This document shows, one piece after another, positions 1-64,000 of a DNA stretch of 64,000 bases. The stretch covers positions 1 through 64,000 of the forward strand of contig NZ_SIJH01000005.1 of the NCBI RefSeq assembly GCF_004762095.1, in the 5' to 3' direction. The notes beneath the pieces were generated by a model that made no database searches, was not told where the DNA came from, and saw only the letters and a program-made list of their open reading frames with translations. Numbering within the stretch: the stretch's first letter is position 1; each line of letters opens with the position of its first letter. Origin of the DNA: Tabrizicola caldifontis. Lineage in GTDB: Bacteria; Pseudomonadota; Alphaproteobacteria; Rhodobacterales; Rhodobacteraceae. A program made the translations under genes and the position numbers.

Positions 1-161
1 AGCCGCAGCGACCCGCAAAAAGAAGGAAGACAGCCATGCCTTGACCCCAGCCTGAGCCGAAATCCATAATCAGAGGTGGCTCACTTCTCGATGGAAAACC
101 CGGCTCAGTTCTGGGTGGAAATCAACAGCTCTGCTTGTATCAACTTGATACGAGCGACCGT

Positions 162-389
162 ATGGACCGCGCCGCCGCCATGTGGGCAGCCCATGACCCC
201 GCATGGTTCGTCAACTTCCGCCATCTGCACCCCAAGGTCCGCACGGTGCGCGGCCTTCACGCCAAGTGGAAGGAAGCCCAGAAGCCCCAGCCTGAGGCAC
301 CCAAGGTGGGTAACCGAGGAGGAGGGCTTCCCCTCCCCGGTGCGTCGCAAGTTGCTGCTCACGACCTCAGGCGTTGCGGCTCAACTTGA
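162..389 (+). CDS. Small hypothetical protein of the mobile element
   Basis: A 75-codon frame with G/C-rich third positions. The N-terminal half is rich in Trp, His and Lys/Arg and looks protein-like. No family is recognised. The frame is open upstream to about position 45, so TTG at 135 is another possible start. Its 3' end overlaps the end of the convergent gene at 367-1317 by 23 bp. The rightward strand before it also ends in a Lys-rich frame near position 55, so a short rightward operon could enter from the left. It may be a remnant rather than an expressed gene. Confidence 0.3.
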   Translation: MDRAAAMWAAHDPAWFVNFRHLHPKVRTVRGLHAKWKEAQKPQPEAPKVGNRGGGLPLPGASQVAAHDLRRCGST

Positions 390-1317
390 TGTAGCCAAGG
401 CTGACCGCCTGCTTGAAGGTCATCTGGCCGAGGCCCTGTGCCGTGAGGTCGAGAAGGACGCCCCCTCCACCCATCCGGCTGAACTTGATGCCTGCCTCAT
501 GGAGGGCATCCTCCACGGATACCGGGTCTACCTTGTCGGCTGACATTGCGAACTCTTCCGCCAAGCCCTCAAAGCCCTTTGTCGAGTTGCTCATCATCAG
601 GTCGCGGGTGCTCTCCACAAATCGCTGATGCATCTTCGGGTCGCTGTAGAGGAAGTTGGAGAAGGCGTCCGGGTCATAGACCCCGAGAGGTGCCAGGCGT
701 TGCAGCACTGCCCCCGCCACTCCGTCCCGTGCGGTCTCCACGGCTTCCGCCATCAGATCATCGGGGACCCCTGCCTGCATTGCCAGCCGGTTCACGATCT
801 TTGCATCAACTTCACCCCCGTTGCGGAGGAGGGAGTCGAGTGCGGCAATACGGGTATCGGCGCTGGTGCTTTGGATGATGGTGGACAGGGCCTCCTCGGT
901 CTCCGGGGAAGTCGTGAAGCCACTCTCAAGGGCCTCCTCTGCGGTGCCCCCGGATGCCAATTCCAGCACACCCTTGGGGCCTTCCTTGGGGGCTGCCCCT
1001 GCCTGTCCTGTCGCGGTGGGGGAGAAGCCACCCCCTGCATCCTGCGAGAGGAAGCCAAGCTGAATGGCCATAGCTACGGTCATGCGGTGTCCGTGGGCTT
1101 GGATGGTGTCCGAGGGGCGCACCTCTCGGCCCACCACTGCGGACCCTGTTGGGGACTTGGCGGTGGACATGATGTCCCCTTGAACCTCGAAGCCGGTGTC
1201 AGCCTGAAAGGTCTCTGAGGTCGGCGCACTGGTGGCGGTGGTGCCTGCGCTGGTCATGGTGACCTCTGCGCCGTGGTCGTCGGTGTAGGTGCCGGTGTAA
1301 GAGTTGTATTCGCCCAT
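367..1317 (-). CDS. Hypothetical protein of the mobile element (316 aa)
   Basis: Unrecognised protein, last of the leftward gene series. The N-terminal third is low-complexity, rich in Ser, Thr, Gly and Ala. A middle segment (about residues 125-250) looks helical and acidic. Two short similar segments occur, one near residue 80 and one at the extreme C-terminus, each with an Ala-x-x-Leu-Gly-Phe/Tyr core. There is no signal peptide or membrane helix. The size, acidic helical middle and place at the end of an element operon would fit a phage structural or assembly protein, but nothing identifies it as one. It begins 51 bp after the stop of the 1369-1752 gene, so co-transcription is likely. Confidence 0.6.
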   Translation of the reverse strand: MGEYNSYTGTYTDDHGAEVTMTSAGTTATSAPTSETFQADTGFEVQGDIMSTAKSPTGSAVVGREVRPSDTIQAHGHRMTVAMAIQLGFLSQDAGGGFSPTATGQAGAAPKEGPKGVLELASGGTAEEALESGFTTSPETEEALSTIIQSTSADTRIAALDSLLRNGGEVDAKIVNRLAMQAGVPDDLMAEAVETARDGVAGAVLQRLAPLGVYDPDAFSNFLYSDPKMHQRFVESTRDLMMSNSTKGFEGLAEEFAMSADKVDPVSVEDALHEAGIKFSRMGGGGVLLDLTAQGLGQMTFKQAVSLGYIKLSRNA

Positions 1318-1368
1318 GATGGGTGTGTTCCTTGTTTGGTGGGTTCGTGATGAAGGGGAGCGGGCGGG

Positions 1369-1752
1369 TCAGCAGGTCTGCATGACCACCCGAACGCCGA
1401 CCTTGCCGGTGTTATGGTGGACCGTGACGCGGAGTTCATTTAGCGCCCCGATGTGCCGGGTCTCGGAGTAGACAAACGTCCCCACCTCTATCCAATGCAG
1501 GGAGGGGTGAGACCGGCCTTCGATGATAACCACAGCCCCATCCGAGATGGTGACCGTGACGGGGACCCCTTGGCCGGGTGTGACCAGTCCCCTCGGGATG
1601 CCCGATATGGGTCCCGTGAAGGTGGCTTCGGTGGTGCCTTGGGGGACCAGATCAGGGGTGAACCGTGCGGTGGGCCAGCGGTCCAGTTCGGGGGACATTG
1701 TGGAGGAGTGAACGCGCCTCTCATAGGGTGATCGCCGGGGGGCCATGGTCAA
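1369..1752 (-). CDS. Hypothetical beta-rich protein of the mobile element (127 aa)
   Basis: Unrecognised. After a short basic N-terminus the chain alternates Val/Ile/Thr in the way of beta strands (about residues 40-125). It contains several Gly-Pro turns and ends in a Cys. No signal peptide or transmembrane segment is seen. The start codon overlaps the stop of the RNase H-like gene (ATGA at 1749-1752), so the two are translationally coupled. A small all-beta protein in a phage-type operon could be a structural or tail-associated protein, but this is only inference from composition. Confidence 0.55.
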   Translation of the reverse strand: MTMAPRRSPYERRVHSSTMSPELDRWPTARFTPDLVPQGTTEATFTGPISGIPRGLVTPGQGVPVTVTISDGAVVIIEGRSHPSLHWIEVGTFVYSETRHIGALNELRVTVHHNTGKVGVRVVMQTC

Positions 1753-2360
1753 GCCCTCACTGCCGGTGGGAGGTGGTCGAGGGTGGCTGAGAGCATCCGC
1801 GAGGCCATCGAATAGGCCAAGTCGTCAGCCTCACAGGCCCCGAGGATGCTTGCCCGACCATGAGCATTGAAGATGCGGAAGTCATCGAAGGCGTCTGCCA
1901 TCGCTCTCACATCCTGATAGAGGCGGCGGTGGCGAACTGGGTTCCCCCGTGAGTCATGCCAGTCCAGCCCCGGCCAGTATTCACTGGCCAGCCCCATCCC
2001 TGAGACAAGGCGTTGGGTGTCGGAGAAGACGGTGACCCTCTCAGTGTGCAGGGAGACCATGCGTTTGATGAGGCGAAAGGCTCCTGCCAAGGCGATGAGG
2101 GCTTCACGCTCCTCCGTGGACCGGGTGCTGCCATGAGATAGGCTGTGCTTGGAGACCACTTCACCATCGACGACATGGTGGACCACAGCACCATGACCGC
2201 AAGCGCCGGGACCTGACGGGGAGACATTGTAGGCCGAGACGAAGATGATGACATTCGTTCCGCTTTCAGCCCGAGAGACTGCACGGGAGAGGAGCTTCCG
2301 TTCACTGAGGGTGGGCTTCGGGGGTTTTGCGGGCATGGTTGTGGGTTGGACGGTATCCAT
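1749..2360 (-). CDS. RNase HI-fold protein with altered active site (203 aa)
   Basis: Residues 36-190 follow the RNase HI pattern: an opening strand and a Gly-Pro-Gly turn (about 38-60), then E86 in the place of E. coli Glu48, D114 in a Ser-Asp-Thr-Gln strand end in the place of Asp70, a basic loop with paired Trp (129, 134) followed by a Pro-Val-x(4)-Leu-Tyr helix like the E. coli handle region, His167 near the position of His124, and D179 in Asp-Asp-Leu-Ala in the place of Asp134. The first metal-binding Asp (E. coli Asp10) appears to be Ser42. The fold assignment is made by eye. Without that Asp, ordinary hydrolysis of RNA in RNA-DNA hybrids is doubtful, and it may bind nucleic acid without cutting. 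AAGGAA lies 7 nt before the ATG. Confidence 0.6.
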   Translation of the reverse strand: MDTVQPTTMPAKPPKPTLSERKLLSRAVSRAESGTNVIIFVSAYNVSPSGPGACGHGAVVHHVVDGEVVSKHSLSHGSTRSTEEREALIALAGAFRLIKRMVSLHTERVTVFSDTQRLVSGMGLASEYWPGLDWHDSRGNPVRHRRLYQDVRAMADAFDDFRIFNAHGRASILGACEADDLAYSMASRMLSATLDHLPPAVRA

Positions 2361-2465
2361 AATGATGTTCCTTCGGTGATGGGAGGGGTGACGGGGTGCC
2401 AGCAGAGGCGCTGGGAGGCCCGTGGGGGTGCGTAGATGTGGGGCCTAAGGTAAGTGTAACTGCCG

Positions 2466-2867
2466 TTAGACCAGCCCTGTGAGGGCATCTCTGAGGGCTT
2501 CCTTGAGGGGTTCCCCGGTGACCCGCTGTGGCAGCGACGTGGCGCGATCATTGATGTCCCGCGACCATGTGCCTGAGGGCTTACGACCGGCAGCCTCAAG
2601 GGCCTTCTTGCGCCTCCGCATGACGGAGATGGTCTGAGGCGTGACCCCTCCTACACTGGCCAGACTGGCTATCGTGAAAATTGGACCATGCATCTCGGGG
2701 GTGGACTGGTGCAGGCAGACAAGACGCCAAGCGGCATCCTTCCGTTGCTCTGGGGTCCACCCTTGATGGGCTGACCCAAAGAGGGAGTTGAGGGTCTCGG
2801 TCATGGCGGCGGCGGTGTTGGAGTTCCGCCCGTAGTGCTTGGAGGGTGGAGCGTCGTTCATCATCAT
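2466..2867 (-). CDS. Hypothetical protein with a helix-turn-helix-like segment (133 aa)
   Basis: No family recognised. Residues about 66-95 read as a helix-turn-helix: a helix ending in Ala-Ser-Leu, a Gly-Val-Thr turn, then a Pro-Gln-Thr-Ile-Ser helix running into a cluster of four basic residues. Such segments are usual in element regulators and terminase small subunits. The start overlaps the stop of the upstream gene as ATGA (2864-2867), so it is translationally coupled to the ribbon-helix-helix-like protein. The pair may be the control genes of the element, but the binding site is unknown. Confidence 0.55.
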   Translation of the reverse strand: MMMNDAPPSKHYGRNSNTAAAMTETLNSLFGSAHQGWTPEQRKDAAWRLVCLHQSTPEMHGPIFTIASLASVGGVTPQTISVMRRRKKALEAAGRKPSGTWSRDINDRATSLPQRVTGEPLKEALRDALTGLV

Positions 2868-3214
2868 CCACGGAACCCCCGGCTGGTGAGGATGGGCAAA
2901 GCCTCGATCAGGGCAGCCGCGAGGACCTCTGAGGTGGACACTTCCCGTTTGCCGTCGTGCTGGGCCGCATAGCGTTCCTGGAGGGCCTCAATGGCCGCGA
3001 TGATCTCCGGGCGGACTCTCACGGTGCGCCACTGTGCGGCCCTTCCTGTGGACTCTACGGGGCATCCTCGAAGCAACTCGGGGAGGTAAACCGCAAGGGT
3101 GCGTCTGAGGGTGCCCATGAACTGCAACTCGCGGCGGGTCTTGTCCTTGTCGCGGCGAGCGAAGGCGGTGGCGGTCTTGATGTTTGAGAGGGAGAGGGTC
3201 TGGCGGGTGGTCAT
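2864..3214 (-). CDS. Putative ribbon-helix-helix regulator (116 aa)
   Basis: Unrecognised by name. The C-terminal part (about residues 66-112) has the layout of a ribbon-helix-helix DNA-binding domain: a short beta strand (Arg-Thr-Val-Arg-Val), a first helix, a linker, and a second helix opening with Ser-Thr-Ser-Glu. The N-terminal half is basic. It lies 34 bp after a minus-strand terminator-like hairpin (3248-3271), so its transcription would be cut if it depends on read-through from the recombinase side, unless a promoter sits in the short gap. It is the first gene of the leftward group. Confidence 0.55.
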   Translation of the reverse strand: MTTRQTLSLSNIKTATAFARRDKDKTRRELQFMGTLRRTLAVYLPELLRGCPVESTGRAAQWRTVRVRPEIIAAIEALQERYAAQHDGKREVSTSEVLAAALIEALPILTSRGFRG

Positions 3215-3247
3215 GGTGAGAAGGTTCCTTGGATGTGTGACGCACAG

Positions 3248-3271
3248 AAAAAAACACCCCCGAGGAGGTGT
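3248..3271 (-). terminator. Intrinsic terminator or attenuator
   Basis: On the minus strand a 7-bp stem (ACACCTC with GGGGTGT) closes a CTCG tetraloop and runs directly into seven T's. It sits between the recombinase and the 2864-3214 gene and faces leftward. It would end the recombinase transcript or act as an attenuator for the downstream genes. Confidence 0.6.
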
Positions 3272-3407
3272 CCCCGAGGGTGTGCGTGAAGGTGGGTTGG
3301 AGGTGTGACCGAGGGTGGACTAACTGATAACTTCAGGCCCTGTCTGAGAAGGACGGGTGATTTGCATCAAAGGTGTGGGTTCATCGGTGGAGGAGATGAG
3401 ATGTGGT

Positions 3408-3561
3408 CATCATCATCATCATCATCAGGGGCAGATGGTCGAGTGTGTCTGGAGGAGGAGGAGGAGGAGTCATACCCTCTCATCCCATGCTCATGGTCAT
3501 CCTGAGGCTAGGCACCTCATGACCATCCTGAAGCTCACTCACTGTCGTGGTCCAGCTTCAG
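3408..3561. repeat. Element control region: CAT and GGA tracts, direct and inverted repeats
   Basis: The 426 bp between the genes at 3214 and 3641 carry no convincing gene. They hold 20 bp of CAT repeat (3408-3427), 19 bp of GGA repeat (3451-3469), two 19-bp direct repeats matching at 16 positions with a 26-bp period (3490-3508 and 3516-3534), and a perfect 8-bp inverted repeat CTGAAGCT/AGCTTCAG (3528-3535 and 3554-3561). Such clustering suits protein binding, for example a regulator or recombinase accessory site, but no function is proven. Confidence 0.5.
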
Positions 3562-3640
3562 TATACCTCAATCCATCTCAGGGCTAAGGTGTGGGTTAAT
3601 TGCCCGCGCCCATAAGTCATTGATATTGCTTACCCCGGTT

Positions 3641-4303
3641 TCAGCCCGCTTTCAGCCTCTCCAGCGTCCTCATGACCTGCGAAGCCGACCACTGCCCGCC
3701 CCGTGGCGTGGTGACCCCTGAGGCGTTCAGCGCCCCTGCAATCTCCCTCAGGGACTTCCCGGCAGCCTTCAGGGGCAGTAACAGGGCAGCCACCTTCTGA
3801 GCGCTGGCATCGGCCCCAGCCTGAATAGCCTCGTTCCGTGCCTCGGTCTTGGGGCGAAGGCCCCCCAGCTTGACCCCACGCGCCTTGGCCTCTGCCAGTG
3901 CTGCCTTGGTCCTGAGGGAGATGAAGTCCCGCTCTTGCTCTGCCAACATGGCGTAGAGGTGCAACTCAATCTTGGAGGCCATGGGGATCGAGGCCACCCT
4001 GAAGGTCACCTTCGGGTCTTCCATCAAGGTGGCGATGAAGGACAGCTTGCGGGACAGGCGGTCCAGCTTGGCGACAAGGAGGGTGGCCCCGGTCTTCCGG
4101 CAGAGGTCTAGAGCCTTGGTCAACTCGGGTCTGGCATCATCGGTCCCCGAGAGAATGTCGGTGAACTCCCCGATGACCTCAAAGGGCACCTCTGCATAGG
4201 TGGTCAGGAAGAGGTCAAGGTCACGTTGCTGGGCAGCAAGCCCAAGGCCTGACTCCCCTTGCTCCTTGGTCGAGACGCGGCGGTAGAGGATGAACTGTTG
4301 CAT
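3641..4303 (-). CDS. Serine site-specific recombinase (resolvase/invertase family)
   Basis: Cuts and rejoins DNA through a Ser-DNA link. The N-terminal resolvase domain (residues 1-140) has the Tyr-Arg-Arg-Val-Ser start with catalytic Ser11, the LDRLSRK segment with active-site Arg, and the usual long helix with an acidic-Arg-Asp-Phe-Ile-Ser core. The C-terminus (about 165-220) is a short helix-turn-helix with the Ser-Leu-Arg-Glu-Ile-Ala and Thr-Pro-Arg-Gly-Gly-x-Trp signature. At 220 aa it is a small resolvase, not a large integrase. ATG at 4303 is chosen because it gives the standard N-terminus. GTG at 4315 is possible, but it lies inside the 12-bp inverted repeat. It is the clearest mobility gene here. 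Confidence 0.9.
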   Translation of the reverse strand: MQQFILYRRVSTKEQGESGLGLAAQQRDLDLFLTTYAEVPFEVIGEFTDILSGTDDARPELTKALDLCRKTGATLLVAKLDRLSRKLSFIATLMEDPKVTFRVASIPMASKIELHLYAMLAEQERDFISLRTKAALAEAKARGVKLGGLRPKTEARNEAIQAGADASAQKVAALLLPLKAAGKSLREIAGALNASGVTTPRGGQWSASQVMRTLERLKAG

Positions 4304-4352
4304 GGCCTGACTCACTGGTTCCGAGGTGTGTTTCGCCCTTGTGAGTCAGGCC
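4304..4352. repeat. Perfect 12-bp inverted repeat abutting the recombinase start
   Basis: GGCCTGACTCAC (4304-4315) and GTGAGTCAGGCC (4341-4352) are exact inverted copies separated by 25 bp, and the left arm touches the recombinase ATG. It could be the recombination site or operator of the recombinase. In the mRNA it would form a strong hairpin that buries the AGG in front of the ATG. Confidence 0.7.
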
Positions 4353-4385
4353 GTTGCAAATGTCAACGTTCCTTGTGATTGCAAC
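4353..4385 (-). promoter_or_regulatory. Recombinase promoter -35 inside an inverted repeat
   Basis: On the minus strand a consensus TTGACA (4361-4366) lies between GTTGCAA (4353-4359) and TTGCAAC (4379-4385), a perfect 7-bp inverted repeat. The matching -10 (near 4338-4343, CACAAG) is weak. The layout suits a repressed promoter for the recombinase. Confidence 0.4.
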
Positions 4386-4386
4386 A

Positions 4387-4563
4387 CTAGCTTTGTGAGG
4401 CCCAAGAGACGGACACCCCCGGCAGATCAAGGGTGCCTCCGCTGATCGGGTCGCGGGTGATGCCATAGCGGGCAGCCGGTGCGGTCTCGCGTTGAGCGAA
4501 GACCTCCCATCGACCAAGGCGGATGGACAGGAAGGAACGGGAAGCGGTGAAGCTGATGGTGAT
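4387..4563 (-). CDS. Small protein with probable AUC start (58 aa)
   Basis: An open frame of 58 codons plus TAG with no ATG, GTG or TTG at its head. A strong AAGGAG lies 7 nt before an ATC codon at 4563, and an in-frame TAA lies just before the AAGGAG. The product opens with Thr-Ile-Ser-Phe and alternates hydrophobic and basic residues (Ser-Ile-Arg-Leu-Gly-Arg-Trp-Glu-Val), then has Arg-Tyr-Gly-Ile-Thr-Arg-Asp and a Gly-Leu-Asp-Leu-Pro tail, so it reads as a real small beta-rich protein. A CTG at codon 12 would be a poorer start. A sequencing error or a mutated ATG could also explain it. It would be translated from the promoter at 4609-4637 and precedes the recombinase. Confidence 0.5.
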   Translation of the reverse strand: MTISFTASRSFLSIRLGRWEVFAQRETAPAARYGITRDPISGGTLDLPGVSVSWASQS

Positions 4564-4608
4564 GTGTAGGCTCCTTTAGGTGGACCGAGGGTGTTCCCCC
4601 GGTGCCCC

Positions 4609-4637
4609 TTCATGAGTCCCGCATGAAAACCTGTCAA
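4609..4637 (-). promoter_or_regulatory. Leftward promoter with operator-like repeat
   Basis: Minus-strand TTGACA (4632-4637), a 17-bp spacer and CATGAA (4609-4614) as a weak -10. A perfect inverted repeat TTCATG-N7-CATGAA (4609-4614 and 4622-4627) covers the spacer and -10, as an operator would. It lies upstream of the AUC-start gene, after an AT-rich stretch at 4640-4670. Confidence 0.45.
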
Positions 4638-4830
4638 CCCATTGTTTTATTTAACTTAAAGGAATATTCCGCAGGTGGATGGAAGGTGAAACCTGTGGCC
4701 CTACCGGGGGGTCTGCGCGGTCTACATAGTGTATCTCTCTCTGACGAAAATGCGTGGTAAACCATAGTGACCCCCTGACAATCAGTGAGCCGTGTGGTTC
4801 AACCTCCCAAGGCATTGAATGTAGGCCCTA

Positions 4831-5088
4831 ATGTTCTTCACCAAGGCGGGGCGAATTGCCGCGTGGATTGCAACCGTAGTAGCACTCATGTCCATCGCCC
4901 TGGGCTATGCAATCGGATGGGGTGGGACCGACTCCGTTCTGGCAGAGGCCTTCCGCATCGACTCTCCCCAGAAAGCCGTCGCTCAAAGCAAGCTGTCCCT
5001 GAGCCAAGGCTATGCCCTCCTGTTCTGCGGCCTCGTCTTGGGCATCCTGTCAGAGATTAGCGAGTCCATTGCAGGTCGCACGGATTGA
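4831..5088 (+). CDS. Small two-helix membrane protein (85 aa)
   Basis: No family recognised. Two hydrophobic segments are clear: about residues 9-30 (Ile-Ala-Ala-Trp then Val-Ala-Leu) and 60-78 (Ala-Leu-Leu-Phe-Cys-Gly-Leu). Between them is a polar loop of about 30 residues, so both ends should face the same side of the inner membrane. A weak AGG lies 7 nt before the ATG. It is the only clear rightward gene at the right edge of the element and stands alone. Small two-helix proteins of this sort can be holins or exclusion factors of phages, but no motif supports either. Confidence 0.5.
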   Translation: MFFTKAGRIAAWIATVVALMSIALGYAIGWGGTDSVLAEAFRIDSPQKAVAQSKLSLSQGYALLFCGLVLGILSEISESIAGRTD

Positions 5089-5398
5089 CCGCTTGCCTCG
5101 ACGGCACACTTTCCCTACACCTCAGGCACACGCGACACTATCCAGCCGGAAGCAAAGCACTCAGGAAGCTATTGAGAAATAACAGAAAAGGCCAATGGCT
5201 CTAGGGTTCGATTTCCAAGCCCGGAGACCGCCGCCCGCTCCAGACCCTTCCCCCGAAGACTGGCGCGACCCATTCTGGATCTGTCGACTCTGGATCTGGA
5301 GACGGACCAGCCATCGCCCAGGCGACTTATAAGTGGCGGCACGCCTGGGCGCGGCGGTTTGATGACAAGGTAACGACGCCGAACGAGGAACGGCGCTG
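5089..5398. other. Gene-free border between mobile element and chromosome, with hairpin
   Basis: No gene is supported in these 310 bp. They hold a perfect 10-bp inverted repeat CGCCCAGGCG/CGCCTGGGCG (5315-5324 and 5342-5351) whose loop begins with the palindrome ACTTATAAGT, and a direct repeat TCTGGATCTG (5274-5283 and 5289-5298). The hairpin lies 48 nt past the fabI stop and may end that transcript, though it has no T-tract. The element probably ends in this stretch. A T-arm-like GGTTCGATT at 5210-5218 has no matching stem. Confidence 0.4.
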
Positions 5399-6187
5399 TC
5401 AGAGGTTTTCCGCCTGCGGGAAGCCCAGCGCGTGATAGCCGCCATCGACATGGACGATCTCGCCCGTCGTGCAGGCGCCGTAGTCGGAACAAAGCCAGAC
5501 CGCCGTGCCGCCGATCGCCTCCAGCGTCGCATTGGCGCGCAGGGGGGCGTTTTCCTCGGTATGCCGGAAGGTCGCCCGGGCGCCGCCGATCGCCGATCCC
5601 GCCAGCGTCTTCATTGGCCCGGGAGAGATCGCATTGACGCGAATCTTCTGCGGCCCCAGATCGTTGGCCAGGTAACGGGTGGCCGATTCCAGTGCGGCCT
5701 TGGCCACGCCCATCACGTTGTAGTTCGGCGAAACGCGGTTCGATCCCTGGAAGGTCAGCGTCACCAGGCTACCGCCGTTCGGCATCAGCGGTTCGGCCCG
5801 GCGGGCAATGTCAATGAACGAAAAGCACGAAATGTTCAGCGAGTTCAGGAAGTTGCCCTTGGTCGTATTGATGAAGCGACCCGTCAGTTCCGTCTTGTCG
5901 GAATAGGCGATGGCGTGGATGACGAAATCCAGGCTTCCCCAGCGGCGCCCAAGTTCGGCGAAGCAGGCGTCAAGGCTGGCCTCGTTCGTCACGTCGACAT
6001 CCAGAAGAAGATCCGACCCCACCGAGGCCGCCAACGGCTGCACTCGCTTGCCAAATGCTTCGCCCTGATAGCTGAAAGCCAGTTCCGCGCCTTCCGCATG
6101 CATTGCCGAGGCTATGCCCCAGGCGATCGACCGGTCGTTCGCCACGCCCATGACAAGCCCGCGCTTGCCCTTCATGAGGTCTGCCAT
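5399..6187 (-). CDS. fabI: Enoyl-[acyl-carrier-protein] reductase (NADH)
   Basis: Reduces the trans-2-enoyl-ACP double bond, the last step of each fatty acid elongation cycle, in the cytosol. At 262 aa it has the usual FabI length. The N-terminal Rossmann segment (Gly-Val-Ala-Asn-Asp-Arg-Ser-Ile-Ala-Trp-Gly, residues 14-24) and the Tyr-x6-Lys catalytic pair in YNVMGVAK (about residues 160-167) are present, followed by the Ile-Ser-Pro-Gly-Pro substrate loop. It begins 6 bp after fabB, so fabA-fabB-fabI form one leftward transcription unit. Being the target of triclosan and isoniazid-type inhibitors is a family property. Nothing is unusual in the sequence. Confidence 0.95.
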   Translation of the reverse strand: MADLMKGKRGLVMGVANDRSIAWGIASAMHAEGAELAFSYQGEAFGKRVQPLAASVGSDLLLDVDVTNEASLDACFAELGRRWGSLDFVIHAIAYSDKTELTGRFINTTKGNFLNSLNISCFSFIDIARRAEPLMPNGGSLVTLTFQGSNRVSPNYNVMGVAKAALESATRYLANDLGPQKIRVNAISPGPMKTLAGSAIGGARATFRHTEENAPLRANATLEAIGGTAVWLCSDYGACTTGEIVHVDGGYHALGFPQAENL

Positions 6188-6193
6188 GATGCG

Positions 6194-7423
6194 TTACCCC
6201 AGATATTTCGACATGACGAGGGTGGCGTTGGTGCCGCCAAAACCGAAGCTGTTCGACAGGACGGAATCGATCTCTACATTGTCGCGCATCGTGGTCACGA
6301 TCTCGCCCTCGTCCAGGTCGGGGTCCAGCGTTTCGACATTGGCTGAGGCGGCGATGAAATTCCCGTTCATCATGATCAGCGAGAAGATCGCCTCCCACAC
6401 GCCAGCTCCACCCAGGCAGTGACCTGTCAGGGATTTGGTCGAGGCGATGGGCGGCGTCTTTCCCCGGCCGAAGACGCGGCGGATCGCTTCGACCTCGATA
6501 ACGTCGCCGACGGGGGTCGAGGTGCCATGGCTGTTGATGTAGTCGATCCTGCGACCTTCGGGCAGCGTGGACAGCGCCAGTCGCATGGCCCGCTCGCCCC
6601 CCTCGCCCGAGGGGGCGACCATGTCGTGCCCATCCGATGTGGCGCCATAGCCGGTGACTTCGCCATAGATCTTCGCGCCGCGGGCCAAGGCGTGCTCCAG
6701 TTCCTCCAGAACGACGATGCCGCCGCCGCCGGCGATGACAAAGCCGTCGCGGTTGGCATCATAGGTGCGCGAGGCGCGTTCCGGCGTGTCGTTGTATTTC
6801 GACGACATCGCCCCCATCGCGTCGAACAGGCAGGAGAGCGTCCAGTCCAGTTCCTCGCCGCCGCCGGCAAAGACGATGTCCTGCTTGCCCATCTGGATCA
6901 GTTCCGTTCCGTTGCCGATGCAGTGGGCGCTGGTCGAGCAGGCCGAGGTGATCGAATAGTTCACGCCCTTGATCTTGAACGGCGTCGCAAGGCAGGCCGA
7001 CACGGTCGAGGACATGCCCTTGGTCACGCCGAAGGGGCCGATCCGCTTCGGGCTGCCGGATTCGCGGACGATGTTGTGTGCCTTGAAGAAGGATTTGGTC
7101 GAAGGGCCGCCCGAGCCGACGATGATGCCCGTGCGTTCGTTCGAGATGTCCTGGGGCGACAGACCCGAATCCTGCACCGCCTGCTGCATGGCGATGAAGG
7201 TGTAGGCCGCGCCGTCCCCCATGAAGCGCAGGTCGCGCTTGTCGATGTGTTCTTCCAGCACGATGTTCGGCGCGCCATGGACCCGGCAGCGGAAGCCGTG
7301 TTCGGCATAGTCGGGGGCAAAGACGATGCCGGACCTGCCGGCGCGCAGGCTGGCCTCGACCTCGGCAGCGGAATTGCCGATTGAAGAGACGATCCCGATC
7401 CCGGTGATGACGACGCGGCGCAT
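6194..7423 (-). CDS. fabB: 3-oxoacyl-[acyl-carrier-protein] synthase I
   Basis: Condenses malonyl-ACP with acyl-ACP; the FabB type is needed for unsaturated fatty acids together with FabA. The 409-aa protein has the thiolase fold with catalytic Cys in TSACSTSAH (about residue 161), His in [11 protein letters not shown] and a second His in [14 protein letters not shown] at 7423 is chosen over upstream starts because GGGAGG lies 7 nt before it and the protein then starts with the family's Arg-Arg-Val-Val-Ile-Thr-Gly. It sits between fabA and fabI. A 142-bp gap before it, after the fabA stop, shows nothing of note. Confidence 0.95.
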
Positions 7424-7565
7424 TTGGCCTCCCTTGGTAAGCTTCCGCCTGTTTACGGGAGAGGGAGGAGGGGGGCAAGGAGGTTGCGGCCGGATCCGCC
7501 CATCCGCACTTGCGGGCAGCTGCGCGGTGCTGTTCGGCAAGGCAGCAGGTTGCTTCGGGCGACCG

Positions 7566-8075
7566 TCACGCCTCGCTGAGTGCGACCTTCATGTCCTTGA
7601 CGAGGTAAATCGTTTCCCCATCAGCTTCTACGCGCCCGTCGGCCACGCCCATGGTCAGCCGACGGGTCTGCAATGCCTTGGTGAAATCGACATGATAGGT
7701 TAGCCGCTTGCGGTCGGGGCGCACCATGCCGGTCAGCTTGACCTCACCCACCCCCAGCGCATAGCCGCGCCCCTGCCAGCCCCGCCATCCCAGGTTGAAG
7801 CCCGTCAGTTGCCATAGCGCATCAAGCCCAAGGCAACCCGGCATGATCGGGTTGCCGGGGAAATGGCATTCGAAGAACCACAGGTCCGGGGTGATGTCGA
7901 ATTCGGCCACGACATGGCCCTTGCCGTGCAGGCCCCCGTCCTCCGAGATGTCGGTGATCCGGTCCATCATCAGCATCGGCGGGGCGGGAAGCTGGGCGTT
8001 GCCGGGGCCGAATAGCTCACCCCGCGAACAGGCCAGAAGTGCTTCCTTGTCGAAGTAGGTCGGATACGACGCCAT
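7566..8075 (-). CDS. fabA: 3-hydroxydecanoyl-[acyl-carrier-protein] dehydratase/isomerase
   Basis: Dehydrates 3-hydroxydecanoyl-ACP and isomerises trans-2- to cis-3-decenoyl-ACP, the branch point to unsaturated fatty acids by the anaerobic route. The 169-aa hot-dog protein has the catalytic His in [12 protein letters not shown] (about residue 69) and the Asp in LGLDALWQL (about residue 83). It is the first gene of the fabA-fabB-fabI group and is divergent from irr across 308 bp, an arrangement typical of Rhodobacteraceae. Its start at 8075 has no strong competitor nearby. Confidence 0.96.
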
Positions 8076-8265
8076 ACCTTGTGGTCCCCCGGGTCAGTTC
8101 CCCCTCCCTAGCATCCGGTGCGGAAGGGTGGCAAGTCTGGCGCCCATGCGCCGGAAGGGGTGGAAATGTCGCAGCCCCGGCTTCCTCCTCAGCCGAAGGC
8201 GGCCCGGGCCCCGGGGGATGGATGCCGCCGGGACTGCCGTTTCGCACTGCTGCGGGGCGCAATCA

Positions 8266-8291
8266 TGCAAACCGTTTTCTGCGTGTTTGCA
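8266..8291. promoter_or_regulatory. Inverted repeat in the fabA-irr intergenic region
   Basis: TGCAAAC (8266-8272) and GTTTGCA (8285-8291) form a perfect inverted repeat with a 12-bp spacer in the 308-bp gap between divergent fabA and irr. It may be an operator for either gene. It does not resemble the TTAGAA-type iron control element. Confidence 0.35.
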
Positions 8292-8383
8292 GCCTTGTGA
8301 CCGCAGGGGCCGCGGATTTCCGTTGAAGTTCCGGGGGCCGCCGCCCTATATGCAGTGACATGTAACATCCGCAGGACAGTCGC

Positions 8384-8794
8384 GTGAACAGCACGGACCA
8401 TCTGGCAGATTGGCTGAAGGCGGGGGGGCTGCGCCCCACGCGCCAGCGGCTTGCCTTGGCCGAACTGCTGATCGGTGATGGCGAGAACCGGCATGTCACT
8501 GCCGAAAGCCTGTATGCCTTGTCCCGCCAATCGGGTGAGAAGGTAAGTCTTGCCACCGTGTACAACACGCTTCGTGCCTTCTGCGATGCCGGGCTGATCA
8601 ACGAGGTCGTGGTCGATGGGGCGAAAAGCTATTTCGACACCCGCACCGACGACCATCCGCATTTCTATTGGGAAGACAGCAACATGCTGACGGACGCCCC
8701 GGCGGAAGAGCTGGAGATTGCCGCTCTTCCCAAGGTGCCGGAAGGAATGGAAGTGGCGCGGGTCGATGTCGTGATCCGCCTGCGCAAGGCCTGA
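8384..8794 (+). CDS. irr: Iron response regulator Irr (Fur family)
   Basis: A haem-responsive transcription factor of alphaproteobacteria that represses or activates iron-dependent genes when iron is scarce. The 136-aa protein has the Fur winged helix (Leu-Arg-Pro-Thr-Arg-Gln-Arg, then Ser-Leu-Ala-Thr-Val-Tyr-Asn-Thr-Leu, residues 16-65) and the DDHPHFYW segment (about 85-92) that forms the His-rich haem/metal site. The N-terminal Gly-Cys-Pro haem motif of Bradyrhizobium Irr is absent, as in most of the family. Start is GTG at 8384. Its place next to fabA supports Irr over Fur, Zur or PerR. Confidence 0.9.
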   Translation: MNSTDHLADWLKAGGLRPTRQRLALAELLIGDGENRHVTAESLYALSRQSGEKVSLATVYNTLRAFCDAGLINEVVVDGAKSYFDTRTDDHPHFYWEDSNMLTDAPAEELEIAALPKVPEGMEVARVDVVIRLRKA

Positions 8795-8809
8795 CCCGCA
8801 ACGAGAAAA

Positions 8810-8828
8810 GGGCGGAGTTTACCCGCCC
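8810..8828 (-). terminator. Intrinsic terminator of the glycosyltransferase gene
   Basis: GGGCGG/CCGCCC stem with a 7-nt loop. On the minus strand it runs into TTTTCTC, so it ends leftward transcription from the 8950-9819 gene. On the plus strand, 15 bp past irr, no T-tract follows. Confidence 0.5.
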
Positions 8829-8949
8829 GCACCGTTGACTGCCACCAGATGGCACGGCCACCTTCTATCACATATGGCATAAGTCGTTGCCCTGCGCCAC
8901 CTGTCACGTTTCCGTGATGCCAGGATGACGCTGCGTCGCGATTGAGAGG

Positions 8950-9819
8950 TCAGAACCACTGGCCGGGTTCCATCAGGCCAAGGTCCATGAGCTGCTGGCT
9001 GTGCCACTCGAACGGCACCGAGTTGCGCCAGCGGAACGTCTGGATCGCATCGCGCGAGCCGGGGTTCGCGCGCAGAGCCTTGGCCGCGCGGAAGGAACAG
9101 ACTGCCGCTGTCAGGTTGTGGTGCCAGGGGCAGGAATAGGTGTTCATTTCCTCATCGTTCAGGGTGAAGTCTGGCGAAAGGCGCAGACCGGCCCTTGCCC
9201 GGAACAGCGAGATGCGGTCGATCCTGCGCCGGGTCCGGGGGACATGTTCCTCGAACCGCCAGCGCAGGCCGCCAAAGAAATCCATCTGGCGTTCCTTCGG
9301 CTGCCAGTTCCGCGCCGGATCCTTCCGTGCAAGCGCATAGTAGCCCGACTTGTCCAGCCACGCATCCCCAAGCGAGACCGCATCCGGCTGAGCAGTCAGA
9401 TCGCCGGCATAAAGATCGATGACATAGGTCAGCATCGCCTCGCGCCGTTCCTCGGCATGGAAGGCCAGCATCTCGCCGATGCGGCGCGTTTCGCAGAAGG
9501 GGAAGAACAGATATTCCGTGTTGTAGCAGTAATGGACCCAGGCGCCGGCCACGCGGTCCATCATCGCGTTCACGGCATTGGGCAGGGCGGCCTCGGCAAA
9601 GACGTCGTGCGTAACGATATGGATGCGCTCGTCGTGATCAGGCGGCAACCCGATGCCCTCGGGCGCCAGAAGAATGACGTTGCGGAAACCGCATTTCAGC
9701 TGGTGGGCAATGGTGCTGGCGATTTCGACCTCGTCCTCGGCCATGACGATCGACAGGGGGCCTTTCGCCATCTGGGAGGCCTTGGAATCAAGCAGGGCGG
9801 CAAGCGTTGGATAGCGCAT
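8950..9819 (-). CDS. Glycosyltransferase family 2-like protein
   Basis: A 289-aa cytosolic protein with a GT-A-like opening (residues 20-60: Leu-Ser-Ile-Val-Met-Ala-Glu-Asp-Glu-Val-Glu, then a helix and Val-Ile-Leu-Leu-Ala-Pro) and a Trp-Val-His-Tyr-Cys-Tyr-Asn-Thr-Glu segment (about 94-102) where the family's metal-binding motif would lie. It belongs to the glycosyltransferase-2-type proteins found beside miaB in Rhodobacteraceae. Acceptor and sugar donor are unknown. The start is ATG at 9819, since the longer frame upstream runs antisense into miaB. It is divergent from miaB across 120 bp. Confidence 0.65.
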   Translation of the reverse strand: MRYPTLAALLDSKASQMAKGPLSIVMAEDEVEIASTIAHQLKCGFRNVILLAPEGIGLPPDHDERIHIVTHDVFAEAALPNAVNAMMDRVAGAWVHYCYNTEYLFFPFCETRRIGEMLAFHAEERREAMLTYVIDLYAGDLTAQPDAVSLGDAWLDKSGYYALARKDPARNWQPKERQMDFFGGLRWRFEEHVPRTRRRIDRISLFRARAGLRLSPDFTLNDEEMNTYSCPWHHNLTAAVCSFRAAKALRANPGSRDAIQTFRWRNSVPFEWHSQQLMDLGLMEPGQWF

Positions 9820-9939
9820 CTGGGTCAGGGTCCGGGGGCGGACGGCAGACTCGGCTATCCTTGGCAGGGATGCAAGGGTGGTCGGTTGCGGGGCAGGGCG
9901 GTTTCGGGGTAGAAGCCGCAGGTTCCCGGAGACCCGCCC

Positions 9940-11259
9940 ATGACCGACGTGAAGAAGCTTTTCGTCAAGACCTACGGCTGCCAGATGAACGTCTATGACA
10001 GCGAGCGCATGGCGGAAGCCCTGGCTGCGCAGGGCTATGTCACGACCGATGTGGTGGAGGAGGCAGACTTGGTCCTGCTGAACACCTGCCACATCCGCGA
10101 AAAGGCGTCCGAGAAGCTGTATTCCGACCTTGGCCGCCTGCGCGCGCTGAAGGCAGACAAACCGGAGATGAAGATCGGCGTCGCCGGCTGTGTCGCCCAG
10201 GCAGAGGGCGAAGAGATCCTGCGCCGTGCCCCCATGGTCGATCTGGTCGTCGGTCCGCAGGCATATCACCGCCTGCCTGCCATGGTCGAGGCCCGGGGCC
10301 GGGTGGTGGACACCGAATTTCCGGTCGAGGACAAGTTCGCCCATCTGCCCGAACGCCGTGCGCTGCGTGGCCCAACGGCCTTCCTGACCGTGCAGGAAGG
10401 CTGCGACAAGTTCTGCGCCTTCTGCGTCGTCCCCTACACCCGCGGGGCCGAGGTCAGCCGGCCGGTCGCGCGCCTTCTGGACGAGGCGCGCAAGCTGGTC
10501 GCACAGGGCGTGCGCGAGATCACGTTGCTGGGCCAGAACGTCAACGCCTATCACGGCGAGGGGCCGGGGGGGGCGTGGGGTCTTGGCCGACTGCTGCGCG
10601 AGATGGCCCGGATCGAGGGTCTGGATCGGCTACGCTACACCACCAGCCACCCGAACGACATGCACGACGACCTGATCGCGGCTCATGGCGACCTGCCGCA
10701 GCTGATGCCCTATCTGCATCTGCCGGTGCAGTCAGGCAGCGACCGGATCCTGAAGGCGATGAACCGCAAGCACACGGCCGAAGCCTATCTGCGGCTGGTC
10801 GAACGCATCCGCGCCGCGCGGCCGGACATCCTGCTGAGTTCCGACTTCATCGTGGGTTTCCCCGGTGAAACGGACGCCGACTTCCGGGCCACGCTGGATC
10901 TGATCCGGGCAGTGGGCTTTGGCGCGGCCTTCAGCTTCAAGTATTCCGCCCGGCCAGGCACTCCTGCTGCGGAAAAGACCCCGGTCCCGGCCGAGGTGGC
11001 GGATGCGCGCCTGCAGGAGCTGCAGGCGCTGATTACCGCACAACAGCGTACCGTTCAGCAGGCGATGGTGGGACGCGAGGTCGCGGTGCTGTATGAAAAG
11101 CCCGGCCGCAAGCCCGGGCAGATGGTGGGAAAGTCCGATCATCTGCATGCGGTGCATGTCAGCGACCCCGAGGGCCGGATCGGCGACATGGTGCGGGCGC
11201 GGGTTTCGGTTTCGGCGCCCAACTCCTTGGCGGCGGATCTGATTTCCCGGATCGCTTGA
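9940..11259 (+). CDS. miaB: tRNA-2-methylthio-N6-dimethylallyladenosine synthase
   Basis: Radical-SAM methylthiotransferase that adds a methylthio group to i6A37 of tRNAs reading UNN codons. The 439-aa protein has the N-terminal MTTase domain with three Cys (GCQMN about residue 14, NTCHIR, AGCVAQ), the radical-SAM CDKFCAFC motif (about residues 152-159) and a C-terminal TRAM domain. Both iron-sulfur sites look intact. Start ATG at 9940 follows GGAGACCCGCCC. It stands alone, divergent from the glycosyltransferase. Confidence 0.97.
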
Positions 11260-11429
11260 AGAAATCCGACTGGTGCGCGCGTGGAACAGGTCGCAAGGTC
11301 TTTTCCATGGGCGCAACAGATTCCGGTTCTCAAGCGGACGGATCCTGCCGTAAGAGAATCGCTGTCGGCTGCCATGCGCGCATCGGATAGACGACCCGAA
11401 GGGGTCAGTAACGAGGAGTGGGGGAAGTT

Positions 11430-11993
11430 ATGGATCGGAGTGGCAGGCTTTGCCGGGCGCTTCCGGTGATGCTGGCGGGCATGTGCCTGCTGGCGGCGCC
11501 GATGGCGACCGCGCAGGAGGGGGCGGTCTCGGGCCGGATCGAATGGGGTCTGTGGGTTGACCCGGACGGCTGCCAGCACTGGTGGGCCGATGGCGGAACC
11601 GAAGGCTACATGGTGCCCCGGCGCGATCCCAAGACGGGCAAGCCCGTCTGCCTGAAGCAGGTCAGCTGCCTGACCGAAAGCGTCGATACCTATTTCGCCA
11701 CCGCCAGTTCCACGCTGACCGCCGCCGGCCGGCAGAAGCTGGAGACCTTCTTCCGCCAGACCCCGGCCTTTTCCTACACGATCGCGGGCCACACCGACAG
11801 CCGCGGCTCCGACGCCTACAACCAGGGCCTGTCCGAGGCCCGCGCCGCGGCGGTGGCGGCGGTGGCGCAGTCGGTCGGTGCGGTGGTGGACAGCGTGACG
11901 GGCTATGGCGAGACGCGCCCGGCGGCCTCGAACGCGACGGCCAAGGGCATGGCGAAGAACCGCCGTGTCGAAGTCTTCTGCAAGAAGGGCTGA
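11430..11993 (+). CDS. OmpA-family periplasmic protein with DPDGCQ motif
   Basis: A secreted 187-aa protein: signal peptide (residues 1-28, cut after Ala-Thr-Ala), then a Trp- and Cys-containing motif (residues 44-74), then an OmpA-like peptidoglycan-binding domain (about 80-187) with the GHTDSRGSDAYN signature. It has no lipobox, so it should be soluble in the periplasm or bound to peptidoglycan. ATG at 11430 is preferred to GTG at 11418 because the GA-rich GAGGAGTGGGGGAAG lies just before it. The next gene starts inside its stop (TGATG) and shares the 31-residue motif, so the pair probably works together at the outer membrane. Confidence 0.8.
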   Translation: MDRSGRLCRALPVMLAGMCLLAAPMATAQEGAVSGRIEWGLWVDPDGCQHWWADGGTEGYMVPRRDPKTGKPVCLKQVSCLTESVDTYFATASSTLTAAGRQKLETFFRQTPAFSYTIAGHTDSRGSDAYNQGLSEARAAAVAAVAQSVGAVVDSVTGYGETRPAASNATAKGMAKNRRVEVFCKKG

Positions 11994-12415
11994 TGATCAT
12001 GACGCTTGCAGGAAAACGGGACTTCGCACGGACCGCCCCCCTGGCGCGGGCGGGACTGATGCTGGCGCTGGGCACTTTGCTGTCCGGCTGCGGCGGGCTG
12101 TTCGAGGGGATCCAGGGCACGAGACCCTATTCGGGACCGGACTCGGTGATCGCCACCGCGCAGGATTACGGCCGTGACGATTCGAAGCTGGTCGATGGCG
12201 AAGCCGCGATCGCCTATGATCCCGACGGCTGCCAGGTCTGGATCATCGACGACGGGCTCGAGGGCTATTCCTCGCCCCGCTTCGACCCGAAGACCGGGCT
12301 GCCGGTCTGCGACGGCAAGTATCCGCCGGGCACGGTGATCGGCGTCTACGAGACGCGCGACGCCGGCATCCGCGACCGGGTCCCGGGCACGGCCGCGAGC
12401 CATTCCAGGCCCTGA
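11993..12415 (+). CDS. Lipoprotein with DPDGCQ motif
   Basis: A 140-aa lipoprotein: basic N-terminus, hydrophobic stretch (residues 20-30) and lipobox Leu-Ser-Gly-Cys with Cys33. Residues 76-106 match residues 44-74 of the preceding OmpA-like protein at 22 of 31 positions, including two Cys, Trp, and the PR-x-DPKTG core. The ATG overlaps the previous stop as TGATG, so the genes are translationally coupled. A second ATG two codons on would also serve. Function unknown. A terminator follows at 12445. Confidence 0.7.
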   Translation: MIMTLAGKRDFARTAPLARAGLMLALGTLLSGCGGLFEGIQGTRPYSGPDSVIATAQDYGRDDSKLVDGEAAIAYDPDGCQVWIIDDGLEGYSSPRFDPKTGLPVCDGKYPPGTVIGVYETRDAGIRDRVPGTAASHSRP

Positions 12416-12444
12416 GACGACCGGGTTCTGGCCCTTCCACGGCA

Positions 12445-12470
12445 GGCCCCGCCCCTGGCGGGGCCTTCTC
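12445..12470 (+). terminator. Intrinsic terminator after the lipoprotein gene
   Basis: GGCCCCGCC / GGCGGGGCC stem (9 bp) with a CCT loop followed by TTCTCCTT. It ends the 11430-12415 pair before phoH. Confidence 0.7.
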
Positions 12471-12606
12471 CTTGGGCTTTCATGCGCCGACTGTCATCAA
12501 TTCGGCATGATTTCCTACAACACTTTGTGTCGGCATCGGGTTTCGCTTGCCAGATGCCGTGTCCGGCTGCACACTTTCCCTGTGGCCCTGCAACAAGGAG
12601 ACCCCT

Positions 12607-13614
<1,008 letters not shown>

Positions 13615-13719
13615 GTGGTGGTTTCACGGCGGTGCGCCGGCGCTCAGAACCCCTCTCTCGTCGTCGCGCCTCGGTGCTCCTCCTCGGTGGCAAAGGGGCG
13701 CTGCCCCTCGCGCTCCCCG

Positions 13720-13800
13720 GGATGTTTTCCCAGAGAGGAAGCCCCCCTTCCTCTCTGCACAAATATCCCACGGGGGTGCGGGGGTGTGAAACCCCCGCCA
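13720..13800. repeat. REP-like tandem hairpins between phoH and ybeY
   Basis: A perfect 10-bp stem AGAGAGGAAG/CTTCCTCTCT (13732-13741 and 13747-13756) with a 5-nt C loop is flanked by GGGATGTTT and AAATATCCC, which also pair. A second hairpin with arms GCGGGGGT and AACCCCCGC follows within 13779-13800. This looks like the dispersed intergenic repeats of Rhodobacteraceae. It may also stabilise the phoH mRNA end. Confidence 0.6.
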
Positions 13801-13906
13801 CACGAGCCGCTGGGCCGGAACAGCCAGAGGCGAGATGAAAGGATTGCGCCCCTTCGCGCGCGCGATTTCATTTGCAGCGATCCAGATGCCGCGCTAGGGG
13901 GCAGGG

Positions 13907-14458
13907 ATGGATCTGGTCGAGACACTGATCGAGGACGCGCGCTGGAACGGGCTTGGCCTTGCCGAGCTGGCGGAACGTGCAGCGGGGGCGGTTCTGGCCG
14001 ATCTCGGACTGCCGGCCGAAGGGTTCCAGATCAGCCTGTTGGGATGCGACGATGCGCGGATCGCAGTCCTGAACGCCGATTTCCGCGGCAAGCCGCAGCC
14101 GACCAATGTGCTCAGCTGGCCATCCGACGAACGCGCGGCCGAGGTTGTCGGCGAGGCGCCGGATCTGCCGTACCCCGGACCGGCCGATGACCCCGAAAGC
14201 CTGGGTGACATTGCGATTGCCTGGGAAACCTGTGCGCGTGAGGCCGAGGAGCAGGGCAAGCCCATGGTTGATCATGTGACGCATCTGATCGTGCATGGTG
14301 TGCTGCATCTACTGGGCTACGATCACGTCGAGCCTGAAGATGCCGATCTGATGGAGGCGCTTGAGGTGCGGATACTTGCCAGCCTCGGGGTTCCTGACCC
14401 ATATTATGTGGGCGACCAGGGATTGGCGCTTTCTGGACAAAGGACCGATGGGCAGTAG
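13907..14458 (+). CDS. ybeY: Endoribonuclease YbeY
   Basis: Metal-dependent single-strand endoribonuclease for 16S rRNA 3' maturation and ribosome quality control. The 183-aa protein carries the zinc site HGVLHLLGYDH (about residues 127-137) with its three His, and the Asn-Phe-Arg-like ADFRGKPQPTNVLSW segment (about 59-73). The C-terminus runs on by about 30 residues and overlaps the start of corC by 11 bp. Start ATG at 13907 follows GGCAGGG. It lies between phoH and corC as expected. Confidence 0.95.
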   Translation: MDLVETLIEDARWNGLGLAELAERAAGAVLADLGLPAEGFQISLLGCDDARIAVLNADFRGKPQPTNVLSWPSDERAAEVVGEAPDLPYPGPADDPESLGDIAIAWETCAREAEEQGKPMVDHVTHLIVHGVLHLLGYDHVEPEDADLMEALEVRILASLGVPDPYYVGDQGLALSGQRTDGQ

Positions 14459-15335
14459 CACCGACGGGTCTGGTGCAGCGCAGGGTGCGCAGAGCGAGAC
14501 CGACGAACCCGCCTCCGACCGCAGCCAGCGGGGCTTTTTCGGCAGGCTGCTTTCCGCATTCAGCCCCGCTTCCGAAACACCTGCCGATGACGGTGCATCC
14601 GGCACCGCACCTGCACCGCAGGGCCTGCATGTCCTGCGGCGGATGCGGGTGGACGACGTGGCCGTGCCCAAGGCCGAGATCGTGGCGGTCCCGCTGGACA
14701 TCGGCAAGGAAGAACTGGTTGAGGTCTTTCGCGAGCACGGCTTTTCCCGCGTGCCCGTCTACAAGGGCACGCTCGACCATCCGCAGGGGCTGGTGCTCTT
14801 GAAGGATTTCGCCTTGCAGCATGGCTTTGGCGCCTCGGGCCGGTTCAGTCTGAAGCGGCTGCTGCGTCCGATCCTTTACGCCCCGCCCTCGATGCCGACG
14901 GGTGTGCTGCTGCAGAAGATGCAGAAGGAGCGTGTGCACATGGCGCTGGTCATCGACGAATACGGTGGAGTCGATGGGCTGGTAACGATCGAGGATCTGA
15001 TCGAGACCGTTATAGGCGAGATCGAGGACGAACACGACGAAGAGGAAGGCGCCTTGTGGAAAGAGGAAAAGCCCGGCGTGTTTCTTGCCCAGTCCACCGC
15101 CCCGCTGGAGGAGATCGAGGCCGCCATCGGCCTGCCTTTGCGCACCGGCGAGGAGGATGAGGAGATCGATACCCTGGGTGGGCTGGTGTATGTGCGCATC
15201 GGCAGGGTGCCCGCGCGCGGCGAGGTGGTCGAACACGAATCGGGCGTGCAGTTCGAGGTGGTCGATGCCGATCCCCGACGGATCAAGCGGCTGCGCCTTC
15301 GGCTACCCCAGGCCAAGCAGGCGGGCGCTGCCTGA
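14448..15335 (+). CDS. corC: CorC/HlyC-type CBS domain protein
   Basis: A cytosolic 295-aa protein of the HlyC/CorC group, linked to magnesium and cobalt efflux. It has a Ser/Pro-rich N-terminus (1-60), two CBS domains (about 65-195, including EYGGVDGLVTIEDLIETVIGEI) and a C-terminal transporter-associated CorC_HlyC domain (about 200-285). No membrane helix is seen, as in short CorC. ATG at 14448 has AAAGGA 3-4 nt before it and overlaps the ybeY stop. The lnt start follows its stop at once, so corC-lnt are coupled. Confidence 0.9.
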   Translation: MGSSTDGSGAAQGAQSETDEPASDRSQRGFFGRLLSAFSPASETPADDGASGTAPAPQGLHVLRRMRVDDVAVPKAEIVAVPLDIGKEELVEVFREHGFSRVPVYKGTLDHPQGLVLLKDFALQHGFGASGRFSLKRLLRPILYAPPSMPTGVLLQKMQKERVHMALVIDEYGGVDGLVTIEDLIETVIGEIEDEHDEEEGALWKEEKPGVFLAQSTAPLEEIEAAIGLPLRTGEEDEEIDTLGGLVYVRIGRVPARGEVVEHESGVQFEVVDADPRRIKRLRLRLPQAKQAGAA

Positions 15336-16892
15336 ATGATCGTCCTCTCGACCTGGTCCCACGGGCGCCGGCTGGTGCTGGCCTTTGTGCTGGGCGCGTT
15401 AGGCGCGCTGGGGCAGGCACCATGGGGCCTTTGGCCGCTGACCGTGGCGACACTGGCCGGGGTGATCTGGTTGATTGCACAGGAAAGGCGGGTCTGGGCG
15501 GCGTTCCGGCTGGGGCTTGCTGCAGGCACCGGTCAGTTCGCGCTGGCGCTGTCCTGGATCGTGGAACCCTTCCTGATCGACGTGGCCACCCACGGCTGGA
15601 TGGCGCCCTTCGCGGTGCTGTTCCTGTCGGTGGGGCTGGGCCTGTTCTGGGGCGCCTCGGCGGCGCTTGCAGTCATGACCCGTGTACCGGCCGTGGGCTT
15701 CGTCGCTGCCTTCGCCACGCTTGAATGGCATCGCGGCGTGATCCTGACCGGCTTTCCATGGGCGATGCTGGGCCACAGCTTCATCGGCACGCCGGCCGAT
15801 CAGGTGGCTGCGTTACTCGGCCCTTCGGGCCTCAGCCTGATGATGCTGCTGGCAGCCGCGCTTCCGGTAGCGTGGCGCTGGCGCGGGGCTGCCGGGTCGG
15901 GAGTGATCCTGGCGGCTGCCTTCGGCTTCGGGCTCTGGCGGCTGGGCCAGCCCCTGCCCGAGCCGCGCGAGGGGGTGGTGCGCCTGGTCCAGCCGAATGC
16001 CGAACAATCGCTGAAGTGGGATCAGGCTCTGGCCGACATGCACCTCGACCGGCTTCTGGACCTGACGGCGCAGGGCGGTGCTGCCGACCTGACGCTCTGG
16101 CCGGAAACGGCAGTGCCGTTCATGCTGGAATATGCGCCGGTGGTGGCCGAGATGGTCACTGCGGCCTCGGGTGGTCGCCCGGTCGTTGTCGGCATCCAGC
16201 GCGAGGGCGAGGGGCGGTTCTACAACAGCCTGCGTGTGCTGCAGGACGAAGGGGCAGAGATCGCGCGTTACGACAAGGCGCATCTGGTGCCCTTCGGCGA
16301 ATACATGCCGCTGGGTGATCTGGCCTATGACTGGTTCGGGCTGACAGCCTTTGCCGCGCAGGTGGGCAATTACTATTCCGCGGGGCCGGGTCCACGGGTG
16401 CTGGATCTTGGCCGCTTTGGCAAGGTGCTGCCGCTGATCTGCTACGAGGCGATCTTCCCACGCTTCGTCGCCACCGCGCCAGAGCGGGCCGACTGGATGC
16501 TGCAGGCCACGAACGATGCCTGGTTCGGCATCCGGACCGGCCCGTTCCAGCATTTTGACCAGGCCCGGCTGCGTGCGGTGGAACAGGGGTTGCCGCTGCT
16601 GCGGGTGGCCAATACCGGGGTGACGGCGGTGGTGGACGCTCGGGGACGCGTCGTCGAGGCCCTGCCCTTCGGCACCCTTGGCAAGCTGGATGCACGCATC
16701 CCGGGTGCCTTGCCGCCCACGCCCTACGCCCGTTGGGGGGATCTGCCCTTCTTCCTGTTGCTGGTGGGCCTCGTCCCGCTGGCCTTTCCGCGCCCATTGA
16801 CGCCCATTCGGCTGCCGTCTAGTCAGATGCAACTTGAACCGCCACAACGGCTTCCTGGCGTGGCGGGGATTCATCCAACGGAGCACTTCCCC
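15336..16892 (+). CDS. lnt: Apolipoprotein N-acyltransferase, lacking its own stop codon
   Basis: Adds the third acyl chain to outer-membrane lipoproteins at the inner membrane. It has N-terminal membrane helices (about residues 8-215), then a nitrilase-like periplasmic domain with catalytic Glu (WPETAVP, about residue 254), Lys ([12 protein letters not shown]) and Cys ([10 protein letters not shown]), and a last helix ([13 protein letters not shown], about 473-485). After that helix no stop appears: the frame runs on through the SAM/SAH riboswitch and enters metK in frame at 16893. The end given here is the base before the metK ATG, not a real stop. Either Lnt is made as a Lnt-MetK fusion, or the stop was lost or misread. 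The order corC-lnt-metK is otherwise usual. Confidence 0.88.
16797..16825 (+). promoter_or_regulatory. Probable metK promoter inside the lnt 3' end
   Basis: TTGACG (16797-16802), a 17-bp spacer and TAGTCA (16820-16825). Transcription would begin near 16832, just before the aptamer at 16839, as needed for a short riboswitch leader. The -35 is good and the -10 is poor. Confidence 0.45.
16839..16885 (+). promoter_or_regulatory. SAM/SAH riboswitch controlling metK
   Basis: A 7-bp stem CCGCCAC/GTGGCGG (16839-16845 and 16860-16866) encloses AACGGCTTCCTGGC, the conserved core of the SAM/SAH class of Rhodobacterales, and the downstream CGGAGCA (16879-16885) supplies the pseudoknot. That segment contains the metK ribosome site GGAG (16880-16883), so ligand binding would hide it and stop MetK synthesis when SAM is plentiful. 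It sits 7 bp before the ATG. Recognition is from the remembered class consensus. Confidence 0.9.
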
Positions 16893-18059
16893 ATGAGCCG
16901 CCTTGATTACGTCTTCACTTCCGAGTCCGTCTCGGAGGGTCACCCCGACAAGGTCTGCGATCGCATCTCGGATGCGGTTCTTGACGCCTTTCTCAGGGAA
17001 GAGCCGAACGCCCGCGTCGCCTGCGAGACCTTCGCCACGACGAACCGGGTGGTCGTAGGCGGCGAGGTGGGGCTGTCGTCGAAAGAGGCGACCCATGCCA
17101 TGATGGGCCGCATCGACGGCATCGTGCGCGAATGCGTGCGCGACATCGGCTATGAACAGAAGAAATTCCACTGGGAAAAGATCAAGGTTCACAACTACAT
17201 ACATGAGCAGTCCGCCCACATCGCGCAGGGGGTGGACCGCGATGGCGCGGGCGACCAGGGCATCATGTTCGGCTACGCCACGCTTGAGACGCCCGAGTTC
17301 ATGCCGGCGCCGATCCAGTATGCCCACGCGATCCTGCGCCGGCTGGCCGAGGCCCGCAAATCGGGCGCGGAACCTACGCTGGGGCCCGATGCCAAAAGCC
17401 AGCTGACGCTGCGCTACGCTGGCGGCAAGCCGGTCGAGGTGACCTCGATCGTGCTGTCCACCCAGCATGTGTCGAAGCGCCAGACCTCGAAGGTGATCCG
17501 CAGGATCGTCGAGCCCTACATCCGCGAGGTTCTGCCCGAGGGCTGGATCACGAAGAAGACCGAATGGCACGTGAACCCCACGGGAACCTTCGTGATCGGC
17601 GGGCCGGACGGGGATGCGGGGCTGACGGGCCGCAAGATCATCGTCGATACCTATGGCGGGGCGGCCCCGCATGGCGGCGGCGCGTTCAGCGGCAAGGATC
17701 CGACCAAGGTGGACCGCTCGGCCGCCTATGCCGCGCGCTATCTGGCGAAGAACGTGGTGGCGGCGGGCCTGGCCGAACGTTGCACCCTGCAGCTCAGCTA
17801 TGCCATCGGCGTGGCCAAACCCCTGTCGATCTACGTCGATACCCATGGCACCGGCGTGGTGCCCGAGGCGGTGATCGAGGCAGCGGTGGCAAAGGTCATG
17901 GATCTGACCCCGCGCGGAATCCGCACGCATCTGGATCTAAACAAGCCCATCTACCAGCGCACGGCAGCCTACGGCCATTTTGGCCGCGCGCCCGATGCCG
18001 ACGGCGGGTTCAGCTGGGAAAGGACCGATCTGGTCGAGGCGCTGAAGAAGGCGGTATAG
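16893..18059 (+). CDS. metK: S-adenosylmethionine synthase
   Basis: Makes SAM from methionine and ATP in the cytosol. The 388-aa protein has the N-terminal [14 protein letters not shown]/methionine segment (about residues 8-18), the [10 protein letters not shown] motif (about 119-128) and the [17 protein letters not shown]-loop-like motif (about 264-279) with their conserved Lys, Asp and His. Length is normal. Start ATG at 16893 lies 9 nt after GGAG, which is part of the riboswitch. The same frame is open upstream into lnt. A terminator follows before trmB. Confidence 0.97.
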
Positions 18060-18169
18060 CCGAGAGCCGATCAGTCGTCGCCGCCACGCGCTTGTTCCGG
18101 GTGGCCATGACGGGAAGATGACGTCGAACAAGGCGGCTCTGCCTTGACCCTTGGCGTCGGCTCTGCTTG

Positions 18170-18199
18170 AAGGCCCCGGATCACTTTCGGGGCCTTTCC
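18170..18199 (+). terminator. Intrinsic terminator after metK
   Basis: AAGGCCCCG/CGGGGCCTT stem (9 bp, 18170-18178 and 18188-18196) with a 9-nt loop, followed by TCC. It ends one base before the trmB ATG region, so some read-through or an internal start for trmB is likely. Confidence 0.65.
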
Positions 18200-18200
18200 G

Positions 18201-18893
18201 ATGACCGACGCGGGCGAATACCGCAATTTCTATGGCCGCACCCGTGGCAAGACGCTGCGGGCGCAGCAAAAGGCCGATCTGGAAACCGGCCTTGCCGCGT
18301 GGTCGCTGAAAGGTGTGACGCGGCAGGAAAATCCCGGTCGCGCCAAGCTTGACCTGGCCTTCACCGGCGGTCGGCCGTTGTGGCTTGAGGTGGGTTTTGG
18401 CGGCGGCGAGCATCTGGTACACATGGCCGCCCGCAACCCCGGCGTCTTCCTGATTGGCTGCGAGCCATTCGTGAACGGCATCGCCATGCTTCTGGGCAAG
18501 CTGCGCGACGGCAGGCTGGACAATGTTGCGATCCATCCCGGCGACGTGCGCGATCTGTTCGACGTGCTGCCGGACGGCTGCCTGTCAAAGGTGTTTCTGA
18601 ACTACCCTGACCCCTGGCCCAAGGCGCGCCACCACCGCCGGCGCTTCGTCACGCCGGGCTACCTCTTGCCTCTGGCCCGCGCCTGCGCCCCGGGCGCCGA
18701 GTTCCGGGTTGCAACCGACATCCCCGACTATGTCCGCCAGACGCTGGAGGAGGTGCCGCCTGCCGGGTTCGATCTTGTGGCAGAGGCCGGGCCCGGCGGG
18801 GCCTGGGACGACTGGATTTCCACCCGCTATGAGCAGAAGGCGCTTCGCGAGGGGCGCGCGCCGCACTATCTGACTTTCCGCCGCCACGGGTGA
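18201..18893 (+). CDS. trmB: tRNA (guanine-N7-)-methyltransferase
   Basis: Makes m7G46 in the tRNA variable loop using SAM. The 230-aa protein has the SAM-binding EVGFGGGEHL motif (about residues 63-72), the Glu-Pro in the following strand, and the family's NYPDPWPKARHHRRRF signature (about 134-149). Start ATG at 18201 directly follows the metK terminator. Neighbouring metK supplies its cofactor, a common pairing in this group. The TrmD/TrmL-type knot is absent, which supports TrmB. Confidence 0.95.
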   Translation: MTDAGEYRNFYGRTRGKTLRAQQKADLETGLAAWSLKGVTRQENPGRAKLDLAFTGGRPLWLEVGFGGGEHLVHMAARNPGVFLIGCEPFVNGIAMLLGKLRDGRLDNVAIHPGDVRDLFDVLPDGCLSKVFLNYPDPWPKARHHRRRFVTPGYLLPLARACAPGAEFRVATDIPDYVRQTLEEVPPAGFDLVAEAGPGGAWDDWISTRYEQKALREGRAPHYLTFRRHG

Positions 18894-18899
18894 ACCGGC

Positions 18900-19739
18900 T
18901 CAGGCCCGGCCCGAGGCGCCCAGGTTGCGCAGGATTGCCCGGGCGGCCTCGACCAGGGGGGCTTCGGTGTCCCGCAGGATCTCGATCCGGTCAAAGCGGG
19001 AAGGGTCGCGGTCCAGCGCGGCGCGCAGCGCATGGCCAAAAACCTGGCGCAGCTCGGTGCCGATGTTGAACTTGGCAATGCGCGAGCTGGCCGCAAGCGT
19101 CTGGCGCTGGTCCCACGGCACCCCGGAGCCGCCATGGATCACCAGCGGCACATCGGTAACCGCCTCGATCGCCCTGATCCGCGCAAGGTCCAGCCCCGGC
19201 CCCGCCTGCCGTTGCAGATGCACGTTCCCGACCGAGATCGCCATGGCATCCACCCCGGTTGCGCTGGCAAAGCGGGCGGCTTCGGCCGGGTCGGTTCCGT
19301 CCGAGGCCGCGCCTTCGGCATAGCCGACAAAGCCGATCTCGCCCTCGCACGACGCCCCGGCCGCATGGGCCATGCGCACGACCTCGGCGGTCAGGCGCAT
19401 GTTCTGGTCCAGCGGCAGGCGCGAGCCGTCGAACATGACCGAGGTGAACCCGGCCAGAAGGCCCGCGCGGCACTCGTCAAGGCTTCCGCCATGGTCCAGA
19501 TGTGCCACAACCGGGACCGAGACGCTCTCGGCCAGTGCCCGGAACATCGCGCCCCAGACCGCGACCGGCATGTGGGCCCTGGCTCCGGGGCCGGCCTGAA
19601 GGATCACCGGCGCGCGTTCGGCCTCTGCCGCCAGGGCATAGGCCCGCGCATCCTCCCAACCCAGGCAGACGAAGCCCGGCACGGCATGGCCCTTCGCCAG
19701 GGCCGGACCCAGCACATCGGCCAGTGTTGCGCGGGTCAT
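18900..19739 (-). CDS. iolJ: Class II ketose-bisphosphate aldolase (IolJ-type)
   Basis: A 279-aa zinc aldolase of the fructose-bisphosphate aldolase class II family. In an inositol operon it should split 2-deoxy-5-keto-gluconate 6-phosphate into malonate semialdehyde and dihydroxyacetone phosphate. Metal ligands fit: HLDHGGS (about residues 80-86), the EGEIG Glu, and His in the NVHLQ and IHGGSG segments. It is last in iolD-iolC-iolB-iolJ and its start overlaps the iolB stop as ATGA (19736-19739). A gap of 6 bp separates its stop from convergent trmB. Confidence 0.82.
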   Translation of the reverse strand: MTRATLADVLGPALAKGHAVPGFVCLGWEDARAYALAAEAERAPVILQAGPGARAHMPVAVWGAMFRALAESVSVPVVAHLDHGGSLDECRAGLLAGFTSVMFDGSRLPLDQNMRLTAEVVRMAHAAGASCEGEIGFVGYAEGAASDGTDPAEAARFASATGVDAMAISVGNVHLQRQAGPGLDLARIRAIEAVTDVPLVIHGGSGVPWDQRQTLAASSRIAKFNIGTELRQVFGHALRAALDRDPSRFDRIEILRDTEAPLVEAARAILRNLGASGRA

Positions 19740-20590
19740 TTGAACTTGGCCACCATGTCCATGATCCCCGGGATCGTCTGCAGCTGTGCGGCGTGTGTCG
19801 GCTGGAAGAACTGCTTCAGGCTGCGCTGCGAAAGGCCGCCGAGGATGGTGAAATAATACATCTCGTATCCCGGCAGCACGCAGCAGGGATGATAGCCCCG
19901 GTCGATCTTGACCGTCGAGCCATCGACGATATGGTACGCGTCGCCCGGTTCGTTATCCACCCGCTGCAGCATCTGGAGCCCCGAGCCGTAGTCCGGCCGG
20001 AAGCGGAAGTTGTAGCATTCGTCGTGCCGGGTCTCGATCAGCCTGCCGTCCGCATCGCGGCGGTCGGTGTCGTGCTTGTGGCTGGGAAAGCCGGACCAGC
20101 CGCCCGCGCCGACGGTGAACAGCTCGCTGACCAGAAGCCGCCCCACCCGGTCGTGGTATTTCGTGCCGAGGATGTGCTTGATCTTGCGGTGCGTCTTGGT
20201 GTCGTCCGACCCGTATTGCACCACGTCCAGATCGGCTGCGCGTACGGCGAAAGGTTGCAACGTTTCGAAAAACTGCGCCCCGGCGATGAAGGTTTCGGTA
20301 TCGGTCAGCGCGGTCACCCGCGCGCCGGTGTCGGTCGGGACATAGACCCCCTCCGGCTCGCCATCCCAGACGTCGGCGCCCCGGTTGCCGATGCCGGCGA
20401 AGGTCTGGCCCGCCGTTTCGACCGTCACCGTTCCGGTCGCCGGGACAACGCAGGTTTCGTAGCCCGCGACGCGATAGTCGAAGGTTTCGCCGGTACGCAG
20501 CCGGATGCGGTTGAAATAGACCAGCGGCACCTGCGGGTCGTTCACATCGACGATGGGGTGGTTGGCGTTGTCGAAGGGGGCGATGTGCAT
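19736..20590 (-). CDS. iolB: 5-deoxy-glucuronate isomerase
   Basis: Isomerises 5-deoxy-glucuronate to 2-deoxy-5-keto-gluconate in inositol breakdown. The 284-aa protein has the bicupin build of IolB: a Gly-rich N-terminal half and a C-terminal cupin with SHKHDTDRRD (about residues 166-175) and the RHDECYNFR metal ligands (about 183-191), then HPCCVLPGYEMYY. ATG at 20590 is chosen, since the longer frame upstream runs antisense to nothing useful and the family starts with Met-His-Ile. The operon order supports the call. Confidence 0.9.
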   Translation of the reverse strand: MHIAPFDNANHPIVDVNDPQVPLVYFNRIRLRTGETFDYRVAGYETCVVPATGTVTVETAGQTFAGIGNRGADVWDGEPEGVYVPTDTGARVTALTDTETFIAGAQFFETLQPFAVRAADLDVVQYGSDDTKTHRKIKHILGTKYHDRVGRLLVSELFTVGAGGWSGFPSHKHDTDRRDADGRLIETRHDECYNFRFRPDYGSGLQMLQRVDNEPGDAYHIVDGSTVKIDRGYHPCCVLPGYEMYYFTILGGLSQRSLKQFFQPTHAAQLQTIPGIMDMVAKFK

Positions 20591-20600
20591 GGCGGTCCTT

Positions 20601-21578
20601 TCACAAGGTCGGGCCGGGATGGGTGGCAAGAAAGGCGTCAAGCTCGGTCCGGGTCGGCATGGCGGGGGCGCAACCGACGCGGGCCACCACCATAGCTGCG
20701 GCGGCCGAGCCGCGCAGGACGGCCTCGCCGACCGGGCGCCCTTCTGCCAGGGCTGCAACGAAGGCGCCAAGGAAACTGTCCCCGGCGCCGGTGGGCTTCA
20801 GCGCCTGTGTCGGAAAGATGCCGGTGGCGAACTCGCCGTCGCGGGTGACGGTGACCGCGCCCTTCTCGCCGCGCTTGTAGACGACGATCTGCGCGCCGCT
20901 TGCGATCAGGCTGCGGGCCTTGTCGAGGCCCTTTTCGGCGTCTCCTGCCATGAAGCCGAATTCCACGTCATTGCCGACGATCACGTCGCACAAGGCGCCG
21001 GCGCGGGAATAGACCTCGGCCGCCATGGCGGCAGAGGGCCAGGAATAGGGCCGGTAGTCCACATCGAAGATCAGTGGCAGCCCTGCCGCGCGGGCAAGTT
21101 CAAAGGCACGGAAGGCTGCCGCCCGCGAGGGCTCGGCCGCCAGCACGGTGCCGGTGGTGATCAGGGCCGCGTATCGGGCGTAATCGGGACGCTCGATATC
21201 AGAAACAGTCATGGCGAAGTCGGCGGCATTGTTGCGGTAGATGACCGACTGGCAGTCCTCTAGCCGTGTCTCTACCACCGCGAGCGAATTTCGCGCCTCG
21301 CCCGCAACACTGCGGACATGGGTACGGTCGATCCCGTAGGCATCCAGCTGGTGCAGGCAGAACCGCCCCACCGCATCGTCCGAGACGCAGGTCACCAGCG
21401 ATGCCCGGCACCCCTGCCGCACCAGGGCCGCCGCGATGTTGGCCGAAGACCCGCCAAGGGCGGCGGTGAAGCGGGTTGCCTCTTCCGTGCGGGTGCCGGG
21501 CGGGTCGGCGTAGAGGTCCATCCCCGCCCGGCCGATCACCAGGAAATTCCGGCCCGAAAGACGCGCAAGGTCTGCCAT
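20601..21578 (-). CDS. iolC: 5-dehydro-2-deoxygluconokinase
   Basis: PfkB-family kinase phosphorylating 2-deoxy-5-keto-gluconate. The 325-aa chain has the N-terminal GGSSANIA substrate motif (about residues 43-50) and the C-terminal PTGAGDSF motif with catalytic Asp (about 274-281). The start ATG shares one base with the iolD stop (TGATG, 21576-21580), so translation is coupled. The gap to iolB is 10 bp. Some iolC genes in other species are fused to an aldolase-like domain; this one is not, and IolJ supplies that step separately. Confidence 0.9.
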   Translation of the reverse strand: MADLARLSGRNFLVIGRAGMDLYADPPGTRTEEATRFTAALGGSSANIAAALVRQGCRASLVTCVSDDAVGRFCLHQLDAYGIDRTHVRSVAGEARNSLAVVETRLEDCQSVIYRNNAADFAMTVSDIERPDYARYAALITTGTVLAAEPSRAAAFRAFELARAAGLPLIFDVDYRPYSWPSAAMAAEVYSRAGALCDVIVGNDVEFGFMAGDAEKGLDKARSLIASGAQIVVYKRGEKGAVTVTRDGEFATGIFPTQALKPTGAGDSFLGAFVAALAEGRPVGEAVLRGSAAAAMVVARVGCAPAMPTRTELDAFLATHPGPTL

Positions 21579-23440
21579 CAGATGCCCCGGCGCTGTCCTG
21601 CGCGCCCGGCCTCGACCTCGGCGTGTTTCGCACGCACGCCCGCATTTTCGGACACCTGGGCCGTGCCGATCTCCCACCAGGCATGGCCTTGTGTGGTCCA
21701 GCCTTCGTAGGGATCGACCTGCATCACGATGACATGGGTGCGCTCTGATGCCTTGGCGCGCTGGAAGGCCTCGGCCAGTTCCGCGGGGTTGGTCACGGTC
21801 TCGGCCACCGCGCCCATGGCGCGGGCGTGGGCCTCGAAATCCACCGCGAAAGGTTGCGAGACCGTAGGACAATCTCTGATCAGGTTGTTGAAGCTTTCCT
21901 GCCCCGTGTTGTTCTGCAGCTTGTTGATGACTGCGAATCCGCCGTTGTCCAGCACCAGAACGATCAGCTTCTTCCCGGTCAGGACCGAGGAATACAGGTC
22001 GGAATTCATGAGAAGATAGCTGCCATCGCCGACGAACACGATGGTGTCGCGGTCGGATTCCTGTTCGCTTTGTGCAATTCTGGCACCCCAGCCGCCGGCA
22101 ATTTCATATCCCATGCAGGAAAATCCGAATTCCACATCCACCGTGCCGATCCCCAGCGTGCGCCAGTTCGCAGTCACCTCGGCCGGAAGCCCCCCGGCGG
22201 CCGTCACGATCCGGTCGCGGGGGTGGCAAAGCGCGTTCACCACGCCGATCGCCTGGGCATAGGAGTTCGGGCGGTTTCCGGGGCGGACGTTCTCGGCCAC
22301 ATAGGCATCCCAGGCATGGCGCTCATCCTGCGCCTTCTTCACCCAGCCGGGTGGCGCCCGGTAGCCTGACAGCGCCTGACCCAGCGCGAGGAGCCCCAGC
22401 CTTGCGTCCCCCACCACGGGCTGCGACAGGTGCTTTGCCGCGTCATGTCGCCCGGCGTTCAGGCCGATCAGGCGCGCATCCTTTGCAAAAACGGTCCAGG
22501 ACCCCGTGGTGAAATCCTGCAACCGCGTGCCCACGGCCAGCACCACATCCGCCGCCCCAGCGATTGCATTGGCACTGTCCGATCCGGTGACGCCGATGGG
22601 GCCAATGTTCAGCGGATGGTCCGCCAGAAGATTCGCCCGCCCCGCGATGGTTTCCACCACCGGAATTGCGTGTGCCTCGGCGAAGGTTGTCAGTTCTGCC
22701 ACTGCGCCGGAATACTGCACCCCGCCGCCTGCGACGATCACCGGCCTCTGCGCCCCGCGCAGCAGCGCCGCTGCATCCGCCACCTCGGCAGTGTCCGGCG
22801 ACTGGCGGCGGATCCGATGCAGCCGCCTTGCAAAGAACGACACCGGATAATCGTAGGCCCACCCCTGGACATCCTGCGGCAGGCCCAGGAAGGCCGGGCC
22901 GCAATCAGCGGGGTCCAGCATCGTGGCAAGTGCTGCCGGCAGCGATTGCAGCACCTGCGCTGGATGGGTGATTCGGTCCCAGTAACGGCTTACCGCCCTG
23001 AAGGCGTCATTCACGCCAAGGGTCGGATTGCCGAAGTGTTCAAGCTGCTGCAACACCGGGTCGGGCAGGCGGGTCAGAAAGGTATCGCCGCACAGCATCA
23101 GCAGCGGCAACCGGTTGGCATGGGCCAGCGCGGCCGCTGTCAGCAGGTTCGCCGTTCCCGGACCCGCGCTTGCCGTGCAGAACATGAAGCGGCGGCGCAG
23201 GTGGTATTTGGCATAGGCCGCGGCGGCGAAGCCCATGCTCTGTTCGTTCTGGCCCCGGTAAAGGGGCAGCTCCTTGTGGACCGGATAAAGCGCCTCGCCA
23301 AGGCAGGGCACGTTGCCGTGGCCGAAGATGCCGAAGCCGCCGCCGCAGATGCGGAGCTCCTGCCCGTCTATCTCGATGAACTGGTTCATCAGCCAGCGGA
23401 CGATGGCCTGGGCTACCGTCAGCCTGATCGTGTCACCCAT
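21578..23440 (-). CDS. iolD: 3D-(3,5/4)-trihydroxycyclohexane-1,2-dione hydrolase
   Basis: A thiamine-diphosphate enzyme that opens the inositol-derived ring to 5-deoxy-glucuronate. The 620-aa protein has the acetolactate-synthase-like three-domain form. The N-terminal Pyr domain has Glu in NEQSMGFAAAAYAK (about 65-70), and the C-terminal PP domain has GDGSYLLMNSD (about 500-510), which binds ThDP. ATG at 23440 gives the family N-terminus. It is the first gene of the leftward arm, 78 bp from the LacI-type operator. Confidence 0.93.
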   Translation of the reverse strand: MGDTIRLTVAQAIVRWLMNQFIEIDGQELRICGGGFGIFGHGNVPCLGEALYPVHKELPLYRGQNEQSMGFAAAAYAKYHLRRRFMFCTASAGPGTANLLTAAALAHANRLPLLMLCGDTFLTRLPDPVLQQLEHFGNPTLGVNDAFRAVSRYWDRITHPAQVLQSLPAALATMLDPADCGPAFLGLPQDVQGWAYDYPVSFFARRLHRIRRQSPDTAEVADAAALLRGAQRPVIVAGGGVQYSGAVAELTTFAEAHAIPVVETIAGRANLLADHPLNIGPIGVTGSDSANAIAGAADVVLAVGTRLQDFTTGSWTVFAKDARLIGLNAGRHDAAKHLSQPVVGDARLGLLALGQALSGYRAPPGWVKKAQDERHAWDAYVAENVRPGNRPNSYAQAIGVVNALCHPRDRIVTAAGGLPAEVTANWRTLGIGTVDVEFGFSCMGYEIAGGWGARIAQSEQESDRDTIVFVGDGSYLLMNSDLYSSVLTGKKLIVLVLDNGGFAVINKLQNNTGQESFNNLIRDCPTVSQPFAVDFEAHARAMGAVAETVTNPAELAEAFQRAKASERTHVIVMQVDPYEGWTTQGHAWWEIGTAQVSENAGVRAKHAEVEAGRAGQRRGI

Positions 23441-23518
23441 AACTTGCCCTCCCGCAGCCGATCCGGCACCAATCCCGATGACGGGACTTGCGCGCCGTGC
23501 AACGGAACGATACAGCTT

Positions 23519-23534
23519 TTGCAACCGGTTGCAA
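23519..23534. promoter_or_regulatory. LacI-type operator between the two iol arms
   Basis: TTGCAACCGGTTGCAA is a perfect 16-bp palindrome with a central CG, as LacI-family operators have. It lies between divergent iolD and the dehydrogenase at 23560, and the LacI-family gene 26818-27852 is a natural partner. Confidence 0.75.
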
Positions 23535-23544
23535 TACTGGTCTT

Positions 23545-23555
23545 GGGGGGGGGGG
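23545..23555 (+). repeat. 11-G tract serving as ribosome site
   Basis: Eleven G's in a row end 4 nt before the ATG of the dehydrogenase at 23560, where the ribosome site must be. Homopolymers of this size can change length by slippage and so alter spacing and translation. Confidence 0.7.
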
Positions 23556-23559
23556 AACG

Positions 23560-24675
23560 ATGGCGGAAATCGGAATCGGGCTGGTCGGCGGGGGTTACAT
23601 GGGCAAGGCCCATGCCGTGGCGCTGTCGGCGGTGGGTGCGGTCTTCGACACCGCGCTGCGCCCACGGCTGGAGGTGATCGCGGCGACCAGCCTGGCCTCG
23701 GCAGAACGCTACGCAAAGGCCTATGGCTTCGCTCGCGCTGCCCGTGACTGGCAGGATCTGGTTGCCGATCCGAAAGTGCAGGCGGTGGTCATCGCCTCGC
23801 CTCAGTCCACGCACCGCGCGATTGCCGAGGCCGCCTTCGCCGCCGGCAAGCCGGTGTTCTGCGAAAAGCCTCTGGGCGCCTCGCTTGAAGATGCTCGGGC
23901 CATGGTCGCAGCGGCCGAGGCCAGCGGTCTGCCGAACATGATCGGCTTCAACTACGTCCGCACGCCTGCGACACAGTTCGTGCGCCGGCTGCTGGCCGAG
24001 GGCGCCATCGGTGACATCACCTGGTTCCGTGGCGAGCATACCGAGGATTTCCTGGCCGATCCCTCGCTTCCTGCCAACTGGCGCACGCGGGATCGGGCGA
24101 ATGGTTGCATGGGCGACCTTGCCCCCCATCCGATCAACTGCATGCTGGCGCTCATGGGCCCCGTCGCCGAATTGTCGGCGCGGATCGAGACGGTGCACGC
24201 CACCCGTCCTGGCCCGGACGGACCCGAGGCCGTGACGAACGACGACCATGCCCAGATGATGCTGCGCTTTGCCAGCGGAGCTATGGGCCATCTTTACATC
24301 AGCCGCACGGCGACGGGGCGGAAGATGGGTTATGCCTATGAAATTCACGGCACGAAGGGCGCGATCCGCTTCGACCAGGAGGATCAGAACTCTGTCCATC
24401 TCTATCGCGCCGAAGGGCCCGAGGCCACGCGCGGCTTCACCCGCATCCTGACCGGCCCCGCACATCCCGACTTCCTCGCCTTCTGCCAGGGGCCCGGCCA
24501 CGGCACAGGCTACCAGGACCAGATCATCATCGAGGCCCGCGATTTCCTGACCGCGATCCACACCGGTCAGCCCGTCTGGCCCACCTTCCGCGACGGGCTT
24601 GCCGTGTCCCAGATCGTCGAAACCGCCTTCCAGTCGTCGGACAGCGGGCGCTGGCTCGCCGTTCCCCCCACATGA
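23560..24675 (+). CDS. Gfo/Idh/MocA family dehydrogenase, probably inositol 2-dehydrogenase
   Basis: A 371-aa NAD-dependent oxidoreductase. The N-terminal Rossmann fold has GLVGGGYMGKAH (about residues 7-18), the Glu-Lys-Pro catalytic motif is EKPLGAS (about 107-113), and the C-terminal domain has DLAPHPINCM with the likely active-site His. In an iol cluster it should oxidise myo- or scyllo-inositol to the inosose. Which isomer is not shown by the sequence. ATG at 23560 follows the 11-G tract. It begins the rightward arm, with the IolE-like gene 7 bp later. Confidence 0.85.
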   Translation: MAEIGIGLVGGGYMGKAHAVALSAVGAVFDTALRPRLEVIAATSLASAERYAKAYGFARAARDWQDLVADPKVQAVVIASPQSTHRAIAEAAFAAGKPVFCEKPLGASLEDARAMVAAAEASGLPNMIGFNYVRTPATQFVRRLLAEGAIGDITWFRGEHTEDFLADPSLPANWRTRDRANGCMGDLAPHPINCMLALMGPVAELSARIETVHATRPGPDGPEAVTNDDHAQMMLRFASGAMGHLYISRTATGRKMGYAYEIHGTKGAIRFDQEDQNSVHLYRAEGPEATRGFTRILTGPAHPDFLAFCQGPGHGTGYQDQIIIEARDFLTAIHTGQPVWPTFRDGLAVSQIVETAFQSSDSGRWLAVPPT

Positions 24676-24682
24676 GGATCCC

Positions 24683-25573
24683 ATGACCATCCGTATCGGC
24701 AATGCGCCCTGCTCCTGGGGCGTGGAATTCGCGGACGACCCGCGCAACCCGCCTTGGCGGCAGGTTCTTTCTGACTGCGCGCAGGCCGGCTACAAGGGGA
24801 TTGAGCTTGGCCCCATCGGCTACATGCCCGAAGATCCGGCGGTCCTGGCCGAGGCGCTGGCGGAACACGACCTTACCCTGATTGGCGGCGTGGTCTTCCG
24901 ACCTTTCCACGACCCGGCCCGGTGGGACGAGGTAATGGACGCTGCCATCCGCACCTGCAAGGCGCTGACCGCGCATGGTGCGCAGCATCTGGTGCTGATC
25001 GACTCCATTTCCCCCCGCCGCGCTCCGACTGCCGGCCGTCCCGATGCGGCCGAACAGATGGGCCCCGCCGAATGGGCCGCCTTCCGCGACCGCATCGCCA
25101 CCGTGGCGAAGATGGGGGCCGAGGATTATGGCCTGACCGTCGGGATCCACGCCCATGCCGCCGGTTTCATCGACTTCGAGCCGGAGCTGGAGCAGCTGCT
25201 GGAAGAGGTGGACGAGAAGATCCTGAAGATCTGCTTCGACACCGGCCATCATTCCTACGCCGGCTTCGACCCGGTGGCCTTCATGCGCCGCCATATCGGG
25301 CGGATTTCCTACATGCATTTCAAGGACATCGACCCGAAGGTGAAGGCCGATGTGATCGCGAAAGGCACCGGGTTCTACGACGCCTGCGGCCAAGGCATCT
25401 TCTGCAACCTCGGGCAGGGGGACGTGGACTTTCCCGCCATTCGCCAGATCCTGTTGGACGCGGGCTTCCAGGGATGGTGCACGGTCGAACAGGACTGCGA
25501 CCCGACGCTGGACGTAAGCCCCATCGACGACGCGCGGAAGAACCGTGAATATCTGCAATCCATCGGCTTCTGA
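24683..25573 (+). CDS. Inosose dehydratase-like TIM-barrel protein (IolE/IolI type)
   Basis: A 296-aa sugar phosphate isomerase/epimerase-fold protein. The opening strand APCSWGVEF and the barrel's metal-site segments IELGP (about residues 32-36), HAHAAGF, CFDTGHH (about 188-194) and HFKDID agree with the xylose isomerase-like group to which IolE (2-keto-myo-inositol dehydratase) and IolI (inosose isomerase) belong. Its N-terminus lacks the usual IolE Asn-Pro-Ile-Ala-Trp, so IolI-like activity is also possible. Sequence context makes dehydration of inosose the best guess, since IolD needs that product. Confidence 0.75.
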   Translation: MTIRIGNAPCSWGVEFADDPRNPPWRQVLSDCAQAGYKGIELGPIGYMPEDPAVLAEALAEHDLTLIGGVVFRPFHDPARWDEVMDAAIRTCKALTAHGAQHLVLIDSISPRRAPTAGRPDAAEQMGPAEWAAFRDRIATVAKMGAEDYGLTVGIHAHAAGFIDFEPELEQLLEEVDEKILKICFDTGHHSYAGFDPVAFMRRHIGRISYMHFKDIDPKVKADVIAKGTGFYDACGQGIFCNLGQGDVDFPAIRQILLDAGFQGWCTVEQDCDPTLDVSPIDDARKNREYLQSIGF

Positions 25574-25583
25574 GGGGGCGACC

Positions 25584-26726
25584 ATGGGCAAACTGAACTG
25601 GGGCATGATCGGCGGTGGCGAAGGCAGCCAGATCGGTCCGGCGCATCGGCTGGGTGCGCAGGCCGACGGGCATTTCGCCTTTGTTGCCGGCGCTCTCGAC
25701 CACCGGCCCGAGGCGGGGCGCGACTATGCCCAGCGCCTTGGCATCGCCCCCGACCGCGCCTATGGCGACTGGCGAGAGATGCTGGAAGGCGAACGGAACC
25801 GCCCGGACCGCTGCGATCTGGTGACGGTAGCCACCCCGAACGCCACCCATTTCGAGATCACCAAGGCCTTTCTCGAGGCAGGGTTCCACGTCCTTTGCGA
25901 AAAGCCGATGACGATGACGGTTGAGGAAGGCGAGGAAATCGTCCGCGTCGCGGAACGGACGGGCCGCATCTGCGCGGTGAACTACTGCTATTCCGCCTAT
26001 CCCATGGTCCGCCAGGCCCGCGCCATGGTGCGCAATGGCGACATTGGCAAGGTCAGGCTGGTGGTCACTAATTTCAGCCACGGCCACCACGGCGACGCCA
26101 CCGATGCCGAGAACCCCCGCGTCCGCTGGCGGTATGACCCGGCGATGGCCGGCGTTTCCGGCCAGTTCGCCGACTGCGGCATCCATGCGCTGCACATGGC
26201 CAGCTTCATCTGCGACGACGAAGTGGAAAAGCTTTCCGCCGATTTCGCCTCGACCATCCCGTCCCGCATGCTGGAGGATGACGCGATGGTGAACTTCCGC
26301 ATGTCGCGCGGCACGGTCGGGCGGCTCTGGACTTCGTCGGTCGCGATCGGGCGGCAGCACGGCTTCGACATCCAGATCTTCGGCGAAACCGGGGGCCTGC
26401 GCTGGGCCTCGGAACAGCCGAACCAGCTTTACTACACGCCGGTCGGCGGGCGGACGCAGATCATCGAAAAGGGCGAGGCCGGACTTTACGAGGATGCCAG
26501 ACGCCTGTCCCGCGTGGCCATCGCCCACCCCGAGGGCTTTCCGCTGGCGGTGGCGAATATCTACTGCGACCTTGCCGACGCAATCCGTGGCGCAGCGCGT
26601 GACGGCCTGCCGACCGCACCGGCCGGGGTTCGTTCGATGGCTGCCGTGCATGCGGCGGTGGCATCGGCAAGGGCGGGCGGAGCCTGGACGGATGCCAGGC
26701 CGCCGATGTTCCGCAAGGCCGGTTGA
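25584..26726 (+). CDS. Second Gfo/Idh/MocA family dehydrogenase
   Basis: A 380-aa oxidoreductase with Rossmann GMIGGGEGSQIGPAH (about residues 7-21), EKPMTMT catalytic Lys (about 113-119) and a C-terminal domain with DCGIHALHM where the catalytic His is expected. It differs from the first by an added loop and probably takes another inositol isomer or a related inososugar (IolW/IolX-like). It begins 10 bp after the IolE-like gene and ends the rightward arm, next to a convergent terminator. Confidence 0.82.
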   Translation: MGKLNWGMIGGGEGSQIGPAHRLGAQADGHFAFVAGALDHRPEAGRDYAQRLGIAPDRAYGDWREMLEGERNRPDRCDLVTVATPNATHFEITKAFLEAGFHVLCEKPMTMTVEEGEEIVRVAERTGRICAVNYCYSAYPMVRQARAMVRNGDIGKVRLVVTNFSHGHHGDATDAENPRVRWRYDPAMAGVSGQFADCGIHALHMASFICDDEVEKLSADFASTIPSRMLEDDAMVNFRMSRGTVGRLWTSSVAIGRQHGFDIQIFGETGGLRWASEQPNQLYYTPVGGRTQIIEKGEAGLYEDARRLSRVAIAHPEGFPLAVANIYCDLADAIRGAARDGLPTAPAGVRSMAAVHAAVASARAGGAWTDARPPMFRKAG

Positions 26727-26781
26727 ACGCTTGTAGGTCCGGGCCCCGGCTGAAAGCGGACCGCTCCTCGTTCGACTCCGT

Positions 26782-26809
26782 CTCCTCGTCGCGGCACCTG
26801 CGCGAGGAG
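26782..26809. terminator. Convergent terminator between iol arm and LacI gene
   Basis: CTCCTCG/CGAGGAG plus CGC/GCG stem (one bulged T) with a 7-nt loop, between two convergent genes. No strong T-tract on either side. Confidence 0.4.
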
Positions 26810-26817
26810 TGACGAAG

Positions 26818-27852
26818 TCATCGACGAGGCACCGGTTGCGGCTGCGATGACGTTTGTGCCAGCGAGCGCAGGGTCTGGCGTTCGATCAGTTCGCAGGGAA
26901 ACAGCGTCACCTCTGCCGGGTGCTCGGGGTCGGCGATGGCGGCCGCAACCGCCTTGATCGCGGCGGCAATGATCCGGTCGATCGGCTGGCGGATCGTGGT
27001 CAGCCCGATGATCTGCCACCGCGCCATTTCCATGTCGTTCAGCCCGATCAACCCGATGTCGCCGGGCACTGACAGGCCTGCCTCCCGGATGGCGCTGAGT
27101 GCGCCGATGGCCAGCAGGTCATCGCCGCAGAAATAGGCTTCGGCGGGGCCGCCTTCCAGAAGGCGCTGCATTTCGGCCCGGCCAGCGTCGAAGGTGTAGT
27201 CCGAGGCATAGCTGGTGCTGACAGCAATCCCGGGCTGGCCGCGGAGGGCGGCCAGGAAACCGGTTGCCCGGTCCTGGGTCGAACTTGCCGCTTCCGGCCC
27301 GCCCAGAAAGCCGATCTTGCGATACCCCCTTGCGATCAGCGTCTCGGCGGCCATTCTTCCGCAGGCGATGTTGTCGATCCCGACAACTGGCACCTCGGGC
27401 GCCTCCGAAGGGCGGCCGAAAGCATGGACCACCGGAATACCCGCCTGCCGGAACGCCGCGGCAAAATCGGTCGGCAGGGTGGATGATGCGACGATCACGC
27501 CATCCACCGAATACTGGCGCAACATGCGCACCGATCCTGCCGGATCTGTCGCGGCGCTGAGGTTCACCACCAGCGGTCTCAGCCCCTGATCCTGAAGGCC
27601 GCGGGTGAACTGATCGAACACCTCAAGGATCGCGGGGTTGTGGAAATTGGTGACGACGAGGCCGATCAGCTTGGTCCGCCCGGTGGTCAGCGCCGAGGCC
27701 AGTGCGTTCGGCGCATAGCCCAGAGCCTCGGCCGCCGCCTCGATCCTGGCCCTTGTCCGGGGCGAGACCGACGCGCCGGGCGTGAAGGCGCGCGACACGG
27801 CCGATCGCGACACGCCCGCGCGTTCCGCCACATCCTTCAGCGTAACTGCCAT
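26818..27852 (-). CDS. LacI-family transcriptional regulator of the iol region
   Basis: A 344-aa repressor or activator: N-terminal LacI helix-turn-helix (TLKDVAERAGVSRSAVSRAF, residues 4-23, then the hinge helix near 55) and a periplasmic-binding-protein-like effector domain (about 62-340). It probably senses an inositol-pathway sugar and binds the palindrome at 23519. ATG at 27852 starts just before the HTH and removes a 57-codon upstream extension with no homology. It is divergent from the SDR, across 130 bp with a CGTGCTGCACG palindrome. Confidence 0.88.
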   Translation of the reverse strand: MAVTLKDVAERAGVSRSAVSRAFTPGASVSPRTRARIEAAAEALGYAPNALASALTTGRTKLIGLVVTNFHNPAILEVFDQFTRGLQDQGLRPLVVNLSAATDPAGSVRMLRQYSVDGVIVASSTLPTDFAAAFRQAGIPVVHAFGRPSEAPEVPVVGIDNIACGRMAAETLIARGYRKIGFLGGPEAASSTQDRATGFLAALRGQPGIAVSTSYASDYTFDAGRAEMQRLLEGGPAEAYFCGDDLLAIGALSAIREAGLSVPGDIGLIGLNDMEMARWQIIGLTTIRQPIDRIIAAAIKAVAAAIADPEHPAEVTLFPCELIERQTLRSLAQTSSQPQPVPRR

Positions 27853-27982
27853 GCGCCGTCCCGGTTCTGTTCCGTCCTGAGGGGCGCAGTCTACACGCAG
27901 CGGCCCCGGGGGCAATGCCGCAGCCACTTGTTCCGTGCTGCACGCAGGGGCATTCTGACCCCGCAGCACCGGGGGAAGCGCC

Positions 27983-28681
27983 ATGACCAGAAGAACCTGC
28001 ATCGTCACCGGGGCCGGGCGCGGCATCGGCGCGGCCGTTGCGCGCGAGATGCACGCCCGTGGCTATGCCGTGGTGCTGATGTCGCCGTCCGAGAACTGCC
28101 TGAAGCTGGCGGCAGAACTGGGCGGGGTTGCCAGGTGCGGGGTGGCGCAGAGCGAAGCCGATCTTGCCGCCATCGTCGATCTGGCGCTGCACACATACGG
28201 GCGGATTGACGCTGTACTGAACCATACCGGCCATCCGCCCAAGGGCGATCTGCTGGAAATCGCCGACGAGGGTTGGGATCTGGCCCATGAGATGATCCTG
28301 AAATCGGTCCTGCGCATGGCGCGCCTTGTCACGCCGGTGATGGAACGGCAGGGCGGCGGGTCCATCGTCAACGTAACGACCTACGCCGCCTTCGAGCCTT
28401 CGCTCTGGTTCCCGGCCTCCTGCACCTACCGGGCGGCGGTTTCTTCCTTCACCAAGCTTTACGCCGACCGCTACGGGCCGCAGAACATCCGCATGAACTG
28501 CCTGGCGCCAGGTTTCACAGACAGCCTGGATGTCGGCAAGTATGCCCACCTTGCCGCGCTGAAGCGGATCGCCACCGTGCAGGAACAGGCCAAGGCCGCG
28601 GCCTTCCTGCTGACTGACGATTCGAGCTATGTTACCGGCCAGACCCTGCGGGTCGATGGCGGACTGACCCGCCACGTCTGA
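27983..28681 (+). CDS. Short-chain dehydrogenase/reductase (SDR)
   Basis: A 232-aa NAD(P)-dependent oxidoreductase. It has the N-terminal TGAGRGIG coenzyme motif (residues 9-16), an Asn-His in the place of the NAG motif (LNHTG), and a catalytic segment whose Tyr-x3-Lys is altered: the expected place reads TYRAAVSSFTK, with Tyr149-Arg, so Tyr and Lys are seven apart instead of four. The C-terminal GQTLRVDGG is normal. It is divergent from the LacI gene and so may be part of the same regulon, but its substrate is unknown. Confidence 0.75.
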   Translation: MTRRTCIVTGAGRGIGAAVAREMHARGYAVVLMSPSENCLKLAAELGGVARCGVAQSEADLAAIVDLALHTYGRIDAVLNHTGHPPKGDLLEIADEGWDLAHEMILKSVLRMARLVTPVMERQGGGSIVNVTTYAAFEPSLWFPASCTYRAAVSSFTKLYADRYGPQNIRMNCLAPGFTDSLDVGKYAHLAALKRIATVQEQAKAAAFLLTDDSSYVTGQTLRVDGGLTRHV

Positions 28682-28690
28682 GCCGGCGCC

Positions 28691-30247
28691 TCAGAAATCG
28701 GTCGGTGCCCCGCCTTCCTGCTTGCGCCGCGCCACGAACTGGCGCAGCTCTTCCTGATGGTCGCCATTCATGGGCGGTGGCTGGAACTCGGCCAGGATCT
28801 GCTTGTACAGGCGGTGCGCCCGTTCGACCGTCCAGACCGAACCGTCCGCCTGCCACGCTTCGTAGTTGCGCCAGTCGCTGACGAAGGGCGCATAGAAGGC
28901 GTGCTGATAGCGGTCCTGCGTGTGCTGGACGCCGAAGTAATGCCCGCCTGGTCCGACCTCGCGGATCGCGTCGAAGGCAAGGTCCGCCTCGGTCGTGGCC
29001 CAGGTCGCCTCTTCGAAATAGCGCTGGATCATCTGCAGCACTTCGCAGTCCATCACGAACTTCTCGGGGCTGGCGATCAGCCCTCCTTCCAGCCAGCCGG
29101 CCGCGTGATAGACCATGTTGGTGCGGCTTTGCACCGCAGCCCACAGGCTGTTCGAGGTTTCCCACATCGCTTGCCCGTCCGGCACGTTCGCCGCGCAGAC
29201 GCCGGACGATCGCAACGGAACGCCGTAGAACCGCACCAGCTGGCCGGTCATCTGCGTTGCCCGCATGTATTCGGGCGTGCCGAATGCGGGGGCGCCCGAC
29301 TTCATGTCCACGTTCGAGGTGAAGGTGCCGATCGCCACCGGACAGCCCGGCGCGATGTATTCCAGCAGCGCGATCGCCGCCAGCGCCTCGGCAATCGAAA
29401 GGGCCACCGCCCCGGCCATGGTCACCGGTGCCATTGCGCCGGCCAGCGTGAAGGGCGTTACCACCACGGGCTGCCCGCGCCGCGCCAGCCGCATTGCGCC
29501 ATCCAGCATCGGATAGTCGTGCTTCAGCGGGCTGACCGAGTTGATGTTGGTATACATCCGTGGCCTGGCGCGGAACTCGTCGTCCGTCAGCCCACCGGCG
29601 ATGCGGACCATTTCCATCACGTCCTCGACCCTCTCGGCGCCCAGCGAATAGGCATGCACGACCTTGTCGGTCAGCGTCAGCTTTTCATACAGGCAATCCA
29701 GGTGACGGACCGAGGCATGGATGTCCACCGGCTCTACGGGATAGCCGCCGGCGATGTGGATGCAGTTGAAATACTGCGTCAGCTTCATGAATTCCTTGAA
29801 CGTCTCGAAATCGCCAGAGCGTTTGCCGCGTTCCATGTCCCAGGCGTTGGGTGGGGAAGAGACGTTGACGAAGACCATGTGGTTGCCGCCCATCACGATC
29901 TCGCGGTCCGGGTTGCGCGGGGTGATGGTAAAGCTTTCGGGCGCTCGGCCGACCATCTCCATCACGAAGGCTTCGTCCATGCGGACGTTGGTGCCATTCA
30001 CGATGCAGCCGGCGCGGCGCAGATGGTCCACTGCATCGGGGTTCAGGAACTCGATCCCGATTTCGGACAGGATGCGCATCGCGGTCTTGTGAATGCGCTG
30101 GACACCCTCGGCATCAAGCGGCTCGATGGGCCGGTCCGGGTTTACCGGGATGCGCCAGGGCATCTGGTCGATTACCGCCGTTCCCGCGCGGGTCTGCATC
30201 CCCGCACGTCCTCCGGCGCGTTTCCTGCGGGTCGGCTCCTGGTTCAT
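28691..30247 (-). CDS. MttB-family methyltransferase without pyrrolysine
   Basis: A 518-aa member of the trimethylamine methyltransferase (MttB) superfamily. Archaeal MttB reads an internal UAG as pyrrolysine; this frame has none, as in the MtgB-like branch that demethylates quaternary amines such as glycine betaine or proline betaine. The TIM-barrel order is visible: YFNCIHIAGGYPVEPVD (about 170-186), then TLAGAMAPVTMAGA and the C-terminal GPGGHYFGVQHTQ. No corrinoid protein or reductive activator is beside it. ATG at 30247 is chosen over a longer frame by the typical basic N-terminus. The stop is 10 bp from the convergent SDR stop. Confidence 0.75.
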   Translation of the reverse strand: MNQEPTRRKRAGGRAGMQTRAGTAVIDQMPWRIPVNPDRPIEPLDAEGVQRIHKTAMRILSEIGIEFLNPDAVDHLRRAGCIVNGTNVRMDEAFVMEMVGRAPESFTITPRNPDREIVMGGNHMVFVNVSSPPNAWDMERGKRSGDFETFKEFMKLTQYFNCIHIAGGYPVEPVDIHASVRHLDCLYEKLTLTDKVVHAYSLGAERVEDVMEMVRIAGGLTDDEFRARPRMYTNINSVSPLKHDYPMLDGAMRLARRGQPVVVTPFTLAGAMAPVTMAGAVALSIAEALAAIALLEYIAPGCPVAIGTFTSNVDMKSGAPAFGTPEYMRATQMTGQLVRFYGVPLRSSGVCAANVPDGQAMWETSNSLWAAVQSRTNMVYHAAGWLEGGLIASPEKFVMDCEVLQMIQRYFEEATWATTEADLAFDAIREVGPGGHYFGVQHTQDRYQHAFYAPFVSDWRNYEAWQADGSVWTVERAHRLYKQILAEFQPPPMNGDHQEELRQFVARRKQEGGAPTDF

Positions 30248-30349
30248 CGCCCTTCTCCCTTGTCTTGCGGCGAGGATGGCGGAAGCCGCAGCGGCATGGG
30301 AACCATGCGTGCGACACAAAAGCGTCGTTTTCGGACAATGGGCGAGGGT

Positions 30350-31042
30350 TCAGGCGGCCTGTGCGTCCAGCCAGCCGGGCAGTGCGCCGATATCGGGCAG
30401 GATCACGTCGGCCAGATCGGCCAGCTCGGGGGCTTTTGCGATACCGGTCAGCACCGCAACGGTGCGCATCCCCGCCGCCCGGCCCGCCTGAAGGTCGTGG
30501 CGGCTGTCGCCCACCATCGCCACCCGCGCCGGCTGCAGACCGAGGCCGTGGGCGAAGGCGAGGCACATCCCCGGGCCGGGCTTGGCGCCATGGCCGGAAT
30601 CGTAGCCCGAGATGAAGTCGAAGCATTCGGTGATTCCGTGGGCAGCCAGGTGCTGGCGCGCGGGGGCCTCGGAATCGTTGGTGGCCAGACCCAGCCGAAG
30701 GCCACGCGACCGCAGCCCGGACAGCAGCGGACGCAGGGGCACCGCTTCCGACATGGGGGCTGCGCCGGCGGTGGTGTCGATCCGCTCGGTCAGCTCGGCG
30801 ACCGATATCCCGCCCAGCTCCGGGGCCAGGGCCGCGGCGATGTCCGCGGCGGTGGCGGCAATCACCGGACTGTCGGGGGCAAAGGTCAGCGTGGCGGCGT
30901 CAAAGCCGATGGCTTGGCCCAGGCTCCGGGCATGGTCGGCATCTCGCGCCAGGTCGGCCAGAAAGCCGGCGGCCCAGCGGCCCCAGCTGACGCGAAAGTC
31001 GAACAGCGTCCCGTCCTTGTCGAAAAGCAGTCCGTCGATCAT
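30350..31042 (-). CDS. HAD-family phosphatase (phosphoglycolate phosphatase-like)
   Basis: A 230-aa haloacid dehalogenase-superfamily hydrolase with motif I FDKDGTLFD (about residues 7-15, nucleophile Asp), motif II Ser/Thr in LATNDSE and motif III/IV Lys and Asp in KPGP and VGDSRHD (about 180). It resembles phosphoglycolate phosphatases (Gph), but substrate is not certain. ATG at 31042 has AGGG 5 nt before it; the GTG at 31048 is less likely. It follows the DUF3572 gene by 14 bp and leads toward the MttB gene after a 102-bp gap. Confidence 0.8.
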   Translation of the reverse strand: MIDGLLFDKDGTLFDFRVSWGRWAAGFLADLARDADHARSLGQAIGFDAATLTFAPDSPVIAATAADIAAALAPELGGISVAELTERIDTTAGAAPMSEAVPLRPLLSGLRSRGLRLGLATNDSEAPARQHLAAHGITECFDFISGYDSGHGAKPGPGMCLAFAHGLGLQPARVAMVGDSRHDLQAGRAAGMRTVAVLTGIAKAPELADLADVILPDIGALPGWLDAQAA

Positions 31043-31056
31043 GGGCACCCTACAGT

Positions 31057-31341
31057 TCAGGTCCAGTGCGGCACCGCGCCGCCCGGCAGCGCGGCCCGGG
31101 CCGCCTGCGGTTCCGTATATGGGAGCGAATGCGCGTCACAGAAAGCCATCACCCGCCGATCGTCCATCAGCAGGAAATCGAGAATCGCCAGATGAAAGTC
31201 CGCATCTGCGGCGCGCGCGCGCAGATCGTCCGGGCCGGCTCCGGTTGCCGTCAGGAATTCGCGGATCAGCACCTCGTCGGAGGCCAGCCAGGCAAGTGCC
31301 CGGATAGCGAGCAGTTGCGCAGAGTCCTGTCGGTTATTCAC
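31057..31341 (-). CDS. DUF3572 family protein
   Basis: A 94-aa alphaproteobacterial protein of unknown function, recognised by its length, acidic-helical make-up and the core FHLAILDFLLMDDRRVMAFC (about residues 49-68). GTG at 31341 gives the family length and begins in the Arg-Gln-Asp segment; the longer frame adds 26 residues with no similarity. It sits directly before the HAD gene on one strand and is divergent from the diguanylate cyclase at 31467, an arrangement known in this group. Confidence 0.75.
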   Translation of the reverse strand: MNNRQDSAQLLAIRALAWLASDEVLIREFLTATGAGPDDLRARAADADFHLAILDFLLMDDRRVMAFCDAHSLPYTEPQAARAALPGGAVPHWT

Positions 31342-31466
31342 GCGGTGTCCTGCGTTTTCGTTTTGCCTGGGCCGGTATTCCGGCCGCCACAGGGGCTTTG
31401 GAAAGGATTTCTTAACCACCTCGGTAACACACTGTTCACTGTCTGGGGAAGGAGTCGTGGCAGCGG

Positions 31467-32855
31467 ATGATGAGCGGGCGGGTTCTCATAGTCGATGACG
31501 TGGCGACCAATCGCATCCTGTACAAGGCGCGGTTGGCTGCGGCATTCTATGAGCCGATCCTGGCTGCCGATGGCGCAGCTTGCCTGACCGCTGCCGTCGA
31601 ACAGCGGCCGGATCTCATCCTGCTTGATCTGGTCCTGCCCGACATCCCTGGCCATGAGGTTCTGCGCCGTCTGCGCGCCGATCCGCGCACCGCCGCGATT
31701 CCTGTCATCGTGCTTACCGCCACCCAGGACGCGGGGGAACGTCTGGCCGCATTTTCTGCCGGGGCGGACGATGTGATCGTGAAGCCTGCTGCCGATCAGG
31801 TCTTGCTTGCGAGGGTGCGCAACCTGCTGCGCGCAAGGGCTGACAACGATTTCCCGGCCGGCGGGACGCCGATCCCCGGTCTTGCCGAACCGGCGGCAAA
31901 GTTCGAGCCTGCGGCCAGCGTTGCGCTGGTCTCGTCCCGGATCGACGAGGCGCGGCGCCTGCAACGGGAGCTGTCAGGCGTCCTTCGCGGCCGCCTGCGG
32001 GTGCTGTCGCGGCCACAGGCCCTGGCCGAGGCGGCACAGTTTCCCGCGGGTGCCAGCGTGCCGGATGTGTTCATCGTGCGCGATGACGGAAGCGACGAGG
32101 CGGGTGCGCTGCGCTTCCTGTCCGAACTGAAAAGCCACCAGGCCACGCGGCATTCCGCTGTCTGTGTCCTTGGCCCGGTCGGCGAGGGGGACGATGCGGC
32201 GATGGCCTTCGATCTGGGCGCCGATGATGTGGTGGGCCCGAACGTCACGCCTGCAGAACTGGCCTTGCGCACCAGCAGCCTGGTGCGGCGCAAGCGTCAG
32301 GGCGACCGGCAACGTGCCCGCATGCAGGACAGCCTGCGCCTTGCGCTCGTCGATCCGCTGACCGGGCTTTACAACCGCCGCCACGCCATGCCGCAGCTTG
32401 AGGCCATCGCCGCCGCCGCTGCCGACACCGGCAGCCCCTTTGCGGTGATGGTGATCGACCTTGACCGCTTCAAGCTGGTCAATGACCAGCATGGCCATGC
32501 CGCAGGCGACCAGGTTCTGGTCGAGGTCGCGCGTCGGCTGACGGCCAATCTGCGATCCACCGATCTGCTGGCCCGCATCGGCGGGGAGGAGTTCCTGGTC
32601 GCTCTGCCCGACTGCTCGATGGCCGAGGCCCGGCGTGTGGCCGAACGTCTGTGCGAGGCGGTCGAGGAACTGCCTGTCCGGCTGGCCTCGCGGCAGCGCC
32701 TTTCGGTCACGGTTTCGATCGGTGTGGCGGCGGCGAACCCGCGGCTGCATCAGCCCATCGCTGCCGAGAAGGTGGTGGAACAGGCCGACCTGGCCTTGCT
32801 TGATTCCAAGGGGGCAGGGCGCAACCAGGTCACCTATCGCCTGTCAGCCGCCTGA
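31467..32855 (+). CDS. pleD: Response regulator with GGDEF output (PleD-like diguanylate cyclase)
   Basis: Makes cyclic di-GMP in the cytosol under control of phosphorylation. A 462-aa protein: receiver 1 (1-120, phospho-acceptor Asp in LLDLVLP about residue 54, Lys in VKPAA), a receiver-like second domain (145-280, degenerate, no clear acceptor Asp), and GGDEF domain (295-460). The active site reads GGEEF. The inhibitory RxxD motif (RSTD) lies 5 residues before it, so product inhibition is expected. No histidine kinase is beside it. The start shown is the first of two ATG codons. Confidence 0.92.
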   Translation: MMSGRVLIVDDVATNRILYKARLAAAFYEPILAADGAACLTAAVEQRPDLILLDLVLPDIPGHEVLRRLRADPRTAAIPVIVLTATQDAGERLAAFSAGADDVIVKPAADQVLLARVRNLLRARADNDFPAGGTPIPGLAEPAAKFEPAASVALVSSRIDEARRLQRELSGVLRGRLRVLSRPQALAEAAQFPAGASVPDVFIVRDDGSDEAGALRFLSELKSHQATRHSAVCVLGPVGEGDDAAMAFDLGADDVVGPNVTPAELALRTSSLVRRKRQGDRQRARMQDSLRLALVDPLTGLYNRRHAMPQLEAIAAAAADTGSPFAVMVIDLDRFKLVNDQHGHAAGDQVLVEVARRLTANLRSTDLLARIGGEEFLVALPDCSMAEARRVAERLCEAVEELPVRLASRQRLSVTVSIGVAAANPRLHQPIAAEKVVEQADLALLDSKGAGRNQVTYRLSAA

Positions 32856-32859
32856 CATC

Positions 32860-33333
32860 TCAGTTCCCGGACCGTCGGCGCAGGCCCTTTTCCAGCCGGT
32901 CGGCAAAGGCACGACGCTGGGCATCCGACATTTCCAGAAGCCGCCGCGCGATCAGCTCGCGGCCAAGGGCCAGCCGGTCGGCCATACGCACCTCGATGGC
33001 CGCCAGCGCGGCCTGCATGGCGTCGGCATCGAACGGGCTGGTGCGAAGGGCCACAAGCAGTGTGGCGAATTCCTCTTGCGTCGCCGCCCTTGCCTCGCGG
33101 AAGCCGGGGGCACGGTCCTGCAACGCCTTGCGAAGGGCGCGGCGGTCCTGCGCATCCAGCGCTTCGCTGAACGGCCCGAAGGACAGATCGCGCGGCATCC
33201 GGTCGCGAGGTGGGCCTTCCCTGACCCAGGCCCCAAGCGCCAGGCCCGCAACCGTCAGGTTTAGCGCCACCGAAATCGCCAGCGCAATCTTGATCCAGCG
33301 TGATGCGCCAATGCCTTCTGCCGGCTTTGCCAT
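32860..33333 (-). CDS. Periplasmic heavy-metal-sensor-like protein (Metal_resist/CnrX type)
   Basis: A 157-aa membrane-anchored protein: cytosolic N-terminus, one helix (about residues 13-36), then a helical, Arg/Ala/Leu-rich periplasmic domain (45-150). It resembles the CnrX/ZraP-like Metal_resist family, whose sensors pair with an ECF sigma factor. No His or Cys is present in the domain, so the usual metal ligands are missing and the signal may not be a metal. It is last in the leftward sigma factor unit, 3 bp after the membrane protein gene. Confidence 0.65.
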   Translation of the reverse strand: MAKPAEGIGASRWIKIALAISVALNLTVAGLALGAWVREGPPRDRMPRDLSFGPFSEALDAQDRRALRKALQDRAPGFREARAATQEEFATLLVALRTSPFDADAMQAALAAIEVRMADRLALGRELIARRLLEMSDAQRRAFADRLEKGLRRRSGN

Positions 33334-33336
33334 GAC

Positions 33337-33675
33337 TCAGCCCTCCGTCATCAGGAAGTCGGTCGAAGGGAACAGGTCCACCGTCTCGGCTGAGGCGACC
33401 CCGCCGGTCAGGTAGTCGACTGTCGCGGGGTCGAGGTAGCCGACCACAAGGCCCACGATCAGGAAGGAACACACCCCGGCCAGGACCGGACCGCCGCCGA
33501 AGGCCTGAGCGAGGCGCGCAAGCCAGCCCACCCGCGGCGCGTCTTGCATCATGACCGGTGCCAGTACCTGTTCGCCGAGCGCATCGGCCAGAACCCGGTC
33601 CATCAGTCCTGGCGAGGGCTTGGGCCGCGTTCGGGCGGCCATGTCCAGCAGATCATCCAGATCCCTATCCCGCAT
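33337..33675 (-). CDS. Small membrane protein, probable anti-sigma factor
   Basis: A 112-aa protein with an acidic cytosolic N-terminus (about 1-62, Asp/Glu with Leu heptads at the start), one membrane helix (VLAGVCSFLIVGLVVGYL, about 63-80) and a short periplasmic tail. Size and build suit a CnrY-type or ZAS-like anti-sigma, without the zinc His-Cys motif. The start overlaps the sigma factor stop; 33675 is chosen, but 33684 and 33690 are close alternatives. It lies directly behind the sigma gene, the usual place for an anti-sigma. Confidence 0.6.
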   Translation of the reverse strand: MRDRDLDDLLDMAARTRPKPSPGLMDRVLADALGEQVLAPVMMQDAPRVGWLARLAQAFGGGPVLAGVCSFLIVGLVVGYLDPATVDYLTGGVASAETVDLFPSTDFLMTEG

Positions 33676-34273
33676 CGCGGTCATCCTCATATCCCAGCGC
33701 CGATTTCTGCCCTGCAAGTGCATTGGACAAGGCCCTCTTGCCCCGCGCAGTCAGGCTTTCCACAGCCTCGACCCCGATCTCCATCACGGCGGCGATCTCG
33801 GGGTTCGAAAGCCCCTCGATATGCCGCAGCACCACGGCCTGACGCTGCCGGTCGGGCAGTCCGGCCAGTGCCGCCTCAAGCGCGGCCAGTCGGCGGGCAT
33901 CCTGAAGCCGTCCGTCGGGGCTTGGCGCCCCGTCCACGGGCTCTGGCGCGGCGTCAAGCCCCACCTGCCCCTTCCGCCGCACCGACCGCTGCCGGTCGAT
34001 GCACAGGTTCGTGGCGACCCGATAGGCCCAGGTCGTCACCTTCGTCTCGCCTTGCCGCCAGTCGCGCGCCACGCGCCACAGCCGCAGCATGGTTTCCTGC
34101 ACCACATCCTCGGCCTCGGCCCGGTCGCCACCCAGCATCCGCACGGCATAGGCCAGGATGCGGGGGGTGATGCGCTGGGTCAAAGCCAGTGCCGCGTGAC
34201 GGTCTCCATTCGCATAGAGCACCATCAGTGCCTCGTCCGAGGTGTCGCTGTCCGCATCATAGGCCATTGTCAT
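33665..34273 (-). CDS. ECF-type RNA polymerase sigma factor
   Basis: A 202-aa sigma-70 family factor. Region 2 (about residues 20-90) has DVVQETMLRLWR and the RVATNLCID core. Region 4 (about 125-185) has LPDRQRQAVVLRHIEGLSNPEIAAVMEIGVEAVESLTARGKRAL, shown here only as a description of its helix-turn-helix. It begins 44 nt after the EF-hand gene stop, so both are likely co-transcribed. Target promoters are unknown, and autoregulation from the 34816-35009 gap would be usual. Confidence 0.93.
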   Translation of the reverse strand: MTMAYDADSDTSDEALMVLYANGDRHAALALTQRITPRILAYAVRMLGGDRAEAEDVVQETMLRLWRVARDWRQGETKVTTWAYRVATNLCIDRQRSVRRKGQVGLDAAPEPVDGAPSPDGRLQDARRLAALEAALAGLPDRQRQAVVLRHIEGLSNPEIAAVMEIGVEAVESLTARGKRALSNALAGQKSALGYEDDRDAG

Positions 34274-34317
34274 GCTGCAAGGGGTCTAGCCTGTCCGGTG
34301 GCCGGGACAAAGCCCGA

Positions 34318-34815
34318 TCAGTTCCAGTCGTGGCCCATCATGCCCTGCTTGCGCTTCTTGCCCATCCGTTGGCCGGCGGCCTCGAGTTCCTCTTTCGAGA
34401 TCAGCCCGTCACCATCGCTATCGAGACGCGAAAAGGCCATTTCGGCTGGGCCCTTGCCCATTTCCTCCAGCGAAAGTCTGCCGTCGCCGGTGACGTCGCG
34501 CCGTTGCAGCATCCGGTCGGCACGCTGGCCCATGCGTTCGGTCATCATGGCCATCTGGTGCGCCGCGATCTCGTCGCGGTCCAGAACCCCGTCGCCGTTC
34601 GCATCGGCCGCGGTGAACATCGCCTCGCGGTGGGCGGCCAGTTCTGTCGGCGAAATCTTGCCGTCGCCGTCCGTGTCGATCCCGTCGAACATCTGCAGAA
34701 GCATCGCGCCAGGGCCGGGGCCGCGGCCTGGCCCCATGTCGGCCAGCGCGGCCGTGGCGACGGCTGACCCGATCAGGGCAAGCGCAACAAGGGTGGTCTT
34801 GGTTCGTGCAGGCAT
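34318..34815 (-). CDS. Secreted EF-hand protein with four calcium sites
   Basis: A 165-aa protein: signal peptide (about residues 1-25) and four EF-hand loops, DTDGDGKISPTE, DANGDGVLDRDE, DVTGDGRLSLEE and DSDGDGLISKEE, spaced about 30 residues. All have Asp at positions 1, 3 and 5 (the third has Thr at 3) and Glu at 12, so calcium binding is expected. ATG at 34815 has GGAG 6 nt before it. It is the first gene of the sigma factor unit. In the neighbouring CnrX-like design the EF-hand protein could be the sensor partner or an output gene; which one is not shown. Confidence 0.85.
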   Translation of the reverse strand: MPARTKTTLVALALIGSAVATAALADMGPGRGPGPGAMLLQMFDGIDTDGDGKISPTELAAHREAMFTAADANGDGVLDRDEIAAHQMAMMTERMGQRADRMLQRRDVTGDGRLSLEEMGKGPAEMAFSRLDSDGDGLISKEELEAAGQRMGKKRKQGMMGHDWN

Positions 34816-35009
34816 GGTCATCTCCATTTCCAGGCCGCTTTCCAGGGCCCTTCTGCGCATTCTCACGTCCGGCTTCCGCCATTCCGTCGCAAATCTTTGC
34901 GACATCGGGACACAGGGGCCGACTGCCCCCTTTTCCCTGCCCTGCCCGCGGCGCTAATGTCCCGGCCCTGTCCGGCGGGGCGAGTCCCGCCTTTGCGAAA
35001 GTCCGTCCG

Positions 35010-35426
35010 ATGTGCCCTGTCGATACTGCCGTCCCTGTCTTTCCTGCGTTGGAGGATGATCGCCCCGTCCGCACTGCCCTGTTGCGTGGCTGGCGGCGGC
35101 GTTGTCCGAAATGCGGGGCGGGGCCCATGCTGCGCGGCTATCTGACCGTGCGCGATACCTGCCCGGTCTGTGGCGAGGCCCTGCACCACCACCGCGCCGA
35201 CGACGGGCCTGCCTATCTGACGATTCTGATCGTCGGCCACCTGATGGCGCCCCTCCTGATGGTGGTCTTCACCACCTGGCGGCCCGAGCCTCTGACGCTG
35301 GCCGCGATCTTCACCGTGGGCACCGTCGCGCTGTCGCTGTATCTTCTGCCGCGGCTGAAGGGGGCGATGGTGGCGTTGCAATGGGCCAAGCGGATGCACG
35401 GTTTCGGTTCCAGCCCCGATGTCTGA
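35010..35426 (+). CDS. DUF983 family protein
   Basis: A 138-aa inner-membrane protein: N-terminal zinc-ribbon-like Cys pairs CPKCG (about residues 31-35) and CPVCG (about 51-55), then HHHRADDGPAYL (about 59-70) and two membrane helices (about 73-91 and 99-117). Family function is unknown. Some DUF983 proteins sit beside cytochrome oxidase genes, but not here. It overlaps the NUDIX start by 8 bp, so the two are coupled. Confidence 0.85.
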   Translation: MCPVDTAVPVFPALEDDRPVRTALLRGWRRRCPKCGAGPMLRGYLTVRDTCPVCGEALHHHRADDGPAYLTILIVGHLMAPLLMVVFTTWRPEPLTLAAIFTVGTVALSLYLLPRLKGAMVALQWAKRMHGFGSSPDV

Positions 35427-36027
35427 ACCGATCCGCCCCGCGGCTACCGTGATTCTGACGCTCAGGGGTCATGAGGGTCCGCAGGTCCTGATGGGCCAGC
35501 GTGGGGCCGGGGCGGTGTTCATGCCGTCGAAATTCGTCTTTCCCGGTGGCGGGATCGACCCGGAGGATCACACTGCGCCGCAGCGCGGCTGGCTGGCAGT
35601 GGACTGCGCCCGCCGCCTTGCGCTGCTGACGCCCGAGGACGCCCCCGCCCCGGATGTTACCGTCGCCGCCGCCCTGCGCGAACTGCGCGAGGAAACCGGA
35701 TTGCGCCTTTCCGGCCCGCGCCAGGGCGGCCTGCGTTTCGTGTTCCGCGCGATCACACCGCCCGGCCGTCCGCGCCGCTTTGATGCGCGTTTCCTCTTGG
35801 CCGATGCCGATGACCTGGACGGCGACCCCGAGGATTTCGCTGCCGCCTCGGGCGAACTTTCGCATCTTGGTTGGTTGCCTCTGGCGCAGGCCCGCGCACT
35901 GGACCTGCCCTTCGTGACCGAGGTGGTGCTGGCAGAGGTTGCCGCCCTATTGGCCGGAGGCGATCAGCCCGGTGTGCCGTTCTTCGACAACTCTGGCCCC
36001 ACGCCGCAGTTCCGGCGTCTCGTCTGA
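35419..36027 (+). CDS. NUDIX hydrolase
   Basis: Hydrolyses a nucleoside-diphosphate-linked substrate. The 202-aa protein has the NUDIX helix: Ala-Leu-Arg-Glu-Leu-Arg-Glu-Glu-Thr-Gly-Leu (about residues 82-92), and PGGGIDPEDH before it (about 42-51). A long insertion between those two and the CoA-type flank suggest the ADP-ribose/CoA branch, but no substrate is certain. Its last 81 bp overlap the convergent desaturase gene. It is coupled to DUF983. Confidence 0.85.
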   Translation: MSEPIRPAATVILTLRGHEGPQVLMGQRGAGAVFMPSKFVFPGGGIDPEDHTAPQRGWLAVDCARRLALLTPEDAPAPDVTVAAALRELREETGLRLSGPRQGGLRFVFRAITPPGRPRRFDARFLLADADDLDGDPEDFAAASGELSHLGWLPLAQARALDLPFVTEVVLAEVAALLAGGDQPGVPFFDNSGPTPQFRRLV

Positions 36028-36939
36028 CGTCACGGCGCCGCCCTTGTCCACCGGCCAGATCGGGTGCGGCACCGGATCCTTGGCGCGGAACAAATACTGG
36101 CGGAAGATCTCGGCATAGTTCCGGTAGCGGTAGCCTTCGTTTCGCCGCAGGTAATGTTCGCGGTTGGCGAAATACATCCCTGGCAGGCGATACCACGGCA
36201 CGTTCGGGTGCATGTGGTGGACAACATGGAAATTGTTATTCAGGAACAGAAGCGAAAGCGGGCCACGGCTTTCGATTATGACGGTCCGCGCCCGGGCCGC
36301 CTCGTGCGCGCGGTGTTCCAGGTAGGTGCGGATCTTCAGCAGGCTCCAGCCCAGATAGGCCGCGACCAGCCACGCCCAAACCGGCATCGGCACCCAGGCC
36401 AGCCACAGAAGCACCAGTGCCACACCTGGCACATGCAGCGCCCAGGCCAGCCAGACCCGCCGGTCGCCGCGGCGCATTGCCGCCAGATCGCCCGTGACCA
36501 GCGCCCAGGTGGAAATCGCCGGGCCGACCAGCATGCGCCCGGCCAGCGTGTTGTTGAAACGCAGCAGAGCTCGCACCGGCATCGGCAGCCGCGCCCACAC
36601 CGCCGGATCGAGGTAGTTCGATTCAGGGTCGTCATAGGGGTCGGTCAGCGCTGGGTCGAAGTGGTGCTGTAGATGCGTGTCCTTGAACCGCAGGTAAGGC
36701 ACGAAGAACGTCAACCCCGGAAAGACCAGCGCCTCGGACAGTGTCTGGTTGCGGAACGGGTGGCCGTGCAGCACCTCGTGCGTCAGCGAGGAAAACTGCC
36801 CGATGGCCAGTGCGGCAGCCAGGATGGCAAGGGTGGGTGACAGCTGCCACAGCACGGTGCTGGCCAGCGCCCAAAGCGCATAGGTGGCGGCAAAGACGAT
36901 CAGGGTGGGCCATTCGACGGCCCGGGTCGCAGTCTGCAA
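35947..36939 (-). CDS. Fatty acid desaturase
   Basis: A membrane di-iron desaturase of about 330 aa. Three His boxes are intact: HEVLHGH (about residues 53-59), HLQHH (about 90-94) and HVVHHMH (about 240-246), with membrane helices between. TTG at 36939 is chosen because GGGG lies 6 nt before it and no better start exists. ATG codons upstream would place the start inside the divergent XRE gene. The 3' end runs 81 bp into the convergent NUDIX gene. The XRE gene beside it probably controls it. Confidence 0.88.
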   Translation of the reverse strand: MQTATRAVEWPTLIVFAATYALWALASTVLWQLSPTLAILAAALAIGQFSSLTHEVLHGHPFRNQTLSEALVFPGLTFFVPYLRFKDTHLQHHFDPALTDPYDDPESNYLDPAVWARLPMPVRALLRFNNTLAGRMLVGPAISTWALVTGDLAAMRRGDRRVWLAWALHVPGVALVLLWLAWVPMPVWAWLVAAYLGWSLLKIRTYLEHRAHEAARARTVIIESRGPLSLLFLNNNFHVVHHMHPNVPWYRLPGMYFANREHYLRRNEGYRYRNYAEIFRQYLFRAKDPVPHPIWPVDKGGAVTSDETPELRRGARVVEERHTGLIASGQ

Positions 36940-37035
36940 GATGATCCCCGGAAATATGACTCTGGCGTCAAGGGTAGCAAAGCCCCCGATGGAGCGGAAT
37001 TCGGGATATTGTCTACCAAAGGCGACGCGTGATGC

Positions 37036-37041
37036 TATAAA
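37036..37041 (+). promoter_or_regulatory. -10 of a possibly leaderless XRE transcript
   Basis: TATAAA ends 7 nt before the XRE ATG at 37049, so the mRNA could begin at the start codon. The repeat TTGTCTA (37009-37015) and TAGACAA (37062-37068) straddles the -10 and start. Confidence 0.4.
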
Positions 37042-37048
37042 CAAACGC

Positions 37049-37915
37049 ATGATGGATAAAATAGACAAGCGCGATCGTGCCCCCGTCTTTCGCGCCCGTT
37101 TGGCCGAGGCGATGGCCGCGCGCGGCATCACCCAGGCTGCACTTGCCCGCGCAACCGGGGTGGACCGGTCCACCATCTCGGCCCTGTTGCAGCCGGGCAC
37201 GCGCCTGCCGAACGCCCAGCTTGCCGCGGACTGCGCGCGCGCACTGGGAATCAGTGCCGACTGGCTGCTGGGCCTGTCAGGCCGGCCCGAGCCCATCGCC
37301 GACCTGCTGGCCGCATCGCTGACCCTGACCGAGGCGCCGCGTGCGTTGATCGACGAACGCATCTTCGCCTGGCATCAGGAAGCGGCGGGCTACAAGATCC
37401 GCCATGTGCCCGCCACGCTGCCCGACATGCTGAAGATCCGCGGCGTGGTGGAATGGGAATACGAGCCGCAGCTGGGGCGCACCGCCGAACAGGCGATCGG
37501 CGCCTTCGAGGATCGCCTTGCCTGGATGCGTGGCGCTGGGTCAGATTACGAAATCGCGCTGCCCGTTCATGAACTTAGGGCATTTGCCACGGGCACCGGC
37601 TATTACGAGGGGCTGTCTGCTGACCTGCGCCTCGCACAGCTGCGACATCTGCAGACGCTTTGCGCACAGCTTTATCCGTCGCTTCGCCTGTGCCTGTTCG
37701 ATGCGCGCAAGCTGTTTTCCGCCCCCGTCACCATCTTCGGCCCGCTTCTGGCGGTGATCTACCTTGGTGGGCATTATCTTGCGTTCCGCGACACGGCTCG
37801 GGTCGAGACGATCACCCAGCATTTCGACCTTCTGGTGCGCGAGGCAGATGTCGGTGCGCGCGACATGCCCGCGCATCTTGATGCGCTTTGCGCGCGGGTG
37901 GGCGAGAGTCGCTGA
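37049..37915 (+). CDS. XRE-family regulator with extended C-terminus
   Basis: A 288-aa DNA-binding protein: XRE helix-turn-helix (about residues 23-72, with TQAALARATGVDRSTISALL) and a C-terminal domain of about 200 residues with a conserved Trp-His region and mixed alpha/beta build but no named domain. Such regulators often sense small ligands. It is divergent from the desaturase, so control of that gene and of itself is likely. ATG at 37049 is one of two, 3 bp apart. Confidence 0.85.
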   Translation: MMDKIDKRDRAPVFRARLAEAMAARGITQAALARATGVDRSTISALLQPGTRLPNAQLAADCARALGISADWLLGLSGRPEPIADLLAASLTLTEAPRALIDERIFAWHQEAAGYKIRHVPATLPDMLKIRGVVEWEYEPQLGRTAEQAIGAFEDRLAWMRGAGSDYEIALPVHELRAFATGTGYYEGLSADLRLAQLRHLQTLCAQLYPSLRLCLFDARKLFSAPVTIFGPLLAVIYLGGHYLAFRDTARVETITQHFDLLVREADVGARDMPAHLDALCARVGESR

Positions 37916-37989
37916 TCCAGCCCTGACGGCCTGTCCTGGCCGACCTCGGACAGGATCGGCCGATAGATGGGCAAGTACGCCCGAATGCG

Positions 37990-38490
37990 TCAGAACGGGC
38001 GCAAGCCGCCAGGCACATAGCCGTTGAACTCGAATATCTCGCGCGCGGCGCTCAGCCGGTCGGGCGAAATCGTGCCCCGGTCCAGCACGAAACCGAACCG
38101 GCCCGACGGCGTGCCGATCGCCAAAGTCCGGTAGCCCGAGTCGACCCACAGCACCCACCAGACCTCCTGCCCCTCGACAGCCAGCCGCCCGGGCCCTACC
38201 GGGCGGGCCAAGGCAGCGACCGGCTGAGTCTTGCCGTCCAGACACAATGTTCCGCGCAGCGCGTAGCCCCCTGCTGCGGGTATCACCTCCAGCTCGCCTG
38301 AGGCACATCCGCCCGGCCGGACGGCATATCCCGCCACCTGCTGCCACCTTCCGGCAATCCGATCGGGCGCAAAGGCGGCGGCTGACCAGATCGGCACATC
38401 GGCCTGACGGAAACCCGCAACCCGCTGCGGTGAGGTTACGCAGGCAGCCAGCATCAGGGCCGCCAGCAGGGCAGGGATCACTCGATGCAT
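37990..38490 (-). CDS. Lipoprotein with lipocalin-like domain
   Basis: A 166-aa outer-membrane lipoprotein: signal with lipobox Leu-Ala-Ala-Cys (Cys17) and a beta-rich body with Gly-Arg-Trp (GRWQQVAGY, about residues 47-55), the lipocalin-like start, then LWVDSGYRTLAIGTPSGRFGFVLDR (about 115-139). It resembles Blc-type lipocalins only loosely. ATG at 38490 is inside the last codons of the upstream gene, so the two are coupled. Confidence 0.7.
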   Translation of the reverse strand: MHRVIPALLAALMLAACVTSPQRVAGFRQADVPIWSAAAFAPDRIAGRWQQVAGYAVRPGGCASGELEVIPAAGGYALRGTLCLDGKTQPVAALARPVGPGRLAVEGQEVWWVLWVDSGYRTLAIGTPSGRFGFVLDRGTISPDRLSAAREIFEFNGYVPGGLRPF

Positions 38491-39071
38491 TCTGTCGCCC
38501 GCATCCCGTTGTCCAGCAGCACCTCGTGGCAGCCGATCAGCGGCTTGAACGGTGCGCATGTGCCCGACCTGGCCAGGCAGGCGCCCTCGCACTGGCTGCT
38601 TCGGCTGCATTGCCTGCCCGCATCCCCCGTCGAGAAGACGCAGGTTCGCAACTGGCCGGTTATGCCGATGGGCACCCAGCGCCCCTTGCGCCTTTCGCAG
38701 GCCAACTGGGCCTCTGACTTCTGGATTTCTGGCACTTCGGCCACTGGTTCGGGCAGGGTCATATCCGCCGCGGTGGGCGGGGGGGCGGATGCAGGGGTGT
38801 CTGCCGGGGCGGCCGACGCTGCCGGTTGCGGGCTGGACGCGGGACCGGGTCCGGTCACAGCGGCACTGGCCTGTGTCTGCACCGCGGAACCTGCGGTCTG
38901 GCTGTCATCCAGTGCGGTGACCTCGATCGCGCCGCCGGTCACCGCGTTCGGTGTCACATCGGCCGACTGCCCGCCCCCGCCCGGCGGCGACAGCTGGCAC
39001 CCCTGCACCACAAGCGACAGGCCAAGGGCCAGCATCAGGCGGAAAAGCACAGGTCGGGTCGGACGGGGCAT
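38478..39071 (-). CDS. Pro/Ala-rich lipoprotein with Cys-rich C-terminus
   Basis: A 197-aa lipoprotein: lipobox Val-Val-Gln-Gly-Cys (Cys25), a disordered Ala/Pro/Ser linker (about 30-115), then a compact C-terminal part with eight Cys (about 125-195) including CSRSSQCEGAC. The family is unknown. The Cys number suits disulfide pairs in the periplasm. It overlaps the next gene by 13 bp; both are leftward and lie after the aldo/keto reductase by a 59-bp gap. Confidence 0.65.
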   Translation of the reverse strand: MPRPTRPVLFRLMLALGLSLVVQGCQLSPPGGGGQSADVTPNAVTGGAIEVTALDDSQTAGSAVQTQASAAVTGPGPASSPQPAASAAPADTPASAPPPTAADMTLPEPVAEVPEIQKSEAQLACERRKGRWVPIGITGQLRTCVFSTGDAGRQCSRSSQCEGACLARSGTCAPFKPLIGCHEVLLDNGMRATECIE

Positions 39072-39130
39072 CGCGCTCCTTCGGGTCGCGTCCGAGATGT
39101 GCCCCGATCCGGCCCGTGCCGCAAGCCCCG

Positions 39131-40171
39131 TCAGTAGGGCGCCGGGAAGGCACGGTGGGTTTCCGCGATTTCCTCCAGCACCTCTGACGAAAGTGTGATC
39201 CCTGCGGCGCCGATATTGGTGCGCAACTGATCCAGCGTCGTAGCTCCGATGATCGGGATGGTGGTGAAGGGCCGTGTCCGGCAGAAGGCAATCGCCATCT
39301 GGCAGGGATCCAGCCCGTGGCGCCCTGCGATCCCCAGATAGGCCGCCACGGCGGGAAAGACCTGCGGCGTGACCCGTCCGCCAAGATCAGGGTTCACGCT
39401 GCGGCGCGAGCCTTCGGGGATCACGTCTCCGGCGTACTTGCCCGACAACAGGCCCGTTGCCAGGGGCGAGAAGGCCAGAAGCGGCATGTCCTCGACGATG
39501 GAGAGCTCGGCCCAGTCGGTGTCGAACTGCCGGCACAGCAGCGAATATTCGTTCTGCACCGTCGCCATGCGCGGCAGGCCAAGGCTGTCGGCCAGGTGCA
39601 GCCAGCGCGCCGCCCCCCAGACGCTTTCGTTCGACAGGCCGATCGCCCGGATCTTGCCTTCCGCCACCAGAGCCTGCGCCGTGGTCAGGATATCAGTCAT
39701 GTTCGCCGTTTCGGCGGCCTTGTCTATGCCGGTCGGGGCATAGCGCCACATCTGGCGGAAGTGATAGCTGCCCCGGTTCGGCCAGTGCAGCTGGTAAAGG
39801 TCGATGTAGTCGGTCCGCAGGCGTTTGAGGCTGGCCTCGCAGGCGGCCCGCAGTGTTGCGCCGGTGATCGGCTGGCCGGGGCGGATGATCTGGCCCTTGC
39901 CCGCGATCTTGGTTGCGATCACCAGCCGGTCGCGCCCGCCGCGCGCGGCAAGCCAGCTACCGATGATTTCTTCCGTGCGGCCCACCGTTTCGGCCCGCAC
40001 CGGGTTTACCGGATACATCTCGGCCGTGTCCCAGAAGGTCACGCCGTGATCCAGCGCCAGATCGGCCTGGGCGTGGCCCTCGGCTTCCGTGTTCTGCGTG
40101 CCCCAGGTCATCGTGCCGAGACACAGTTCGGAAACCGTCAGGCCGGTCTTGCCAAGGGTCAGGGTCTTCAT
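39131..40171 (-). CDS. Aldo/keto reductase (Tas-like)
   Basis: A 346-aa NADPH-dependent reductase. Active-site residues fit the aldo/keto reductase fold: Asp in FWDTAEMYP with Tyr (about residues 47-55), Lys in TKIAG and His in QLHWPNRG (about 128-135). It resembles Tas of E. coli in length and the long loop after the His. The substrate is unknown. Start ATG at 40171 has a GGAGG just before it. It stands between the lipoproteins and the divergent imuA. Confidence 0.85.
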   Translation of the reverse strand: MKTLTLGKTGLTVSELCLGTMTWGTQNTEAEGHAQADLALDHGVTFWDTAEMYPVNPVRAETVGRTEEIIGSWLAARGGRDRLVIATKIAGKGQIIRPGQPITGATLRAACEASLKRLRTDYIDLYQLHWPNRGSYHFRQMWRYAPTGIDKAAETANMTDILTTAQALVAEGKIRAIGLSNESVWGAARWLHLADSLGLPRMATVQNEYSLLCRQFDTDWAELSIVEDMPLLAFSPLATGLLSGKYAGDVIPEGSRRSVNPDLGGRVTPQVFPAVAAYLGIAGRHGLDPCQMAIAFCRTRPFTTIPIIGATTLDQLRTNIGAAGITLSSEVLEEIAETHRAFPAPY

Positions 40172-40235
40172 CTTGCCTCCATTCTACTCGCCCAAGCTAG
40201 GCCGGATATGTCACGGGGCAAAGGCCCGGACTTGA

Positions 40236-40250
40236 GAACATAATGCGAAC
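40236..40250 (+). promoter_or_regulatory. LexA-binding SOS box of imuA
   Basis: GAAC-N7-GAAC, the reverse form of the alphaproteobacterial LexA consensus, exactly matched. It lies 17 bp before the imuA start at 40267. Confidence 0.85.
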
Positions 40251-40266
40251 GTACTACCCTTTCCGC

Positions 40267-40902
40267 ATGAGTCTGCCGATCCACCATCTGGTTGCACCGC
40301 GCCCGCAGGACCTGCAACCGCTGGCGGGCGACCTGGCGCTGCGCCGGGGGCGGGTGCATGAATTCTGCGGGCCGTCCCGGGTGCGGCTGGCGGCGGGGGT
40401 GATGGCGCGCAGCGACGGGCCGGTGGTCTGGATCCGCCCGGCCTGGGGGACCGAACGGCTGAACGCGGCTGGTTTGCAGCCCCTGGCCAACCCTGCGCGG
40501 CTGATTCTGGTCGAAGCCCCGCGGGACGAGGGCCTGTTATGGGCCATGGAGGAGGCATTGCGTTCGGGCGCCGCGCCCCTGGTCGTGGCCGAACTGGCAG
40601 CGCCGCCGGGCCTGACGCCGATCCGCCGGCTGCACCTTGCCGCTGCCGCAGGGGGCGAGGCGGCGGGCCGCGACGGTGCGCATGCGCCCCTGGGGCTGAT
40701 CCTGCTGCCGGGCGAGGGTGGGGCGCCGGGGGTGGAAAGCCGCTGGCACCTGGCCCCGGCGCCCAGCCCCGCGCTGTTGTGGTCGGACGAGGCGCGCTGG
40801 ACCCTGACGCGCCTGCGCGCCCGTCTTGCGCCCCCCGCCGCCTGGCGGCTGGCCAGACGCGACGGGGACGAGGTGTTGGAGACGCTGTCCTCTGCCAGCT
40901 GA
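40267..40902 (+). CDS. imuA: ImuA-like SOS mutagenesis protein, without imuB or dnaE2
   Basis: A 211-aa RecA-fold relative that assists error-prone repair with ImuB and DnaE2. Matching marks are the opening GRVHEFCGP (about residues 27-35), PVVWIRP (about 51-57), LILVEAPRDEGLLWAMEEALRSG (about 78-100, seen in parts) and RRLHLAAAAGG (about 120-130). Start is ATG at 40267, outside the SOS box; an earlier ATG at 40243 lies in the box. The genes imuB and dnaE2 usually follow, but here the next gene is the convergent pcs, so they are elsewhere or absent. Confidence 0.75.
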   Translation: MSLPIHHLVAPRPQDLQPLAGDLALRRGRVHEFCGPSRVRLAAGVMARSDGPVVWIRPAWGTERLNAAGLQPLANPARLILVEAPRDEGLLWAMEEALRSGAAPLVVAELAAPPGLTPIRRLHLAAAAGGEAAGRDGAHAPLGLILLPGEGGAPGVESRWHLAPAPSPALLWSDEARWTLTRLRARLAPPAAWRLARRDGDEVLETLSSAS

Positions 40903-40912
40903 TGCCCGTTGC

Positions 40913-41698
40913 TCAGCGCACGCGGCGGATACCTTCGGGGACAATCTGCTGCACGATGCCGGCAAGCATCAGGTAAAGCGAGGTCAGAACCAGAAGCCAT
41001 TGCGCAACCGGACCTTCCTCGAAGTTCCACCATGCGGCCCAGGCGGCAAGGGCGATCCATGCGATGCAGACCGTCAGCGAGATTTCATACCAGCGGCTCG
41101 TCCTGACCGGATGGATGAACTTGAGGTTGGTGAACATGGCCGCGGTCAGGAAGATCACCACCAGAAGGATCACCGTCTGGCTGGGCTGGGTGGCGAAAAG
41201 CACAAGCACCACCATGTTCCAGCAGGCCGGAAATCCAGCAAAGCTCTTGTCCTTGGTCTTCATCCGGGTGTCGGCGAAATAGACGACGCTGCCGTAGCAG
41301 ATCACGATGATCGCAAGCCAGCCCGTCCAGCCGGGTAGCAGGCCGGACTGGAAAAGCGCGAAGGCTGGAATGAAAACGTAGGTCAGGTAATCCACGATCA
41401 GATCCATCAGGACGCCGTCATACGTCGGCCAGTTGGTCTTCACATGGTAGCGTCGCGCCAGCGGGCCATCGATCCCGTCGACGATCAGCGCGACGACCAG
41501 CCAGAGGAACATCATGCTCCAGTCCTCACGCACGGCAGCCAGCATGGCAAACATTGCCAGCACGGCGCCTGTGGCAGTAAGCAGATGCACAGATAGGGCT
41601 TTGAGACGCGGGCTCATCATCACGTCTTGATGGCCGATATCGCGCCATGGCGCAACAGGATCGGGCGCCCTGTCAGGCGCGGGGATGGACTTTTTCAT
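40913..41698 (-). CDS. pcs: Phosphatidylcholine synthase
   Basis: Makes phosphatidylcholine from CDP-diacylglycerol and choline in the inner membrane. The 261-aa protein has about eight membrane helices and the CDP-alcohol motif DGIDGPLARRYHVKTNWPTYDG variant with DLIVDY (about residues 74-105), of Pcs type. ATG at 41698 overlaps xerC by 26 bp; the closer starts at 41620 and 41617 would drop 26-27 residues. It ends 10 bp from the convergent imuA stop. Confidence 0.9.
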   Translation of the reverse strand: MKKSIPAPDRAPDPVAPWRDIGHQDVMMSPRLKALSVHLLTATGAVLAMFAMLAAVREDWSMMFLWLVVALIVDGIDGPLARRYHVKTNWPTYDGVLMDLIVDYLTYVFIPAFALFQSGLLPGWTGWLAIIVICYGSVVYFADTRMKTKDKSFAGFPACWNMVVLVLFATQPSQTVILLVVIFLTAAMFTNLKFIHPVRTSRWYEISLTVCIAWIALAAWAAWWNFEEGPVAQWLLVLTSLYLMLAGIVQQIVPEGIRRVR

Positions 41699-42605
41699 AG
41701 ACCGCCATCAGCCGGGCGGCATCCACCGCGGTATAGGCCTGAGTGGTGGACAGCGAGGCATGGCCCAGAAGTTCCTGGATCGCGCGCAGGTCGCCTCCGG
41801 CAGACAGAAGGTGGGTCGCGAAGCTGTGGCGCAGGGCATGGGGCGTGGCTGTGGCAGGCAGGCCCAGGCGCAGGCGGGCACGTTCCATAGCGGCCTGGAT
41901 CAGCCGGGGATTGACCGGGCCGCCGCGGGCGCCGCGGAACAGCGCCTCGCCCGGCGCCAGATCGAAGGGACACAGCCGCACATAGGCCGAAACCGCGGCT
42001 GCGGCGACCGGGACTACCGGCACGATCCGGGTCTTGCCGCCCTTGCCGGTGATGCGCAGGGTTGGCGGCAGCGGATGGTCCGCCCCGGTCAGCGAAAGGG
42101 CTTCGGAAATACGTAGTCCCAGGCCGTAAAGCAAGGTCGCTACGGCGGTGTCGCGGGCGGCGACCCAATCCTCGCGCGCGTCGCTGCCGATCTCGGTCAG
42201 CATCAGGGCGGCGCCGTCTTCCGTCAGCGGCCGAGGCAGTTTCCGGCGGAATTTCGGGCCTCGGGCGGACAGGACCGTGGTTGCGTCGGCCCCGGTCCTG
42301 TCGGCGGCCCAGGCGGTAAATCCCTTTACGGCGGACAGGGCCCGGGCCAGCGAGCGGGGCGAAAGGCCGCGCCCGCGCTCTTCGGCCATCCAGGCGCGCA
42401 GGTCGGACTGCGTGGTGGCCGCAACCCCTGCCAGCCCTTCGGCGCCGCCCCGGTGCCGCGCCAGAAAGGAAAGATAGCGTGACACGTCGTGCCGGTAGGC
42501 CTCGACCGTGTTGGCGGATGCCCCCTGCAACGCTTGCAGCTGGCTCAGCCACTCGTCCAGCGCGGCGGCAAGCGCCGGGGCAAGGAAGGGGGTCAGCCCA
42601 ACCAC
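41673..42605 (-). CDS. xerC: Tyrosine recombinase XerC
   Basis: Resolves chromosome dimers at dif with XerD, before division. The 310-aa protein has an N-terminal core-binding domain (about 10-105) and a C-terminal catalytic domain with Arg in GLGLRISEAL, Lys in GKGGKTR, His-x-x-Arg in HALRHSFATHLL, His in LGHASLSTTQAY and the Tyr in this last segment. The GTG start at 42605 overlaps the DUF484 stop by 13 bp. It is coupled to DUF484 and pcs. Confidence 0.9.
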   Translation of the reverse strand: MVGLTPFLAPALAAALDEWLSQLQALQGASANTVEAYRHDVSRYLSFLARHRGGAEGLAGVAATTQSDLRAWMAEERGRGLSPRSLARALSAVKGFTAWAADRTGADATTVLSARGPKFRRKLPRPLTEDGAALMLTEIGSDAREDWVAARDTAVATLLYGLGLRISEALSLTGADHPLPPTLRITGKGGKTRIVPVVPVAAAAVSAYVRLCPFDLAPGEALFRGARGGPVNPRLIQAAMERARLRLGLPATATPHALRHSFATHLLSAGGDLRAIQELLGHASLSTTQAYTAVDAARLMAVYEKVHPRA

Positions 42606-43312
42606 CGCCGCATCATGCGTTCGAAGACACCGACAAAGAAGGCAAGCAGATCGGTGCCATGCTGCGCCTTGAACTGATGCGGATCCTGAGAGCCGAAGAC
42701 CAGCATTCCGGGCAGCCGTCCAGCCCCGAAGTCCAGCCGCATCAGCGCCTCCGAACGGATGTCGGCGGCATCCGGCCCGTAGACGGTTGCTGCTAGGCCG
42801 GTGGCAGGGCGGAGCAGAATGGGGCGGGACGCGACCTTGCGGCCGTTGGTCATGTAGTTGTGTACGAAGCCCCGCGGGGCGACATGGACGATCTGGCCCA
42901 GCCGGCGGAGCGCAGGGTCGGCATCGCCGTTGTCCTGAACGGTTTCAAGCACCAGGCGGATCACATCCACCCGCAGGATCTGGGCCACCTCGTCCCCCAG
43001 CGTGGCCATGAAGCCTTCGAAACTGGCAGGTTCGAGAAGGCAAAGGATCGCGCGGTGCACCTGGTTCGTGCCGGCCAGGTTCTCATAGGCGGCGGCAATC
43101 ACGGACCGGTGCGTGTCCTCCAGGTCTTCCAGCCTGTCTTCCAGGCGTCGCATAGCGATGCCGCGCAGATCGACAATGTTTTCCCCCATGGCGCGGTCGT
43201 TGGCTGCCACCAGGGCATTCATCACGTCGCGGTCGGCAAGAACGCGGTCGGGTTGGGCAAGGATCCGCTCGCGAAGGTCGGGCTCTATCATGTCACTCGC
43301 CGGTTTTTCCAT
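42593..43312 (-). CDS. DUF484 family protein
   Basis: A 239-aa cytosolic protein with a coiled-coil start (about residues 30-75) and a GAF-like domain (about 90-235, ending VFGSQDPHQFKAQHGTDLLAFF). In many proteobacteria DUF484 is next to xerC, as here, but no activity is established. Start ATG at 43312 follows a purine-rich site. The gap of 280 bp to tal on its other side holds a hairpin but no gene. Confidence 0.85.
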   Translation of the reverse strand: MEKPASDMIEPDLRERILAQPDRVLADRDVMNALVAANDRAMGENIVDLRGIAMRRLEDRLEDLEDTHRSVIAAAYENLAGTNQVHRAILCLLEPASFEGFMATLGDEVAQILRVDVIRLVLETVQDNGDADPALRRLGQIVHVAPRGFVHNYMTNGRKVASRPILLRPATGLAATVYGPDAADIRSEALMRLDFGAGRLPGMLVFGSQDPHQFKAQHGTDLLAFFVGVFERMMRRWLG

Positions 43313-43534
43313 GCGCTTTCATGGACTATAGGCCGAAGCTCCGGTGCGAAGCGATGGGTTTGTGCCCCCCGCTGCCCCGGCTGTGGGTTCGCTGCAACAT
43401 GGCCCGCGCATACCCTGCCGAACAGCAGGCACAAATGCAGGGGGGCCGCAGCCCGCGCCACGCACCTTCCGCGACGGGTTTTGCGGTGGATCCTCTCCGC
43501 CCAGGTGGGGCATGCCAGGCGCATGGGGCTGGTG

Positions 43535-43558
43535 GCGGTGCAGCGCAGCCTGCACCGC
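43535..43558. other. Gene-free gap between DUF484 and tal, with hairpin
   Basis: The 280 bp between 43312 and 43593 hold a perfect 9-bp inverted repeat GCGGTGCAG/CTGCACCGC with a 6-nt loop, and no coding frame that stands out. No T-tract follows. It may end the tal transcript or bind a regulator. Confidence 0.35.
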
Positions 43559-43592
43559 ACCCTTCGGCCGGTTCGCGGGCCCGCTTGTGCGC

Positions 43593-44246
43593 TTACAGGA
43601 TCTTCTGGCCCGTCTTAGCCCAGTCCTTCATGAACTGGTCGAGGCCCTTGTCCGTCAGCACATGGCTTGCCATTGCCTTGATGACGGAAGGGGGCGCGGT
43701 GACGACATCGGCGCCGATAAGGGCGCAGTCCTTGACGTGGTTCGGCGTCCGTACCGACGCCGCCAGAACCTGGGTCTTGAAGTCGTAGTTGTCGTAGATC
43801 GTGCGGATGTCGCCGATCAGGTCCAGCCCGTCGAGGTTGATGTCGTCCAGCCGCCCGATGAAGGGCGAAATGAAGGTCGCCCCCGCCTTGGCGGCCAGCA
43901 GCGCCTGATTCGCGCTGAAGCAGAGTGTGACGTTCACCATGAAGCCTTCCGAGGACAGCACCTTGCAGGCCTTCAGCCCGTCCCACGTCAGCGGCACCTT
44001 CACCGCGATGTTCGGGGCGATGGCGGCGAGTTTCCGGCCCTCGGCGATCATCTCGTCGGCCTTCATCGCCACGACCTCGGCCGAGACGGGGCCGGTGACA
44101 AAGGAGCAGATCTCTTTCGTGACTTCGAGGATGTCGCGGCCCGATTTCAGGATCAGCGAGGGGTTGGTGGTCACGCCATCCACCATGCCGAGATCGTGCA
44201 GCTCGCGGATCGCGTCTACGTCGGCGGTGTCGATGAAGAATTTCAT
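43593..44246 (-). CDS. tal: Transaldolase (short, fructose-6-phosphate aldolase-like)
   Basis: Transfers a dihydroxyacetone unit in the pentose phosphate pathway. The 217-aa protein is the compact TalC/Fsa type: MKFFIDTAD (residues 1-9), TTNPSL (about 26-31), the catalytic Lys in NIAVKVPLT (about 83-91) and [11 protein letters not shown] (about 126-136). GGAG lies 7 nt before the ATG. It is divergent from priA. The sequence does not tell transaldolase from fructose-6-phosphate aldolase activity. Confidence 0.92.
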
Positions 44247-44345
44247 GGGGTTCTCCGTGAGGCGGTTGCGGCAGGTGCCGCGCGGGGGTTGAATGCTCTC
44301 GGGGGGCGGTTTACCCGAAACCTCGGGAAAGCGAAAGGTTGCAGC

Positions 44346-46553
44346 TTGGGCGAACGGGTCTATCGGGCGGGCGACCTGGTGGGGGTGCTGATCACCGAAG
44401 CCCTGGGCGGGGCGTTGGGGGGGCGCACGCTGGACTATCGCGCGCCCGAGGGCGGCTGCGGCGACGGGGATTTCGTCGAGGTGCCGCTGGGGCCCCGCCG
44501 GGTCATGGGCGTGGTCTGGGGGCCGGGGGAAGGCGGCTTCGACCCCGCCAAGATCCGCCCGGTGACCCGAGTTCTGGACGCCCGGCCGATGCGGGCGGAA
44601 CTGCGCGCCTTCCTTTCCCGTGCGGCCGACTACACGCTGACCCCCTTGCCGGCCATGCTGCGGCTTGCCACTCGCGCCCCTGGCCTGGGCGATCCGCCGT
44701 CCACGCGGCGGGTCTATCGGCTGGCCGGGCCGGTCCCGAACCAGCTGACCGAGGCGCGCCACCGGGTGATCGAGGCCCTGCGCGACTATGGCGGCGCGCC
44801 GGTCACGCTGGGAGAGCTGGCCGTCGCCGCGGGTTGCGGGGCAAGCGTCATCAAGGGGCTGGTGAAGCTGGGCGTGGTGGCCGAGGAGGACGCCCCCCGC
44901 GACACGCCCTATCCTCGCTTGCGCGCCGATGTGGGGATGCGGCTTCAGGGCGATCAGGTGGCGGCGGGGGATGCCTTGGTCGCCGATGTCGCGCGCGGGG
45001 ACTATGCGGCGACGCTTCTGAAGGGCGTCACCGGGTCGGGCAAGACCGAGGTCTATCTGGAGGCGGTGGCCGAATGTCTGCGCCGGGGGCGGCAGGCGCT
45101 TGTCCTTCTGCCGGAAATCGCGCTGACCGCCGAGTTCCTGACCCGCGTCAAGGCCCGCTTCGGCGCGCGGCCGGCCGAGTGGCATTCCGGCGTCACCATG
45201 ACCGAGCGTCGCCGGCTCTGGCGAATGGCAGCCGAGGGCGAGGCGGGGCTGGTCGTCGGTGCCCGGTCCGCCCTGTTCCTGCCGTTCCGGGACCTGGGGT
45301 TGATCGTGGTCGATGAGGAACACGACACCTCCTACAAGCAGGAGGATGGCGTCCTTTACAACGCCCGCGACATGGCCGTCCTGCGGGCGGCGATCTGCGG
45401 CTGCCCGGTGGTGCTGGCCAGCGCCACGCCGTCCCTGGAGACCTGGGCCAACGTCGAGGCGGGGAAGTATCGGCGGCTGGACCTTGGCAGCCGGTTCGGC
45501 GCGGCGGAGATGCCCGAGATTCGGGCGATCGACATGCGGACCGAGAAGCTGCCGGCGGACCGCTGGATTTCCGAGACCCTGGCCGGGAAGGTCGGCGCGG
45601 TTGTGGCGCGGGGGGAACAGGCGCTTCTGTTCCTGAACCGTCGCGGGTTCGCGCCCGTGACGCTGTGCCGGGCCTGCGGGCATCAGGTGGGCTGCGACCA
45701 GTGCGATGCCCGGATGGTCGAACACCGGTTCCAGAAGCGGCTGGTCTGCCACCAGTGCGGCGCGACGAAGCCGGTGCCGGTGGCCTGTCCTGCCTGCGGG
45801 GTGGAGGGCCGGATGGCCGCCGTGGGGCCGGGCGTGGAGCGGCTGGCCGAGGAGGTGGCGGCGCGGTTCCCGGACGCGCGGGTAGCGGTGCTTTCGTCGG
45901 ACCTGTTCGGGTCGGCGCGGGCGCTGAAGGAGAAGATCGCCGAGATTTCGGGGGGCGGGGCGGATATCATCATCGGCACGCAGATCGTGGCCAAGGGGCA
46001 CAACTTTCCGCTCCTGACGCTGGTCGGCGTGATCGACGCGGATTTGGGTTTGCAGGGGTCCGACCTGCGCGCGGCAGAGCGGACCTTCCAGCTGATGCGG
46101 CAGGTCGCGGGCCGGGCGGGGCGGACGGCGGACCGGAAGGGCGAGGCCTGGCTACAGACGCATCAGCCCGACCATCCGGTGATCCGCGCGATCCTCGGGG
46201 GCGACGAGGAAGCCTTCTGGCGGGCCGAGGCGGCCGAGCGCCGCGCCTCGGGCGTGCCGCCCTATGGCCGGATGGCGGGGATCATCCTGTCCTCGACCGA
46301 CCTCGCGCAGGTGTTCGATTTCGGGGCGGAGCTCGCACGGCGGGCCGAGCCGCTGCGCCGGATCGGGGCCGAGGTCTGGGGGCCTGCTCCGGCCCCTATC
46401 GCCCGCGTGCGGGGGCGGCACCGGGTGCGGCTTCTGGTGAAGGCCGGGAAGGGGGCCCCGTTGCAGGCGGCGCTGGCGGAGTGGCTGGCGCAGGTCAGGG
46501 TGCCGAGGGATCTGCGGCTGGCGGTGGACATCGATCCGCAGAGTTTCTTGTGA
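44346..46553 (+). CDS. priA: Primosomal protein N' (replication restart helicase)
   Basis: Restarts stalled replication forks. The 735-aa protein has the 3'-end binding domain (about 1-95), a winged helix (about 135-190), and the helicase core with Walker [12 protein letters not shown] (about 222-232), [13 protein letters not shown] (about 322-334) and zinc site [13 protein letters not shown] with the CHQCG and CPACG pairs (about 440-485). TTG at 44346 has AAAGG 7 nt before it and gives the family length. The long open frame further upstream belongs to the antisense of tal. Confidence 0.94.
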
Positions 46554-46738
46554 GGGGTCGGATTCCGGGGCGATCCAGCAGCCCCGCCGGGTCACGGAAC
46601 GGTGCAGAATTCCACGCCGAAGCCTTTGAAGGCTCCGGTCCGATTACCGCGAAGAAATCGGTGGAGCTGCGGTCCGCGGATTGTGCCCGGCACAACCTTG
46701 CCCTTTGCCTCGGCCCCCGGTTTGGCTAAGTCAGGCCC

Positions 46739-47971
46739 ATGGCCCGCCTCATGCCCAGCTCGGAAACCGGCCACCTGCCTGCCTGGCGGCGGCCGGAGGC
46801 GCTGCTCTACCTCATGGCGGCCGCGATGCCGCTGAGTTTCGCTACCTGGTCGGCACTGCTGAACAACTTTGTCGTCGAGGTGGCATCCTTCTCGGGCAAG
46901 GAGATTGGCTGGCTGCATACGGTGCGAGAAATCCCGGGGTTTCTGGCCATCGGGGTGATCCTGGTTCTGCTGGTCATGCGCGAACAGGTGCTGGCACTTC
47001 TGGCGCTTGGTCTGCTGGGGGCGGCGACGGCGGTGACGGCCTGGTTCCCAAGCTTTACAGGCCTGCTGGTCTGCACACTGATGTCCTCGATCGGGTTTCA
47101 CTATTTCGAGACGGTCAACCAGTCGTTGCAACTGCAATGGATCGACAAGGCCCGGGCTCCGATCGTGCTGGGACGGATCGTCGCGGTGGGTGCCGGGGCC
47201 TCGCTGGCGGCCTACGGCGCTATTGTCGTGCTGTGGGACCGTCTGGGGCTGGACTACAACACGGTCTATCTTGCCTCGGGCGGGCTGACGCTGGCCATCG
47301 TGCTGTTCGCGGCGCTGGCCTATCCGCAGTTCCAGTCGCCCCATCCGCAGCACCGGCACATGGTGCTGCGCCGGCGCTATTGGCTGTATTACGCGCTGCA
47401 GTTCATGGCCGGGGCCCGGCGGCAGATCTTTGTGGTCTTTGCCGGCTTCATGATGGTGGAACGCTTCGGGATGAAGGTCAGCGAGATGACCGCGCTGCTG
47501 TTGGCCAACTACCTGATCAACATGCTGGTCGCCCCGTCCATGGGCCGCGCGCTGGGCAAGTTTGGCGAGCGCAATGTCATGGGCTTCGAATACATCGGCC
47601 TCACGCTGGTGTTCCTGGCCTACGGGGGCCTCTACTGGTTCGGCTGGGGAATCGTGATTGCCGGGGGGCTTTACATCCTGGATCAGCTGTTCTTCGCGCT
47701 GTCCTTCTCTCTCAAGACCTATTTCCAGAAGATCGCCGATCCGAAGGATATCGCGCCCACCGCTGCGGTGGCCTTCACGATCAACCACATAGGGGCGGTC
47801 TTCCTGCCGGCGGCGCTGGGCTATCTCTGGGCGACCTCGCCCGACCATGTGTTCCTGCTGGGCGCAGGGATGGCGCTGGTGGCCTTCGGGTTGATCTGCC
47901 TGATTCCGCGCCATCCCTCACCGGGATACGAGACGATCCTGTCGCGCGGCCTGCCGCTGCCGGCCGAGTAG
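46739..47971 (+). CDS. MFS transporter
   Basis: A 410-aa inner-membrane protein with about twelve hydrophobic segments. It starts with a short basic N-terminus and ends in a Pro-rich tail. No substrate is indicated. Arg-Ala-x-Ile-Val-Leu-Gly-Arg-Ile (about 140-148) near the second cytosolic loop suits the major facilitator group. The 185-bp gap from priA shows no clear site. ATG at 46739 is first of two; 46751 would also serve. Confidence 0.8.
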
Positions 47972-48021
47972 GCTGGCACGGGCCGCAGGGTGCCCTATAT
48001 TCACGCAAACGGAGGTCAGCC

Positions 48022-48675
48022 ATGTTCTTCACCCGCAAGCCCGTGGAAATGGTCACGCCCGACAAGGCCCTGCCCGGACGGACCGACCCGATCCCGACGG
48101 CCGAGGTGCATTTCCTCTCCGGCATCCCGCTGAAGTCTCCGGTGCCTGGGGGCATGGAACAGGCCATGTTCGGCATGGGCTGCTTCTGGGGGGGAGAACG
48201 CAAGTTCTGGCAGACGCCGGGCGTGTGGCTGACCATGGTCGGCTATGCCGGCGGCTACACCCCGAACCCCACCTACAAGGAGACGTGTACCCAGCTGACC
48301 GGCCATAACGAGGTGGTGCGGCTGATCTACGATCCGAAGGTTATCACCTACGAGGGCCTGTTGAAGGTCTTCTGGGAGGGCCACGACCCGACCCAGGGCA
48401 TGCGGCAGGGCAATGACGTGGGCTCGACCTACCGGTCGGGCATCTATTGCTACAGCGACGCGCAGATGGCAGCCGCCAAGGCCTCGAAGGAGATCTATGG
48501 CAAGGCGCTGAAGGCGGCGGGAATGGGGCCGATCACCACCGAAATCCTGCCCGCGCCGACCTTCTATTATGCCGAGGACTATCACCAGCAGTATCTGGCG
48601 AAGAACCCCGGCGGCTATTGCGGGGTCGGCGGCACCGGCGTGGCCTGCCCGATCGGTACCGGCGTTTCGGCCTGA
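48022..48675 (+). CDS. msrA: Peptide-methionine (S)-S-oxide reductase
   Basis: Reduces methionine-S-sulfoxide in proteins. The 217-aa chain has the catalytic GCFWGGE (about residues 53-59), [12 protein letters not shown] (about 74-85) and [14 protein letters not shown] (about 183-196) with a recycling Cys near the end. GGAGG stands 7 nt before the ATG. It follows the transporter by 50 bp and precedes prmA by 76 bp. No MsrB is next to it. Confidence 0.96.
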
Positions 48676-48751
48676 AGGGGCCGCCCCGCGGCGCTGATCG
48701 CTTGTCAGCCCGGCACGGTCGGCGTAAGGGCGGGGAAAAGGAGTGCCGCCG

Positions 48752-49624
48752 ATGCCCACCTATTCCGCCCTGACCACCCTGCCTGGTGAAGAGGCCGCCC
48801 AAGCCTTGGCCGAGGCCATGGAGCGGATGGAGCCCGAACCCACCGGCGTGGGCGTTTTCGAAATCGAGGACGGCTCCGGACTGTGGGAGGTTGGCGCCTA
48901 TTTCCTGGAACCGCCGGATCAGGTGATGCTCGAGGTGCTGGCCACCGCTTTCGGGGCCAAGCCATTCGCCCTGTCGGAACTGCCCGAAGTGGACTGGGTG
49001 GCCCATGTGCGCCGCGAACTGTCACCCGTCGAGGCCGGACGCTTCTTCGTGTTCGGCAGCCATGACGCAGACAAGGTGCCCCACGGGAGGGTGCCCTTGC
49101 AGATCGAAGCAACGGTCGCCTTTGGCACGGGGCACCACGGCACGACTCTGGGCTGCCTGCTGGCGCTCGATCGGTTGCTGGCCGAGGGATGGCGGCCCGC
49201 GAAGGTCGCCGACATCGGCTGCGGCACGGCGGTTCTGGCGATGGCGGCTGCGGCGACGTTGCCGGAGGCTGCTGTCCTTGCCAGCGACATCGACCGGGTG
49301 GCGGTAGACGTGGCAGAGGCGAATGTCGCCATCAATGCGCTGGAAGGCCGGGTGGAATGCCTGGAGGCCGCGGGACTGGACCATCCCCGGCTGAAGGCCG
49401 AAGCGCCATATGACCTGATCTTCGCCAATATCCTAAAGGGCCCGCTGATCGAACTTGCGCCGGCAATTGCCGCCAATCTGGCGCATGCGGGCAGGGCGAT
49501 TCTCTCTGGCCTGCTGGTCGTGCAGGCCGAATCGGTCATCGAGGCTTACAGCGAGGCCGGACTTCGTCTCGAATCCCGCAACGATATCGGGGAATGGTCC
49601 ACTCTTGTGCTACAGAGGTTGTGA
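48752..49624 (+). CDS. prmA: Ribosomal protein L11 methyltransferase
   Basis: Trimethylates L11 lysines and its N-terminus with SAM. The 290-aa protein has the N-terminal substrate domain (1-115), and the SAM motif VADIGCGTAVLAMA (about residues 152-165), the Asp of ASDID and the FANILKGPL motif (about 225-233). AAAGGAG lies 8 nt before ATG at 48752. The GTG at 48743 lies in the ribosome site. It is normal in length. Confidence 0.93.
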   Translation: MPTYSALTTLPGEEAAQALAEAMERMEPEPTGVGVFEIEDGSGLWEVGAYFLEPPDQVMLEVLATAFGAKPFALSELPEVDWVAHVRRELSPVEAGRFFVFGSHDADKVPHGRVPLQIEATVAFGTGHHGTTLGCLLALDRLLAEGWRPAKVADIGCGTAVLAMAAAATLPEAAVLASDIDRVAVDVAEANVAINALEGRVECLEAAGLDHPRLKAEAPYDLIFANILKGPLIELAPAIAANLAHAGRAILSGLLVVQAESVIEAYSEAGLRLESRNDIGEWSTLVLQRL

Positions 49625-49739
49625 GATCGCGGACAATGCCCGGCGTGCAGCCCGGTAAGGCCGCCAATCCGGCAACTCGCCGTAATTTCGCCATAAAAAT
49701 CTACCAACCTTGCCCAATGCAGAGCTGTCACTCTGGGGT

Positions 49740-50093
49740 ATGATCATGTGGGTAGATCCCAATCTTAACGAATTCTACAGCCGCGTCGCCAGGATCGAGA
49801 AGGCGCATGCCAAGGGCTACGGTTTCGAAGCCAGGGGGACACTGGGCCGCAAGGCCTCGTCGCGCCGCGGATCGTGGAGCCTTCGGTTCCTGCGCCCGCT
49901 GGTGATGGCGCTTCTGGTCGGGGTCGGCCTGAAGGGCATCATCCATTATTACATCGGTGCCCAGACCTATGAAAGCCGGGTCAGCGCGCTTGCTGCGGGC
50001 AACGGTTTTGATCCGGTCGGCGCCTGGTTGATGCACGCCGATCCAGTGACCGTCGCGATTTCCACACAGCTGCAGACCCTGCTGCCGCGCTGA
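49740..50093 (+). CDS. Hypothetical single-helix membrane protein (117 aa)
   Basis: No family recognised. The N-terminal half is basic and polar (about 1-55), then one membrane helix (LVMALLVGVGLKGIIHY, about 56-74) and a periplasmic tail of 40 residues. ATG at 49740 is the first of two close starts. It ends 45 bp before the terminator shared with DUF1127. Position between prmA and DUF1127 suggests nothing in particular. Confidence 0.65.
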   Translation: MIMWVDPNLNEFYSRVARIEKAHAKGYGFEARGTLGRKASSRRGSWSLRFLRPLVMALLVGVGLKGIIHYYIGAQTYESRVSALAAGNGFDPVGAWLMHADPVTVAISTQLQTLLPR

Positions 50094-50137
50094 TCCGACG
50101 GGGATCCAGGCAGGGATCGCGTGATGCAAAATGAAAA

Positions 50138-50158
50138 GGCCGCATCGACGATGCGGCC
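50138..50158. terminator. Bidirectional intrinsic terminator
   Basis: GGCCGCATC/GATGCGGCC 9-bp stem with a 3-nt loop. On the minus strand TTTTCATTTTG follows, ending DUF1127. On the plus strand TCTTGC follows, so it may also end the 49740-50093 gene. Confidence 0.7.
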
Positions 50159-50205
50159 TCTTGCGTATCCTGACCCATCAGCCGTGGGCCCCCAGCTTCC
50201 AGCCC

Positions 50206-50418
50206 TCAGCGACCGATGAACTCGATGTCGCCGCGGCAAAGACCGATATCGTCCAGTTCACGATCGGAAAGCCTGTTCAGCGCCTTGCGCGTCACGCGGG
50301 CGTCGTTCCAGGCCCGCAAGGCGGCGGCGACGTTCGACAGGGCGTTGATCGCACGGTAAGAGGTGATGGCGCCAAAGGGCGCCGGGCGGGTCGTCTCGAC
50401 AGCGGCCATGGCATTCAT
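50206..50418 (-). CDS. DUF1127 family small protein
   Basis: A 70-aa basic protein with the DUF1127 signature Arg-Lys-Ala-Leu-Asn-Arg-Leu-Ser-Asp-Arg-Glu-Leu-Asp-Asp-Ile-Gly-Leu (about residues 43-59). In Rhodobacter relatives small DUF1127 proteins bind RNA or sRNA precursors, but this one is not tested. AAGGATG precedes the ATG. Its 5' leader holds two hairpins: TGGAGG/CCTCCA and CACGACT/AGTCGTG (50458-50464 and 50473-50479). Confidence 0.85.
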   Translation of the reverse strand: MNAMAAVETTRPAPFGAITSYRAINALSNVAAALRAWNDARVTRKALNRLSDRELDDIGLCRGDIEFIGR

Positions 50419-50680
50419 CCTTGTTTACAAACTGCTCACTTTGGAGGCTTCGCCCTCCACGACTTGCCAGATAGTCGTGCTGCATGTGCAAAACAAGCAA
50501 CAGCGCAGCATGGCCGCGTTGCAGTTGCTGCATGACTAGGCGCCAAATTTATTCTTTTTTAGCAGCGCGTTATCCGTTCGGCTGGTCTTGGTGTCGCATT
50601 TCGGGGCCGGGAAGTCGGATTCTGCAAGCGCAAAATCGCAATCCGACCGGCGAAGAGGATACGGAAAGCCGTTGGCGGAT

Positions 50681-50695
50681 GTTCCCTTTTCGTGC
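50681..50695 (+). promoter_or_regulatory. Possible degenerate SOS box of ruvC
   Basis: GTTC-N7-GTGC, one base off the LexA consensus GTTC-N7-GTTC, 35 bp before ruvC. ruvC is a usual SOS target. The rest of the 311-bp gap holds the DUF1127 leader and no other gene. Confidence 0.4.
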
Positions 50696-50729
50696 TAGCC
50701 CTTGTGGCGAGGCAAGGGACAGGACCAAG

Positions 50730-51239
50730 ATGCGGGTCATCGGCATCGATCCGGGGCTTAGAAACCTGGGGTGGGGTGTGATCGACGTGGCAGGCTCGCG
50801 GCTGATCCACGTCGCCAACGGGATCTGCCATTCCGACGGCGGTGATGGCGAACTGGCGGTGCGGCTGCTGTCGCTGCATGCCCAGCTGACCGAGGTGCTG
50901 CGGCTCTGGCAGCCCGAGGCGGCGGCAGTGGAACATACCTTCGTCAACAAGGACGCGGTGGCGACGCTGAAGCTGGGCCAGGCGCGGGGGATCGCCCTAC
51001 TGGCACCGGCTCAGTTCGGGCTGAGCGTCGGGGAATATGCGCCAAATGCAGTGAAGAAGACGGTGGTGGGCGTAGGGCATGCGGCGAAGGTGCAGGTCGA
51101 TCATATGGTGCGGCTGCATCTGCCGGGCGTGAAGGTCGCGGGGCCGGATGCGGCCGATGCGCTGGCGGTGGCGATCTGCCATGCGCATCATCTGCAGTCG
51201 TCGGGCCGCCTGGCTGCCGCGCTGAGGGCTGCCGAATGA
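50730..51239 (+). CDS. ruvC: Crossover junction endodeoxyribonuclease RuvC
   Basis: Cuts Holliday junctions after RuvAB migration. The 169-aa RNase H-fold nuclease has catalytic Asp7 (GIDPGL), Glu in EHTFVNKD (about residue 68), and Asp in GPDAADALA (about 138-143). ATG at 50730 gives the family start Met-Arg-Val-Ile-Gly-Ile-Asp-Pro-Gly. The start of ruvA overlaps its stop as ATGA. The SOS box candidate lies before it. Confidence 0.96.
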
Positions 51240-51910
51240 TCGGGCGGATCTCGGGCCGGCTGGACTGGCGGGGGCCGGACCATGTGCTGATCGACGTGCG
51301 CGGGGTGGGCTATATCGTCCATGTCAGCGACCGCACGCTGGCCGCCCTTCCGGGGGTGGGTGAGGCGGTCAGCCTTTATACCGATCTGCTGGTGCGCGAG
51401 GATCTGTTGCAGCTCTTCGGCTTTCCGACGCTTCTGGAAAAGGAATGGCATCGGCTGTTGATGACGGTGCAGGGGGTGGGGGCGAAGGCCTCGATGGCCA
51501 TTTTGGGCACGCTGGGCGCGGAAGGCGTTGGCCGTGCAATCACGCTGGGCGACGCGCGGGCGGTTCAGGCGGCGCCGGGGGTCGGACCGAAGCTTGCCCA
51601 GCGGATCATCCTGGAACTGAAGGCCAAGGCGCCGGGCATCATGGCCTCGGGCGCGGGGCTGTCGGTTGACGCCGGTGCCGCAGAGGTCGTGCTTGTGGAA
51701 AGCGCGCCCGCACCGAAGACGCCCGCACGGACGGATGAGGCGGCCTCGCGCCGCGCGACGGCCTCGGCCGATGCACTGTCGGCGCTGGTGAACCTGGGCT
51801 ACGGGCAGGGCGACGCGGCGCAGGCGGTGGCGACGGTCGCGGGCGACCTGCCCGACGGTGACGCGGCGGCCTTGATCCGGGCCGCGCTGAAACTTCTGGC
51901 GCCGAAATGA
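51236..51910 (+). CDS. ruvA: Holliday junction branch migration protein RuvA
   Basis: Binds Holliday junctions and loads RuvB. The 224-aa protein has the OB domain ([11 protein letters not shown], about residues 1-60), two HhH motifs (about 70-140, with [11 protein letters not shown] and [12 protein letters not shown]) and a C-terminal domain (about 160-224). The linker (about 145-170) is longer than in E. coli. It overlaps ruvC by 4 bp and ruvB by 4 bp. Confidence 0.96.
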
Positions 51911-52935
51911 CCCCTGACCCCACGCTGCGACCCGACCGGCTACCCGAGGATACCGACAAGGCGCTGCGGCCGCAGATGCTGGACGACTTCATCGGCCAGG
52001 CCGAGGCGCGGGCGAACCTGAGAGTCTTCATCGAAAGCGCCCGGATGCGCGGCGAGGCGATGGACCACACGCTGTTTCACGGGCCCCCGGGCCTCGGCAA
52101 GACGACGCTGGCGCAGATCATGGCGCGGGAACTGGGGGTGGGGTTCCGCATGACCTCGGGGCCGGTACTGGCGAAACCGGGGGATCTGGCGGCGATCCTG
52201 ACCAATCTGGAGCCGCGCGATGTGCTGTTCATCGACGAAATCCATCGGCTGTCCCCGGTGGTGGAGGAGGTGCTTTATCCCGCGCTGGAGGATTTCGCGC
52301 TGGATCTGGTGATCGGCGAGGGCCCGGCGGCCCGGACGGTGCGGATCGACCTGCAACCCTTCACGCTGGTCGGCGCGACGACGCGGCTGGGCCTGCTGAC
52401 CACGCCGCTCCGCGACCGGTTCGGCATCCCGACGCGGCTGGAATTCTATTCCGAGGTCGAGCTTTACGAGATCGTCGCCCGGGGTGCCCGGCTGATGGGC
52501 CTGACGGCGGACCCGGAGGGTTGCCGCGAGATCGCCCGCCGCGCGCGGGGAACGCCGCGGATCGCCGGGCGGCTTCTGCGCCGTGTGGCGGATTTCGCGC
52601 TGGTCGAGGCCGGCGGGCGGATCACGCGGGAACTGGCCGACCGGGCGCTGACCCGGCTTCAGGTGGACAATCTGGGGCTGGATGGCGCAGACCGGCGCTA
52701 TCTGACATTGCTGGCCGAGAATTACGGCGGCGGGCCGGTGGGGGTGGAGACGATCGCGGCGGCGCTGAGCGAACCGAGGGATGCGATCGAGGAGGTGATC
52801 GAGCCTTACCTCTTGCAGCAGGGCCTCATCCTGCGCACCCCGCGCGGGCGGTTGCTGGGGGCGAAGGCCTGGCGGCACCTGGGATTGCAGCCGCCCAAGG
52901 CGGCTGGCCAAGCGGATCTGTTCGAAGGAAAATAA
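51907..52935 (+). CDS. ruvB: Holliday junction branch migration ATPase RuvB
   Basis: Hexameric AAA+ motor that drives branch migration with RuvA. The 342-aa chain has Walker [12 protein letters not shown] (about residues 59-69), Walker B LFIDEIH (about 107-113), sensor 1 [10 protein letters not shown] (about 156-165) and the C-terminal winged helix (about 265-335). ATGA overlap with ruvA. All marks are normal. A REP-like hairpin follows in the gap. Confidence 0.97.
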
Positions 52936-52996
52936 GCAGAGCGCGTCCCGCGCAAGCCCTTCATCTCGTCGGAGGGCGATGCCGCCCTTCTCCTTT

Positions 52997-53024
52997 GGGC
53001 ATGGGGCGTTTTACCCCCATGCCC
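52997..53024. repeat. REP-like hairpin after ruvB
   Basis: GGGCATGGGG/CCCCATGCCC, a perfect 10-bp stem with an 8-nt loop, followed by CCGGAGTATATGGAAAGG of the kind seen in dispersed repeats of Rhodobacteraceae. It lies in the 172-bp gap between ruvB and the next gene and may end the ruv transcript. Confidence 0.6.
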
Positions 53025-53107
53025 CCGGAGTATATGGAAAGGAGCAAGGACTTGTGTCGCAACTCTGCCGGATGCTACCGCAGCCGGGAATACGAAGGAG
53101 GCGGGGC

Positions 53108-53728
53108 ATGGAGCCGGCAGAGGTAGAGGCATTGTTCACCCGCAGCGACGGGGCCTATCTGTTCGCGCGCTGGGGGCGGCCGGTGGTGCCCGTGGTGTTC
53201 GGCGTCGATGATGCGAGTCTGTCGGTCTTCAAGGGGGCCTTCGAGGCGGTAGTGGCGCTGGCAGGGCACAAGATGGCCGAGACCGACCCGGAACTGGGGG
53301 TGAACCTGATGGTCTTTGCCTTCCGCGACTGGGCGGAGCTGCCGGAGGTGCGCGACCTTGGCCGGCTGGTACCGGAACTGCCGGCGCTGGTGGCGCGGCT
53401 GCAGGCGGCGGGGGCGAACCAGTATCGCATCTTCCGCTTTGACGCGGGCGGCGCGATCAGGGCGGCCTTCGTCTTTCTGCGGATGGACGATGCCTTGTCG
53501 GAGATGCCGGCTGAGACCCTGGCGCTGGCCCAGGCGGTGCAGACGATCGTGCTTTGGTCGGATCGGGCTTTCGATGGCAGTTCCCCGCTGGCACGGGTAG
53601 GGGAAAGGGTGATCCTGCGGCCCGAGATCGGCGCGGTGATCCGGGCGGGATATGATCCGGTGTTGCCCGCCGTGGCGCGGGACGCGAGCCATGCGCTGCG
53701 GCTGGCGGCGCGGTGCCGGCTGGGCTAG
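53108..53728 (+). CDS. Conserved hypothetical protein between ruvB and ybgC (206 aa)
   Basis: A soluble 206-aa protein with no signal peptide or membrane helix and no named motif. Mixed alpha/beta composition with many hydrophobic blocks; the segment FRDWAELPEVRDLGRLVPELP (about residues 73-93, one part shown) is helical. ATG at 53108 follows GGAGGCGGGGC. It lies between the ruv and tol operons and ends 28 bp before ybgC, so it may be co-transcribed with the tol group. Function unknown. Confidence 0.7.
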   Translation: MEPAEVEALFTRSDGAYLFARWGRPVVPVVFGVDDASLSVFKGAFEAVVALAGHKMAETDPELGVNLMVFAFRDWAELPEVRDLGRLVPELPALVARLQAAGANQYRIFRFDAGGAIRAAFVFLRMDDALSEMPAETLALAQAVQTIVLWSDRAFDGSSPLARVGERVILRPEIGAVIRAGYDPVLPAVARDASHALRLAARCRLG

Positions 53729-53756
53729 GCTGGCCCCGAGGCCGTTCGGAGAGCCC

Positions 53757-54161
53757 ATGACCCCGCACCAGTTCCGCACCCGCGTCTATTATGAAGACAC
53801 CGACCTCGCGGGCATCGTCTATTATGCGAACTACCTGAAGTTCATCGAGCGTGCCCGGACGGAATGGGTGGCGTCGCTGGGCGTAGACCAGATGGCGCTG
53901 AAGGCGCGCGACGGGATCGTCTTTGCCGTGCGGCGGGTTGAGGCAGATTTCCTGCGTCCCGCCCGCTTCGGCGACGATCTTCTTGTCGAGACCACGTTGA
54001 CCGCGCTGGGCGGGGCCAGGATCGGGCTGGAACAGCTGATCACGCGCGCAGGCGAGCGGCTGTTCGTGGCGCAGGTCACCCTGGTCTGCCTGACAGAGGA
54101 CGGCCATGCCGCGCGGCTGCCAGCTGAGGTGCGGGCAAGGCTGGCGGGGCCGGTGCACTGA
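53757..54161 (+). CDS. ybgC: Acyl-CoA thioesterase YbgC of the Tol-Pal operon
   Basis: Hot-dog thioesterase with preference for short-chain or acyl-ACP substrates, encoded with Tol-Pal. The 134-aa protein has YYEDTDLAGIVYYANYLKF (about residues 11-29) with the catalytic Asp. CGGAGAG stands before the ATG. It begins the Tol-Pal group; a 209-bp gap to tolQ suggests tolQ has its own promoter. Confidence 0.93.
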   Translation: MTPHQFRTRVYYEDTDLAGIVYYANYLKFIERARTEWVASLGVDQMALKARDGIVFAVRRVEADFLRPARFGDDLLVETTLTALGGARIGLEQLITRAGERLFVAQVTLVCLTEDGHAARLPAEVRARLAGPVH

Positions 54162-54370
54162 ACCGGACACGGTGGGGCGTCGTTGATGGCGCCACCCCTC
54201 GCCGCCGAGGCGCCTGTGCCGCGCGAGCAGGAAACCCGGCCAGCAGCATCCGCCCTCACCGGGCGGCGAATCCTTGCTGCCCACACCATTGTGTTGGCAA
54301 AGCCCTTCCAATCTTGATACAAACTCGGCTAACGGCGCTGGGAAACGGCCCGATCAACAAGAGCAGGCGT

Positions 54371-55066
54371 ATGGACACCAACACCCTTGCGATGGCGCAG
54401 GAGATCGATTTCTCCATGGTCGCCCTCTTTGCCCGTGCCACCTTCACGGTGAAGCTGGTCATGATCGCCTTGCTGATCATGTCCTTCTGGTCCTGGGCGA
54501 TCATCATCCAGAAGCACATCCAGTTCCGCCGCGCGCGGGGTGAGGCGACGATTTTCGATCGGGCCTTCTGGTCGGGCGAGCCGCTGGACGAGCTGTTCGA
54601 GAGGATCGGGCCAGACCCGCAGGGCCAGTCGGAAAAGATCTTCGCCGCCGGAATGCTGGAATGGCGCCGCAGCCACAAGCAGGACGGCGGGCTGATCGCA
54701 GGTGCGCAGGCGCGGATCGACCGGGCGATGAACGTGGCCATCGCGCGGGAAAGCGAAGAGCTGAACCGTGGTCTCAGCTTCCTGGCCACCACGGGGTCCA
54801 CCGCACCCTTCATCGGCCTGTTCGGGACGGTCTGGGGGATCAAGCACAGTTTCGAGCAGATCGCCATCAGCCAGAACACCAACCTGGCCGTGGTGGCCCC
54901 GGGTATCGCCGAGGCGCTTCTGGCCACGGGCATCGGCCTGGTGGCCGCGATTCCGGCGGTGGTTTTCTACAACAAGCTGAATGCCGACAGCGAGCGGATC
55001 GTGGGCGGCTACGAAAGCTTTGCCGACGAATTCGCGACGATCCTGTCGCGCCAGCTGGATTCCTGA
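54371..55066 (+). CDS. tolQ: Tol-Pal system protein TolQ
   Basis: Inner-membrane motor stator that, with TolR, uses proton flow to energise TolA. The 231-aa chain has three membrane helices: about residues 17-38, 136-158 and 170-190 (STAPFIGLFGTVWGI is the signature at the second). ATG at 54371 with AGGCG before it is chosen; the longer frame to 54314 adds 19 residues that do not match. tolR begins 3 bp after the stop. Confidence 0.95.
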   Translation: MDTNTLAMAQEIDFSMVALFARATFTVKLVMIALLIMSFWSWAIIIQKHIQFRRARGEATIFDRAFWSGEPLDELFERIGPDPQGQSEKIFAAGMLEWRRSHKQDGGLIAGAQARIDRAMNVAIARESEELNRGLSFLATTGSTAPFIGLFGTVWGIKHSFEQIAISQNTNLAVVAPGIAEALLATGIGLVAAIPAVVFYNKLNADSERIVGGYESFADEFATILSRQLDS

Positions 55067-55069
55067 GCC

Positions 55070-55576
55070 GTGGGCGCCGGGGTCATCAAATCGGCCGGTG
55101 GTGGTGGCCGGCGCGTCAGGCGTCGCGGCCGGTCGGCCGCGATGAGCGAGATCAACGTCACGCCCTTTGTGGATGTGATGTTGGTTCTACTGATCATCTT
55201 CATGGTGGCAGCACCGATGCTGACGGTAGGCGTGCCTGTGGAACTGCCGAAGACGGCTGCAGGTGCCTTGCCGACGGAACAGGAGGAACCGCTGACCGTC
55301 TCCATCACGGCGGACGGGCGCATAGCGATCCAGACGACCGAGGTGGCCGATGTCGAGATGATCCCGAAACTGCGGGCGATCGCGGCCGAGCGGACCTCGA
55401 AGAAGGTGTTCCTGCGGGCTGACGGGTCGATTCCCTACGAACGGGTGGCGCAGGTGATGGGGGCGCTGAACGCGGGCGGCTTCAACGAGATCGGTCTGGT
55501 GACCGACGCGCAGGGGCCAAGCTTTGGCGGCGGGGCCGCGTCTGATGCTGCGGGCGACGCGGGATCGGGCGGCTAG
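55070..55576 (+). CDS. tolR: Tol-Pal system protein TolR
   Basis: ExbD/TolR protein with one helix (about residues 37-58, VDVMLVLLIIFMVAAP) carrying the proton-relay Asp in its first turn, and a periplasmic domain (about 65-150). The 168-aa length is usual. Start is GTG at 55070. The MSEINVTPFVD motif begins at residue 25, so a later ATG could be used, but the basic N-terminus is coded. It is followed 8 bp later by tolA. Confidence 0.94.
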   Translation: MGAGVIKSAGGGGRRVRRRGRSAAMSEINVTPFVDVMLVLLIIFMVAAPMLTVGVPVELPKTAAGALPTEQEEPLTVSITADGRIAIQTTEVADVEMIPKLRAIAAERTSKKVFLRADGSIPYERVAQVMGALNAGGFNEIGLVTDAQGPSFGGGAASDAAGDAGSGG

Positions 55577-55584
55577 GGCGCGGG

Positions 55585-56715
55585 ATGCAGACGGGAACGA
55601 TCTATTCGGGGATCGGACATGCAGGGGTGATCCTCTGGGTCCTGGTCGGGGATTGGCTGTTCGCGCCGAAACCCGCCGAAGAGATCATTGCGACGCAGGT
55701 CTCGATCCTGACCAGCGCCGAATTTGCGGCCCTTCAGGCAGCGGCGACGCCAGATCCCGTGGAAGAGCCGGCCCCGGTGCGACCGCAGGCACGGCCCGAT
55801 CCGCAGCCGGCGCCAGAGCCCGAACCCGCACCCCCGCCTGCCCCGGAGCCTGCCCCGCAGCCGGCGCCCGAACCCGTGCCAGAGCCGGAACCAGAGCCTG
55901 CCCCCAGCGATGCCGTGCAGGCTGAAGTGGAGCAGCCGCTGCCCTCGCCCTCGACCGAGATCCAGCCCGCGCCGCGTGCGGCCGAGATCGTGGCGCCAAG
56001 CCCGGTCGAGGTGCAGCCGGAGGTGCCGACTTCGGACACGCCGACGCCCGCCGTCAGCGACCAGCCGGCCGAGGCCGAGGTCGTGCAGGAAACCCCTGCC
56101 GAGGAAACCGCGCCCGAGGTAACCGGCGACGTTCTGCTGACCGAGGCGAATCGCGACCAGACGGCGGCGACGGGTATGACCACCTCGATCCGGCCTCGCG
56201 CCAAGCCCGAGCGTCTTGCGCCCCCGCAGCCCGAGCCGGAGGTGGCGGCCGCCGCGCCACCGCGCGAGACGCCGCAGGAACAGCCGGTCGACAACCAGGC
56301 AACCGAGGATGCGATCGCGGCGCTCCTGGCCGAGGCGGCCTCGGAACCGGCGCCGACGCCGGCGCCCACCGGCGGGCAGAACCGTCCCCAGGGGCCACCG
56401 CTGACCGGGGGCGAGATGGGCGACATCTCCAGCGCCATCGCGCGGCGCTGGAACCTTGGCGCTGCGTCGACCGAGGTCCTGCGCAGCATGGTGGTGATCC
56501 GGGTGACCTTCGGGCCGGACGGTCGCCCCACAGATTTCCAGCTCATCGAGTCGAATGGTCCGAACCAGGCGGCGATCGACAACCTGTTCCAGATCGCGCG
56601 GCGGGCGGTGAACCGGACCCACAGCGAAGGCGGCATACCGCTGCCGCCGGACAAGTACGACACCTGGCGCGTGCTGGATCTGGTCTTCGATGCCAACGGG
56701 ATGCGGTTCAGATGA
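55585..56715 (+). CDS. tolA: Tol-Pal system protein TolA
   Basis: Anchors in the inner membrane and reaches across the periplasm to TolB and Pal. The 376-aa chain has a short helix (about residues 9-24), then a Pro/Glu/Ala-rich spacer (about 52-250) with repeats of the type Pro-Glu-Pro, in place of the long helical Lys/Ala spacer of E. coli, and a C-terminal domain (about 285-376, with GEMGDISSAIARRW). The spacer should be an extended rod. ATG at 55585 gives the short cytosolic N-terminus. Confidence 0.9.
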   Translation: MQTGTIYSGIGHAGVILWVLVGDWLFAPKPAEEIIATQVSILTSAEFAALQAAATPDPVEEPAPVRPQARPDPQPAPEPEPAPPPAPEPAPQPAPEPVPEPEPEPAPSDAVQAEVEQPLPSPSTEIQPAPRAAEIVAPSPVEVQPEVPTSDTPTPAVSDQPAEAEVVQETPAEETAPEVTGDVLLTEANRDQTAATGMTTSIRPRAKPERLAPPQPEPEVAAAAPPRETPQEQPVDNQATEDAIAALLAEAASEPAPTPAPTGGQNRPQGPPLTGGEMGDISSAIARRWNLGAASTEVLRSMVVIRVTFGPDGRPTDFQLIESNGPNQAAIDNLFQIARRAVNRTHSEGGIPLPPDKYDTWRVLDLVFDANGMRFR

Positions 56716-56793
56716 TCGTCAGAAGCACTGAAATGTCGCCCAGACGTCCCACTTCTCCCGCATGATCGCGGGCAACGACACGAGAAACGGAGC

Positions 56794-58155
56794 ATGAGGC
56801 CGATGACAGCACCCATGAGAACTGCCTTCCGAACCCTGTTTGCGCTGGTCCTTGGCGTGACGGTCCTTGCGGCCCCGGTCGCGGACCCGGCCATGGCGCA
56901 GAACGCACCGCCGCGCATCGTGATCGGTCCCGGCGTGATCGAGCCGATGCCGATCGCGGTGCCCACCTTCATCGACGAGGGCGGCGCAGGGCAGTATGCG
57001 CGCGACATCACGCGAGTGGTGATTTCCGACCTGACCGGGACGGGCTTCTTCCGCAACATCGGCGAAGAGGCCTACATCAGCCGGATCACCAGTTTCGACG
57101 GCGGGATCGCCTTCGAGGACTGGAAGGCCATCAATGCCCAGGTTCTGGTGACGGGCGCGGTTTCGGTCGCGGGCGACCGGATCACGGTGAAGTTCCGGGC
57201 CTATGACGTGTTCAACGGCACCACGCTGGAGGGTGCGGCGTTGCAATTTGCGGGCACGACCCAGGGCTGGCGGCGCATGGCGCACAAGGTTGCCGATGTC
57301 GTCTATTCCAAGATCACAGGCGAGGGCGGCTATTTCGACAGCCGGGTGGTGTTCGTCAGCGAGTCGGGGCCGAAGAACCAGCGGCTCAAGCGGCTGGCAG
57401 TGATGGATTACGATGGCGCGAACGTCCAGTATCTGACGGACAGCAGCAGCATCGTGCTGGCCCCGCGTTTCTCGCCCACCGGTGACCGCATCCTTTACAC
57501 CAGCTACGAGACCGGTTTCCCCCGGATCACCCTGATGGACGTTGCCACGCTGCGCCGCCAGACGCTGGAAGAACAGCCGGGCACGATGACCTTTGCCCCC
57601 CGCTTCAGCCCCGATGGGCGCACCATCGTCTTCAGTCTGGAACGCGGTGGCAATACCGACATATATGCACTGGACGTGGGCAGCGGCGCCTTGCGGCAGC
57701 TGACGAATGCCCCCTCGATCGAGACGGCGCCAAGCTTCAGCCCCGATGGCAGCCGCATCGTGTTCGAGTCCGACCGGACAGGCACGCCGCAGCTTTACAT
57801 CATGCCGGCCAGCGGCGGCGAAGGCGTGCGGATTTCAGGCGGGCAGGGGCGCTATGGCACCCCGGTCTGGTCGCCGCGCGGCGACCTGATCGCCTTCACC
57901 AAGCAGCATCAGGGCCGCTTCCACATCGGCGTGATGCGCACCGACGGCAGCGAAGAGCGCCTGCTGACGGCCAGCTTCCTGGACGAGGGCCCGACCTGGG
58001 CGCCGAACGGGCGGGTGATCATGTTCACCCGTGAAACCAGCGGCGCAGGCGGGCAGGCCACGCTGTGGTCGGTGGACATCACCGGACGGAACCTGAAGCA
58101 AATCCCGACCGACGGCCCGGCCAGCGATCCGGCCTGGTCGCCGCTTTTGCCCTGA
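56794..58155 (+). CDS. tolB: Tol-Pal system protein TolB
   Basis: Periplasmic beta-propeller that binds Pal and TolA. The 453-aa protein has a signal peptide (to about residue 38, Ala-Met-Ala-Gln), an N-terminal domain (about 45-170), and a C-terminal six-blade propeller of WD40-like PD40 repeats (about 190-450) with [11 protein letters not shown]-type motifs. There are three close ATG starts (56794, 56803, 56815); the first is given, but the second is also plausible. The signal peptide is present in all. Confidence 0.93.
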
Positions 58156-58237
58156 AACGTGCCGCGCCGCCGGATTCCCACGGCGGCGCAAACCTGATAC
58201 TGTGGCCACAATCGAGCCAACAAGAAGGATGACCTCC

Positions 58238-58765
58238 ATGACCCTTGCCGTGAAATCCCTGCTGCTTGTCGCCGCGCTGGCACTTGCCGCCTGCAAGAAC
58301 CCCGACCGTTACGGTTCCGGCGGCCCCGGTGGCGCTGGCGGCCCGGGCGGCATGGGCGGGATCGACACCACGGGTCTGGGTGATCCGAACAACCCGTCCT
58401 CGATCGCCTATTTCAACCAGCGTGTCGGTGACCGCGTGCTGTTCGCGGTGGACCAGTCCACGCTGAGCCCCGAAGCGAGGCAGATCCTGACGGCGCAGGC
58501 ACAGTGGCTGCTGACCAACACCGGCTATGCCGCGATCATCGAGGGCCATGCCGACGAACAGGGCACGCGTGAATACAACCTGGCGCTGGGCGCGCGGCGC
58601 GCGGCGGCGGTGCAGAACTTCCTGATCAGCCAGGGTGTGCCGGCCAGCCGCCTGCGCACGATCAGCTACGGCAAGGAGCGTCCGATTGCCGTGTGTTCGG
58701 ACGAATCCTGCTATTCGCAGAACCGCCGCGCCGTCACGGTGCTGTCGGCCGGGGCGGGCATGTAA
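58238..58765 (+). CDS. pal: Peptidoglycan-associated lipoprotein Pal
   Basis: Outer-membrane lipoprotein that holds the membrane to peptidoglycan. The 175-aa protein has the lipobox Ala-Leu-Ala-Ala-Cys (Cys19), a Gly-rich linker (about 25-45, Gly-Gly-Pro-Gly repeats) and an OmpA domain (about 65-175, with EGHADEQGTREYN). ATG at 58238 has AAGG 9 nt before it. cpoB begins 3 bp after its stop. Confidence 0.95.
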   Translation: MTLAVKSLLLVAALALAACKNPDRYGSGGPGGAGGPGGMGGIDTTGLGDPNNPSSIAYFNQRVGDRVLFAVDQSTLSPEARQILTAQAQWLLTNTGYAAIIEGHADEQGTREYNLALGARRAAAVQNFLISQGVPASRLRTISYGKERPIAVCSDESCYSQNRRAVTVLSAGAGM

Positions 58766-58768
58766 GCG

Positions 58769-59599
58769 ATGCGCTTCGCTCTGGTCCTGTTCCTTTCGCT
58801 GCTGCCGGTCCTGGGCCATGCCCAGGACCGGACGCAGACGTTGGCCGACATCCGGGCGGAGCTGGCAATGCTCGCGGCCGAATTCAACGCGCTCAAGGCC
58901 GAGCTGGTGACCACCGGCGCGATGACCAGCGGGGCAGCGGGCGGTGATGCGCTGTCGCGGATGGACGCGATCGAGGCGACGCTAGCCCGGCTGACCGCAC
59001 GGGCCGAAGAGGTGGAACTGCGCGTGAACCGGGTGGTGGCGGATGGCACCAACCGGATCGGTGACATCGAATACCGGCTGTGCGAGGTGACGCCGGGCTG
59101 CGATCCGGGCAACCTTGGCGCGACGCCGACCCTTGGGGGAGACACGGGCGCTGCGGTGGCGGCACCGGCCGTGGTGAACCCCGGGGTCAGCACGGGAACG
59201 GGTGGGGCAGAGCTTGCCGTCAGCGAACAGGCGGACTTCGACCGGGCCAAGGAGGTGCTCGGTCAAGGTGACTTTCGCGGTGCTGCAACGCTCTTTGAGA
59301 CCTTTGCCCAATCCTATCCTGGCGGGCCGCTGACTCAGGAGGCGATGTTCCTGCGCGGCGAGGCGCTAAGCCGCCTGGGCGAGACTTCGGCTGCCGCGCG
59401 GGCCTACCTGGACGCATACACCGCGAACCCGACCGGAACCTTCGCCGCGGATTCGGTGCTGAAGCTGGGCGAGGCGCTGGGCGCGCTGGGCCAGGTCGAC
59501 GCCGGATGCCAGACGCTTGCAGCGGTCGGGATCGAGTTTCCGGGCAGCATCCAGGCTTCGCAGGCCAGCGTGGCAATGCAGGGGCTGGGGTGCCGGTAA
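58769..59599 (+). CDS. cpoB: Cell division coordinator CpoB (YbgF)
   Basis: Periplasmic protein linking Tol-Pal to PBP1B during constriction. The 276-aa chain has a signal peptide (about 1-18), an N-terminal coiled-coil segment (about 20-95), a Gly/Ala-rich linker, and TPR repeats (about 150-276). The last 10 bp overlap the tilS GTG. Organisation is the same as in E. coli ybgF. Confidence 0.92.
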   Translation: MRFALVLFLSLLPVLGHAQDRTQTLADIRAELAMLAAEFNALKAELVTTGAMTSGAAGGDALSRMDAIEATLARLTARAEEVELRVNRVVADGTNRIGDIEYRLCEVTPGCDPGNLGATPTLGGDTGAAVAAPAVVNPGVSTGTGGAELAVSEQADFDRAKEVLGQGDFRGAATLFETFAQSYPGGPLTQEAMFLRGEALSRLGETSAAARAYLDAYTANPTGTFAADSVLKLGEALGALGQVDAGCQTLAAVGIEFPGSIQASQASVAMQGLGCR

Positions 59600-60786
59600 G
59601 GACGGAGCGGCTGATCGGGCTGATCCGCGAGCGGTTGCCCGAGGGCCAGACCATCGGCATTGCGCTGTCGGGCGGTGGGGATTCCACCGCCCTTCTGCAT
59701 CTGGCGCTGCGGGCGGGGTTCAGGGTGCGCGCGGTGACAGTGGATCATGGCCTGCGCCCCGAAAGCGCCGCCGAGGCGGCAGCGGTGGGGCGTGATTGCA
59801 CGGCGCTTGGCGTGGCCCATGAGGTGCGGGTCTGGACGCATGGTGAGATACAGGGCAATCTGATGGATGCGGCGCGGCGCGCACGTATGGCACTGATCGC
59901 CGACTGGGCGCGGGGCGCAGGGATTGCCCATGTCGCACTTGGCCATACCCGCGACGATCAGGCCGAGACCTTTCTGATGGGGCTTGCCCGGCAGGCGGGA
60001 ATCGCCGGCCTGTCGGGAATGCGGCGCATCTGGGCCGAGCAGGGGGTCACCTTCCACCGTCCCCTTCTGGACGCAGGACGCGCAGAGCTGCGCGACTGGC
60101 TCTCAGCGCAAGGGATTGCCTGGATCGACGATCCGACCAACGAGAACAACCGGTTCCAGCGGGTCAGGGCACGGGCGGTGCTGGCGGCTCTGGCGCCGCT
60201 CGGGATCACGGCTGAGGGTCTGGCGGGGGTGGCGGGCCATCTGGCTCAGGTGCAGGCGGCGCTGGCGGTGCAGGTGCGCGCGGCAGCCGCACATCTGCGG
60301 GTCGAGGCCGGGGCCTTGCAGGTCGGGCTGGGGCTTTGGGAGGAGCCGGAGGAGGTGCAGCGCCAGGTGCTGGTGGCCGCCCTGCGATGGCTGAACGGAG
60401 CGGATTACGCGCCCCGCGCGGCCGATCTGGCACGTTTCGCTGGCGCCATGCGGGCAGGGCGCGCGGCGACACTGGCCGGGGTACGTTTCACGCGGGGCTG
60501 GCTGTGCCGCGAGGCACGGGTTCTGGGCAGGCCGGTTGCCGTGGGTGAGGTCTGGGACGGGCGTTGGCAGGTGACGGGCCCCGAGGGCGAGGTGCGCTCC
60601 CTGGGCGGCGAAGGGTTGCGGCAGGTGCCCGGCTGGCGGGCGACCGGTCTGCCGCGTGAGGTGCTGGCGGTGACGCCGGCCGTCTGGCGTGGCGACGTGC
60701 TGCATTCCGCACCGCTTGCGGGCTGGCCGAACGGCTGGTCGGCACGTCTTGACGCACCCGAGGGCCTTTTCGGACTCTGCGATTGA
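59590..60786 (+). CDS. tilS: tRNA(Ile)-lysidine synthetase
   Basis: Adds lysine to C34 of the AUA-reading tRNA(Ile). The 398-aa protein has the PP-loop SGGGDS (about residues 25-30), [12 protein letters not shown] (about 118-129) and a C-terminal domain. Start is GTG at 59590, inside the cpoB end, and gives Val-Arg-Thr-Glu-Arg-Leu-Ile start. It is essential in most bacteria. ftsH follows after 82 bp. Confidence 0.94.
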
Positions 60787-60868
60787 ACACGGGCGGCAAA
60801 AGCTTATCTTGGGCACAAAGACGGTCCGCGCCCGTTCCGGGCCCCGCGGACAATTGAGGAGATGCCTT

Positions 60869-62797
60869 GTGGGCAATGCACGCAACATAGCGTTCTGGGT
60901 CGTTCTGCTGATCCTGGTCATGGCGCTGTTCCAGCTGTTTTCCGGCAACACGGCCACGATGTCGTCACGGTCGCTCAGCTATTCGGAATTCATCAACCGC
61001 GTGGAGGACGGGCAGGTTTCAAGCGTCGTGCTGGACGGAGAGCGGGTGGTGGTCCGCGCGAAGGACGGCAACACCTATGTCACGATCCGTCCGCAGGGTG
61101 AGATCCTGACCGACACGCTGACCCGAGACCTGATCGCCAAGGGCGTGGAAGTCACCGCCGAACCGCAGGCGCAGTCGGGCTTCATGTCGCTTCTGTCGCT
61201 GTGGCTGCCCTTCATCGTGCTGATCGGCATATGGCTGTTCTTCATGAACCGGATGCAGGGCGGGGGACGCGGCGGCGCGATGGGCTTTGGCAAGTCGCGC
61301 GCGAAGCTTTTGACGGAAAAGCAGGGTCGCGTCACCTTCGACGACGTGGCCGGCATCGACGAGGCCAAGGAGGAGCTTGAGGAGATCGTCGAATTCCTGC
61401 GCAACCCGCAGAAGTTCAGCCGCCTGGGCGGCAAGATCCCGAAGGGCGCGCTGCTGGTCGGCCCTCCGGGCACCGGCAAGACGCTTCTGGCCCGTGCTAT
61501 CGCGGGCGAGGCGGGCGTGCCGTTCTTCACCATCTCTGGCTCGGACTTCGTGGAGATGTTCGTAGGCGTCGGCGCCAGCCGTGTGCGCGACATGTTCGAG
61601 CAGGCCAAGAAGAACGCCCCCTGCATCGTCTTCATTGACGAGATCGACGCCGTGGGCCGCGCGAGGGGCGTGGGCATCGGGGGCGGCAACGACGAACGCG
61701 AGCAGACGCTGAACCAGCTTCTGGTGGAAATGGACGGGTTCGAGGCGAATGAGGGTGTCATCATCGTCGCAGCCACCAACCGCAAGGACGTGCTGGACCC
61801 CGCGCTTCTGCGCCCTGGCAGGTTCGACCGGCAGATCCATGTGCCGAACCCCGATATCAAGGGACGCGAGAAGATCCTGTCGGTCCATGCCCGCAAGGTG
61901 CCGCTGGGTCCGGATGTGGACCTGCGGACGATCGCGCGCGGCTCGCCCGGCTTTTCGGGGGCCGACCTGATGAACCTGGTGAACGAGGCCGCGCTCATGG
62001 CCGCGCGGGTCGGCCGCCGTTTCGTCACGATGGATGATTTCGAGCGCGCCAAGGACAAGGTGATGATGGGCGCAGAGCGCCGGTCGATGGTGCTGACCGA
62101 CGACCAGAAGGAAAAGACCGCCTATCACGAGGCCGGCCATGCCATCGTCGGTCTGACGCTGCCTAAGTGTGATCCCGTCTACAAGGCGACGATCATCCCG
62201 CGCGGCGGCGCCTTGGGGATGGTGGTCAGCCTGCCCGAGATGGACCGGCTTCAGATGCACAAGGACGAGGCGAAGCAGCGCATCGCCATGACCATGGCGG
62301 GCAAGGCGGCCGAGATCATCAAGTATGGCGAAGAGGGCGTGTCCTCTGGGCCCGTGGGCGACATCCAGCAGGCCTCGAGCCTGGCGCGCGCCATGGTCAT
62401 GCGTTGGGGCATGTCCGACAAGATCGGCAATGTCGATTACTCGGAGGCGCACGAGGGCTATCAGGGCAACACGGCAGGCTTCTCGGTCAGCGCGCAGACC
62501 AAGCAGCTGATCGAGGCCGAGGTGAAGGCCCTGATCGACGAGGGCTACGAGACCGCGCGGCGCATCCTGCTGGAGCGCCACGAGGATTTCGAGCGTCTGG
62601 CCAAGGGTTTGCTGGAGTATGAGACGCTTACCGGCGACGAGATCCGCAAGGTGATTGCCGGAGAGCCCCTGGGTGGCGACGACGATGCCGACAAGCCGGC
62701 GCCGAGCGGTGGCGGCGGGGCCTCGGTTGCGGCGATTCCCAAGACGCGCGGCCGCGGCGCGAAGCCCGGTCCCGAGCCCGAGCCAGCGCCCTTGTGA
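60869..62797 (+). CDS. ftsH: ATP-dependent zinc metalloprotease FtsH
   Basis: Membrane-bound AAA+ protease that clears damaged membrane proteins and short-lived regulators. The 642-aa protein has two N-terminal helices (about 5-22 and 105-122), Walker A GPPGTGKT (about residues 195-202), Walker [10 protein letters not shown] (about 250-258), SRH GRFDRQ (about 312-317) and zinc motif HEAGH (about 420-424). GTG at 60869 has AGGAG 7 nt before it. The C-terminal tail is Pro/Glu-rich. A terminator follows. Confidence 0.96.
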
Positions 62798-62813
62798 CGG
62801 AATGTGACAACGT

Positions 62814-62839
62814 AAGGCCCCGCTTCGGCGGGGCCTTTT
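62814..62839 (+). terminator. Intrinsic terminator after ftsH
   Basis: AAGGCCCCGC/GCGGGGCCTT 10-bp stem with a TTCG tetraloop, followed by TTG. A strong terminator for ftsH. Confidence 0.85.
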
Positions 62840-62891
62840 GCATGGGCGGGACAGCCGTTACCCTGTGCCACCCGCAGACGGAGGCAAGGGC

Positions 62892-63869
62892 GTGATCGCG
62901 GCACACAGGACAGCAGAAGACCGGCTGGTGCGAATGGACCTGACGCGCGAGCATCTGCGCGATGCCATCTGGATCGACCTGAGAGCGCCGACCGTAGCGG
63001 AAGAGGATGCGGTCGAAGCGGCCCTTGGCATCGACATTCCCACGCGCGAGGACATGCAGGAGATCGAGGTCTCGTCCCGGATCTACCGCGAGGACGGGGC
63101 GCTGTTCCTGACGGCGCAGGTGGTGGCCACCGATGCCGCCCGGGCAATCGAGATTGGCCCGGTCACCTTCGTTGTGCTGCCCGACAGGCTGGTCAGCGTG
63201 CATTACCATCATCCGGGGTCTTTCGACTCTTTCGCTGACTGGGCCTCGCGGCACGACACGCCGCTGAAATGCGGGGTCGATGCGTTGCTGGGATTGCTGG
63301 AGGCGGTGGTGGACCGGCTGGCCGACATCCTGGAGGCCGAGGCACGGCGGCTTGATGGTCTGTCGCGGCAACTGTTCGCGCCCGACCGGGGTGCCGCGAA
63401 CGGCGAGGACCTGTCTGACCTGCTGCGCAGGATCGGTCTGGCCGAGGACGTGAACGCCAAGGCAAGTGAAAGCCTGGGTACTCTTGTGCGGCTGGTGGGC
63501 TATCTGACGGTGGACAAGGAAGCGCATTCACCGTTGCGCATGGGGCAGGCGACGCGCACCCGGGCCAAGACCCTGTTGCAGGACATCCGCAGCCTGCACG
63601 AAGTGGTTGGCGCGCAGGCCGAGAAGGTCCGCTTCCTGCTGGATGCGACGCTGGGGGTGATCAGCATCCGTCAGTCGGACGTGATAAAGATCTTTTCGGT
63701 CGTTGCCTTCGTATTCCTGCCGCCGACGCTGATTGCCAGCATCTACGGGATGAACTTCGAGCACATGCCGGAACTGTCCTGGACCTGGGGCTATCCGATG
63801 GCGCTGGGGTTGATGGTTCTTTCGGCACTGGTGCCCTGGCTGATCTTTCGCTGGAAGAAATGGCTGTAG
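62892..63869 (+). CDS. CorA-family divalent cation transporter (ZntB/CorA)
   Basis: A 325-aa inner-membrane ion channel. The N-terminal cytosolic domain (about 1-250) is followed by two C-terminal helices (about 265-285 and 300-320). The first ends in the YGMNFEHMPEL selectivity motif, with Gly-Met-Asn and the family's Glu-x-Met-Pro-Glu-Leu. It may move Mg, Co or Zn; the motif does not decide. GTG at 62892 has GGAGG 7 nt before it. A start at the ATG downstream would shorten the domain. Confidence 0.88.
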   Translation: MIAAHRTAEDRLVRMDLTREHLRDAIWIDLRAPTVAEEDAVEAALGIDIPTREDMQEIEVSSRIYREDGALFLTAQVVATDAARAIEIGPVTFVVLPDRLVSVHYHHPGSFDSFADWASRHDTPLKCGVDALLGLLEAVVDRLADILEAEARRLDGLSRQLFAPDRGAANGEDLSDLLRRIGLAEDVNAKASESLGTLVRLVGYLTVDKEAHSPLRMGQATRTRAKTLLQDIRSLHEVVGAQAEKVRFLLDATLGVISIRQSDVIKIFSVVAFVFLPPTLIASIYGMNFEHMPELSWTWGYPMALGLMVLSALVPWLIFRWKKWL

Positions 63870-63882
63870 AAGAGGAGAGGCG

Positions 63883-64000
63883 ATGCCTGCCCTGATCCCG
63901 ACCGACCATGTGGCCCGTGTCGTCTGGCTGGGTTATCAGCCTGTGCCGGTGGAAAAGCTAGTGATCACCGCACAGCCGCTGATGGAAATGCCGCTGAGTT
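63883..64000 (+). CDS. Probable MOSC domain protein, cut by the window end
   Basis: Only the first 39 codons are in the window. The start Met-Pro-Ala-Leu-Ile-Pro-Thr-Asp-His and Val-Val-Trp-Leu-Gly segment resemble MOSC-domain sulfurase-like proteins of Rhodobacteraceae. Start ATG at 63883 follows GAGGAGAGG by 2 nt. It starts 13 bp after corA, so it may belong to the same transcript. The rest is needed to confirm. Confidence 0.5.
   Translation, partial: MPALIPTDHVARVVWLGYQPVPVEKLVITAQPLMEMPLS

What the first reader, a model, noticed from the sequence alone, without database searches (positions are those of the whole stretch)
4304..4385. Perfect 12-bp inverted repeat and second repeat in front of the recombinase
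GGCCTGACTCAC/GTGAGTCAGGCC with a 25-bp spacer abuts the recombinase ATG, and GTTGCAA/TTGCAAC encloses a TTGACA next to it. This suits a recombination site with regulated expression of its own recombinase, as in resolvase res sites. In the mRNA the stem would also hide the AGG before the ATG.
Basis: partly seen in the sequence, partly recalled or inferred. Interest (0 to 1): 0.6.

Follow-up and report, generated by a model that had tools for sequence, protein, structure and literature searches.

The report
Read-through-proof switch before phage recombinase
In front of a small mobile-element DNA recombinase gene, a probable binding site that doubles as promoter is followed by a hairpin that should let the gene be translated only from its own transcript and not from messages running in from outside; the trick is known for other selfish genes, and here it is inferred from sequence comparison alone.

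Summary
Both repeats are real but are different things. (1) GTTGCAA/TTGCAAC marks a roughly 35-bp imperfect palindrome (4352-4386, minus strand), present before 27 of 37 recombinase rows at 54% identity or more and single-copy in 14 of 17 carrier genomes. It is most likely the recombinase's dimer site and operator; its TTGACA is the -35 box, with a -10 peak 16-17 bp on across 31 leaders. (2) The perfect 12-bp repeat is not part of that site. Arm sequences are not conserved but pairing is: the nearest relative (75%) keeps 11 of 12 pairs, 5 through changes on both sides. Across 31 leaders, DNA that the gene's own promoter should not transcribe is complementary to the start region: strong stems 15 of 31 (6.7 in shuffles), left arm before the predicted start in 15 of 15, own left part better than swapped ones (0 of 10000). 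Best reading: an anti-read-through RNA gate plus autorepression, as in T4 I-TevI. The recombinase is not the element's integrase: the element sits in tRNA-Gly. Against: 16 of 31 leaders lack a strong stem, the window's -10 is poor, and nothing was tested at the bench.

The parts
3641..4303 (-). small serine recombinase, 220 aa: Resolvase catalytic domain plus part of the Recombinase (PF07508) domain
   Evidence: PF00239 8.4e-24, PF07508 7.5e-06; phrog_125 DNA invertase 7.4e-34; 12 aligned relatives 61-75% identical
4304..4315 (-). right arm of the hairpin (GTGAGTCAGGCC in RNA), directly before the start codon
4316..4340 (-). hairpin loop; contains the predicted transcription start (about 4330, from a fixed spacing, not measured)
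   Evidence: inference from the -35 and the -10 peak
4341..4352 (-). left arm of the hairpin; lies between the -35 and the predicted +1, so it should be absent from the gene's own transcript
4338..4344 (-). position of the predicted -10 (TCACAA or CACAAG, poor match)
   Evidence: peak at spacing 16-17 in 31 leaders; window itself 3 of 6
4352..4386 (-). conserved 35-bp imperfect palindrome, probable recombinase dimer site / operator / crossover site
   Evidence: leave-one-out score 38.7 bits, next best in 64 kb 0.3; one site in the genome
4361..4366 (-). TTGACA, -35 box inside the palindrome
5228..5243 (+). 16 nt shared with the 3' end of tRNA-Gly(TCC), probable right attachment site of the element
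   Evidence: exact match to the tRNA on contig C51; homology to the chromosome of relatives resumes at about 5373

Best explanation
Two-layer control of a mobile-element serine recombinase. Layer 1: a recombinase dimer binds the 35-bp palindrome (its single recombination site, probably used between two copies of the element) and so covers the -35 box of its own promoter, repressing itself. Layer 2: the 12-bp repeat is an RNA hairpin. Its left arm is promoter DNA, upstream of the gene's own transcription start, and its right arm covers the start region. Transcripts that run in from outside (element genes, or host fabI, which points at it) carry both arms, fold and are not translated; the gene's own transcript lacks the left arm and is translated. 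Shown by computation: conserved site, -10 peak, co-varying complementarity. Inferred: binding, repression, start point, silencing, recombination.
For: Site: core score 10 or more of 12 in 29 of 51 rows, 27 of the 37 rows at 54% or more; leave-one-out 24-55 bits in 7 of 8 sequences scanned against at most 6.1 elsewhere, the eighth, L008, 4.8; one strong site each in 14 of 17 genomes. Promoter: -10 match 3.16 against 2.40 (sd 0.16) in shuffles, 0 of 500; A/T highest at spacing 16-17. Hairpin: window z -5.6, L003 -5.1, L045 -5.0, L040 -4.4; mean -1.63 over 22 leaders, against -0.42 in 108 control leaders, Mann-Whitney p 0.0019 (0.0042 without the window), and -0.24 in 21 stretches upstream of the site; 9 viral-contig leaders mean -1.74, Stouffer -5.2. 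Stem better than its own shuffles at p below 0.05 in 11 of 31. Strong stems 15 of 31 against 6.7 (sd 2.1, max 12) per shuffled set; left arm ends by +1 in 15 of 15 against 64% (p 0.0013). Opening cost of the start region, long minus short RNA: 3.97 kcal against 1.29 (sd 0.31) with the 24 nt before +1 shuffled, 0 of 200. Swapped left parts: 10.36 own against 7.82 (sd 0.35), 0 of 10000. Window against L003: 11 of 12 pairs kept, 5 changed on both sides.
Against: 16 of 31 leaders have no strong stem, and the strength limit was chosen. Five of 22 leaders (L041, L043, L044, L009, L052) and L089 fold no better than the mean of their shuffles. The own left part ranks first in only 5 of 31, and only 10 of 31 gain 5 kcal or more. 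The window's -10 matches 3 of 6 and a consensus scan finds no promoter in 3500-5600. 26 of 51 rows, among them those below 54%, were not counted as long leaders. No transcript data; +1 is assumed from spacing. The window's Shine-Dalgarno is weak (AGG, 2 nt from ATG).
Confidence: 0.62

Rival explanations
1. The hairpin forms on every transcript of the gene (the start lies further upstream) and simply keeps translation low or makes it depend on temperature, an sRNA or a protein.
For: The stem is very stable as RNA; start positions are not measured; the window -10 is poor.
Against: A -10 peak at 16-17 bp from the conserved TTGAC puts +1 in the loop or at the end of the left arm, and all 15 strong stems have their left arm end at or before about +1, against 64% expected.
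Confidence: 0.2
2. The 12-bp repeat is DNA: a second recombinase dimer site (res subsite) or the operator of another regulator.
For: Perfect dyad next to the probable crossover site; TCACAAGG occurs both at the end of its left arm and in the palindrome (read).
Against: Arm sequence not conserved in relatives while the 35-bp site is; G-U pairs stand in place of Watson-Crick pairs at 3 of the 12 positions in L003; no second site above 0.3 bits in the window.
Confidence: 0.1
3. The repeat in the window is a chance palindrome, and the statistical signal comes from a minority of relatives.
For: One other 12-bp repeat in the window, mean 0.9 expected; 16 of 31 leaders lack a strong stem.
Against: 1 of 3000 local shuffles; the nearest relative holds the same stem through double changes; set-wide tests at 0 of 200 and 0 of 10000.
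Confidence: 0.08

Closest known systems
T4 homing endonucleases I-TevI, SegB and Aeh1 MobE
   Same: RNA structure hides the ribosome binding site only on long early/middle transcripts; the nearby late promoter makes an RNA too short to fold; I-TevI also represses its own promoter by binding an operator that resembles its target (passages of PMC2988022)
   Different: Another enzyme class; T4 late promoter, not a sigma-70-type one; here the operator is probably also the recombination site and its conserved letters are the -35 box
Fold-back control of IS10 / IS50 / IS200 transposases
   Same: Messages running in from outside are made untranslatable; IS200: one stem-loop ends impinging transcripts, a second occludes the ribosome binding site (one passage of PMC3196728); the IS10 and IS50 cases are recalled, not from a call
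   Different: Transposase gene near the element's end; here an accessory serine recombinase of elements that, where seen, carry a tyrosine integrase
Tn3/gamma-delta and Sin resolvases with res sites; Gin-type invertases
   Same: Serine recombinase catalytic domain; best solved relatives are DNA invertases 4m6f and 3uj3 (8.8e-16, 3.6e-15), then Tn552 bin3 2r0q; gamma-delta resolvase 1zr2 also matches
   Different: res has three (Tn3) or two (Sin) dimer sites (passages of PMC9943657), inversion needs two sites; only one is seen here. DNA-binding part is of PF07508 type

Membership tests
Serine recombinase (Resolvase/PF00239) | Resolvase catalytic domain with RVS and LDRLSR motifs (their catalytic role is recalled) | tested here: met
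   PF00239 8.4e-24; both motifs invariant in the 13 aligned proteins
Tn3-type res system | res site with accessory dimer sites II/III next to the crossover site | tested here: not met
   One site only in the window and 7 loci scanned and no second site in 17 genomes; degenerate accessory sites could be missed
Tn3-type res system | Recombinase binds the site and recombines two copies | not testable with these tools
   needs protein
DNA invertase (Hin/Gin) system | Two inverted crossover sites flanking a segment | tested here: not met
   no second site in any of 17 genomes at E 0.1 (14 have the one by the gene)
Integrase-type serine recombinase of this element | Recombinase site at the element boundary | tested here: not met
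   right boundary is a tRNA-Gly remnant at 5228-5243, about 850 bp from the site; a DUF6538 fragment (integrase type, recalled) lies beside the intact tRNA
I-TevI-like read-through-gated gene | Inhibitory stem needs sequence upstream of the gene's own transcription start | tested here: inconclusive
   Left arm ends by predicted +1 in 15 of 15 strong stems, but +1 is predicted, not mapped
I-TevI-like read-through-gated gene | Long transcript untranslated, short transcript translated | not testable with these tools
   energies only
I-TevI-like read-through-gated gene | Protein's own operator overlaps the promoter | tested here: inconclusive
   TTGAC conserved inside the palindrome with a -10 peak at 16-17; binding not tested

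The most novel reading that the evidence does not exclude
Small serine recombinases of phages and prophage-like elements carry a compact 82-bp control unit in which one palindrome is crossover site, autorepressor operator and -35 box, while the untranscribed promoter DNA just behind it serves as an antisense arm against the gene's own start region. The gate has been re-invented or kept by compensatory change across the family, so that recombinase is made only from its own, self-repressed promoter.
Probability: 0.45. Interest if true: 0.62.

Novelty: new variant of a known kind. Interest (0 to 1): 0.47.

Why it matters
Integrated elements sit beside active host genes; a recombinase switched on by stray transcription would act at the wrong time. 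If the gate is real, fold-back insulation, known from T4 homing endonucleases and insertion sequences, is also a recurrent solution for phage serine recombinases, and it can be recognised from sequence by the pairing of promoter DNA with the start region. It also hands over a 35-bp candidate site for a family of compact recombinases.

Tried and rejected
Reading the 12-bp arms as recombination site: rejected, arms not conserved and no further exact copy in the window. GTG 4315 as start: judged unlikely (start codon aligned with ATG 4303 in 28 of 51 rows, with GTG 4315 in 5; the invariant M1 rests on starts that I chose). Transcription terminator: none found on the minus strand in 3500-5600; one weak match on the plus strand, fewer than in shuffles. 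Serine recombinase as integrase of the element: rejected. Viral-contig search with the single protein found no relative; with the alignment 257, of which 80 were kept. A first tRNA-Gly pattern found nothing. Literature: in the listings I saw no title on hairpin or read-through control of a serine recombinase. The lists were capped for (15 of 35; 15 of 263; 12 of 54), the library is open-access only, and beyond listings I saw only found passages of PMC2988022, PMC4265352, PMC9943657, PMC8450116, PMC3196728 and PMC6954556; PMC4265352, PMC8450116 and PMC6954556 held nothing used here.

Rows dropped before counts: of 51 rows (window included), 25 that I picked for a long leader were folded (L046, L049, L052 kept although their site scores only 8-9) and 26 not; L007, L010, L011 left out of means as near copies. 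Of 80 viral loci, 21 were looked at, 9 used, L086 and L087 left out as near copies of L038, 10 had no site or too short a leader; 59 not examined. L085 is close to L038, and L088-L090 to one another; they were kept, so the 31 leaders are not fully independent. I had seen the leaders by eye before running the tests, so neither set is blind. In one search the ORF starts of the controls are mechanical. In one search, 13 of the 14 genomes with a site had given a sequence to the model, so those hits are by construction; the news there is the lack of a second site.

Full report
What is there. Both repeats exist as described. The gene at 3641-4303 (minus) is a 220-aa small serine recombinase: Resolvase domain plus part of the Recombinase domain, best PHROG a DNA invertase. 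Its own genome has one other match, at 26%. The best named relative is in Cypionkella (Paracoccaceae).

The conserved part is the second repeat. Upstream of the relatives lies a 33-35 bp imperfect palindrome, consensus TGTAACACGCACAACGATCGTTGACATTTGCAACA. Its core scores at least 10 of 12 in 29 of 51 rows, 27 of the 37 at 54% identity or more. A leave-one-out matrix gives the window site 38.7 bits and the next place in 64 kb 0.3; in seven other loci the site scores 24-55 bits in six, L008 being weak at 4.8, and nothing else exceeds 6.1. A sequence-only model finds one strong site in each of 14 of 17 carrier genomes, each time by the recombinase, and no second one; G101 has only a weak match elsewhere, G009 and G331 none. 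That search scores only the best 150 first-look places per genome, and 13 of the 14 sites had gone into the model. In some relatives the outer arms change together on both sides, as expected of a dimer site (my reading). A single copy speaks against an invertase pair and against element ends; recombination between two copies of the element, or a pure operator role, remain.

The site holds the promoter. TTG of TTGAC is invariant in 19 aligned sites, and across 31 leaders the match to TATAAT and the A/T content are highest 16-17 bp further on, with raised values from 13-14: mean best match 3.16 against 2.40 (sd 0.16) in shuffles, 0 of 500. A recombinase bound to the site would cover the -35; that is inference. 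The window's own -10 is poor, and no consensus promoter is found.

The 12-bp repeat is RNA-like. Arm sequences differ between relatives, the pairing does not. In the 75% relative L003 the left arm again starts right after the palindrome and the right arm again ends at the start codon; with no gap, 11 of 12 pairs hold: 4 unchanged, 5 changed on both sides (one of these to a G-U pair) and 2 by one-sided changes to G-U; the twelfth is broken. Fold z-scores: window -5.6, L003 -5.1, L045 -5.0, L040 -4.4, L047 -3.7, L053 -3.0; mean -1.63 in 22, five of them above 0. In 108 control leaders the mean is -0.42 with 6 below -3, against 6 of 22 here (Fisher p 0.0057, Mann-Whitney 0.0019, 0.0042 without the window); 21 stretches upstream of the site average -0.24. 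Nine viral-contig leaders average -1.74.

The left arm lies where the gene's own transcript should not reach. Taking +1 as 36 nt after the first T of the -35, all 15 strong stems (E at most -6.5, a limit set) end their left arm by +1, against 64% for strong stems in shuffles (p 0.0013), and strong stems are twice as common as in shuffles. Taken singly, 11 of 31 beat their shuffles at p below 0.05. The cost of opening the start region is 20.3 kcal in the long RNA and 8.3 in the short one for the window; over 31 leaders the difference is 3.97, against 1.29 (sd 0.31) when only the 24 nt before +1 are shuffled. Exchanging left parts between relatives lowers the mean cost from 10.36 to 7.82 (0 of 10000 permutations reach the observed value). 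Against this stand 16 of 31 leaders without a strong stem, only 10 of 31 with a gain of 5 kcal or more, and 5 of 31 where the own left part ranks first.

Where read-through would come from. By a mechanical ORF reading, the nearest upstream ORF of 140 aa or more points at the recombinase in 16 of the 21 loci that have one, of 27 examined (my count; the window has none so long within the element). In the window the host fabI gene (5399-6187, minus; named by its sequence, not by a search) points at the recombinase, with the element's right end, including an 85-aa ORF on the other strand, between.

The element. Homology to the chromosomes of the genus ends at about 5373. At 5228-5243 lie 16 nt shared with the 3' end of tRNA-Gly(TCC); the intact tRNA is on contig C51, with a DUF6538 protein fragment (an integrase-type domain, recalled) beside it. 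Near the end of that contig a 61-nt stretch is 79% identical to window 77-127, so a repeat, perhaps an insertion-sequence end, may have cut the integrase and broken the assembly. The 160 bp that end in the remnant (5083-5242) recur at 83% in a relative, again ending in tRNA-Gly-like letters (the latter my reading). L003 and L006 combine the recombinase with RNase H, ParB-like and tyrosine-integrase genes. So this is an accessory recombinase of an integrated, prophage-like element.

Mechanism and standing. The best reading is a gate against read-through plus autorepression. T4 I-TevI has both layers (passages), and IS200 hides its ribosome binding site (passage). I therefore call it a new variant of a known kind. 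The listings of the literature searches (three of them capped) showed nothing like it for serine recombinases, in an open-access library only.

Noticed in passing
window 77-127 and 5083-5243; L083 (G000:C51) 65-125 and 752-825: Right end of an integrated element in tRNA-Gly(TCC); the intact tRNA with an integrase-type fragment is on contig C51, and both contig ends share a 61-nt stretch (79%), perhaps an insertion-sequence end where the assembly breaks.
   Followed up: partly
L003 5001-8443, L006 25-5663: Recurring set of small serine recombinase, RNase H, ParB-like protein and tyrosine integrase; the window has a weak RNase H match at 1749-2360. Possibly a family of small integrative elements or satellites.
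   Followed up: partly
L017 1431-1472, also L018: More distant relatives (about 40-49%) have a longer, nearly perfect palindrome (19-bp arms in L017, 13 in L018) about 30 bases before the gene.
   Followed up: no
window 16836-16885: SAM/SAH riboswitch (RF01727, 60.8 bits).
   Followed up: no
window 3408-3469: Trinucleotide runs (ATC/CAT, then GGA) just downstream of the recombinase gene (read).
   Followed up: no
window 58805-58831: The only other perfect 12-bp inverted repeat with a spacer of 3-60 in the window.
   Followed up: no
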